Shown piece after piece: positions 1 through 27,121 of a stretch of DNA of 27,121 bases (position 1 is its first letter; each line of letters starts with the position of its first letter). Source of the DNA: a virus. The notes beneath the pieces were generated by a model. The model was not told where the DNA came from. It was given only the letters and a program-made list of their open reading frames with translations, and made no database searches. The translations under genes were made by a program, and so were the position numbers. The stretch spans positions 1 to 27,121 of the IMG/VR virus record IMGVR_UViG_3300044614_000782. One strand, written 5' to 3'.

Positions 1-151
1 CAGCACAACCAGAGCTACCACTGAAGGCAATCGTGTTTACATCTAGTTTACGCAGGAGGATACTAGCTGCTTGCCTGAGGTTGTCCATTTTATGCATGAA
101 CTCATCAGGCGTACCAGAGGTCCAACCGTAGTTACTGGCGGAGCGCTTCAT
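1..151 (-). CDS. Partial hypothetical protein, possibly phosphoribosyltransferase-like
   Basis: Only the first 50 codons are in the window; the gene runs off the left edge. The ATG (151-149) overlaps the TGA of the upstream gene (148-150) in an ATGA junction, and a GGAG inside the upstream gene's end serves as ribosome binding site, so the two are translationally coupled. The visible product starts MKRSASNYGW, has a helical stretch with Leu, Arg and Lys (about residues 20-36), then VNTIAFSGSSGCA. A short beta strand followed by a Ser/Gly-rich turn of this kind occurs early in small phage phosphoribosyltransferase-like proteins, but 50 residues are too few to decide. The existence of the gene is well supported; the function is a guess. 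Confidence 0.6.
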   Translation of the reverse strand, partial: MKRSASNYGWTSGTPDEFMHKMDNLRQAASILLRKLDVNTIAFSGSSGCA

Positions 152-567
152 TTAGCTTCTCCAATCAGTTGTTCAACACTGAACGCAAGGTTGTTGGGGA
201 TGATATAACGATCACCACCAGCGTCATTGTCGAAGAAGGCTAGGACGTAGTAGTTCCTTGTGATACGACCGTAGTAGTCGGGTTCTGTGGGCAGGTCTAC
301 GAGCTTGACCCCTTCAGGCAGGTTAATGAGGTGGATATCGGTGGGACGTTCGAGGAGGTGGAGGACACCACCACTTTCTTCGATCAAGGCATCAGGATCA
401 GTATAGGCCAGATCAAAGGCACATTCTTGGAGCCACTCCTTGATCTCTTCGTTAGGAGCAGCTGCGACGGTCTGGAAGGTGTACATGTGTAGATTCCTCT
501 TGGATGGTTCGCCAAATGCACTCAAAATAGCTCCCTTCAGGCATTCTCTGCAGTTAAACTCGCTCAT
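148..567 (-). CDS. Hypothetical small early-region protein (139 aa)
   Basis: No family is recognised. The chosen start is ATG 567 (MSEFNCRECL); a TTG at 588 would add seven residues but has no better ribosome binding site. Residues 5-9 hold a short Cys-x-x-Cys (CREC), which alone does not prove metal binding. The C-terminal third has the stretch NDAGGDRYIIPNNL, which resembles NNSGGPIFIVSNDL in the gene at 1009-1398; a loose paralogous relation is possible. The protein is acidic, without membrane segments or signal peptide. It lies in the minus-strand operon of small genes and overlaps the next gene by four bases. Confidence 0.75.
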   Translation of the reverse strand: MSEFNCRECLKGAILSAFGEPSKRNLHMYTFQTVAAAPNEEIKEWLQECAFDLAYTDPDALIEESGGVLHLLERPTDIHLINLPEGVKLVDLPTEPDYYGRITRNYYVLAFFDNDAGGDRYIIPNNLAFSVEQLIGEAK

Positions 568-662
568 ACTCGGCCCGGTTACAGCCAAAGTAGCTACAAG
601 CAGTGGCTAATGCAGTAGATTTACCTGAAGGGATCACTATTTACGACCTACGGTCGGCGAAG

Positions 663-1007
663 CTACATCATTACTGCAGGGAGTTTCATGAAGGAGCTAT
701 TCCCGGTAGCCTCTGCACGGATATCTGCGAGGGATTTCGCCCACGCAAGAGCATCTTCGACAGAAAGGAACTCTGCGGTAGAGGGACTCTTTAGAAATTC
801 CATCAGGTGACGCTCGTTGTAGCGGTTGTCGATGTGGACAATGGCAGGGCGACTCATGATGTGGGTCTCTTCAGGGAAGCAGTAGTCAGTTTGCATACAA
901 CCGACGTACCAGAGGATCTTCGGTTGGTCGTTGATGATGGTCATCACCGGGAGGATAGCAATCTGGATAGCTTCCATGAGTTCCTTCAGGGTCTTGGTGT
1001 TAGACAT
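663..1007 (-). CDS. Hypothetical small early-region protein (114 aa)
   Basis: No function is recognised. The start is ATG 1007 (MSNTKTLKEL), preceded by GAGGTGA at good spacing. A longer in-frame opening up to 1064 would run through the end of the previous gene and lacks this signal. The stop of the upstream gene (1011-1009) lies one base before this ATG, so translation is probably coupled. The product has an amphipathic N-terminal helix, a hydrophobic stretch around ILPVMTII, then a mixed alpha/beta region ending in helix-rich EDALAWAKSLAD. No catalytic motif, signal peptide or convincing membrane segment is seen. Confidence 0.75.
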   Translation of the reverse strand: MSNTKTLKELMEAIQIAILPVMTIINDQPKILWYVGCMQTDYCFPEETHIMSRPAIVHIDNRYNERHLMEFLKSPSTAEFLSVEDALAWAKSLADIRAEATGNSSFMKLPAVMM

Positions 1008-1008
1008 G

Positions 1009-1398
1009 TTACTCACCTCGGTCGAAAGTATCACAACCAGCATACGGGTCGTAGTTGGTCTCATCTACACTGTCGTCAATGTCATTCCTCGTTCCTTGGA
1101 TCTCGTCGTACAGATCGTTGCTGACAATAAAGATCGGTCCACCGCTGTTGTTGGTGATGTAACCGTACGCCATGTGGTGATCCAACTGTCGGAATATCTC
1201 CGGTTCGCTACCATAATCAGCGAACATCTTTTGGAACTCTTCTTTGCTCTCCACCATGAGGACGTTACCACCAAGGTGAGGCATAAAGAGAGCTTGCTCG
1301 TGTGGCTCATCGACGACACTCTTCATGAACCCTTCGATGTAATCCACGAGGGATTTGTCGTAGCCTTTCAGGTCTTGCAGCATTTCAAAGCGTCGCAC
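1009..1398 (-). CDS. Hypothetical small early-region protein (129 aa), GTG start
   Basis: The preferred start is GTG 1398 (MRRFEMLQDL) because GAGGAG sits seven bases upstream; a TTG at 1413 is in frame but overlaps that signal, and the first ATG (1383) has none. The upstream gene's TAA (1405-1403) is four bases before the GTG. The product is acidic. A central GGNVLMVESKEEF segment and a later NNSGGPIFIVSNDL segment echo the organisation of the protein at 148-567 (ESGGVLHLLE then NDAGGDRYIIPNNL). The C-terminus is Asp-rich (NDIDDSVDETNYDPY). No enzymatic motif or known domain is recognised. Confidence 0.75.
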   Translation of the reverse strand: MRRFEMLQDLKGYDKSLVDYIEGFMKSVVDEPHEQALFMPHLGGNVLMVESKEEFQKMFADYGSEPEIFRQLDHHMAYGYITNNSGGPIFIVSNDLYDEIQGTRNDIDDSVDETNYDPYAGCDTFDRGE

Positions 1399-1402
1399 GG
1401 TA

Positions 1403-1579
1403 TTACTCCTCAACAGACAGTTGCGAGATGGAACTCTTCGGGAACACGTTGTGGACCATCACTTCGACCTTCTTGACTGCATCCTCCATGTCGATAGCTT
1501 CGATGGTGTAATCGCGGTAGATCATGAGAGGGATTTCCTTCAGGGGCCGGAAGGACACAGCGATCTTGAATGCAGCCAT
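1403..1579 (-). CDS. Hypothetical small protein (58 aa)
   Basis: The start is ATG 1579 (MAAFKIAVSF), with GAGGAT placed five to six bases upstream; this signal lies in the last codons of the preceding gene, whose TAA ends one base before the ATG. The in-frame opening extends to 1678, but that part overlaps the neighbour completely and has no start signal. The product looks like a compact alpha/beta fold: strand (FKIAVSFRP), strand (YRDYTIEAI), helix (MEDAVKKVEVMVHNV). The function is unknown. Tight packing with both neighbours shows it belongs to the operon. Confidence 0.7.
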   Translation of the reverse strand: MAAFKIAVSFRPLKEIPLMIYRDYTIEAIDMEDAVKKVEVMVHNVFPKSSISQLSVEE

Positions 1580-1580
1580 G

Positions 1581-1835
1581 TTATCCTCGTGGGCGCTTGG
1601 ATTGAATCGGGTTGTCTTGACGATCTCGGTAGAGATCCTCGAAGGCACAATCGCGAAGAAACCTACCGAGTTCTCCACTAGTGATTTTGTTAGTGTCGGC
1701 GAAGTTGAGCTTCACCAGTTCGACAGCATCGCGCAGACCACAGTTGAGGAATGACCTCACTACACCAACAACAGCAAGATATTCCACTTCGTTGGTTGCA
1801 GCTGGTGCTACGTACGGCTCAGGGATTCTAACCAT
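1581..1835 (-). CDS. Hypothetical small protein (84 aa)
   Basis: It starts at ATG 1835 (MVRIPEPYVA), with a modest AAGTGAG nine bases upstream. Residues 15-45 look helical (EYLAVVGVVRSFLNCGLRDAVELVK) and resemble the general shape of a small helix-bundle regulator, but no DNA-binding motif is clear. The C-terminus is basic (QSKRPRG) and encodes the ribosome binding site of the next gene. The 65 bases upstream of this start (1836-1900) separate it from the gene at 1901-2245 and contain an inverted repeat (1863-1887). No function is assigned. Confidence 0.72.
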   Translation of the reverse strand: MVRIPEPYVAPAATNEVEYLAVVGVVRSFLNCGLRDAVELVKLNFADTNKITSGELGRFLRDCAFEDLYRDRQDNPIQSKRPRG

Positions 1836-1862
1836 GCTAATCTCACTTGAGTAGTTGAGGGT

Positions 1863-1887
1863 GTTGGTTAGTTATAGTCCAACCAAC
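1863..1887 (-). other. Intergenic hairpin between two minus-strand genes
   Basis: On the minus strand GTTGGTT (1887-1881) pairs perfectly with AACCAAC (1869-1863) around an 11-base loop. It lies between the stop at 1901 and the start at 1835. There is no T-run behind it, so it is not a classical intrinsic terminator; an RNA processing or stability element is possible. Seven pairs can occur by chance, so confidence is limited. Confidence 0.4.
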
Positions 1888-1900
1888 AATGACTAGTTAA

Positions 1901-2245
1901 TCACTTGACCGTGTAGAACCACACATCCGGGCTGAAACCACCGGCAGCAACGAACTGGACTTCCTTCTGCTCCTTGCCAGCTTTCGCCAGCATCTTCCAC
2001 AGCTCACGACCGACTTCCACGCTCGGGAGACGATCGACGTTGCACTTGCGGATCTTCGTGTCGGAACCGATGACACGAATCTGACGCAGCTTCTCGTCGA
2101 AGTGCATGGCCACGATCTTCACCGAGGCACTCACGCGGTCTTCGGCTTGATAGCGAGTACGGAACTGAGCGACCGGCTTCTCGGTGATCATCTCACCGTT
2201 CAGAGCGGCTTTGGTGGTCTTGGTGTTGAAGGTGATCGACGTCAT
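1901..2245 (-). CDS. Hypothetical basic small protein (114 aa)
   Basis: No family is recognised. The preferred start is ATG 2245 (MTSITFNTKT), with AGAGGATAG upstream. A GTG at 2281, in frame and preceded by TAAGGAG at normal distance, is a real alternative that would add 12 residues (SLHNPTQEDST region). The product is basic, with predicted strands in the first half (ASVKIVAMHF, RQIRVIGSD) and a helix with Lys/Glu (GRELWKMLAKAGKEQKE) before a final strand pair (VQFVAAGGFSPDVWFYTVK). The beta-rich basic character would fit nucleic-acid or inhibitor binding, but that is speculation. A tetraloop hairpin (2296-2321) lies in its leader. Confidence 0.75.
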   Translation of the reverse strand: MTSITFNTKTTKAALNGEMITEKPVAQFRTRYQAEDRVSASVKIVAMHFDEKLRQIRVIGSDTKIRKCNVDRLPSVEVGRELWKMLAKAGKEQKEVQFVAAGGFSPDVWFYTVK

Positions 2246-2295
2246 GGTACTATCCTCTTGGGTTGGGTTGTGGAGACTCACTGTGAGCACTCCTT

Positions 2296-2321
2296 AGAGC
2301 ACCCTCCGGAGAAGATGCTCT
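2296..2321 (-). other. Stable leader hairpin with UNCG-type tetraloop
   Basis: On the minus-strand RNA, AGAGCAUCUUC (2321-2311) pairs with GAGGGUGCUCU (2306-2296): eleven pairs including two G-U wobbles, closed by C-G around the loop UCCG (2310-2307), a member of the extra-stable UNCG tetraloop class. It lies between the stop of the 38-aa gene (2332) and the start of the 114-aa gene (2245), just upstream of a TAAGGAG sequence. No U-tract follows, so it is more likely an mRNA stability, processing or translation-control element than a terminator. Confidence 0.55.
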
Positions 2322-2331
2322 GTAGGAAGAC

Positions 2332-2448
2332 TCAGACGAGCACGTAGTCGCTGCAGTACAGCGGATCAACGCGACGAAGGAACGACTCAGCAGCTGCCCT
2401 GTTCGAGAACGTGGCAACGAGCTTGTCGTTGAGGTAAATGCGAACCAT
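2332..2448 (-). CDS. Hypothetical miniprotein (38 aa)
   Basis: A short reading frame from ATG 2448 to TGA 2332. Translation: MVRIYLNDKLVATFSN, then RAAAESFLRRVDPLYC and a short tail ending in YVLV. The start has a strong GGAG six to seven bases upstream, formed by the end of the preceding gene. The layout strand-turn-strand-helix suggests a tiny folded domain, for example a beta-hairpin plus helix, and not random translation. It follows the 35-aa membrane miniprotein by two bases (TAA TC ATG), consistent with coupled translation. Function unknown. Confidence 0.65.
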   Translation of the reverse strand: MVRIYLNDKLVATFSNRAAAESFLRRVDPLYCSDYVLV

Positions 2449-2450
2449 GA

Positions 2451-2558
2451 TTACTCCTTGTCGGTGTTGGAACGAGAAACGATGGAAGCGCCCTTCATGA
2501 AGAGCACGATGAGTAAAGCACCTACGAGCCAGACCAGAAACACGTTGAACCAGAACAT
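2451..2558 (-). CDS. Small single-pass membrane miniprotein (35 aa)
   Basis: ATG 2558 to TAA 2451, with an excellent AAGGAG seven bases upstream. The product begins MFWFNVFLVWLVGALLIVLF, a continuous hydrophobic segment long enough to span a membrane, followed by MKGASIVSRSNTDKE, a positively charged and polar tail that would stay in the cytoplasm. Phages often encode such tiny inner-membrane proteins in early operons (superinfection exclusion, host takeover, lysis control), but nothing here singles out a role. It is the first gene downstream of the ribozyme cleavage site, so its mRNA would start with the ribozyme's stem I hairpin. Confidence 0.65.
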   Translation of the reverse strand: MFWFNVFLVWLVGALLIVLFMKGASIVSRSNTDKE

Positions 2559-2589
2559 GTCAATCTCCTTGAGTGACGGTTGTTGGCTT

Positions 2590-2646
2590 GCCTCATCAGT
2601 GCGTAGGGAGCCACCCTATCGCAGACCCTCTCACGAGGGTTTCGGC
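2590..2646 (-). ncRNA. Type II hammerhead self-cleaving ribozyme
   Basis: Read on the minus strand 5' to 3': GCC (2646-2644, stem II 3' strand); GAAA (2643-2640, core positions 12-15.1); stem III CCCUC (2639-2635) and GAGGG (2630-2626) closed by the GNRA loop GUGA; U16.1 (2625, pairs with A15.1 at 2640); C17 (2624), making a GUC cleavage triplet; stem I UGCG-A-UAGGG (2623-2614) with CCCUACGCA (2608-2600), nine pairs with one bulged A (2619) and loop UGGCU; CUGAUGA (2599-2593, core positions 3-9); GGC (2592-2590, stem II 5' strand, including the G10.1-C11.1 pair). Every conserved core base of the hammerhead family is present in the order of the type II (stem II open) permutation. Cleavage is expected between 2624 and 2623. 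Stem II is only 3 bp; an outer helix of 2660-2655 with 2581-2576 may extend it. It starts two bases after the TAA at 2651-2649. Confidence 0.9.
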
Positions 2647-2648
2647 GG

Positions 2649-2993
2649 TTAGCGAACCACGAGGATCTTCTTGATGCTCGCGTCCTTCAGTCTGCTGTAC
2701 AGAGCAATCGCATCCTCGGCGAACCACTCGTAGCTGGTGACCTCTTCCGGGTAACCCTCGCTGTCGAGCTCCTCTCCGTGGACCATGTAGAGGACGTCCG
2801 AGCGGTTGTCCCTAACGTACACAGTCTCCAGTTCGGGCTTCTCGTTGCGGCTAGGCAGCGAGAGGACGTAGGTCAACGCAACAGCGGGGTCCACGAAGGC
2901 TCGGGCCTCACGGTCGTTACCGGTCCACACGAGGATGAACGCGGTGTAGGGGAGGGTGGCGAAGAGTTCGCCCATCGTCGGGGTGCGGGTCAT
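2649..2993 (-). CDS. Hypothetical early protein (114 aa), first gene of the minus-strand operon
   Basis: The start is ATG 2993 (MTRTPTMGEL), with AAGGAG seven bases upstream; the in-frame opening to 3101 has no such signal. The product is acidic, with a beta-rich centre (ELETVYVRDN and DVLYMVHGEEL) and a C-terminal helix plus basic strand (KDASIKKILVVR). The segment DNRSDVLYMVHGEEL resembles the NxxGGxxxI(V/I) segments of the proteins at 148-567 and 1009-1398, so the three may share a fold. No catalytic motif is recognised. Its stop codon lies two bases upstream of the ribozyme, so self-cleavage would leave this gene on its own short mRNA. Confidence 0.75.
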   Translation of the reverse strand: MTRTPTMGELFATLPYTAFILVWTGNDREARAFVDPAVALTYVLSLPSRNEKPELETVYVRDNRSDVLYMVHGEELDSEGYPEEVTSYEWFAEDAIALYSRLKDASIKKILVVR

Positions 2994-3269
2994 GGCTATC
3001 TCCTTGAGAGCCGGGTTGAAGGGACTCCAGCAAGACGCTAGAGCCACAGGGTTGCAAGCAAGGGGGTCCGAAAAGAAACAACCCCTAAACCAACAAACCA
3101 CGAAAATTTTCAGACATACACAGGCTCACCCATAGAAACCTAGGGGGAACTTCTCCAAAAAGGTACCTCCACAGGATTCTTCAAAGATCCTGTTGTGCAA
3201 AGCAGCTGGTAACAGCTGACCCCTAATAGAATAGAAATTCTTATAGGACACTACGTACAGGACACATGC
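2994..3269. other. Non-coding divergent region between early operon and terminase
   Basis: These 276 bases separate the minus-strand operon from the plus-strand structural genes. No reading frame with a start signal is seen. The region holds a perfect 10-base palindrome GAAAATTTTC (3102-3111), a hairpin (3171-3193), two CAGCTG palindromes exactly 10 bases apart (3203-3208 and 3213-3218), and AGGACAC twice just before the terminase start. It is the natural place for divergent promoters, but I could not identify a convincing sigma-70 -35/-10 pair on either strand. A packaging or terminus site here is possible but not shown. Confidence 0.5.
3171..3193 (+). other. Hairpin in the terminase leader
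   Basis: ACAGGAT (3171-3177) with C3179 pairs with GATCCTGT (3186-3193) with a single bulged T at 3178 and loop TTCAAA. No T-tract follows. It lies about 80 bases upstream of the terminase start and just before the paired CAGCTG sites. It could be an operator-like inverted repeat or an RNA hairpin. Confidence 0.4.
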
Positions 3270-4913
3270 ATGGCAACCAAACTCTCTAACACCGAAAGGC
3301 TCGCCCTCGCAAGGGAAGCCAAACGTAGAGAAAAGCTTGCTGAGTACAAATCTAACTTTAAGTCTTTTGCAGAAGAGCAAATCAAGATTCTCCCCAAAGA
3401 CGTCTCTAAAGGATTTGTTCCCTTCAAGTTTAACTCTGCACAGGAAATCATCAATAACGCCATTGAAGATCAACTCGCAAAGACCGGCAAGGTACGAGCT
3501 ATTATCCTTAAAGCTCGCCAGATGGGTATTTCAACATACACTACTGCCCGAGTCTTCTGGAAAGCTTACTTCAATGAACACCACAAGTCAGTCGTTATGG
3601 CCCACGATGCGGCTACTTCTGACGCCCTCTTCAACATGTCTAGGAACATTATTCAGTACATGCCTGAAGACTTCCAACCGGAGCTAAAGAAATCTAATGC
3701 TAAAGAAATTGGATTTGAACACAATGATAGCGGTTATAGGCTCTATACCGCTGGCTCTCCTGAAGCTGGTCGTGGTACTACTCCAACTATTGCTCATTTG
3801 TCTGAAGTTGCCTTCTGGGGCCATGACAGTAAAATCCTCGCGGGACTCTTCCAAGGAATCTCCGAAGCTGACGGTACCGAAGTAATCCTTGAAAGTACCG
3901 CCAACGGTGTTGGTAATGAGTTCCACCGTCTATGGCATGACGCTGTAGCTGGCCGTAACGACTACATCCCTATCTTCGTACCTTGGTTCCTCATGACGGA
4001 ATACCGTAGGGAAGCCCCTGTTGGCTTTGACCCCACTGAAGATGAGCAAAAACTAAAAGAACAATTCCAACTAGACAACGACCAACTATATTGGCGTCGC
4101 CTTAAGATTGCTGAAAGTGGTCACACTAAGTTCCGACAAGAGTACCCCGCAACAGCTGAAGAAGCTTTTGTCGTTAGTGGTTCTTCTGTGTTTAATCTAG
4201 AAAAGATCCGTAAGCTTATCCCTCAACCAGTAGTAGCCCAAAAGGAATTCAACTTCCAGAGCTACATGTTTGAAGATAATAAGGAAGGCTCTCTAGAGAT
4301 TTTCAAGTATCCTAAATTCGACGATGCCTTCGTCTTAGCTGCAGATACTTCCCTTGGTGTAGGTAGAGACTACTCTGCTGGTGTAGTTATGAATGTACAA
4401 CGACAAATTGTTGCTGTATACCGTAATAACTACATTGACCCTACTAAGTTTGGTGATCTCTTGTTTTACCTTGGAAGGTACTTCAATAATGCCCTCCTTG
4501 CTGTAGAAAACAACTCTATGGGTATTGCCACACTAAACCGACTAGTACAGATGAATTACGTTAACCTGTACAAACAAACTAAGACAGCTAACATCAGTAA
4601 AGAAGAAGGTGAACGACTAGGTTGGAGGACTACAAGTGCTTCCAAGCCTGCCATCATTGGACACCTTAAGAACGCCATTGAGCATGAAGACATCTGGATT
4701 CCTTCCAAACATGTTATCCATGAAATGTCTACATATATCTCTGACGACAACGGTAAAACTGAAGCTGCTCCCGGTTATTGTGACGATACGGTTATCGCTA
4801 CAGCTATTGCCCTTGAAGTCTTAAGGACTCACGGAGATAAGCTCTCTGTCAATAAGGTTCCCTTTGGGCAGCGTACTGACCTAATCCCAACACAAGAAAC
4901 TACTTGGCTGTAA
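3270..4913 (+). CDS. terL: Terminase large subunit
   Basis: This is the ATP-driven DNA-packaging motor that docks on the portal and cuts concatemeric DNA. The 547 residues match the usual large-terminase size. ATPase domain: Walker A-like KARQMGIST (81-89), where the usual GK is GI, a variant known in some phage terminases; Walker B TIAHLSEVAFW (173-183) with catalytic Glu179; coupling-motif region STANG (209-213). RNase H-like nuclease domain: Asp359 in AADTSLG, Glu413 in AVENNSMG and Asp505/506 in CDDTVIAT, the expected acidic triad. The start at 3270 has AGGA seven bases upstream; an out-of-frame ATG at 3265 would give only seven codons. It is the first gene of the rightward block. No small terminase is found in the window. 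Confidence 0.95.
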   Translation: MATKLSNTERLALAREAKRREKLAEYKSNFKSFAEEQIKILPKDVSKGFVPFKFNSAQEIINNAIEDQLAKTGKVRAIILKARQMGISTYTTARVFWKAYFNEHHKSVVMAHDAATSDALFNMSRNIIQYMPEDFQPELKKSNAKEIGFEHNDSGYRLYTAGSPEAGRGTTPTIAHLSEVAFWGHDSKILAGLFQGISEADGTEVILESTANGVGNEFHRLWHDAVAGRNDYIPIFVPWFLMTEYRREAPVGFDPTEDEQKLKEQFQLDNDQLYWRRLKIAESGHTKFRQEYPATAEEAFVVSGSSVFNLEKIRKLIPQPVVAQKEFNFQSYMFEDNKEGSLEIFKYPKFDDAFVLAADTSLGVGRDYSAGVVMNVQRQIVAVYRNNYIDPTKFGDLLFYLGRYFNNALLAVENNSMGIATLNRLVQMNYVNLYKQTKTANISKEEGERLGWRTTSASKPAIIGHLKNAIEHEDIWIPSKHVIHEMSTYISDDNGKTEAAPGYCDDTVIATAIALEVLRTHGDKLSVNKVPFGQRTDLIPTQETTWL

Positions 4914-4937
4914 AAACAAATAAGGAGCATTCCTATA

Positions 4938-5258
4938 ATGTCAACTATTACTATTAAAAAGAGGGCTAATGCTTCCTTTGCTTGCGTCAAGAAAGACTCA
5001 AATGGAACCCCTCAAGATGTCACAGCAATTACGATCTATGCTGCCCTACGTGAAGTAGGTAGCCTAGCTCTAGTAACTCCTTTGACTGTAGAAAAGGATC
5101 CCGGTACTGGTGGTACATTCCGTGTACTAGTGTCACAGGCACAAAGTACGGGCCTACGACCAGTAACTTATATGGTCCAAATCGAGTATACCATTGGTGC
5201 AACTAAAGAGATCCTTGACCCGTTCCCTGTTCAAGTAGTAGAGACTGGTGAGGTGTAA
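4938..5258 (+). CDS. Small Ig-like structural protein (106 aa)
   Basis: AAGGAG lies upstream of ATG 4938. The sequence is rich in short beta strands ([43 protein letters not shown]) separated by turns with Gly, Pro and Asp, and ends in [11 protein letters not shown]. This pattern resembles the small beta-sandwich proteins that sit beside collagen-like phage fibres or form head/baseplate decoration domains. It is followed after two bases by the collagen-like gene, whose ribosome binding site is in its last codons, suggesting that the two products work together. Specific attachment point on the virion unknown. Confidence 0.6.
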
Positions 5259-5260
5259 CT

Positions 5261-6292
5261 ATGGCTACAGAAATTACTGTTGTACAAAATAGTTACACAG
5301 AAGTTTCCTCTGAAGAAGTAACGCTAGAAGTAACTACACTACCTGCTGCTCAACTAGAAATTTCTGATAGGGTACTTTCCCTTGTTGGTGCTACTGGACC
5401 GCAGGGTCCACAAGGTATTCAAGGTCCGGCGGGGCCAACAGGTCCACAAGGCCCTCAGGGTATCCAAGGTGTGGCTGGTCCACAAGGTCCTGCAGGTGCT
5501 ACTGGTCCACAAGGCCCTCAAGGCGATCCCGGACCGGCTGGTCCTGCGGGAGCCACAGGTGCTACTGGAGCTACTGGGCCACAAGGACCACAAGGAGATC
5601 CTGGGCCTCAAGGACCACAGGGAAACCCTGGACCTACAGGTGCTACTGGAGCTACTGGTGCAGCAGGTGCTACCGGTGCTACTGGACCTGCGGGTGCGCC
5701 CGGAAGTGTATGGTATTCTGGCTCAGCAGTCCCTTCTGCTGGTCTGGGCATTAACGGAGATTACTACCTTCGGGATACTAACGGAGATGTCTTCTTCAAG
5801 TCTGGTGGCTTATGGTCTGTCATTGACAACCTAACAGGACCACAAGGTATCCAAGGTATTCAGGGCATTCAAGGTATCCAAGGACCTGCGGGTACTAATG
5901 GTACTAATGGAACAAACGGTACTAATGGTGTAGGTGTACCCACAGGTGGTACTACTAACCAAGTGCTAGCTAAAGTATCTAACACAGACTTCGACACTGC
6001 TTGGGTAACTCCTTCAGGTGGTGGCGGTGGTAGTGGTATTAAAACTACAGCTACTATTAATGTGCCTCACTTGTCTTTCGAGCATGAGCAAACGGTTACC
6101 TTTACAGGTTGTACTCCTACTACAGCTGTTGTAGCAACTGTAGCACCACATCTAGACACGGATGAGAATGGTCCTGAAGGTATTGATGTAATTGCCCTTG
6201 TAGCGACTCCCGGTACGAATAATGCTTTTGTCAAAATTAATTTTCGCGAGCAGGCTTCCGGTCCAGTTCGCATTCAACTAATCGGAATCTAA
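5261..6292 (+). CDS. Collagen-like fibre protein
   Basis: Domains in order: a short beta-type N-terminus (residues 1-42), a run of about 36 uninterrupted Gly-X-Y triplets (43-150; nucleotides 5387-5710) of GPQ, GAT, GPA and GDP type, a compact insert (151-192, including [18 protein letters not shown], a motif frequent in phage fibres), a second run of about 11 triplets (193-225) with four GIQ and four GTN repeats, a linker ([15 protein letters not shown]), and a beta-rich C-terminal domain (258-343) probably for trimer registration or binding. Collagen-type segments in phages form trimeric rods in tail or head fibres. It lies between terminase and portal, suggesting a head- or neck-associated fibre. 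The Gly-Asn and Gly-Gln forms lack hydroxyproline, as usual in bacterial viruses. Confidence 0.88.
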
Positions 6293-6298
6293 AATACT

Positions 6299-7045
6299 AT
6301 GAAACTATCTCGTAATCTTTCTGTTGGTCTGCTCGACCCTCGCGAGAATCTATTTATTGCGGGTAACCTCGGTGCCCTTAACGCTGAAGTTGTAACGGAC
6401 TGCGACGGTGCTTCCTTTGTGTCTATCGACCTACGAGGCACATTTAGTATGACGGTAGCCATTCAAGGAACGGTTGACGGTACCAACTGGCAGCTAATCC
6501 CTGTGCGCCCTAATACGGGTGGTATTTTCCTGCTAGGTATTGTTGGTACTGCTCCCGGTATTTGGTCAGGATCTTGCGCAGGTTACCGTCGTGTTCGAGC
6601 TATTGTTACAGCTTATACTTCGGGTACTGCTGTTGCGACCCTAATGGCTTCTAACGCTGATTTTGATGATGGTGCTCGTTATGGAAGTGTAACACCTTCT
6701 ATTGGTACTGCCGTAGGTGCTGCTGGTGCCGCTGTTACCCTAACGCTTGCAGCTCCCGGCGTTGGTCTTCGACACTATCTAACTTACTTGTCTATCAATC
6801 GTTTTGCTACAGCCCTTCTAACAGCTGCTGCTGCCCCTGTAACAGTTACTACAACTAACCTACCCGGTTCACTAGCTTTTTCGTTTCCTGCAGAGGCTGC
6901 TGCGCAAGGCACTATTGATCGTTGGCGAGAAGACTTTGCTTTTCCAATCGTTTCGGCAGCTCAAAATACGGCAACTACAATTGTTGGCCCTGCTACAACA
7001 AACGTTATTTGGCGTATTACAGCGGGCTTCTTCGTTGCACCGTAA
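6299..7045 (+). CDS. Putative virion structural or decoration protein (248 aa)
   Basis: No close family is recognised. The product begins MKLSRNLSVGLLDPRENLF and is strongly beta-rich: SFVSIDLRGTFSMTVAIQG, then DGTNWQLIPVRP, a pattern of strands seen in jelly-roll carbohydrate-binding and fibre-tip domains. The second half contains Ala/Gly/Thr-rich segments (VGAAGAAVTLTLAAP) and ends in WRITAGFFVAP. It follows the collagen-like gene by six bases, with no clear ribosome binding site of its own, suggesting translation coupled to the fibre gene. It may cap the fibre or decorate the head. There is no signal peptide or membrane helix. Confidence 0.6.
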   Translation: MKLSRNLSVGLLDPRENLFIAGNLGALNAEVVTDCDGASFVSIDLRGTFSMTVAIQGTVDGTNWQLIPVRPNTGGIFLLGIVGTAPGIWSGSCAGYRRVRAIVTAYTSGTAVATLMASNADFDDGARYGSVTPSIGTAVGAAGAAVTLTLAAPGVGLRHYLTYLSINRFATALLTAAAAPVTVTTTNLPGSLAFSFPAEAAAQGTIDRWREDFAFPIVSAAQNTATTIVGPATTNVIWRITAGFFVAP

Positions 7046-7057
7046 AAGGTTACAAAA

Positions 7058-7207
7058 ATGAACAAACAATTCTATAACGATAAAGCTTCAACTCAAGCTA
7101 TTAAAGAGTTCCTGAAGCCGAACCCTACAGGGAAGAATGTGCAAACACTTCCCAAACAGACACAGCAACCCGTTAAGGAACCTAATCTTCCCGTGCGTGG
7201 TCGCTAA
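7058..7207 (+). CDS. Hypothetical miniprotein (49 aa)
   Basis: ATG 7058 to TAA 7205-7207, with AAAGG upstream. It starts MNKQFYNDKASTQAIKEFLK and then becomes polar, Pro/Gln/Lys-rich (LPKQTQQPVKEPNLPVRGR), so it probably has one short helix and a disordered basic tail. It lies between the decoration-like gene and the portal in the same direction. Unknown function; an assembly cofactor is possible, but this is not supported by any motif. Confidence 0.55.
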   Translation: MNKQFYNDKASTQAIKEFLKPNPTGKNVQTLPKQTQQPVKEPNLPVRGR

Positions 7208-7215
7208 AAGATCCC

Positions 7216-7284
7216 ATGTGTCCTGCCTGTTTTGCCAGTTGTACAGGTGTGGAAAAAACAACTTGCACTAACACACAAGAATGA
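7216..7284 (+). CDS. Possible cysteine-rich micro-ORF (22 aa)
   Basis: ATG 7216 to TGA 7282-7284 encodes MCPACFASCTGVEKTTCTNT plus two residues, with four cysteines in 22 residues, including CPAC. There is no good ribosome binding site. It occupies the otherwise empty 119-base gap before the portal gene (7208-7326). It may be chance; it is listed because tiny Cys-rich proteins occur in phage structural modules and the rest of the gap has no other explanation. Confidence 0.22.
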   Translation: MCPACFASCTGVEKTTCTNTQE

Positions 7285-7326
7285 TTGTCTGCTTGATCCC
7301 TTAGGTGGGAGAGGATAAATACCAAC

Positions 7327-9555
7327 ATGCCTAAAATGAAAACACGACAAGAATACGAGCCTATCACAGATGAAAAGCTTGTATCCCTCGTCGAAGCCGG
7401 CCTCCGTGATTCTTCCGGAGATTGGCTTGCAGGTACCGAGCTTTCCGGAGAGCGCCAAAAGGCTACTCTAGAATATGGAATGCTTTCTAAAGGTCACCTG
7501 CTACCCCAAGGTGTCTCTCAGATTGTTTCTTCTGACACTGTTGAGGTCGTCGAAGGTTACACTGCTATCATTGCAGAACTCCTATTCAACAACAACAAGA
7601 TTGCTAAGTTTAAACCTGTCACCAGCTCCCCGAAAGATATGCATCAAGCTCGGGTTGCAGCTGATCTAACTAACTACACAATCTTTAAACTAAACCCCGG
7701 TTGGTCTATCCTCAACACTTGGATTAAAAGCGCCCTACTGTGGAAGAACAGTATTATTCGTTGGGACTTCGTTGAAGACCACGAGTACATGTTTGAAGAC
7801 TTTGAAGAGATCGATCAAAGCTCTCTTGATAATATGCTTGCTGAAGAGGACGTAGAGGTTGTAGGTACCCTCGAATACGAACCTCGTGTCATGAACCTCC
7901 CAGACGGTACACAAACATACGCTAACTTCTACAAGGATGTACGTATTCGTCGAAAGGTAAGTAAGTCAAGGGTTGTTATTGCTAACGTACCTCCTGAAAA
8001 CTTCCGTATCAGCAAGGATGCTACTAGTTTTGAAGATGCCATGTTTAGTGGTATCGAGACAGAACTTACTGTAAGTGAACTTCGTAAGATGTTCCCTGAA
8101 CGCGACGACATTGATTGGGATGAGCTTGGTACAATGGCTACCAACACTAAACTAATGTCTAGCGAAGAGTCTACTCGTAAAATCCTCTCTGGTGTAGAAG
8201 CCCACGCACAAGGTCGTGGACAAGCTATCGACATCGAAGCTAACAAAGGTGTAACAGTTGTTGAGTGCTGGATGCGTGTTGACCGTGATGGTGACGGTAT
8301 CTCAGAACTCAAGCATATCTTTGTTGCTGGTAATACACTGATCTTCGAAAAAGACGCTACGTGTGTTCCCCTTGCAAGTCTATGCCCATTTGAGATCCCG
8401 CACGAGTTCATTGGTCTTAGTGCAGCTGATATGGTACGTCCTTCGACGCTAGCTACTACAGCTATCCTTCGTGGCTTCGTAGAGAATGTATACCTAACCA
8501 ACTATAGCCCTAAACTAGCTGACCCTAACGTAGTAGACTTTTCTGCCCTTCAAAACATGAAGCCTAAGCAGATTGTCGCTACTAACGGTAATCCTAACGG
8601 TGCTGTAGCTCCAATGACTCCTGACACTATTAGTCAGGGTACAGTACCTCTTATTGAGTTCCTCCAAACTCACAAAGAGCAAGCTACAGGTCTTTCAAAG
8701 GCAGCTCAAGGTCTTAACGACGTCCTCTATGTCAGTGGTAACTCTGAGCAGAAAGTATCACAAGTACAATCTGCTGCTCAAGTACGTATCCAGTACATGG
8801 CTCGTAGGTTCGTTGAAACAGGTATTAAGCGTCTTGTTGAAGGTGTCTATAAGACTCTTCGTGAGCACCTTAAGAGCGGTGAAGAAGTAGAGTACTACGA
8901 TGCTAAGTCGTTCCTACAAAGTGTAGACCCTGCTACCCTACCTTCTAATATGCTCCTTGACATTGATGCTGATGTAGGTGACCACGGTAACTCCAGCACA
9001 GTTAAAAAGATGCAGATTGTTGGTAAGGAGATCATCCCTGCTCTACAACAAGCAGGTGCTGGTGCTGCAGTAAGTCCTAAAGCTGCTATCAATATTGCTG
9101 CTAAGACAATTGAAGCCCTTGACTTAGACCCTCTTGATTACCTCGAAGATTACACTTCACCGGAATTCGAAGAGAAAGTTAAGAAGAGCCGTGATAATGA
9201 AATGCAAGCTGCAGAGAAAGCCCGACAGCTAGATGAGGAAGTTAAACGCCTAGACATCAAGCAACGTGAAGCTACTATTGCCCTGACAAACATTCAGAGC
9301 AAGAACGCCATGCAAGATAACGCACGACAAATGGTTATCGCCATGAACGAGCACTATAAAGAGTGGGCTAAGATTTCTATCGATGCTCAGAAGGAAGGTA
9401 TTAACCCGCCTCCTGCACCTGATATTGAAAAGCTTTGGCAAATGGCGATGCAAATTGTTGCTATGGATGCTTCGGCACCTCTTGGTAACCCGGAAGTGGA
9501 AATCAAAAAGGATGAACCTGCAGCTGCACCACCTCCAACCGATGCGGTTCAATGA
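7327..9555 (+). CDS. Portal protein (head-tail connector)
   Basis: A 742-residue protein of the size of podovirus portals. The portal is a dodecameric ring at one capsid vertex through which terminase pumps DNA and to which the tail attaches. Supporting features: an N-terminal helical region, the wing/clip-like segment SALLWKNSIIRWDFVEDHEY (about residues 137-156), typical of portal proteins that carry a hydrophobic patch followed by an acidic strand, the calcium-loop-like acidic stretch DRDGDGISEL (about 319-328), a long stem/helical region, and a C-terminal coiled coil (EKVKKSRDNEMQAAEKARQL onward) ending in a Pro/Ala tail. It precedes scaffold and capsid genes, the usual order. GAGAGGAT lies 11-12 bases before ATG 7327. 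Confidence 0.88.
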   Translation: MPKMKTRQEYEPITDEKLVSLVEAGLRDSSGDWLAGTELSGERQKATLEYGMLSKGHLLPQGVSQIVSSDTVEVVEGYTAIIAELLFNNNKIAKFKPVTSSPKDMHQARVAADLTNYTIFKLNPGWSILNTWIKSALLWKNSIIRWDFVEDHEYMFEDFEEIDQSSLDNMLAEEDVEVVGTLEYEPRVMNLPDGTQTYANFYKDVRIRRKVSKSRVVIANVPPENFRISKDATSFEDAMFSGIETELTVSELRKMFPERDDIDWDELGTMATNTKLMSSEESTRKILSGVEAHAQGRGQAIDIEANKGVTVVECWMRVDRDGDGISELKHIFVAGNTLIFEKDATCVPLASLCPFEIPHEFIGLSAADMVRPSTLATTAILRGFVENVYLTNYSPKLADPNVVDFSALQNMKPKQIVATNGNPNGAVAPMTPDTISQGTVPLIEFLQTHKEQATGLSKAAQGLNDVLYVSGNSEQKVSQVQSAAQVRIQYMARRFVETGIKRLVEGVYKTLREHLKSGEEVEYYDAKSFLQSVDPATLPSNMLLDIDADVGDHGNSSTVKKMQIVGKEIIPALQQAGAGAAVSPKAAINIAAKTIEALDLDPLDYLEDYTSPEFEEKVKKSRDNEMQAAEKARQLDEEVKRLDIKQREATIALTNIQSKNAMQDNARQMVIAMNEHYKEWAKISIDAQKEGINPPPAPDIEKLWQMAMQIVAMDASAPLGNPEVEIKKDEPAAAPPPTDAVQ

Positions 9556-9590
9556 GTTAGGTGGCCCCTATTAGAAAAGTTAATTTCTTG

Positions 9591-9619
9591 GGCGGGTAGT
9601 TATTAAAGACTACCCTGCC
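9591..9619 (+). other. Intergenic hairpin after portal gene
   Basis: GGC-GGGTAGT (9591-9600) pairs with ACTACCC-GCC (9609-9615, 9617-9619): ten pairs with one bulged T (9616) and an 8-base loop. A weaker AGAAA/TTTCT hairpin lies just before it. There is no clean T-run, so termination is uncertain; it could be an RNA processing or stabilising element between portal and the next gene. Confidence 0.5.
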
Positions 9620-9646
9620 TCTATATCCTATTGAGGTAAAACAACA

Positions 9647-9988
9647 GTGGAAAAATACGCAAAAGGCTTTAAAGAGAAGATTAAGCCTGTAAGGAATGCC
9701 GCTGGAGAAGAGATCGTAGAACCTTTCCGTGATGCTCAAGTAGCCCTACAACGGGCCGAATTCACGAATATTCAACGAGAGCAATTCTTCAACGAAGCTT
9801 TCCAAGATATCCTTGTTAAATTGTTTGAAAAATGGCTTAAGAGTGAGCCTCATGCAGTTAAAGAACGAGAGTTCCTTTATCACACTGCACTGGCCCTTGG
9901 CCAAGTCAAACATCAACTCATTGAGTACGATACGTTCGGCGCTAATGCAGCCGCACACCTAAGGGCTAAAGAAGAGCAGCCCAAGTAA
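9647..9988 (+). CDS. Hypothetical helical protein between portal and scaffold (113 aa), GTG start
   Basis: The start is GTG 9647; TTGAGG lies about 11 bases upstream, somewhat far, and no ATG is available nearby. The product is mostly helical and charged (MEKYAKGFKEKIKPVRNAAG, then FFNEAFQDILVKLFEKWLKS), followed by EREFLYHTALALGQVKHQL and a polar tail. It is located where many phages carry small assembly or packaging helpers. No domain is recognised. A role with portal or scaffold is inferred only from position. Confidence 0.7.
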   Translation: MEKYAKGFKEKIKPVRNAAGEEIVEPFRDAQVALQRAEFTNIQREQFFNEAFQDILVKLFEKWLKSEPHAVKEREFLYHTALALGQVKHQLIEYDTFGANAAAHLRAKEEQPK

Positions 9989-10001
9989 AGGAATAGGACA
10001 C

Positions 10002-10289
10002 ATGACACAGAATTACAAAGTGGCAAGCGCAGTGCTAGAGAAAGCTCGCGCAGAAATTATTCGAGAAATTGCTAATGCAGGTTCTGCTGGTGGTATTGGT
10101 CGAGCACAAAGCTACGCTCCAATCCTAGTACAACTGCAAAATGCTTTCGAAATCATTCAACAGCTTGATAAAGAGCAATCACAAGAAGAGCCTTCGGAAG
10201 TTCTTAAAGAAGAACCCGACCATAAAGAGTCTAGCGACCATATGGCTCGTATGCGTGAAGCTCGTGCTGCAAAGCAAGCCACTAAATAA
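10002..10289 (+). CDS. Hypothetical small helical protein (95 aa)
   Basis: AAAGGAATAGGACAC precedes ATG 10002. The first 60 residues form helices (MTQNYKVASAVLEKARAEII, then APILVQLQNAFEIIQQLDKE); the remainder is a highly charged disordered tail (EEPSEVLKEEPDHKESSDHM) ending in Ala/Arg/Lys. It lies between the 113-aa protein and the scaffold gene and is probably expressed with them. It may help head assembly, but no family is recognised. Confidence 0.68.
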   Translation: MTQNYKVASAVLEKARAEIIREIANAGSAGGIGRAQSYAPILVQLQNAFEIIQQLDKEQSQEEPSEVLKEEPDHKESSDHMARMREARAAKQATK

Positions 10290-10302
10290 AGGTTAAACAA
10301 CT

Positions 10303-11472
10303 ATGCTACGTACAGACCTCTCTACCTCGACTCCTGCTAGTAATATCAGCCGTGCTGATTTTGAACGTATGGAAGCCCGAGATGACATGGCTAATAATAG
10401 TGACGAGTCTGCTGATGCCCTCATGGCTGACATTCTTCGCAACTCCCCTGCCCGAGCACTCCTCGGTCTAAAGGATGATGAAGAATCTCTACCCGAAAGT
10501 GAGACTGATGAGACTCCGGAAGAATCGGATGAAGATACAAAAGAAGTCCCAGAGACATCCGAGGACGCCGTTGATGACTCAGATGAAGATAAGGATCAAG
10601 AAGCTTCTGAAGAGGAAACTGATGAGGATGATTCACAAGAGTCTACCCAAAACGCAGACCTTCCTACTGAAGAAGATATTGATTGGGAGTACAAAGTACC
10701 TGTCAAAATTGACGGTAAGGTTGTACATGTTTCCCTAGAAGAAATCCGCAAGGGCTACGCTACTGATCAGCATCTGTCTCAAAAGGGACGAGAACTAGGT
10801 GAACTCAAGAAACAGATTGAAGAAGAACGGAACACTAAGCTTAATGAGCTTGTCCAACTCGGTACTATCCTACACGAAGAGCTAACTTCTGCTGAAGCAG
10901 CTTTCGTTACTCAGTACAACGAGATTAAGGGTAAGATCACTAAAGCTAAAGAAGATGGCGACTCTTACACTGCTCGGGAACTTAAAGAAGAACTCGAAGG
11001 TGTGCAGGAAAAGTATTGGGATGTTCGTCGCAAGCGCGAAGAACGTACTAAAGCCATCGTTGAAAAGATTCAAGGTAAACAAGCAGAAGAGCAACAACAA
11101 CTACTCCAGAATTTTCAGGAACAAATCCAACAAGAACTCCCTGAATTCGATGAGAAGCTTGCCAAGAGTATCCGCGATTTTGCCTTGAAAGAAGGACTCC
11201 CTGAAGAACTCCTAAATCAAATTTATGATGCCCGAGTTGTTCGTGTACTGAACGACTACCGCAAGCTTAAACTTGCTAAGGAGACCGGTGTGGTCAAACG
11301 TAAAAGTGTTCCTACTGCTAAAGCAACCCCTGCTAAGAAAGGCCCTTCTAAAGAGACTAAAGATCAACGAGAACAAAAGTCTCTCCGCGATAAGGTTCTT
11401 CAAGGTGGTGCTTCTAAAGCAGATGAAACCAACTTCCTCAAATCTATTTCAAGTCTTCGCCATAAATTGTAA
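10303..11472 (+). CDS. Capsid scaffolding protein
   Basis: A scaffolding protein guides capsid shell assembly and leaves or is degraded before DNA filling. The 389 residues begin with a short N-terminus, then a very acidic Asp/Glu/Ser-rich region (about 55-120), a short beta segment (YKVPVKIDGKVVHVSLEEIR, about 130-149), a long coiled coil rich in Glu, Lys and Gln (about 160-290), and a basic Lys-rich C-terminus (RKSVPTAKATPAKKG onward), which in scaffolds binds capsid protein. Position directly upstream of the major capsid gene supports the call. It resembles P22/T7-type scaffolds in composition, though sequence-level homology cannot be judged here. Confidence 0.85.
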   Translation: MLRTDLSTSTPASNISRADFERMEARDDMANNSDESADALMADILRNSPARALLGLKDDEESLPESETDETPEESDEDTKEVPETSEDAVDDSDEDKDQEASEEETDEDDSQESTQNADLPTEEDIDWEYKVPVKIDGKVVHVSLEEIRKGYATDQHLSQKGRELGELKKQIEEERNTKLNELVQLGTILHEELTSAEAAFVTQYNEIKGKITKAKEDGDSYTARELKEELEGVQEKYWDVRRKREERTKAIVEKIQGKQAEEQQQLLQNFQEQIQQELPEFDEKLAKSIRDFALKEGLPEELLNQIYDARVVRVLNDYRKLKLAKETGVVKRKSVPTAKATPAKKGPSKETKDQREQKSLRDKVLQGGASKADETNFLKSISSLRHKL

Positions 11473-11504
11473 ACTCATCACTGTTAATTATGAGGTAATA
11501 CATT

Positions 11505-12593
11505 ATGCCGGGTAATACATTTACCGCTGGTGGTCCTAAAGCCGCCGCACGCTCGCCTTCTGCTACTGGTAATGCTGGTAACGTTGGAGAGCGCGAAGAT
11601 CTTGCTAACTTCATCTCGATGATTTCGCGAGATGAAACTCCTTTCCTAAGCTCTATCGGTCGCACTAAAGCTACTGCTATTCTCCACGAATGGCAGACCG
11701 ACGAGCTTGCAGCGCCTACTTCGAGCGCTGTTGCTGATGGTGCTTCGTACACAGCTGTTAACGCTGCTCAGAACGCTGAACCATTCCGTACTCGTCTTGC
11801 TAATGCTTGCCAGATCAACTCGAAGACTGTTACCGTTACTGGTACTAAGCGCGCTGTTGACCAAGCCGGTGTTGCTGACGAATACGCTTACCAGCTGAAG
11901 AAGCGTGGTATTGAAATGAAGCGTGACCAAGAGTTCGACCTCGTCCACTCGTGGCAGTCGAGCACTACAGGTGGTACCCGCCGCTTCGGTGGTTATCAAG
12001 CTTGGGTTAACCAGAACATTCGTAACGTTCTAGTTGCTCCTGCTGACTACACTGCTCCGGTTAACGCTGGTGGTGGTACTTCTGGTACTTTCACTGCTGT
12101 TATTGGTGCTGATCTAGTTTCGCTAAGCCTATCGCACGTCGATGAGCTTATGCAGACTATTTACGAGCAGGGTGGTAAGGCCACTAAGCTAATGCTTTCG
12201 CCTGCTAACCGTCGTGTCTTCTCGGCCAAAGCGCAAGCTGCTGGTTCGGCTACTGCGAGCGCCGGTGACGGTAATGTTCGTCGTAACATTGATATGGATG
12301 GTAAGCTACGTCAGTCGGTAGAAATCTACATGTCTGACTTTGGTGACATCATGGTGGTTCCTAACTACATCATGGGTCTTCCAGCTACACTTACTGGAAC
12401 TCCGGGTGCTCAGAACTTCTCGGCTCTCCTATATGATCCACAGTGGTTTGCATGGGCTGCTCTGCGTCCTATGCAAGAAGTTGACCTTGGTCAGCTTGGT
12501 GACTCGATCATCGGACAGATTATCGAGGAAGGCACACTAGAGGTTAAGAATCCTCGTGGTTCGGGCCTTATTTTCGGCCTATCAGGTCTATAA
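11505..12593 (+). CDS. Major capsid protein, SU10/DUF5309 type
   Basis: The main shell subunit, 362 residues. The N-terminal region GEREDLANFISMISRDETPF followed by LSSIGRTKATAILHEWQTD is characteristic of the SU10-type major capsid family (DUF5309), an HK97-fold group. Further along are the glycine-rich loop and a C-terminal segment with ALRPMQEVDLGQLGDSIIGQ. TGAGG lies upstream of ATG 11505. Codon choice differs sharply from the neighbours: 17 of 27 serine codons are TCG and CAG outnumbers CAA, as expected of the most highly expressed virion gene adapted to host tRNAs. A strong terminator follows. Confidence 0.92.
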   Translation: MPGNTFTAGGPKAAARSPSATGNAGNVGEREDLANFISMISRDETPFLSSIGRTKATAILHEWQTDELAAPTSSAVADGASYTAVNAAQNAEPFRTRLANACQINSKTVTVTGTKRAVDQAGVADEYAYQLKKRGIEMKRDQEFDLVHSWQSSTTGGTRRFGGYQAWVNQNIRNVLVAPADYTAPVNAGGGTSGTFTAVIGADLVSLSLSHVDELMQTIYEQGGKATKLMLSPANRRVFSAKAQAAGSATASAGDGNVRRNIDMDGKLRQSVEIYMSDFGDIMVVPNYIMGLPATLTGTPGAQNFSALLYDPQWFAWAALRPMQEVDLGQLGDSIIGQIIEEGTLEVKNPRGSGLIFGLSGL

Positions 12594-12601
12594 TATAGCC
12601 T

Positions 12602-12638
12602 AAAAGAGGGAGGGGAGAAATCCCTTCCCTTTTTATTT
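12602..12638 (+). terminator. Intrinsic terminator after the capsid gene
   Basis: GGGAGGGG (12608-12615) pairs with CCCTTCCC (12622-12629), eight pairs with one G-U, loop AGAAAT, flanked by an A-rich run upstream and followed by TTTTTATTT. This is a typical Rho-independent terminator nine bases after the capsid stop. It would reduce transcription into the tail genes and help make capsid mRNA abundant. Confidence 0.88.
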
Positions 12639-12660
12639 CCAACTTTAAGGAGACTATATT

Positions 12661-12900
12661 ATGTCTGCAATGCACCTACGTGTACGTACTGCTGCTGGTA
12701 TTCAAACAATTACCAATGATGGTGTTGTTCTGACAGTGAATGCTACAGGACGTATTACTGATGTCACTTTTGGCCCAACCCCTACAGTTGTAGCCGCTAT
12801 TCCTGCATTTGATGGCACTAATACTTATTACGAGTACGGCCTTCTAAATGATGCGGGAGGTATTGACGCTATTTTCACTAATAGAGACAATATTTCATAA
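12661..12900 (+). CDS. Small structural protein, possible head decoration (79 aa)
   Basis: AAGGAG lies upstream of ATG 12661. The product is beta-rich with polar turns (HLRVRTAAGIQTITNDGVVL, then VTFGPTPTVVAAIPAFDG), without helices, Cys or membrane segment. Size and position immediately after the major capsid protein fit a capsid-decoration or stabilising protein, but no family is recognised. It is the first gene after the capsid terminator and may be read through at low level or from an unseen promoter. Confidence 0.6.
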   Translation: MSAMHLRVRTAAGIQTITNDGVVLTVNATGRITDVTFGPTPTVVAAIPAFDGTNTYYEYGLLNDAGGIDAIFTNRDNIS

Positions 12901-12927
12901 TAACATTAGGACACATGGTAAACAATT

Positions 12928-13260
12928 ATGTCAGGATTTAAATCACAAGACGATAACCCTAATAGCTTCACTTGGAGGCTCAGTGGTGATAAATTTCGAC
13001 TAGATCAAGACGTCTCACATTACAATGAATACGCTAAGCGTGCTCGTGATGCCTCTGATCAACAAAGTATTCTTAAGAGGCCAAGCATTCGGCCAGTTTG
13101 TGTTATTCCCGATATTGTAGCTATTGATATTCTTACTAAGTACGGTATTGACGTACACTCGCCTGACTTCATGAATGACACTGAAGGTAAACGTCGTCTT
13201 ATGTCAATCATCCGCACAGAATATCCTAACCTACTAATGTCAAATATTAAGAGGATCTAA
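12928..13260 (+). CDS. Hypothetical connector-region protein (110 aa)
   Basis: The start ATG 12928 has a weak site: AGGACAC is too far upstream, and a short ORF (12915-12941, MVNNYVRI) that this motif would serve overlaps the start, so reinitiation is possible. The product is charged and mostly helical (LDQDVSHYNEYAKRARDASD) with two Pro/Ile-rich strands (RPVCVIPDIVAIDILTKYGI). The position between capsid and the adaptor-like gene suggests a head-completion role. No domain is recognised. Confidence 0.65.
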   Translation: MSGFKSQDDNPNSFTWRLSGDKFRLDQDVSHYNEYAKRARDASDQQSILKRPSIRPVCVIPDIVAIDILTKYGIDVHSPDFMNDTEGKRRLMSIIRTEYPNLLMSNIKRI

Positions 13261-13262
13261 AC

Positions 13263-14138
13263 ATGCCTACTCCAGTTAGTACACCTCTATATGATACTAT
13301 TGCAGGTAAAGCAAGGGATTGGAGTAACAAACGTGAAGCTGCTACTGTCCCCGATAGTGTCATCAATGACTGTCTGGAGTATTCAGCCAATGACTGTTAC
13401 GAAAAGCTTAGAATCCCTCCTTTGGAAGCAACAGCTAATTACGTAGTAAGTGCTCAAGATAATCCGGTTAATACGGACCACACCCGTATTCCGATCCCTT
13501 CTGATCTCGTAGAGTTCATCTACGTTAAGAAGGTACCGCTAGTATCTGGTGAAAAAGCATTCATCTACGACGAGATTGCTGATAATAGAACTTTCTTTAA
13601 TGCCTTCGCTGAAAAGTACAGTAGCCACTACTGGACATGGAAAGATGATTATCTATACATCTACCCACAACTTAAAGTAGATGATGAAATCGAGATTCAA
13701 TACTACCGTCGCCTACAAGCAATGAACGCTACTTATGCTGTAGACGCTATCAACTACATCCTTGGTGTTGCTGATAATAGCCAGCCGTTCCTAACACTAA
13801 CGACAGATACTACAGACACACCTCTGTACTTCTCTACAGGTGTAGATGGTCAACGAGTCTTTAATACCCTAGCAGAAGCCCAAGCTTATAATTCAACTGT
13901 AACTACTAAATACTACATTGGAAAAGAGGCAGATAACTGGCTTAAGCGGGATCGTGAGCAGCTACTCCTTTGGGGTGCTCTCCACTATCTAGGCTCTTAT
14001 CTGTTTGATGAGCAAATGGAAGCGCGCTACGGTAAACGATTCTTTGATAGCATCGAAAGCATTAACAAAGAAGAAAAGAAACGACGAGCACTAGGTGGTA
14101 ACGTTCAAATGAATGTGAATACTGGTGGTCTCATTTAA
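13263..14138 (+). CDS. Head-tail adaptor or connector protein
   Basis: The 291 residues have the general arrangement of podovirus adaptor proteins (P22 gp4- or T7 gp11-like position): helical N-terminus (VINDCLEYSANDCYEKLRIP), a beta section (TRIPIPSDLVEFIYVKKVPL; WKDDYLYIYPQLKVDDEIEI; QYYRRL), and a helical C-terminus (REQLLLWGALHYLGSYLFDE followed by EARYGKRFFDSIESINKEEK). YYRRL after an acidic strand is a recurrent feature in such connectors. AGAGGATCT precedes ATG 13263, and the upstream stop is two bases before it. It probably forms the ring between portal and tail nozzle. Homology is inferred from position and architecture. Confidence 0.68.
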   Translation: MPTPVSTPLYDTIAGKARDWSNKREAATVPDSVINDCLEYSANDCYEKLRIPPLEATANYVVSAQDNPVNTDHTRIPIPSDLVEFIYVKKVPLVSGEKAFIYDEIADNRTFFNAFAEKYSSHYWTWKDDYLYIYPQLKVDDEIEIQYYRRLQAMNATYAVDAINYILGVADNSQPFLTLTTDTTDTPLYFSTGVDGQRVFNTLAEAQAYNSTVTTKYYIGKEADNWLKRDREQLLLWGALHYLGSYLFDEQMEARYGKRFFDSIESINKEEKKRRALGGNVQMNVNTGGLI

Positions 14139-14152
14139 TAAAGGAATTTAAT

Positions 14153-17100
14153 ATGGGTTACAAACAAAGACCCGGTACTTCCAATGCAGGGGTTACTGGC
14201 CCTATGTTCCAAGAAGGGGATTCGAGTGCAGCCCAAGTAAATTCGCTTACTGTTGATGCCCTTAATAATGCCCTCGCCGCAGCCACTGCAGCTGCCGCCT
14301 CTGAGGCTGCCGCAGCAGCAGCACTAGATGAATTTACTGATCTTTATCTAGGTTCTTTTGCTGTTGCTCCTAGCCTAAACAATGATGGTGATCCCCTACA
14401 AGTAGGCTCTCTATACTATAATAGTACAGCAAATGCTATGTTCGTATGGGATGGTATTGCTTGGGAAGAAGTTCAAACTTCTGGCTCTTCTCAAGTATAT
14501 AACTTTACAGCTACAGCAAGCCAAACTGTTTTCAATATTTCCCCTGCTACATATACTGCAGGAACTAATAATGTACAAGTGTACGTAAATGGTTTGCGTC
14601 TAGTCTCAGGAGTAGACTACAACGAATCCGGCCCTTCCACTATTACTCTTACAACAGGCGCTACTGTTGGTGATGAAGTTAGTATTCATGTTAGCAATCT
14701 GGTTCAAACAGGCTCAATGGATTCTGCTCTTGTAGGCTATATCCAAGGATCCACAGGTAGTATTGCTCGAAACGTTCAATCTAAGTTGCGTGAATCTGTA
14801 TCTCTCCTAGACTTTGGAGCTATTGGGGATAATGTAGCAAATGATACTAGCGCTTTTGTAGCTGCTCTTGCAACTGGACTAGATATTGATCTTGTGGGTC
14901 GTGCTTATAGAGTTAATGGTGGAGTGCTTAATGTAGCTACTTCATTTCAGAAAGTATTTTCCTCTCAAGGTACTGGTGTTATCACAAAGAATTCTAATGG
15001 TAACCTACTAACCGTTACAGGTAATGACTGTGAATTTGAAAATATTGTACTACAAGACACAAGTGGTACTTTCACAGGTAATGGGTTCACAATCACAGGT
15101 ACCCGCCCTACACTGCATAACTGTGGCTCTGTTAATATGGGTGATTTTGCCCTACGTTACTCTGGAGCAGGCCGAATTCGTATTGTAGGCACAAATGTAG
15201 GTTGGGTAACTAGAAACCTTACAGCCTCTGGTTGGGATATCGATATTGGTGTTTCTGGAACAGCAACTCTTTACCACCACCTAGAAGATATTTACACTTC
15301 ACAAGCAGCAGGTGGAGTACGCTTTACTGACTGTGGTAGCCAGACCCTTTTGGGTGGCCAAATTGGTAAGCTAAGCATCCTAAGTGGTACTTCACCAGCA
15401 GGTGTAAATGGTGGTAAAACCATTGGTGTGCGTATTCTAGGAGACGTAGTAGTTAATTTGTCTAACGCCGTCTTTACTGGCAACCAATTTAACTCTGGAG
15501 CTACAGTTACACTAGGTGCCTCGACTTCTGGTATTCGAATTGATGAATCCAACACTTCTACTGGTGTTACTTTTGTTAATAATGGTAACGCTAATAACCT
15601 TATTGTAAGGGAAGTTTCTGCAGGATCCTACCAAAGTTTGTCATGGGGAGTTCACGGTAATGCCCAACTAAGTTTTGGACCATCATCTCCTTTTGCTGTT
15701 TATGCAAACACAAGGTTGGTTGTAGGGCCAAATGCTGTAGCTGCAACTTCCAAAGCACTAGATATTACTACAGCGCTAACAGGAGTAGGTACCACTGCTA
15801 TCCTAGCTGACGTAAGTGCTATTGGCCAAGCTGATGTAACTAACAACCTTATTGGTTGGAGGTCTTCGCTAGGAACTATTGCAGCCTCTTTTACTCTAGC
15901 AAATCTAAGGCATTTCCAAGCACAGCAAGGTACTTTTGGTGCAGGATCTACTATCACTAATCAAGAGGGTTTTAGAGCTGACTCCTCTATGATTGGTGGT
16001 ACTAATAACTATGGTTTTCGCGGGCTTATCCCTGCAGCAGCTAATCGCTGGAATCTATTTATGGATGGTACCGCAGATAACCATATCGCGGGTCGCCTAC
16101 TCCAAGGAACAACAACCGCCAACAATACAAATCTTCGAATTAATAGAAATATTGAGGGTGGTGTTACGTCTATTGGAGCCGCTGTTGAAGGTACAATTCA
16201 ATCGGCCGTTACGTCAGAAGGTCGTGGCTTTAGTACTTCTATTAGTACTGTAGCTGCATCCTTTACGCTTAACGATATGATCCACTATCGGGCAGCTCAA
16301 GGAACGATTGGAGCTGGTTCAGTTGTAACAACTCAGTCTGGTTTTACAGCTACCTCTTCAATGGTTGGAGCAGGTACAAACTATGGATTCAGAGGACAGC
16401 TTCCTTCTGGTGCTACCAACTGGAATTTGTTCATGGACGGACTGGCTAATAATGCCATTGCTGGTAACGTTCGTATTGGTAGCACTGTTCCTCCGGTTGA
16501 AACACTAGACGTTACAGGAAACATTCGTGCTTCCGGTAACCTTCAATCCCAAGGGTCGGTAGTTTCTCCTTTTAGCGGATTTAAAAATAAGATTATTAAC
16601 GGTAAGATGGTGCTTTCCCAACGAGGTGTGTTGTTTACCGGAGTTGGAGCAAGTCGGTATTTCGTTGATCGTTTTTCGTATGGTCTCGCTGCTATCGGTC
16701 CTCAGGTCACTCTTTCTCAAGAACCGGATGTTCCTCCAAATAATGAATTTCAGTTTAGTGCTAGGGTAGCTGTTACTACTGCTGATACTACTGTTGCAGC
16801 AGGTGATGTTGCCATTATTGAACACAGGTTAGAGGGATTTCTAGCTAGGGATTTGATTGGACGTACCTTTACATTATCCTTTTGGGTTCGTTCGTCTAAA
16901 ACTGGAACCCATTGTGTTTCCTTCCGAAACAATTCTCAAGATCGTTCGTTTGTTACAACTTACACAATCAATACCGCTAACACATGGGAATTTAAACAGA
17001 TTACTGTTACAGGTGGTTTGATTACTGCGGGTGGTTGGAACTGGACTACTAACACAGGAGTTGGTATTAACTGGACTTTGTACTGCGGAACCAATTTCCA

Positions 17101-17563
17101 AACAACTGCAAATGCTTGGCAAACAGGTAACTTTGTTGCTACATCGGCTCAAGTTAACTGTATGGATACAGTCGGTAACATTTTTGCTCTTACAGGCGTT
17201 CAGCTAGAAGTTGGTTCTGTTGCAACACCGTTTGAACATCGTCCTGACGGTATTGAATCAATTCTTTGCCAACGTTACTACAGCATCGGTCTGATTGGTG
17301 GAGTAGCTGGAAGTCCAGTAAATGCAAACTATGCTGGTGCTGTAACAATCCTTCCCGCCGATATGAGAGCCGTGCCTATAATGTCGTGGGCTGATTTGGT
17401 TGGTAATATTTCATCATTTACTACAGGAAACGGAAACGGATTCTTCTATACTGTAGGTAGTATTGTTGCAGCTACAAATCGATATATTGTTGCAGATGGT
17501 ATCCTAAACGCTGCTCCTGGCAATTGGTTTAGAGCAACTTTTATTGCAAATGCAGAGCTATAA
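14153..17563 (+). CDS. Tail spike / fibre with pectate-lyase-like domain
   Basis: A 1136-residue receptor-binding protein. N-terminal anchor (1-110) with an Ala-rich helix (36-57) and the motif SLYYNSTANAMFVWDG, common in phage fibres; a second small domain (113-185) with VQVYVNGLRLVSGVDY; then SVSLLDFGAIGDNVANDTSA (215-234), the hallmark start of the pectate-lyase superfamily beta-helix of spikes; a long beta-helix; two related repeats (568-647 and 692-771); and a C-terminal region from FKNKIINGKMVLSQRG with RYFVDRFSYG, a jelly-roll carbohydrate-binding type domain ending in LTGVQLEVGSVATPFEHRP. Polysaccharide-degrading activity is likely but unproven. AAAGGAAT precedes ATG 14153. Confidence 0.88.
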   Translation: MGYKQRPGTSNAGVTGPMFQEGDSSAAQVNSLTVDALNNALAAATAAAASEAAAAAALDEFTDLYLGSFAVAPSLNNDGDPLQVGSLYYNSTANAMFVWDGIAWEEVQTSGSSQVYNFTATASQTVFNISPATYTAGTNNVQVYVNGLRLVSGVDYNESGPSTITLTTGATVGDEVSIHVSNLVQTGSMDSALVGYIQGSTGSIARNVQSKLRESVSLLDFGAIGDNVANDTSAFVAALATGLDIDLVGRAYRVNGGVLNVATSFQKVFSSQGTGVITKNSNGNLLTVTGNDCEFENIVLQDTSGTFTGNGFTITGTRPTLHNCGSVNMGDFALRYSGAGRIRIVGTNVGWVTRNLTASGWDIDIGVSGTATLYHHLEDIYTSQAAGGVRFTDCGSQTLLGGQIGKLSILSGTSPAGVNGGKTIGVRILGDVVVNLSNAVFTGNQFNSGATVTLGASTSGIRIDESNTSTGVTFVNNGNANNLIVREVSAGSYQSLSWGVHGNAQLSFGPSSPFAVYANTRLVVGPNAVAATSKALDITTALTGVGTTAILADVSAIGQADVTNNLIGWRSSLGTIAASFTLANLRHFQAQQGTFGAGSTITNQEGFRADSSMIGGTNNYGFRGLIPAAANRWNLFMDGTADNHIAGRLLQGTTTANNTNLRINRNIEGGVTSIGAAVEGTIQSAVTSEGRGFSTSISTVAASFTLNDMIHYRAAQGTIGAGSVVTTQSGFTATSSMVGAGTNYGFRGQLPSGATNWNLFMDGLANNAIAGNVRIGSTVPPVETLDVTGNIRASGNLQSQGSVVSPFSGFKNKIINGKMVLSQRGVLFTGVGASRYFVDRFSYGLAAIGPQVTLSQEPDVPPNNEFQFSARVAVTTADTTVAAGDVAIIEHRLEGFLARDLIGRTFTLSFWVRSSKTGTHCVSFRNNSQDRSFVTTYTINTANTWEFKQITVTGGLITAGGWNWTTNTGVGINWTLYCGTNFQTTANAWQTGNFVATSAQVNCMDTVGNIFALTGVQLEVGSVATPFEHRPDGIESILCQRYYSIGLIGGVAGSPVNANYAGAVTILPADMRAVPIMSWADLVGNISSFTTGNGNGFFYTVGSIVAATNRYIVADGILNAAPGNWFRATFIANAEL
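15854..16465 (+). repeat. Two diverged copies of an 80-residue module in the tail spike
   Basis: Copy 1 is 15854-16093 (residues 568-647) and copy 2 is 16226-16465 (residues 692-771), 124 residues apart. Shared elements: (V/I)AASFTL, Q(A/G)-rich QGT(F/I)GAGS, GF-A-SSM(V/I)G, NYGFRG, and NWNLFMDG-A-N-IAG. The modules are recognisable by eye at the protein level, moderately at the DNA level. This is intragenic duplication, likely extending the fibre shaft or doubling a binding unit. Confidence 0.8.
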
Positions 17564-17572
17564 GGATTTATA

Positions 17573-18340
17573 ATGGGTAAATCACTAGACAACAAAAATA
17601 AACTCAACGACCTTAATGGTGGCGCTCTAGGGTCAATCCTTACTAAAGACAGTACTACAGATGGTGACTTTAGTTGGCAAGCCTCTTCAGGGGCAGGCGG
17701 AAGTGGTCTCGCAGGACTAATGGAAAATGTGCTAGGAGCCTCTATGTATGCCCAAGGAGGAAACATTGTACTTACTACTCTTCGTTCTGAAGGTGGTTTT
17801 ACAACGTTTACTCCAGGGTCTAGTACTAACGTAGAGTTTAATGAAGTCTATGCTATTCCAATTAGTGTAGTAGAAACAATGACATTTTCTAGAATGTCTA
17901 TGCGAGGTAATTCCGACTACGATCCCGGCGCTAATGATGCGTTTATTCGTTACATTATTTGGGAAGAACGTTCGCCTACAGACAAACGTCCAGGTGCAGT
18001 TATTTTTGATAGTGGCTCTTTTGAGTTGCCAACTATGTCTGTTATCTCTGGAGCAGCTAATCTTTATATTTGGCGACCGTTCCCAACACTGACCCTCCAA
18101 TCAGGTAAACAATATTGGGCTGGTGTAGTGTTTAACCTCACTTCAGGATTTTATCCTCCATTGAGGGGTGGTGGAATTCTTCAAGAAGGTGGTGCATGGC
18201 ATATTGGAAACGATAACGGCCTTGCCGGTGTGTTTCGACTTAATGGCGCTGGAGCAAATCCTAGTTTTCAACTTACCACTGGATTTGATAGTTCGGACTT
18301 TGGAGTAGCATTTACACCTGTGTTTAACTTTCAAACTTAA
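17573..18340 (+). CDS. Accessory tail-fibre / adhesin protein (255 aa)
   Basis: AAGGAT precedes ATG 17573, nine bases after the spike stop. The N-terminus (LDNKNKLNDLNGGALGSILT and the following TKDSTTDGDFSWQ) resembles attachment regions of fibre proteins, with Gly-rich linker GAGGSGLAG. The remainder is a beta-sandwich-like domain with aromatic residues (YIIWEERSPTDKRPGAVIFD; GKQYWAGVVFNLTSGFYPPL), such as are used for carbohydrate binding. No enzyme motif is seen. Its position between the spike and terminator suggests a branching or second receptor-binding protein. Confidence 0.7.
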   Translation: MGKSLDNKNKLNDLNGGALGSILTKDSTTDGDFSWQASSGAGGSGLAGLMENVLGASMYAQGGNIVLTTLRSEGGFTTFTPGSSTNVEFNEVYAIPISVVETMTFSRMSMRGNSDYDPGANDAFIRYIIWEERSPTDKRPGAVIFDSGSFELPTMSVISGAANLYIWRPFPTLTLQSGKQYWAGVVFNLTSGFYPPLRGGGILQEGGAWHIGNDNGLAGVFRLNGAGANPSFQLTTGFDSSDFGVAFTPVFNFQT

Positions 18341-18341
18341 T

Positions 18342-18379
18342 AAAGCTCTAGGGACTTCCTCCAAGTCCTTAGAGTTTCT
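18342..18379 (+). terminator. Intrinsic terminator after the fibre genes
   Basis: CTCTAGGGACTT (18346-18357) pairs with AAGTCCTTAGAG (18363-18374) over twelve positions with one G-U, loop CCTCC, with flanking AAA and TTT extending the stem, followed by TTTCT. It is a convincing Rho-independent terminator between the adhesin gene and the lysis cassette. The T-run is short, so it may be partial. Confidence 0.78.
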
Positions 18380-18405
18380 ACAATACAAGATCCGGGAGGA
18401 ATTGG

Positions 18406-18744
18406 ATGACTCTAGGTGAGCCTATCATTGATATTCTGATTTGGCTTTGGAAAGCTGTCTCTGCTGGATTCATTGCTCTAGCTACTTATGTATGGCGCGG
18501 AATTCGGCATGATCACAGCGACCTTCGTAAAGCCCATAACGAGCTGAAAGAACAAGTTAACAGTATGAAGATTGCCTACGCAACTAAATCAGATATGAAA
18601 GACCTTAAAGACGAATTGAAAGTGGATCTATCGCGAGTAGAGGATCGTCTAGAAAGGATTGAAACGAAATATGACGCTCGCTTTGACGGTGTCCAAGCAC
18701 AGCTAACAGCTATTGCAGTGGCCGTAAAAGAGAGTAGAAACTAA
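18406..18744 (+). CDS. Single-pass membrane protein with coiled coil, lysis-associated
   Basis: GGAGGAATTGG precedes ATG 18406. Residues 8-30 (IDILIWLWKAVSAGFIALAT onward) form one transmembrane helix, followed by a long charged coiled coil (about 37-95; DLRKAHNELKEQVNSMKIAY and later DLSRVEDRLERIETKYD). One TM plus coiled coil fits a spanin-like i-component, a pinholin/antiholin regulator or a holin accessory. No lipobox partner gene was found, so spanin is not proven. It is the first gene of the lysis cassette and is followed by the holin after 12 bases. Confidence 0.65.
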   Translation: MTLGEPIIDILIWLWKAVSAGFIALATYVWRGIRHDHSDLRKAHNELKEQVNSMKIAYATKSDMKDLKDELKVDLSRVEDRLERIETKYDARFDGVQAQLTAIAVAVKESRN

Positions 18745-18756
18745 AGGACATAATAA

Positions 18757-19158
18757 ATGAGTATTTTAGCATTCGCACCTCTCCTATCCCTCGGAGAGAA
18801 ACTAATTGACCGCCTGATCCCTGATCCAGAAGCTAAAGCAGCCGCTCAGTTTGAACTTGTTAAGATGGCCAGTGATGGTGATCTCAAACAAATTCTAGCT
18901 CAACTAGAAGTTAATGCTAAAGAAGCTCAACACCAAAGTGTCTTTGTTGCTGGATGGCGACCATGGGCAGGTTGGGTTGGTGGTATGGGATTCGCCTATG
19001 CGGTCCTCCTTAAACCTATCCTCTCATGGGTCGCGGCCATTAATGGTTGGCCGGAGCTTCCCCCTATTGATACAGAAGCACTATTCTATGTATTAGGTGG
19101 TATGCTTGGTCTTGGTGGCCTGCGTACACTTGAAAAGATTAAAGGGGCAACTAAATGA
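18757..19158 (+). CDS. Holin, 3-TM superfamily (GTA_holin_3TM type)
   Basis: A 133-residue inner-membrane protein that makes holes at the time of lysis. The N-terminus SLGEKLIDRLIPDPEAKAAA, a helical amphipathic region, the motif WRPWAGWVGGMGFAYAVLLK (67-86) and a final hydrophobic segment (ALFYVLGGMLGLGGLRTLEK) are typical of the 3-TM holin family found in proteobacterial phages and gene transfer agents. AAAGGACAT precedes the start. The stop overlaps the start of the muramidase gene (ATGA), a common coupling for holin and endolysin. Confidence 0.9.
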   Translation: MSILAFAPLLSLGEKLIDRLIPDPEAKAAAQFELVKMASDGDLKQILAQLEVNAKEAQHQSVFVAGWRPWAGWVGGMGFAYAVLLKPILSWVAAINGWPELPPIDTEALFYVLGGMLGLGGLRTLEKIKGATK

Positions 19159-19625
19159 ACTTCGATAAAGCCTTCGAACATGTCGTAGGTCTTGAAGGTG
19201 GTTATGTAAATGACCCGCGAGACCCCGGCGGAGAAACAAAGTATGGTATTGCTAAAAAGTTCCATCCAAGGGAAGATATTAAAAATATGACCCTTGAGCG
19301 AGCTAAAGAGATTTACCATAAAGATTACTGGATCCCTGCACAGTGCGAAAAGCTAGAGTGGCCTATGAGCCTTTACGTGTTCGACGCCGCTGTGAATCAG
19401 GGCGTTGTACCTGCAGTACGTATGCTGCAAGAAACTGTTGGGACTACTCCCGATGGTGTTATTGGTCCTCGAACACTAGCAGCTGTTAAAGCAGCTGGAC
19501 ATGAAGGTGAGCTACTGTATCTTGTGCGTAGGGCCTTCAGGTATATTGGTACGATCAACTTTAATGCGTTTGGTCGCGGCTGGCTTAAAAGGCTTTTTGC
19601 TATTGCAGTGTTCGGCGCTAAGTAA
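19155..19625 (+). CDS. Endolysin, GH108-type N-acetylmuramidase
   Basis: The 156 residues begin with the glycoside hydrolase 108 signature: EGGYVNDPRDPGGETKYGIA (14-33), with Glu14 as the expected catalytic acid, and cleaves the N-acetylmuramic acid-N-acetylglucosamine bond of peptidoglycan. A C-terminal peptidoglycan-binding-like part follows (FDAAVNQGVVPAVRMLQETV, 76-95; TPDGVIGPRTL, 98-108), as in the family. Usual length for GH108 is about 160-190, so it is complete. There is no signal peptide, so export depends on the holin. The start ATG overlaps the holin stop by four bases. Confidence 0.93.
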   Translation: MNFDKAFEHVVGLEGGYVNDPRDPGGETKYGIAKKFHPREDIKNMTLERAKEIYHKDYWIPAQCEKLEWPMSLYVFDAAVNQGVVPAVRMLQETVGTTPDGVIGPRTLAAVKAAGHEGELLYLVRRAFRYIGTINFNAFGRGWLKRLFAIAVFGAK

Positions 19626-19636
19626 AGGATATAAAC

Positions 19637-21184
19637 ATGCCTGCTAAGCAAATTCAAGATCTAGGGCGTGGTGGTGTTGTTAAGGACGTCCCTTATATGT
19701 CCCTACCTGAGAATGTGCTTACGGACGTAAGGAATGTTCGCTTTAACAACCAGTCTATTTCGTCTATCCTTGGAGAAGATACCTATCGAGTAATCTCAGG
19801 TATTACTCCCAAGCAAGGTATTCACTGGCGCAGACCAGACCAAGGATATGATATTTTCATGAATGATGGTAACGGTGTCCGTGTTGATGCTGGCGGTAGC
19901 CAATCAAGCGTGCTATCGAGCGTTAGCCCTGACTACACAAATAGCCGATGGGATATGATTACCTTTAATGGTGGTTATGCTATTGTTGCTAACAATGGTA
20001 AGTCAACACCTCTATATATGCTCTTTGGAGACCCTGTAGCTGGTTCAGCCTTCCAACCCCTTCCTAATTGGAACTACGTTGCTGGTCTTACTGTATATGC
20101 TAAAGTTGTTCGACAACTAGGATACTCACTAGTAGCTGCTAACCTAACTCTAATTCAAGGTGCTACAACAACGTATGCTCCTTCAACTATTAGGGTGTCT
20201 GTGCAAGCTGCTACAGGTGCTATCCCTGATGTATGGCAACCGGGTCTTACCACAGATACAGCTGATGAGTTTGAGATTAATAGTACTAGCCCTATCCTTG
20301 ATATGGCAGAGCTCCGTGGTAATATGTACGTATATTCTAGCGATAGCATCCATGTGTTGTCTATTAAGAATGGATCTACTATCGCACCTTATGCTCGTGG
20401 ATATGGTATTCTAAATACTAACTGTGTTACAGAATTCGAAGGTAAGCATTTTGTTATTGACCGTAATGACATCTACGTACATGCTGGTAGTGGTGGTATT
20501 CAGTCTATTGCGGAAAATCGCGTTAAAGACTACTTCTTTAATAACCTTAATAGGTCTGCTGTTGAGCAAGTATTCGTACAACGTAATCCACGATACAAAG
20601 AAATCTGGATTCACTACCCTAAGGGCACTTCCACTACTTGCAACGAAGTACTAATTTATAATTATAGCTCTGATACATGGTCTATTCGTACCGATGCTAA
20701 TGTTATCTTTGGCTTTAATGGCCCGGCTCTAATTTCAAGTGCATACAATTATGCGGTAGAAGAGCTACACCTAATTACTAACAATCGTCAGCGTATCCTT
20801 AAAGCAGATAGTGGTCACAACTTGTATAACAATAGTAATGATACTTTTTCTACGATGACTGCTTATGTCCAGCGAGAACGCCTTAATAGTGGTGACACAT
20901 TAGGTGGTCTACATGTTACAGGTATTGCTCCTCTTTTCGATAATACTATTGGTAATGCTGCAATGACGATTACAGTTACAGCACAAAATAACTATACAAC
21001 ACCTGCTGACTTTAGTAATCCGTCTGGTAGAGATGCTATGACTATTATCCCTAATAGTGCTGAAGGAGGCTACCGCGTAGACCCTCGTGTTGGTGGTAGG
21101 GTTCTTAACTATAAGATTTCTGGACAAGCCCCTTGGCGTCTAGGCATTATGGCGTTTGAGCTACAACCGTTTACTAAGAGGTAA
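19637..21184 (+). CDS. Tail nozzle / tail tube-type protein
   Basis: A 515-residue beta-rich protein. It begins MPAKQIQDLGRGGVVKDVPY, characteristic of podovirus tail nozzle or tail tubular-B-like proteins, and contains repeated beta-blade-like segments with aromatic/aspartate patterns (PDYTNSRWDMITFNGGYAIV; SPILDMAELRGNMYVYSSDS; NRSAVEQVFVQRNPRYKEIW; NYSSDTWSIRTDANVIFGFN), suggesting a beta-propeller core. Its role is the tip of the short tail that receives DNA and binds the cell envelope. AAAGGATAT precedes ATG 19637. Similar in position to T7 gp12/P22 gp10. Assignment is inference from architecture and context. Confidence 0.72.
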   Translation: MPAKQIQDLGRGGVVKDVPYMSLPENVLTDVRNVRFNNQSISSILGEDTYRVISGITPKQGIHWRRPDQGYDIFMNDGNGVRVDAGGSQSSVLSSVSPDYTNSRWDMITFNGGYAIVANNGKSTPLYMLFGDPVAGSAFQPLPNWNYVAGLTVYAKVVRQLGYSLVAANLTLIQGATTTYAPSTIRVSVQAATGAIPDVWQPGLTTDTADEFEINSTSPILDMAELRGNMYVYSSDSIHVLSIKNGSTIAPYARGYGILNTNCVTEFEGKHFVIDRNDIYVHAGSGGIQSIAENRVKDYFFNNLNRSAVEQVFVQRNPRYKEIWIHYPKGTSTTCNEVLIYNYSSDTWSIRTDANVIFGFNGPALISSAYNYAVEELHLITNNRQRILKADSGHNLYNNSNDTFSTMTAYVQRERLNSGDTLGGLHVTGIAPLFDNTIGNAAMTITVTAQNNYTTPADFSNPSGRDAMTIIPNSAEGGYRVDPRVGGRVLNYKISGQAPWRLGIMAFELQPFTKR

Positions 21185-21186
21185 TA

Positions 21187-22293
21187 ATGACATCTCCAAT
21201 CACAGGTAATGATGATTTGGATGCTTTCTTGTATGACATTGAGCAACAGGTAAAAGCCGGTCCAGCAATCATTGAATTGAATGGTAGGTTGGAGACTGAG
21301 GACGGTACCTTTGTTGGATACAAGTTTAAGTACATCCACATTAAGTACGCTGATGACAACATCGGTACCAACCTTTCTGACTCACCTACTAACAGGTTCT
21401 TCTATGGTGTCCGTAATACTGACGATACAGTAGAAAGCACTAATCCGGCCGACTACACATGGTATCAAGCCACTGGAGGTTTCGGCGTTAGTAACTTTCT
21501 ATATTACCAAATCCTAGGAGGACGCCGTATTGAGTTCCAAGTATCCTCTACTGATCCGGGTGACGAGTGGACAATTGATCCGGGAACATTTGTAGAACTT
21601 GATATTAAACAACTCAGTGACCTTTCCGCTGATCTTGGTACTATTGTTGCTGGTAACGCTATCCTAGGTAACAACCCTGCTATTAGTGGTACTACAATGA
21701 CTGGTGCTGGTCTTAGGATCGAACAAGTTAGCCCTACAGTAACCGCTGTTGCTATTGGTAATGCTTCTAGGAATATTGTCTTTAACGGTACTGATGCTTT
21801 TATTAATGGTTTTCAAGCATCGGTCACGGGTAGTGCAAATGCAGTAGTGCTTGGTGCCCCCGGCTTTAATCCTAACTATAATGACCAAAAAACCATTCTA
21901 AGTTTTGTTGCTACTGCTAGTACTGTACTGGCTATCTTTAATGCGGATATTGTAATTGCAGTTACTCCAGGCGTAACCTTTTGCGAGTTTCGTCTTACAA
22001 ATAATATTTCTTTGTACGATACAGTAACAATGCTAGGTATCTCAGGTTCTTACGCGCAGGATACTACTGCCTTTGCTCATGGTAGCGGTATTTCTAGAGT
22101 CCCTTATAATGTAGCACGCGTATTTACAGGGCTAGTAGAAGGTAGAACCTATGAACTAAGATTTACTAGTAGCTGTAACGCTTATTTTAGATACAATGTA
22201 AATCTTGGCACGGGAGAACTACAAATTGTAGGTTCAGTAAACGCCGGTGCATCTGTAAACTACGAAGGTCAAATTTATCAAATCGAGGTATAA
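21187..22293 (+). CDS. Fibre-like virion protein (368 aa)
   Basis: AGAGGTAATA precedes ATG 21187. The N-terminal half carries the segment TEDGTFVGYKFKYIHIKYAD and later PTNRFFYGVRNTDDTVES, WYQATGGFG, DPGTFVELDIKQLSDLSADL, a motif set seen in many phage tail proteins that present fibres. The C-terminal half is beta-rich (NAVVLGAPGFNPNYNDQKTI, SISLYDTVTM-like pattern, SSCNAYFRYNVNLGTGELQI). There is no enzyme motif. It follows the nozzle gene by two bases and may form a tail-tip fibre or adapter. Confidence 0.68.
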   Translation: MTSPITGNDDLDAFLYDIEQQVKAGPAIIELNGRLETEDGTFVGYKFKYIHIKYADDNIGTNLSDSPTNRFFYGVRNTDDTVESTNPADYTWYQATGGFGVSNFLYYQILGGRRIEFQVSSTDPGDEWTIDPGTFVELDIKQLSDLSADLGTIVAGNAILGNNPAISGTTMTGAGLRIEQVSPTVTAVAIGNASRNIVFNGTDAFINGFQASVTGSANAVVLGAPGFNPNYNDQKTILSFVATASTVLAIFNADIVIAVTPGVTFCEFRLTNNISLYDTVTMLGISGSYAQDTTAFAHGSGISRVPYNVARVFTGLVEGRTYELRFTSSCNAYFRYNVNLGTGELQIVGSVNAGASVNYEGQIYQIEV

Positions 22294-22707
22294 ATGCAAA
22301 TTGAATTACTACTCCCCGAGAAGGCGGTAGACGTCTGGCCTCTCGTTAAGGAGCCTCTTCAGAAAGCACTTGATCATGGTCAAGGCGAAAGTAAGCTGAT
22401 TGATTACCTCAATGGTATCTTGAATTATCAAGTTCAACTATGGGTAATTCACAACGAAGGTAATCTTCGTGGAGTAGTACTAACTAAATTCATTCAGTAC
22501 TCTCGACATAAGACTCTACATGTAATTGGTCTGTCAGGAGAAAACTTTAATGAATGGGTTCATTTGTACCCTGCCATTGAAGACTTCGCAAAGAATAATG
22601 GATGTGTAGCTATCGAAACTTGGGGCCGTCCGGGTTGGTCTAAGACCCTACCTAAAGTACTCCCCGGTTTCGAGCTAGCCTACCACGTAATGCGTAAATC
22701 GCTATAA
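22294..22707 (+). CDS. GNAT-like small protein, T7 gp13-like position (137 aa)
   Basis: The start is directly after the preceding stop (TAA ATG), with GAGG in the upstream gene. The fold pattern is beta-alpha with GNAT-like features: hydrophobic strand plus VQLWVIHNEGNLRGVVLTKF, helix region NEWVHLYPAIEDFAKNNGCV, strand IETWGRPGW and final FELAYHVMRKSL. Its length (137) and location before internal virion genes match T7 gp13 (about 138 aa), which is needed for internal core assembly and is also GNAT-related. Acetyl-transfer residues are not clearly conserved, so a structural role is as likely as an enzymatic one. Confidence 0.62.
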   Translation: MQIELLLPEKAVDVWPLVKEPLQKALDHGQGESKLIDYLNGILNYQVQLWVIHNEGNLRGVVLTKFIQYSRHKTLHVIGLSGENFNEWVHLYPAIEDFAKNNGCVAIETWGRPGWSKTLPKVLPGFELAYHVMRKSL

Positions 22708-22719
22708 TAAGGAGTTCCT

Positions 22720-23406
22720 ATGCTAAAGGGACAAAAGATTCTCTCTAAAAGATGGAAAGGTGGTAGTGTTCCTACAGTGGACTCCATTCCCGCTTGGGCA
22801 CGTCCCTATATTGAAGCCGCCGCAGGTCAAACACAAAACGAATTTAATATTGGTAACCTTGGTAACGTAGCTGATACTAATCCGCTACTACAAACAGCCT
22901 TCGGCTCTGGTGCTCAAGCTATTGGTGATACTGCTAATCGTAATCTTGGTGCTCTTACAGGGCAACAAACACGACTAGAAGGTATGGCTACTCAAGGAGC
23001 TTATGACCCAGCCGCTCTTAAAGATAAAGCTATCCTAGAAGCTGACATGAAAACAGCTGAACTAGGACGTCGTTATGGGGCTGGTGGTACTCTAGGTAGC
23101 GCTCGCCAAATGGTAGAAATGGGTGCTAACAATGCTGCAACACGAGCTCAGTTCGCTACTATTGACCGTGATATGTTTCAACAGAACTTTGAAAACCGCC
23201 TACGTGCTGAACAAGGTATTGGTGCTAACGTACAAGGTAGTACTGGTGTTGCTGAAGGTGCTGCTAAAGCATTCTCTTCACTTGGAGCACAAGCTCGTGG
23301 TATTGAACAAGAGTCTGGTGATGCTGCTTGGCAAGCTCTACAACGATATGCTTCAACTACATTTGGTAATCCTGCCCGTCAACAACAGCAAGCTGGAGGT
23401 AAGTAA
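22720..23406 (+). CDS. Putative internal virion protein (228 aa)
   Basis: AAGGAG precedes ATG 22720. The product is Ala/Gln/Gly-rich with alpha helices (AATRAQFATIDRDMFQQNFE, RLRAEQGIGANVQGSTGVAE) and a basic N-terminus (MLKGQKILSKRWKGG). Such compositions occur in ejection proteins that leave the head and cross the envelope. By position it corresponds to T7 gp14 (about 196 aa), but homology is not visible to me. It is followed after two bases by the next internal protein gene. Confidence 0.6.
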   Translation: MLKGQKILSKRWKGGSVPTVDSIPAWARPYIEAAAGQTQNEFNIGNLGNVADTNPLLQTAFGSGAQAIGDTANRNLGALTGQQTRLEGMATQGAYDPAALKDKAILEADMKTAELGRRYGAGGTLGSARQMVEMGANNAATRAQFATIDRDMFQQNFENRLRAEQGIGANVQGSTGVAEGAAKAFSSLGAQARGIEQESGDAAWQALQRYASTTFGNPARQQQQAGGK

Positions 23407-23408
23407 TT

Positions 23409-24317
23409 ATGGCCTTCGACTTTGATAAGCCGTGGCAATGGGGTAATACCGGTGTTCAACAACAAACACCTAACGTTCTACAACCGGCAGCTGATGCTGG
23501 TATGCCCGCTCCTGTTCAAATGCAGCAAGGACCGCTTGGTCAGCTACAACAAAAGGCTACTAATATGGCCGTCGACGGTGCTGTTGGTGGTGTCGTAGAC
23601 TATATGAAACAGGCCCCTATTGAGAAGACTTTGCAAGCCGCTGGTGGTGCATTCGATGCTGCTTCTGTAGCTGCAATGGATGGTGCTACTTCAGCCGCTG
23701 CCTCTGGTATTCCGAGTCTAGCTGGTGTAAGTAATCCTGCTATGGCAGCTATTGGTGGTGCCCTTAAAGGTGAATATGATCAAGCTGCAGGAGCCGCTCT
23801 AGGTGCTGTGGCAGGTTCTACATTTGGTCCTGTGGGTACTTTCATTGGCTCTAAACTAGGTGGTGTAGCTGGTGATAGTGTTGGTAGTATCTTTGGATTC
23901 CAAAATGGAACACCTAATGTTGGTGGTAAAGGCATGTCTCCTGCTATGGGTCAAATGAATATTGGTCCTAAACCAATTCCATCTGGTAGCTTTATTTCTA
24001 AAGGCTCTAGCGCGCCTACCCAATACTTTTCAGAGCTATCACCCTTCGACCCAGCTGCTATTGGTCGTTCTAGGATTGCTTCTACTCCGGGTGTTCGTGG
24101 TAGTGGCGGTAAAGGTAGTGGTACTGCACCAGTTGTTCCGGTAGCCCCTGCTGCTCCTGCACAACCTACTTATAATGGTACGCCTATCTATCAACCACCA
24201 TCGCTACCCATTCCCGGAACTATGCTACAACGTAGTCCTGACCAAATGCCTTCATGGCAAGGTGGCGCCATTGGTTGGGTTGATCCTATGGCGACTAATC
24301 TTGGTGGTCAAGGTTAA
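23409..24317 (+). CDS. Putative internal virion / ejection protein (302 aa)
   Basis: GGAGG of the previous gene's last codons precedes ATG 23409. The product is Gly/Ala/Pro-rich. Residues about 97-166 form a hydrophobic, glycine-zipper-like stretch (AALGAVAGSTFGPVGTFIGS; KLGGVAGDSVGSIFGF) that could insert into or form pores in a membrane. The C-terminal third is Pro-rich (VVPVAPAAPAQPTYNGTPI). Glycine-zipper proteins are used by phages to cross the inner membrane during DNA delivery. Role inferred from composition and context. Confidence 0.6.
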   Translation: MAFDFDKPWQWGNTGVQQQTPNVLQPAADAGMPAPVQMQQGPLGQLQQKATNMAVDGAVGGVVDYMKQAPIEKTLQAAGGAFDAASVAAMDGATSAAASGIPSLAGVSNPAMAAIGGALKGEYDQAAGAALGAVAGSTFGPVGTFIGSKLGGVAGDSVGSIFGFQNGTPNVGGKGMSPAMGQMNIGPKPIPSGSFISKGSSAPTQYFSELSPFDPAAIGRSRIASTPGVRGSGGKGSGTAPVVPVAPAAPAQPTYNGTPIYQPPSLPIPGTMLQRSPDQMPSWQGGAIGWVDPMATNLGGQG

Positions 24318-24342
24318 TACACATATTTAAAGGAGATCCCTA

Positions 24343-27121
24343 ATGGGTCCACTAGCCCTTGTTGGTAAAGAGAAGCGAGAAACCGCCAAGCTCTTCGCCG
24401 ATGAAGCTCGTAAAGAACAGCTTCATAAAATTAAAGTAGCCACAGCGCTAGCTAAAGCTGAGAAGGACGGGATCCCTGTAACCAAGGTCCTAGCCCAAAA
24501 CAAAGCACCACTAGCTCCCTCTAAACCTACTAATCCCGAAGCAGGTCCAGGTGACAAAGTACCTGCACTACTAACTCCGGGTGAAGCAGTTATTCCTGCT
24601 CCTGTAGCTCAAAACCCTGCTTATAAAGGTATCATTGAAGGTCTTGTTCAAAAAGGCCGTGAGATGAACGACTATATTCGTTCTATGACGCCGCCTCTAG
24701 GTAGTGGCATGGCCGAAAGTGCTCGTCAAGCTATTAGTGGTCGTCAAAAACAAATTGATTCTACAGTTGATAATGCTACACGAGGATTCCAAAGTGGAAC
24801 AACTAAAGTCAAAGATCCTACAATGGCGGAGCGAGCTGCTGAAGCTATTCGACAGCTTTTTCCAACCCCTCCTTTGGGTTCTGGAGCTGCAGCTCAGGCT
24901 CGCCAAAAGGTATCAGGACGTCAAAAACAAATTGACGACGCTGTTGACAAAGCAGTAAAAGGCTATCAAGACGGTACAACAGGTGTTACACTAACAGACG
25001 AAGATGTTGTTCGTCGGGAATCAGGTGGCAACCCTTTGGCCCGAAACCCCAACAGTTCTGCTACGGGCCTCTATCAAATGGTGGACGCAGCAAGGAAGGA
25101 CGTAGAAAAACGTCGTCCTGAATTGAAGGGGTCTGACTTCCGTAAGCCAGAAGTTCAGCTTGAATATCGTAATACTTATAAAGATATCCTTGCAGAGCGT
25201 CTTAAAGCAGATGGTATTGAACCCACACCTGATAACATTAATCGTGCTTGGGTAGTTGGTCCTGCTGGATTTAAGAAAGTAGCAGCTGCAGATCCAAATG
25301 CGCCTCTCGAAAAGATTCTTGGTCCTAAAGTTACAAGCATTAATCCTAATCTACAAGGGAAAACTGCAGGTCAGTTTATTGCTGATCCAGATCCTTACAG
25401 TAGATCTGGTGGTACTCAATCGGTAGTAGTCCCACTAGCTGGTGATGGGACTCGTCCTATGACTGAAGCTGAAGAAGCTGCCGCTGCTAGAGCTGCTGTT
25501 ACAGGTCAGTGGGGCCGCCGAGGTGCTCGTCAACGAGGTCAACCAGAACCTAATCTTGGCCCTCTAGTTCCGCCTAATCCACCGATCCCTGAGGGACGTA
25601 CTCCTCCTAACCGAGTAGTACAAGGCGAAACCTTTACAGGTAACAATCCTGATGTAATCCGTTCAGCTATCCCTGCTCCAGCAAACGTGCCTAATACTCC
25701 TCTTCCTCGAACAGAAGTTACTAGCGCACCTATCCCTACAGTAGATGCTTCTACTATTCCTTATGTGCAGCGTGTTGAAGATGACAATCAACAACTACCT
25801 GCTCCTGTAGCGGCCCGACTAGAGAATCTAGATCGTGCTAATGCTGATGCGTCTACTCAAGAAGCTCTTGCTCGACTACAAGCAAGTCCTCCACCTCCGG
25901 GTGTAGATCCTACTAAATGGCTTGCTGATGGGTTTGCTAAGATCTATGGACCTACAGGACTCTTTAACGAGCGTGAACTACTTAAGTTTGCTGTACTAGC
26001 AGCTGGTGGTGTTATGACTGGTGTCCCTACTGGTCGTGCTATTCGCTATGCAGGTAATCAAGCTATGGCTTCTGCTGAAAACCGTTATAACCAGCAGGTC
26101 CAAGCAGAAACTGCTCAACGAGCTGCTGAGAGTGCTGATGAACGTCGTCGGCGCCTTGAGATGGAACGTCTACGGGCTCAGTCTGCTATTGAACGAGACA
26201 AAGATTCTCGTGAACGTCTACAAACGCTAGAGACAGACTTTAATAGGTATCTATCTGAAGCTGTACCTGAAGTGCATGGTAAAGCTCAAGAACTATTTGT
26301 TGCTGCTCGTCAAGCTAAGACATTCCAAGAACGTGAGGCTGCTTACCAAGCCGGTATTCAGCTGCTAGCTCAAAACCCTCGTCCTAAAGGGACGGAAAAT
26401 CGAGCGGTATCTGTTAAGAGTTTTATTAATGAAGATGACGGCCTACCTGTTCTTGGTTATACCGATCCCAAAGGTAATTTCTTTATTCGAGACAAACAAA
26501 CTGGTGACTATCTACCTGCTCCTAAAGGAACAAGCCTGATTGAGCCTAGTGAGTTTGATCGCCGTAATAAAGAGATTGAAAATTCTGTTGTTAAGCGTCT
26601 AACTGAAAAGCTAGATCGTAGGGATAGTAAAGGTAAACCTGTTGTCCAAGGCTTTGATCCTAAACAACGAGCTGAGTCGCTAGCAGTGGAAGCACTACGA
26701 CTACGAGAAACAATGGGTTTCAACATCCCACCTCGTCAGTTTGCTTCTATTGTTGAAAACGCTGTTGACCTCATTGGTGAGGAAATTAATTCAGGTAAAT
26801 CCCGAGTTGATCAAATCAACGCTGAAGGTTTCCGTCGTATTGTCTACGGCAATGCTGTTATTGAAACTCGTAAGGCATCTAGTGACCTCTACAAAACTAA
26901 AGACGAAAAGGGTAATACCAAACGTCCGGGTGTAGAAGCTATTGCTGCTTTCGGTGATGCTATCCAGGGTGCTGAACGTATCCCCGGTATGCAAGGTCGT
27001 TCTAAAGCTGAGATCATTTCAAAGCTCGAAGAACAGTATCAAGCAATGCCAGCAGACAAGAAGAAAGTATATGAGGCGCAAGCCAAAGCAAGACCCGGTT
27101 ACACACCATTCCTGTTGTGGG
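24343..27121 (+). CDS. Large internal virion protein with lytic transglycosylase domain (partial)
   Basis: AAAGGAGAT precedes ATG 24343; 926 codons are open to the right edge with no stop, so the end is missing. Residues 119-154 and 178-213 form two similar repeats (LGSGMAESARQAISGRQKQI versus LGSGAAAQARQKVSGRQKQI). A soluble lytic transglycosylase-like domain follows (about 218-345): RRESGGNP with Glu226 as the expected catalytic acid, then SATGLYQM (239-246), as in SLT enzymes. A Pro-rich linker and a long helical charged region with coiled coil (about 550-640) come next. It resembles T7 gp16 in role: cutting peptidoglycan during DNA entry and forming the internal core. The domain here is internal, not at the extreme N-terminus. 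Confidence 0.82.
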   Translation, partial: MGPLALVGKEKRETAKLFADEARKEQLHKIKVATALAKAEKDGIPVTKVLAQNKAPLAPSKPTNPEAGPGDKVPALLTPGEAVIPAPVAQNPAYKGIIEGLVQKGREMNDYIRSMTPPLGSGMAESARQAISGRQKQIDSTVDNATRGFQSGTTKVKDPTMAERAAEAIRQLFPTPPLGSGAAAQARQKVSGRQKQIDDAVDKAVKGYQDGTTGVTLTDEDVVRRESGGNPLARNPNSSATGLYQMVDAARKDVEKRRPELKGSDFRKPEVQLEYRNTYKDILAERLKADGIEPTPDNINRAWVVGPAGFKKVAAADPNAPLEKILGPKVTSINPNLQGKTAGQFIADPDPYSRSGGTQSVVVPLAGDGTRPMTEAEEAAAARAAVTGQWGRRGARQRGQPEPNLGPLVPPNPPIPEGRTPPNRVVQGETFTGNNPDVIRSAIPAPANVPNTPLPRTEVTSAPIPTVDASTIPYVQRVEDDNQQLPAPVAARLENLDRANADASTQEALARLQASPPPPGVDPTKWLADGFAKIYGPTGLFNERELLKFAVLAAGGVMTGVPTGRAIRYAGNQAMASAENRYNQQVQAETAQRAAESADERRRRLEMERLRAQSAIERDKDSRERLQTLETDFNRYLSEAVPEVHGKAQELFVAARQAKTFQEREAAYQAGIQLLAQNPRPKGTENRAVSVKSFINEDDGLPVLGYTDPKGNFFIRDKQTGDYLPAPKGTSLIEPSEFDRRNKEIENSVVKRLTEKLDRRDSKGKPVVQGFDPKQRAESLAVEALRLRETMGFNIPPRQFASIVENAVDLIGEEINSGKSRVDQINAEGFRRIVYGNAVIETRKASSDLYKTKDEKGNTKRPGVEAIAAFGDAIQGAERIPGMQGRSKAEIISKLEEQYQAMPADKKKVYEAQAKARPGYTPFLLW

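Follow-up and report, generated by a model that had tools for sequence, protein, structure and literature searches.

The window analysed here, a virus record of 27,121 bases taken at its full length, contains a complete type II hammerhead ribozyme on its minus strand (2647–2582), set between the first two genes of a leftward operon, and most type II hammerheads in a sample from viral contigs occupy the same kind of site, close behind one open frame and shortly before the start of the next. A 2011 paper on bacteria, prophages and metagenomes (Perreault et al., PMC3088659) described the type II class and its pseudoknot and proposed that such ribozymes cut long phage transcripts, and the window element is a member of this published class without substantial structural novelty. 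New here are the quantified stop-codon placement of phage type II hammerheads, a hammerhead in Roseobacter phage CRP-7, and a different folded RNA, motif X, which relatives carry at the corresponding position; the placement figures and the CRP-7-type marine podovirus group go beyond the type II account in the accessible sections of PMC3088659. We consider it probable that the ribozyme cleaves the polycistronic mRNA co-transcriptionally behind the first gene, gene A, as a step of message maturation and uncoupling.

All core bases of the hammerhead can be read directly from the minus strand. The Rfam Hammerhead_II model (RF02276), which the earlier note had proposed as a check, recovers the element in a search of the whole window with 37.7 bits, where the gathering score is 37 (E = 1.9e-4 across all Rfam families); RF02276 aside, no family reached its cut-off. 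The invariant CUGANGA and GAA segments, the A15.1–U16.1 pair and H17 are present both in the sequence and in the cmscan alignment, and loops close stems I and III while stem II is open, as in the type II permutation (Table 1). Stem II joins 2646–2644 to 2590–2592 (GCC/GGC), and stem III is formed by CCCUC/GAGGG under a GUGA loop together with the A2640–U2625 pair. The window contains one match to a degenerate hammerhead core pattern, against none in 100 dinucleotide shuffles, and the isolated 66-nt element has exactly the hammerhead as its best fold (−25.6 kcal/mol, z = −2.6, with 1 of 200 shuffles as good). The model score, the pattern shuffles and the fold statistics rule out a chance match, which the earlier note had already called very unlikely. 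Its identification of a type II hammerhead is borne out by the Rfam match, the core bases, the fold and compensatory base changes at four loci in other phages, and the parts it named (CUGAUGA at 2599–2593, GAAA at 2643–2640, a GUC triplet ending at C2624, and stems I–III) are all in place. The span that it gave, 2590–2646, does hold the hammerhead but overlooked a pseudoknot: loop I is complementary to a 3′ tail through five Watson–Crick pairs (U2613–A2584, G2612–C2585, G2611–C2586, C2610–G2587 and U2609–A2588), an interaction common but not universal in the class, and the element extends to 2582. Its remark that the roles of such hammerheads are mostly unknown was fair, but the architecture, pseudoknot and transcript-processing idea were already in print (PMC3088659).

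Table 1 Features of the ribozyme and of the genes around it, in window coordinates
Feature	Position	Strand	Basis
Type II hammerhead including pseudoknot tail	2582..2647	−	RF02276, 37.7 bits, and fold
Stem II, 5′ strand GCC	2644..2646	−	Sequence; pairs kept in five of five aligned
Catalytic core G12 A13 A14	2641..2643	−	Sequence
Stem III hairpin: A15.1–U16.1, 5 more pairs, GUGA (GNRA) loop	2625..2640	−	Sequence, fold, two compensated pairs
Predicted cleavage site, C17 (2624)/U2623	2623..2624	−	Hammerhead core, established knowledge
Stem I hairpin, 9 pairs, bulged A2619	2600..2623	−	Fold; one compensated pair; bulge position kept in relatives
Loop I UGGCU, pseudoknot strand 1	2609..2613	−	Complementary to 2584–2588; class-wide complementarity above shuffles
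Catalytic core CUGAUGA (C3 to A9)	2593..2599	−	Sequence
Stem II, 3′ strand GGC	2590..2592	−	Sequence
Pseudoknot strand 2 AGCCA	2584..2588	−	Sequence; unvaried in five window-like hammerheads
Gene A, 114 aa, first gene of leftward operon	2649..2993	−	Open frame, AAGGAG before ATG
Gene B, 35 aa, one hydrophobic stretch, first behind ribozyme	2451..2558	−	Open frame; AAGGAG at 2570–2565
Gene C, 38 aa	2332..2448	−	Open frame; similar small L327 gene read by eye only
Gene D, 114 aa, conserved in terL-divergent operon of relatives	1901..2245	−	Local tblastn
Terminase large subunit gene (terL), divergent from ribozyme operon	3270..4913	+	Pfam Terminase_6N, phrog_2

The plus strand carries terL followed by portal, scaffold, major head and tail genes, and the minus-strand order leading away from terL is A, ribozyme, B, C, D and more small genes. 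With terL on the other strand and small same-strand genes behind Shine–Dalgarno-like sites, the earlier description of a phage small-gene operon stands, and the position and the small genes suggest that the operon is probably early. A homologue search found no relatives of gene A; gene D is 30–43% identical across an alignment of seven and 56% identical in its counterpart from L327, the best operon relative. The gene A stop codon (2651–2649) lies 2 nt ahead of stem II, and the Shine–Dalgarno-like AAGGAG of gene B lies 13 nt past the pseudoknot tail. G+C content reaches up to 57% around 2001–3000, against about 42–48% in most of the structural-gene region.

To place the element within its class, we used a pattern scan of viral contigs (at least 119 stretches, with a fairly strict core pattern) and a sample of 197 distinct type II hammerheads that remained after stem filters among the matches listed, a count that includes those of the window, the related record L161 and CRP-7. 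In 160 of the 197 hammerheads among the matches listed (81%), CGAAAC lies no more than 10 nt behind the end of an open frame of 50 codons or longer; the same arrangement is seen at 7.4% of random same-strand sites and at 7.1% on the opposite strand. Counting one hammerhead per homologous cluster among the matches listed, 58 of 69 have an upstream stop within 10 nt. On the other side, a start codon with a Shine–Dalgarno-like site follows within 150 nt in 187 of the 197 among the matches listed (95%, versus 57% for random sites), with the start codon a median 27 nt beyond CUGAUGA in the same set. Type I hammerheads give a rough comparison, the two patterns differing in stringency: 33 passed the stem filters and 13 of these have a stop codon within 10 nt. 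Complementarity of at least four pairs between loop I and the tail is present in 43% of the 197 among the matches listed, against a mean of 15.6% and a maximum of 23% in 500 tail shuffles, and the pseudoknot is therefore supported across the class.

Four loci from other phages (L063, L011, L205 and L206) share nearly the stem I of the window, including its bulge. In an alignment of the five window-like hammerheads, which comprise four distinct sequences, 23 of 23 pairs are kept, including the pseudoknot, with 100% of cells paired; three pairs are compensated (two in stem III and one in stem I), and stem II and the pseudoknot are invariant. Several contigs hold two or three hammerheads that flank single genes, with L063 and L206 each carrying two copies around one gene. 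Compared with published type II hammerheads, the window element has the same part order, core bases, GUC triplet, short open stem II, loop I/3′ tail pseudoknot and intergenic position, and multi-copy flanking recurs in other phages (PMC3088659); the bulged nucleotide of stem I aside, its structure does not differ substantially. The tandem prophage hammerheads of Agrobacterium, Azorhizobium and Clostridium scindens, which flank single genes and also lie at gene boundaries of phage-like operons, cleave in vitro, that of Agrobacterium also in E. coli (PMC3088659), whereas the 27-kb window carries just one.

The anatomy of the element suggests how it may act on the message. Hammerheads of type II cut after H17, leaving a 2′,3′-cyclic phosphate and a 5′-OH, and this established chemistry predicts that the RNA is cut between 2624 and 2623, just past gene A. 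The ribozyme would act once, in cis, on the leftward and probably early polycistronic phage mRNA: as the polymerase clears the tail, stems I–III and the loop I/tail pseudoknot would form and the RNA would be cut after C2624, parting the gene A message from the message that runs from gene B onward. Gene A mRNA would then end in stem III with the cyclic phosphate, and the downstream product would begin with its 5′-OH directly on stem I, just ahead of the gene B ribosome-binding site, where stem I could retain the pseudoknot with the tail. Because the permutation is type II, both new ends would carry closed hairpins flush with the cut, an outcome that, from topology, only this permutation gives; the hairpins at both ends and the placement between stop codon and ribosome-binding site argue for co-transcriptional separation with protected ends. 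We infer that cleavage takes place in infected cells and serves mRNA maturation and message uncoupling, the likely purpose being independent translation and decay of two messages whose new ends would both be protected by hairpins.

Counted against this processing role are the RF02276 score just over its cut-off, the absence of the ribozyme from most terminase relatives, and an alternative fold of 2660–2580: when upstream coding sequence is included and the pseudoknot ignored, a pairing that breaks stem II is better by 4 kcal/mol. The same points (the marginal score, the patchy distribution among relatives and the competing fold) would suit a decayed or inactive relic. We judge this very unlikely, given that the core bases are intact and that, in window-like hammerheads of unrelated phages, stems I and III are compensated and the pseudoknot is unvaried. 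The competing fold could instead indicate a translation-controlled switch, with the gene A end base-paired to stem II and the pseudoknot tail so that the ribozyme stays inactive until a ribosome clears this pairing, and the best 2660–2580 fold does pair UGGUU and GCU from the gene A end with AGCCA and GGC. However, the energy comparison leaves out the pseudoknot, and coding-end/tail complementarity across the 197 hammerheads among the matches listed is 4.12 against 4.11 when shuffled. Anti-ribozyme pairing under translation control was rejected as a class feature on these figures, and a switch of this kind is highly improbable in the window.

A ribozyme that serves mainly one side, either trimming the gene B leader as an insulator or defining the gene A 3′ end, is unlikely. 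Among the matches listed, the nearby Shine–Dalgarno site (its start codon a median 27 nt beyond CUGAUGA) and the flush upstream stop make either side a possible target, but tight spacing at both sides favours a boundary element, and we saw no one-sided conservation. RiboJ, a hammerhead-derived insulator of synthetic circuits, leaves a 5′-OH and a hairpin before the ribosome-binding site on self-cleavage; insulators of this type are engineered and, unlike the window element, are not intercistronic type II elements. Type I and III hammerheads are typical of viroid-like and retrozyme RNAs, and a hammerhead could in principle derive from such a mobile or circular RNA (retrozyme or viroid) and have no regulatory role in the phage. 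Against this origin, which we hold to be extremely improbable, instead of tandem hammerheads bounding a repeat unit the 27-kb window contains only one, which fits exactly into the gap between two genes on the same strand, and type II hammerheads lie at cistron boundaries phage-wide. Circular or spliced products of the bacterial cases were sought and none was found, according to the accessible sections of Perreault et al. (PMC3088659).

Roseobacter phage CRP-7, a podovirus whose group has been described as new (PMC6918029), is the nearest isolate that we found, identities being about 60% for the terminase, 50% for the portal and 53% for the capsid; positions 1–8000 of the window have no nucleotide match in the GenBank phage collection. 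CRP-7 (MK613349) carries an unannotated hammerhead at 570–633 that scores 50.1 bits with RF02276 and directly follows the stop of an unannotated short hydrophobic frame (421–570), close to genes that diverge from terL. The annotated gp02 start at 619 is the AUG within the CUGAUGA core, and the in-frame AUG at 658, which has a better ribosome-binding site, appears the likelier start. L161 has a hammerhead that scores 35.7 bits, below the RF02276 cut-off, immediately after the stop codon that closes the first gene in its terL-divergent operon, ahead of a small hydrophobic protein. Other terminase relatives gave no RF02276 match at E 0.01 (80 records in all, many of them fragments). A universal hammerhead in the phage group was rejected, as only CRP-7 and L161 match RF02276 among the terminase-relative records, and its absence from most of these relatives indicates that the ribozyme is not essential to the operon.

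In L327, a different folded element, motif X, lies behind the first gene and again before gene D. Copies are found at L327:5243–5293, L327:5783–5839, L328:2043–2095, L367:2467–2523 and 33 further loci, with the consensus UAAGnn(n)YUnUGY-hairpin-AGAGC-G(n)nCUU-GCUCU: a stop codon within UAAGnn, a hairpin, and a second hairpin whose loop GnnCUU pairs with AAGnnC as a pseudoknot. A model built from twelve instances retrieved 60 instances, 49 of them distinct, at 36 loci. Base pairing, pseudoknot included, is preserved in 96% of cells, with 9 of 15 pairs changing on both sides; the covariation score was reached by no shuffle in an alignment fitted to a model with two of the three helices, the pseudoknot excluded, and in the pseudoknot helix outside that model three pairs have changed on both sides. 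In 49 of 49 instances motif X begins at or near the end of an open frame of 45 codons or more (in 42, its first three bases form the stop codon), and a start with a Shine–Dalgarno-like site follows in 48 of 49. At 33 of the 36 loci there is a homologue of the window terminase (66–75% identity), with motif X on the strand opposite terL.

Judging from gene order relative to terL and gene D, motif X appears to sit in the same slot as the hammerhead, and its conserved fold and place make it a candidate new processing RNA or ribozyme. At twelve loci, under permissive thresholds, none of 4227 Rfam families matched on motif X. By eye, it bears no convincing match to pistol or twister, a comparison that serves as a lead only. 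RF02276 had no match in the X-bearing records tested, the hammerhead core pattern is absent from the X loci, the window, L161 and CRP-7 gave no match to motif X, and hammerhead and motif X occur together in none of the records examined. The best motif X match in the window (12.5 bits, 4838–4887, plus strand) lies inside terL and was judged to be chance. In the terminase-selected sample L120–L199, motif X is clear only in L124, and neither element is therefore universal. That the first cistron boundary is a slot for interchangeable self-cleaving RNAs, with motif X as an undescribed self-cleaving class or intrinsic mRNA-processing RNA doing the same job, is a speculative extension that we consider unlikely.

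Other elements were seen between genes of these phages. Behind gene D, the window has a possible H-type pseudoknot (1895–1863, minus strand; UAGUC/GACUA and GUUGGUU/AACCAAC) with a counterpart at L327:6264–6310 in which GUU/AAC has changed to GAU/AUC, both read by eye. An element of the form ACCUGUAG-hairpin-CUAUGGGUA recurs behind gene D in L121, L124, L331, L335, L338 and L339, another of the form CUCUUC..GAGAGACC..CUUGGGGUA..GUACCAAG recurs before gene D in L328, L329, L330, L343 and L344, and GGGUAUGUCACACCCUGUUAACGUGACG recurs before small genes in L342, which is on the same contig as L159.

The placement statistics mark phage type II hammerheads as cistron-boundary elements, and the question of their function becomes directly testable. 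CRP-7, with its cultured host strain FZCC0042, carries a strong hammerhead match, which puts the mapping of 5′ ends in infected cells within reach. At the corresponding position, close relatives carry a conserved pseudoknotted RNA of another kind, which offers a concrete candidate for a new processing RNA or ribozyme.
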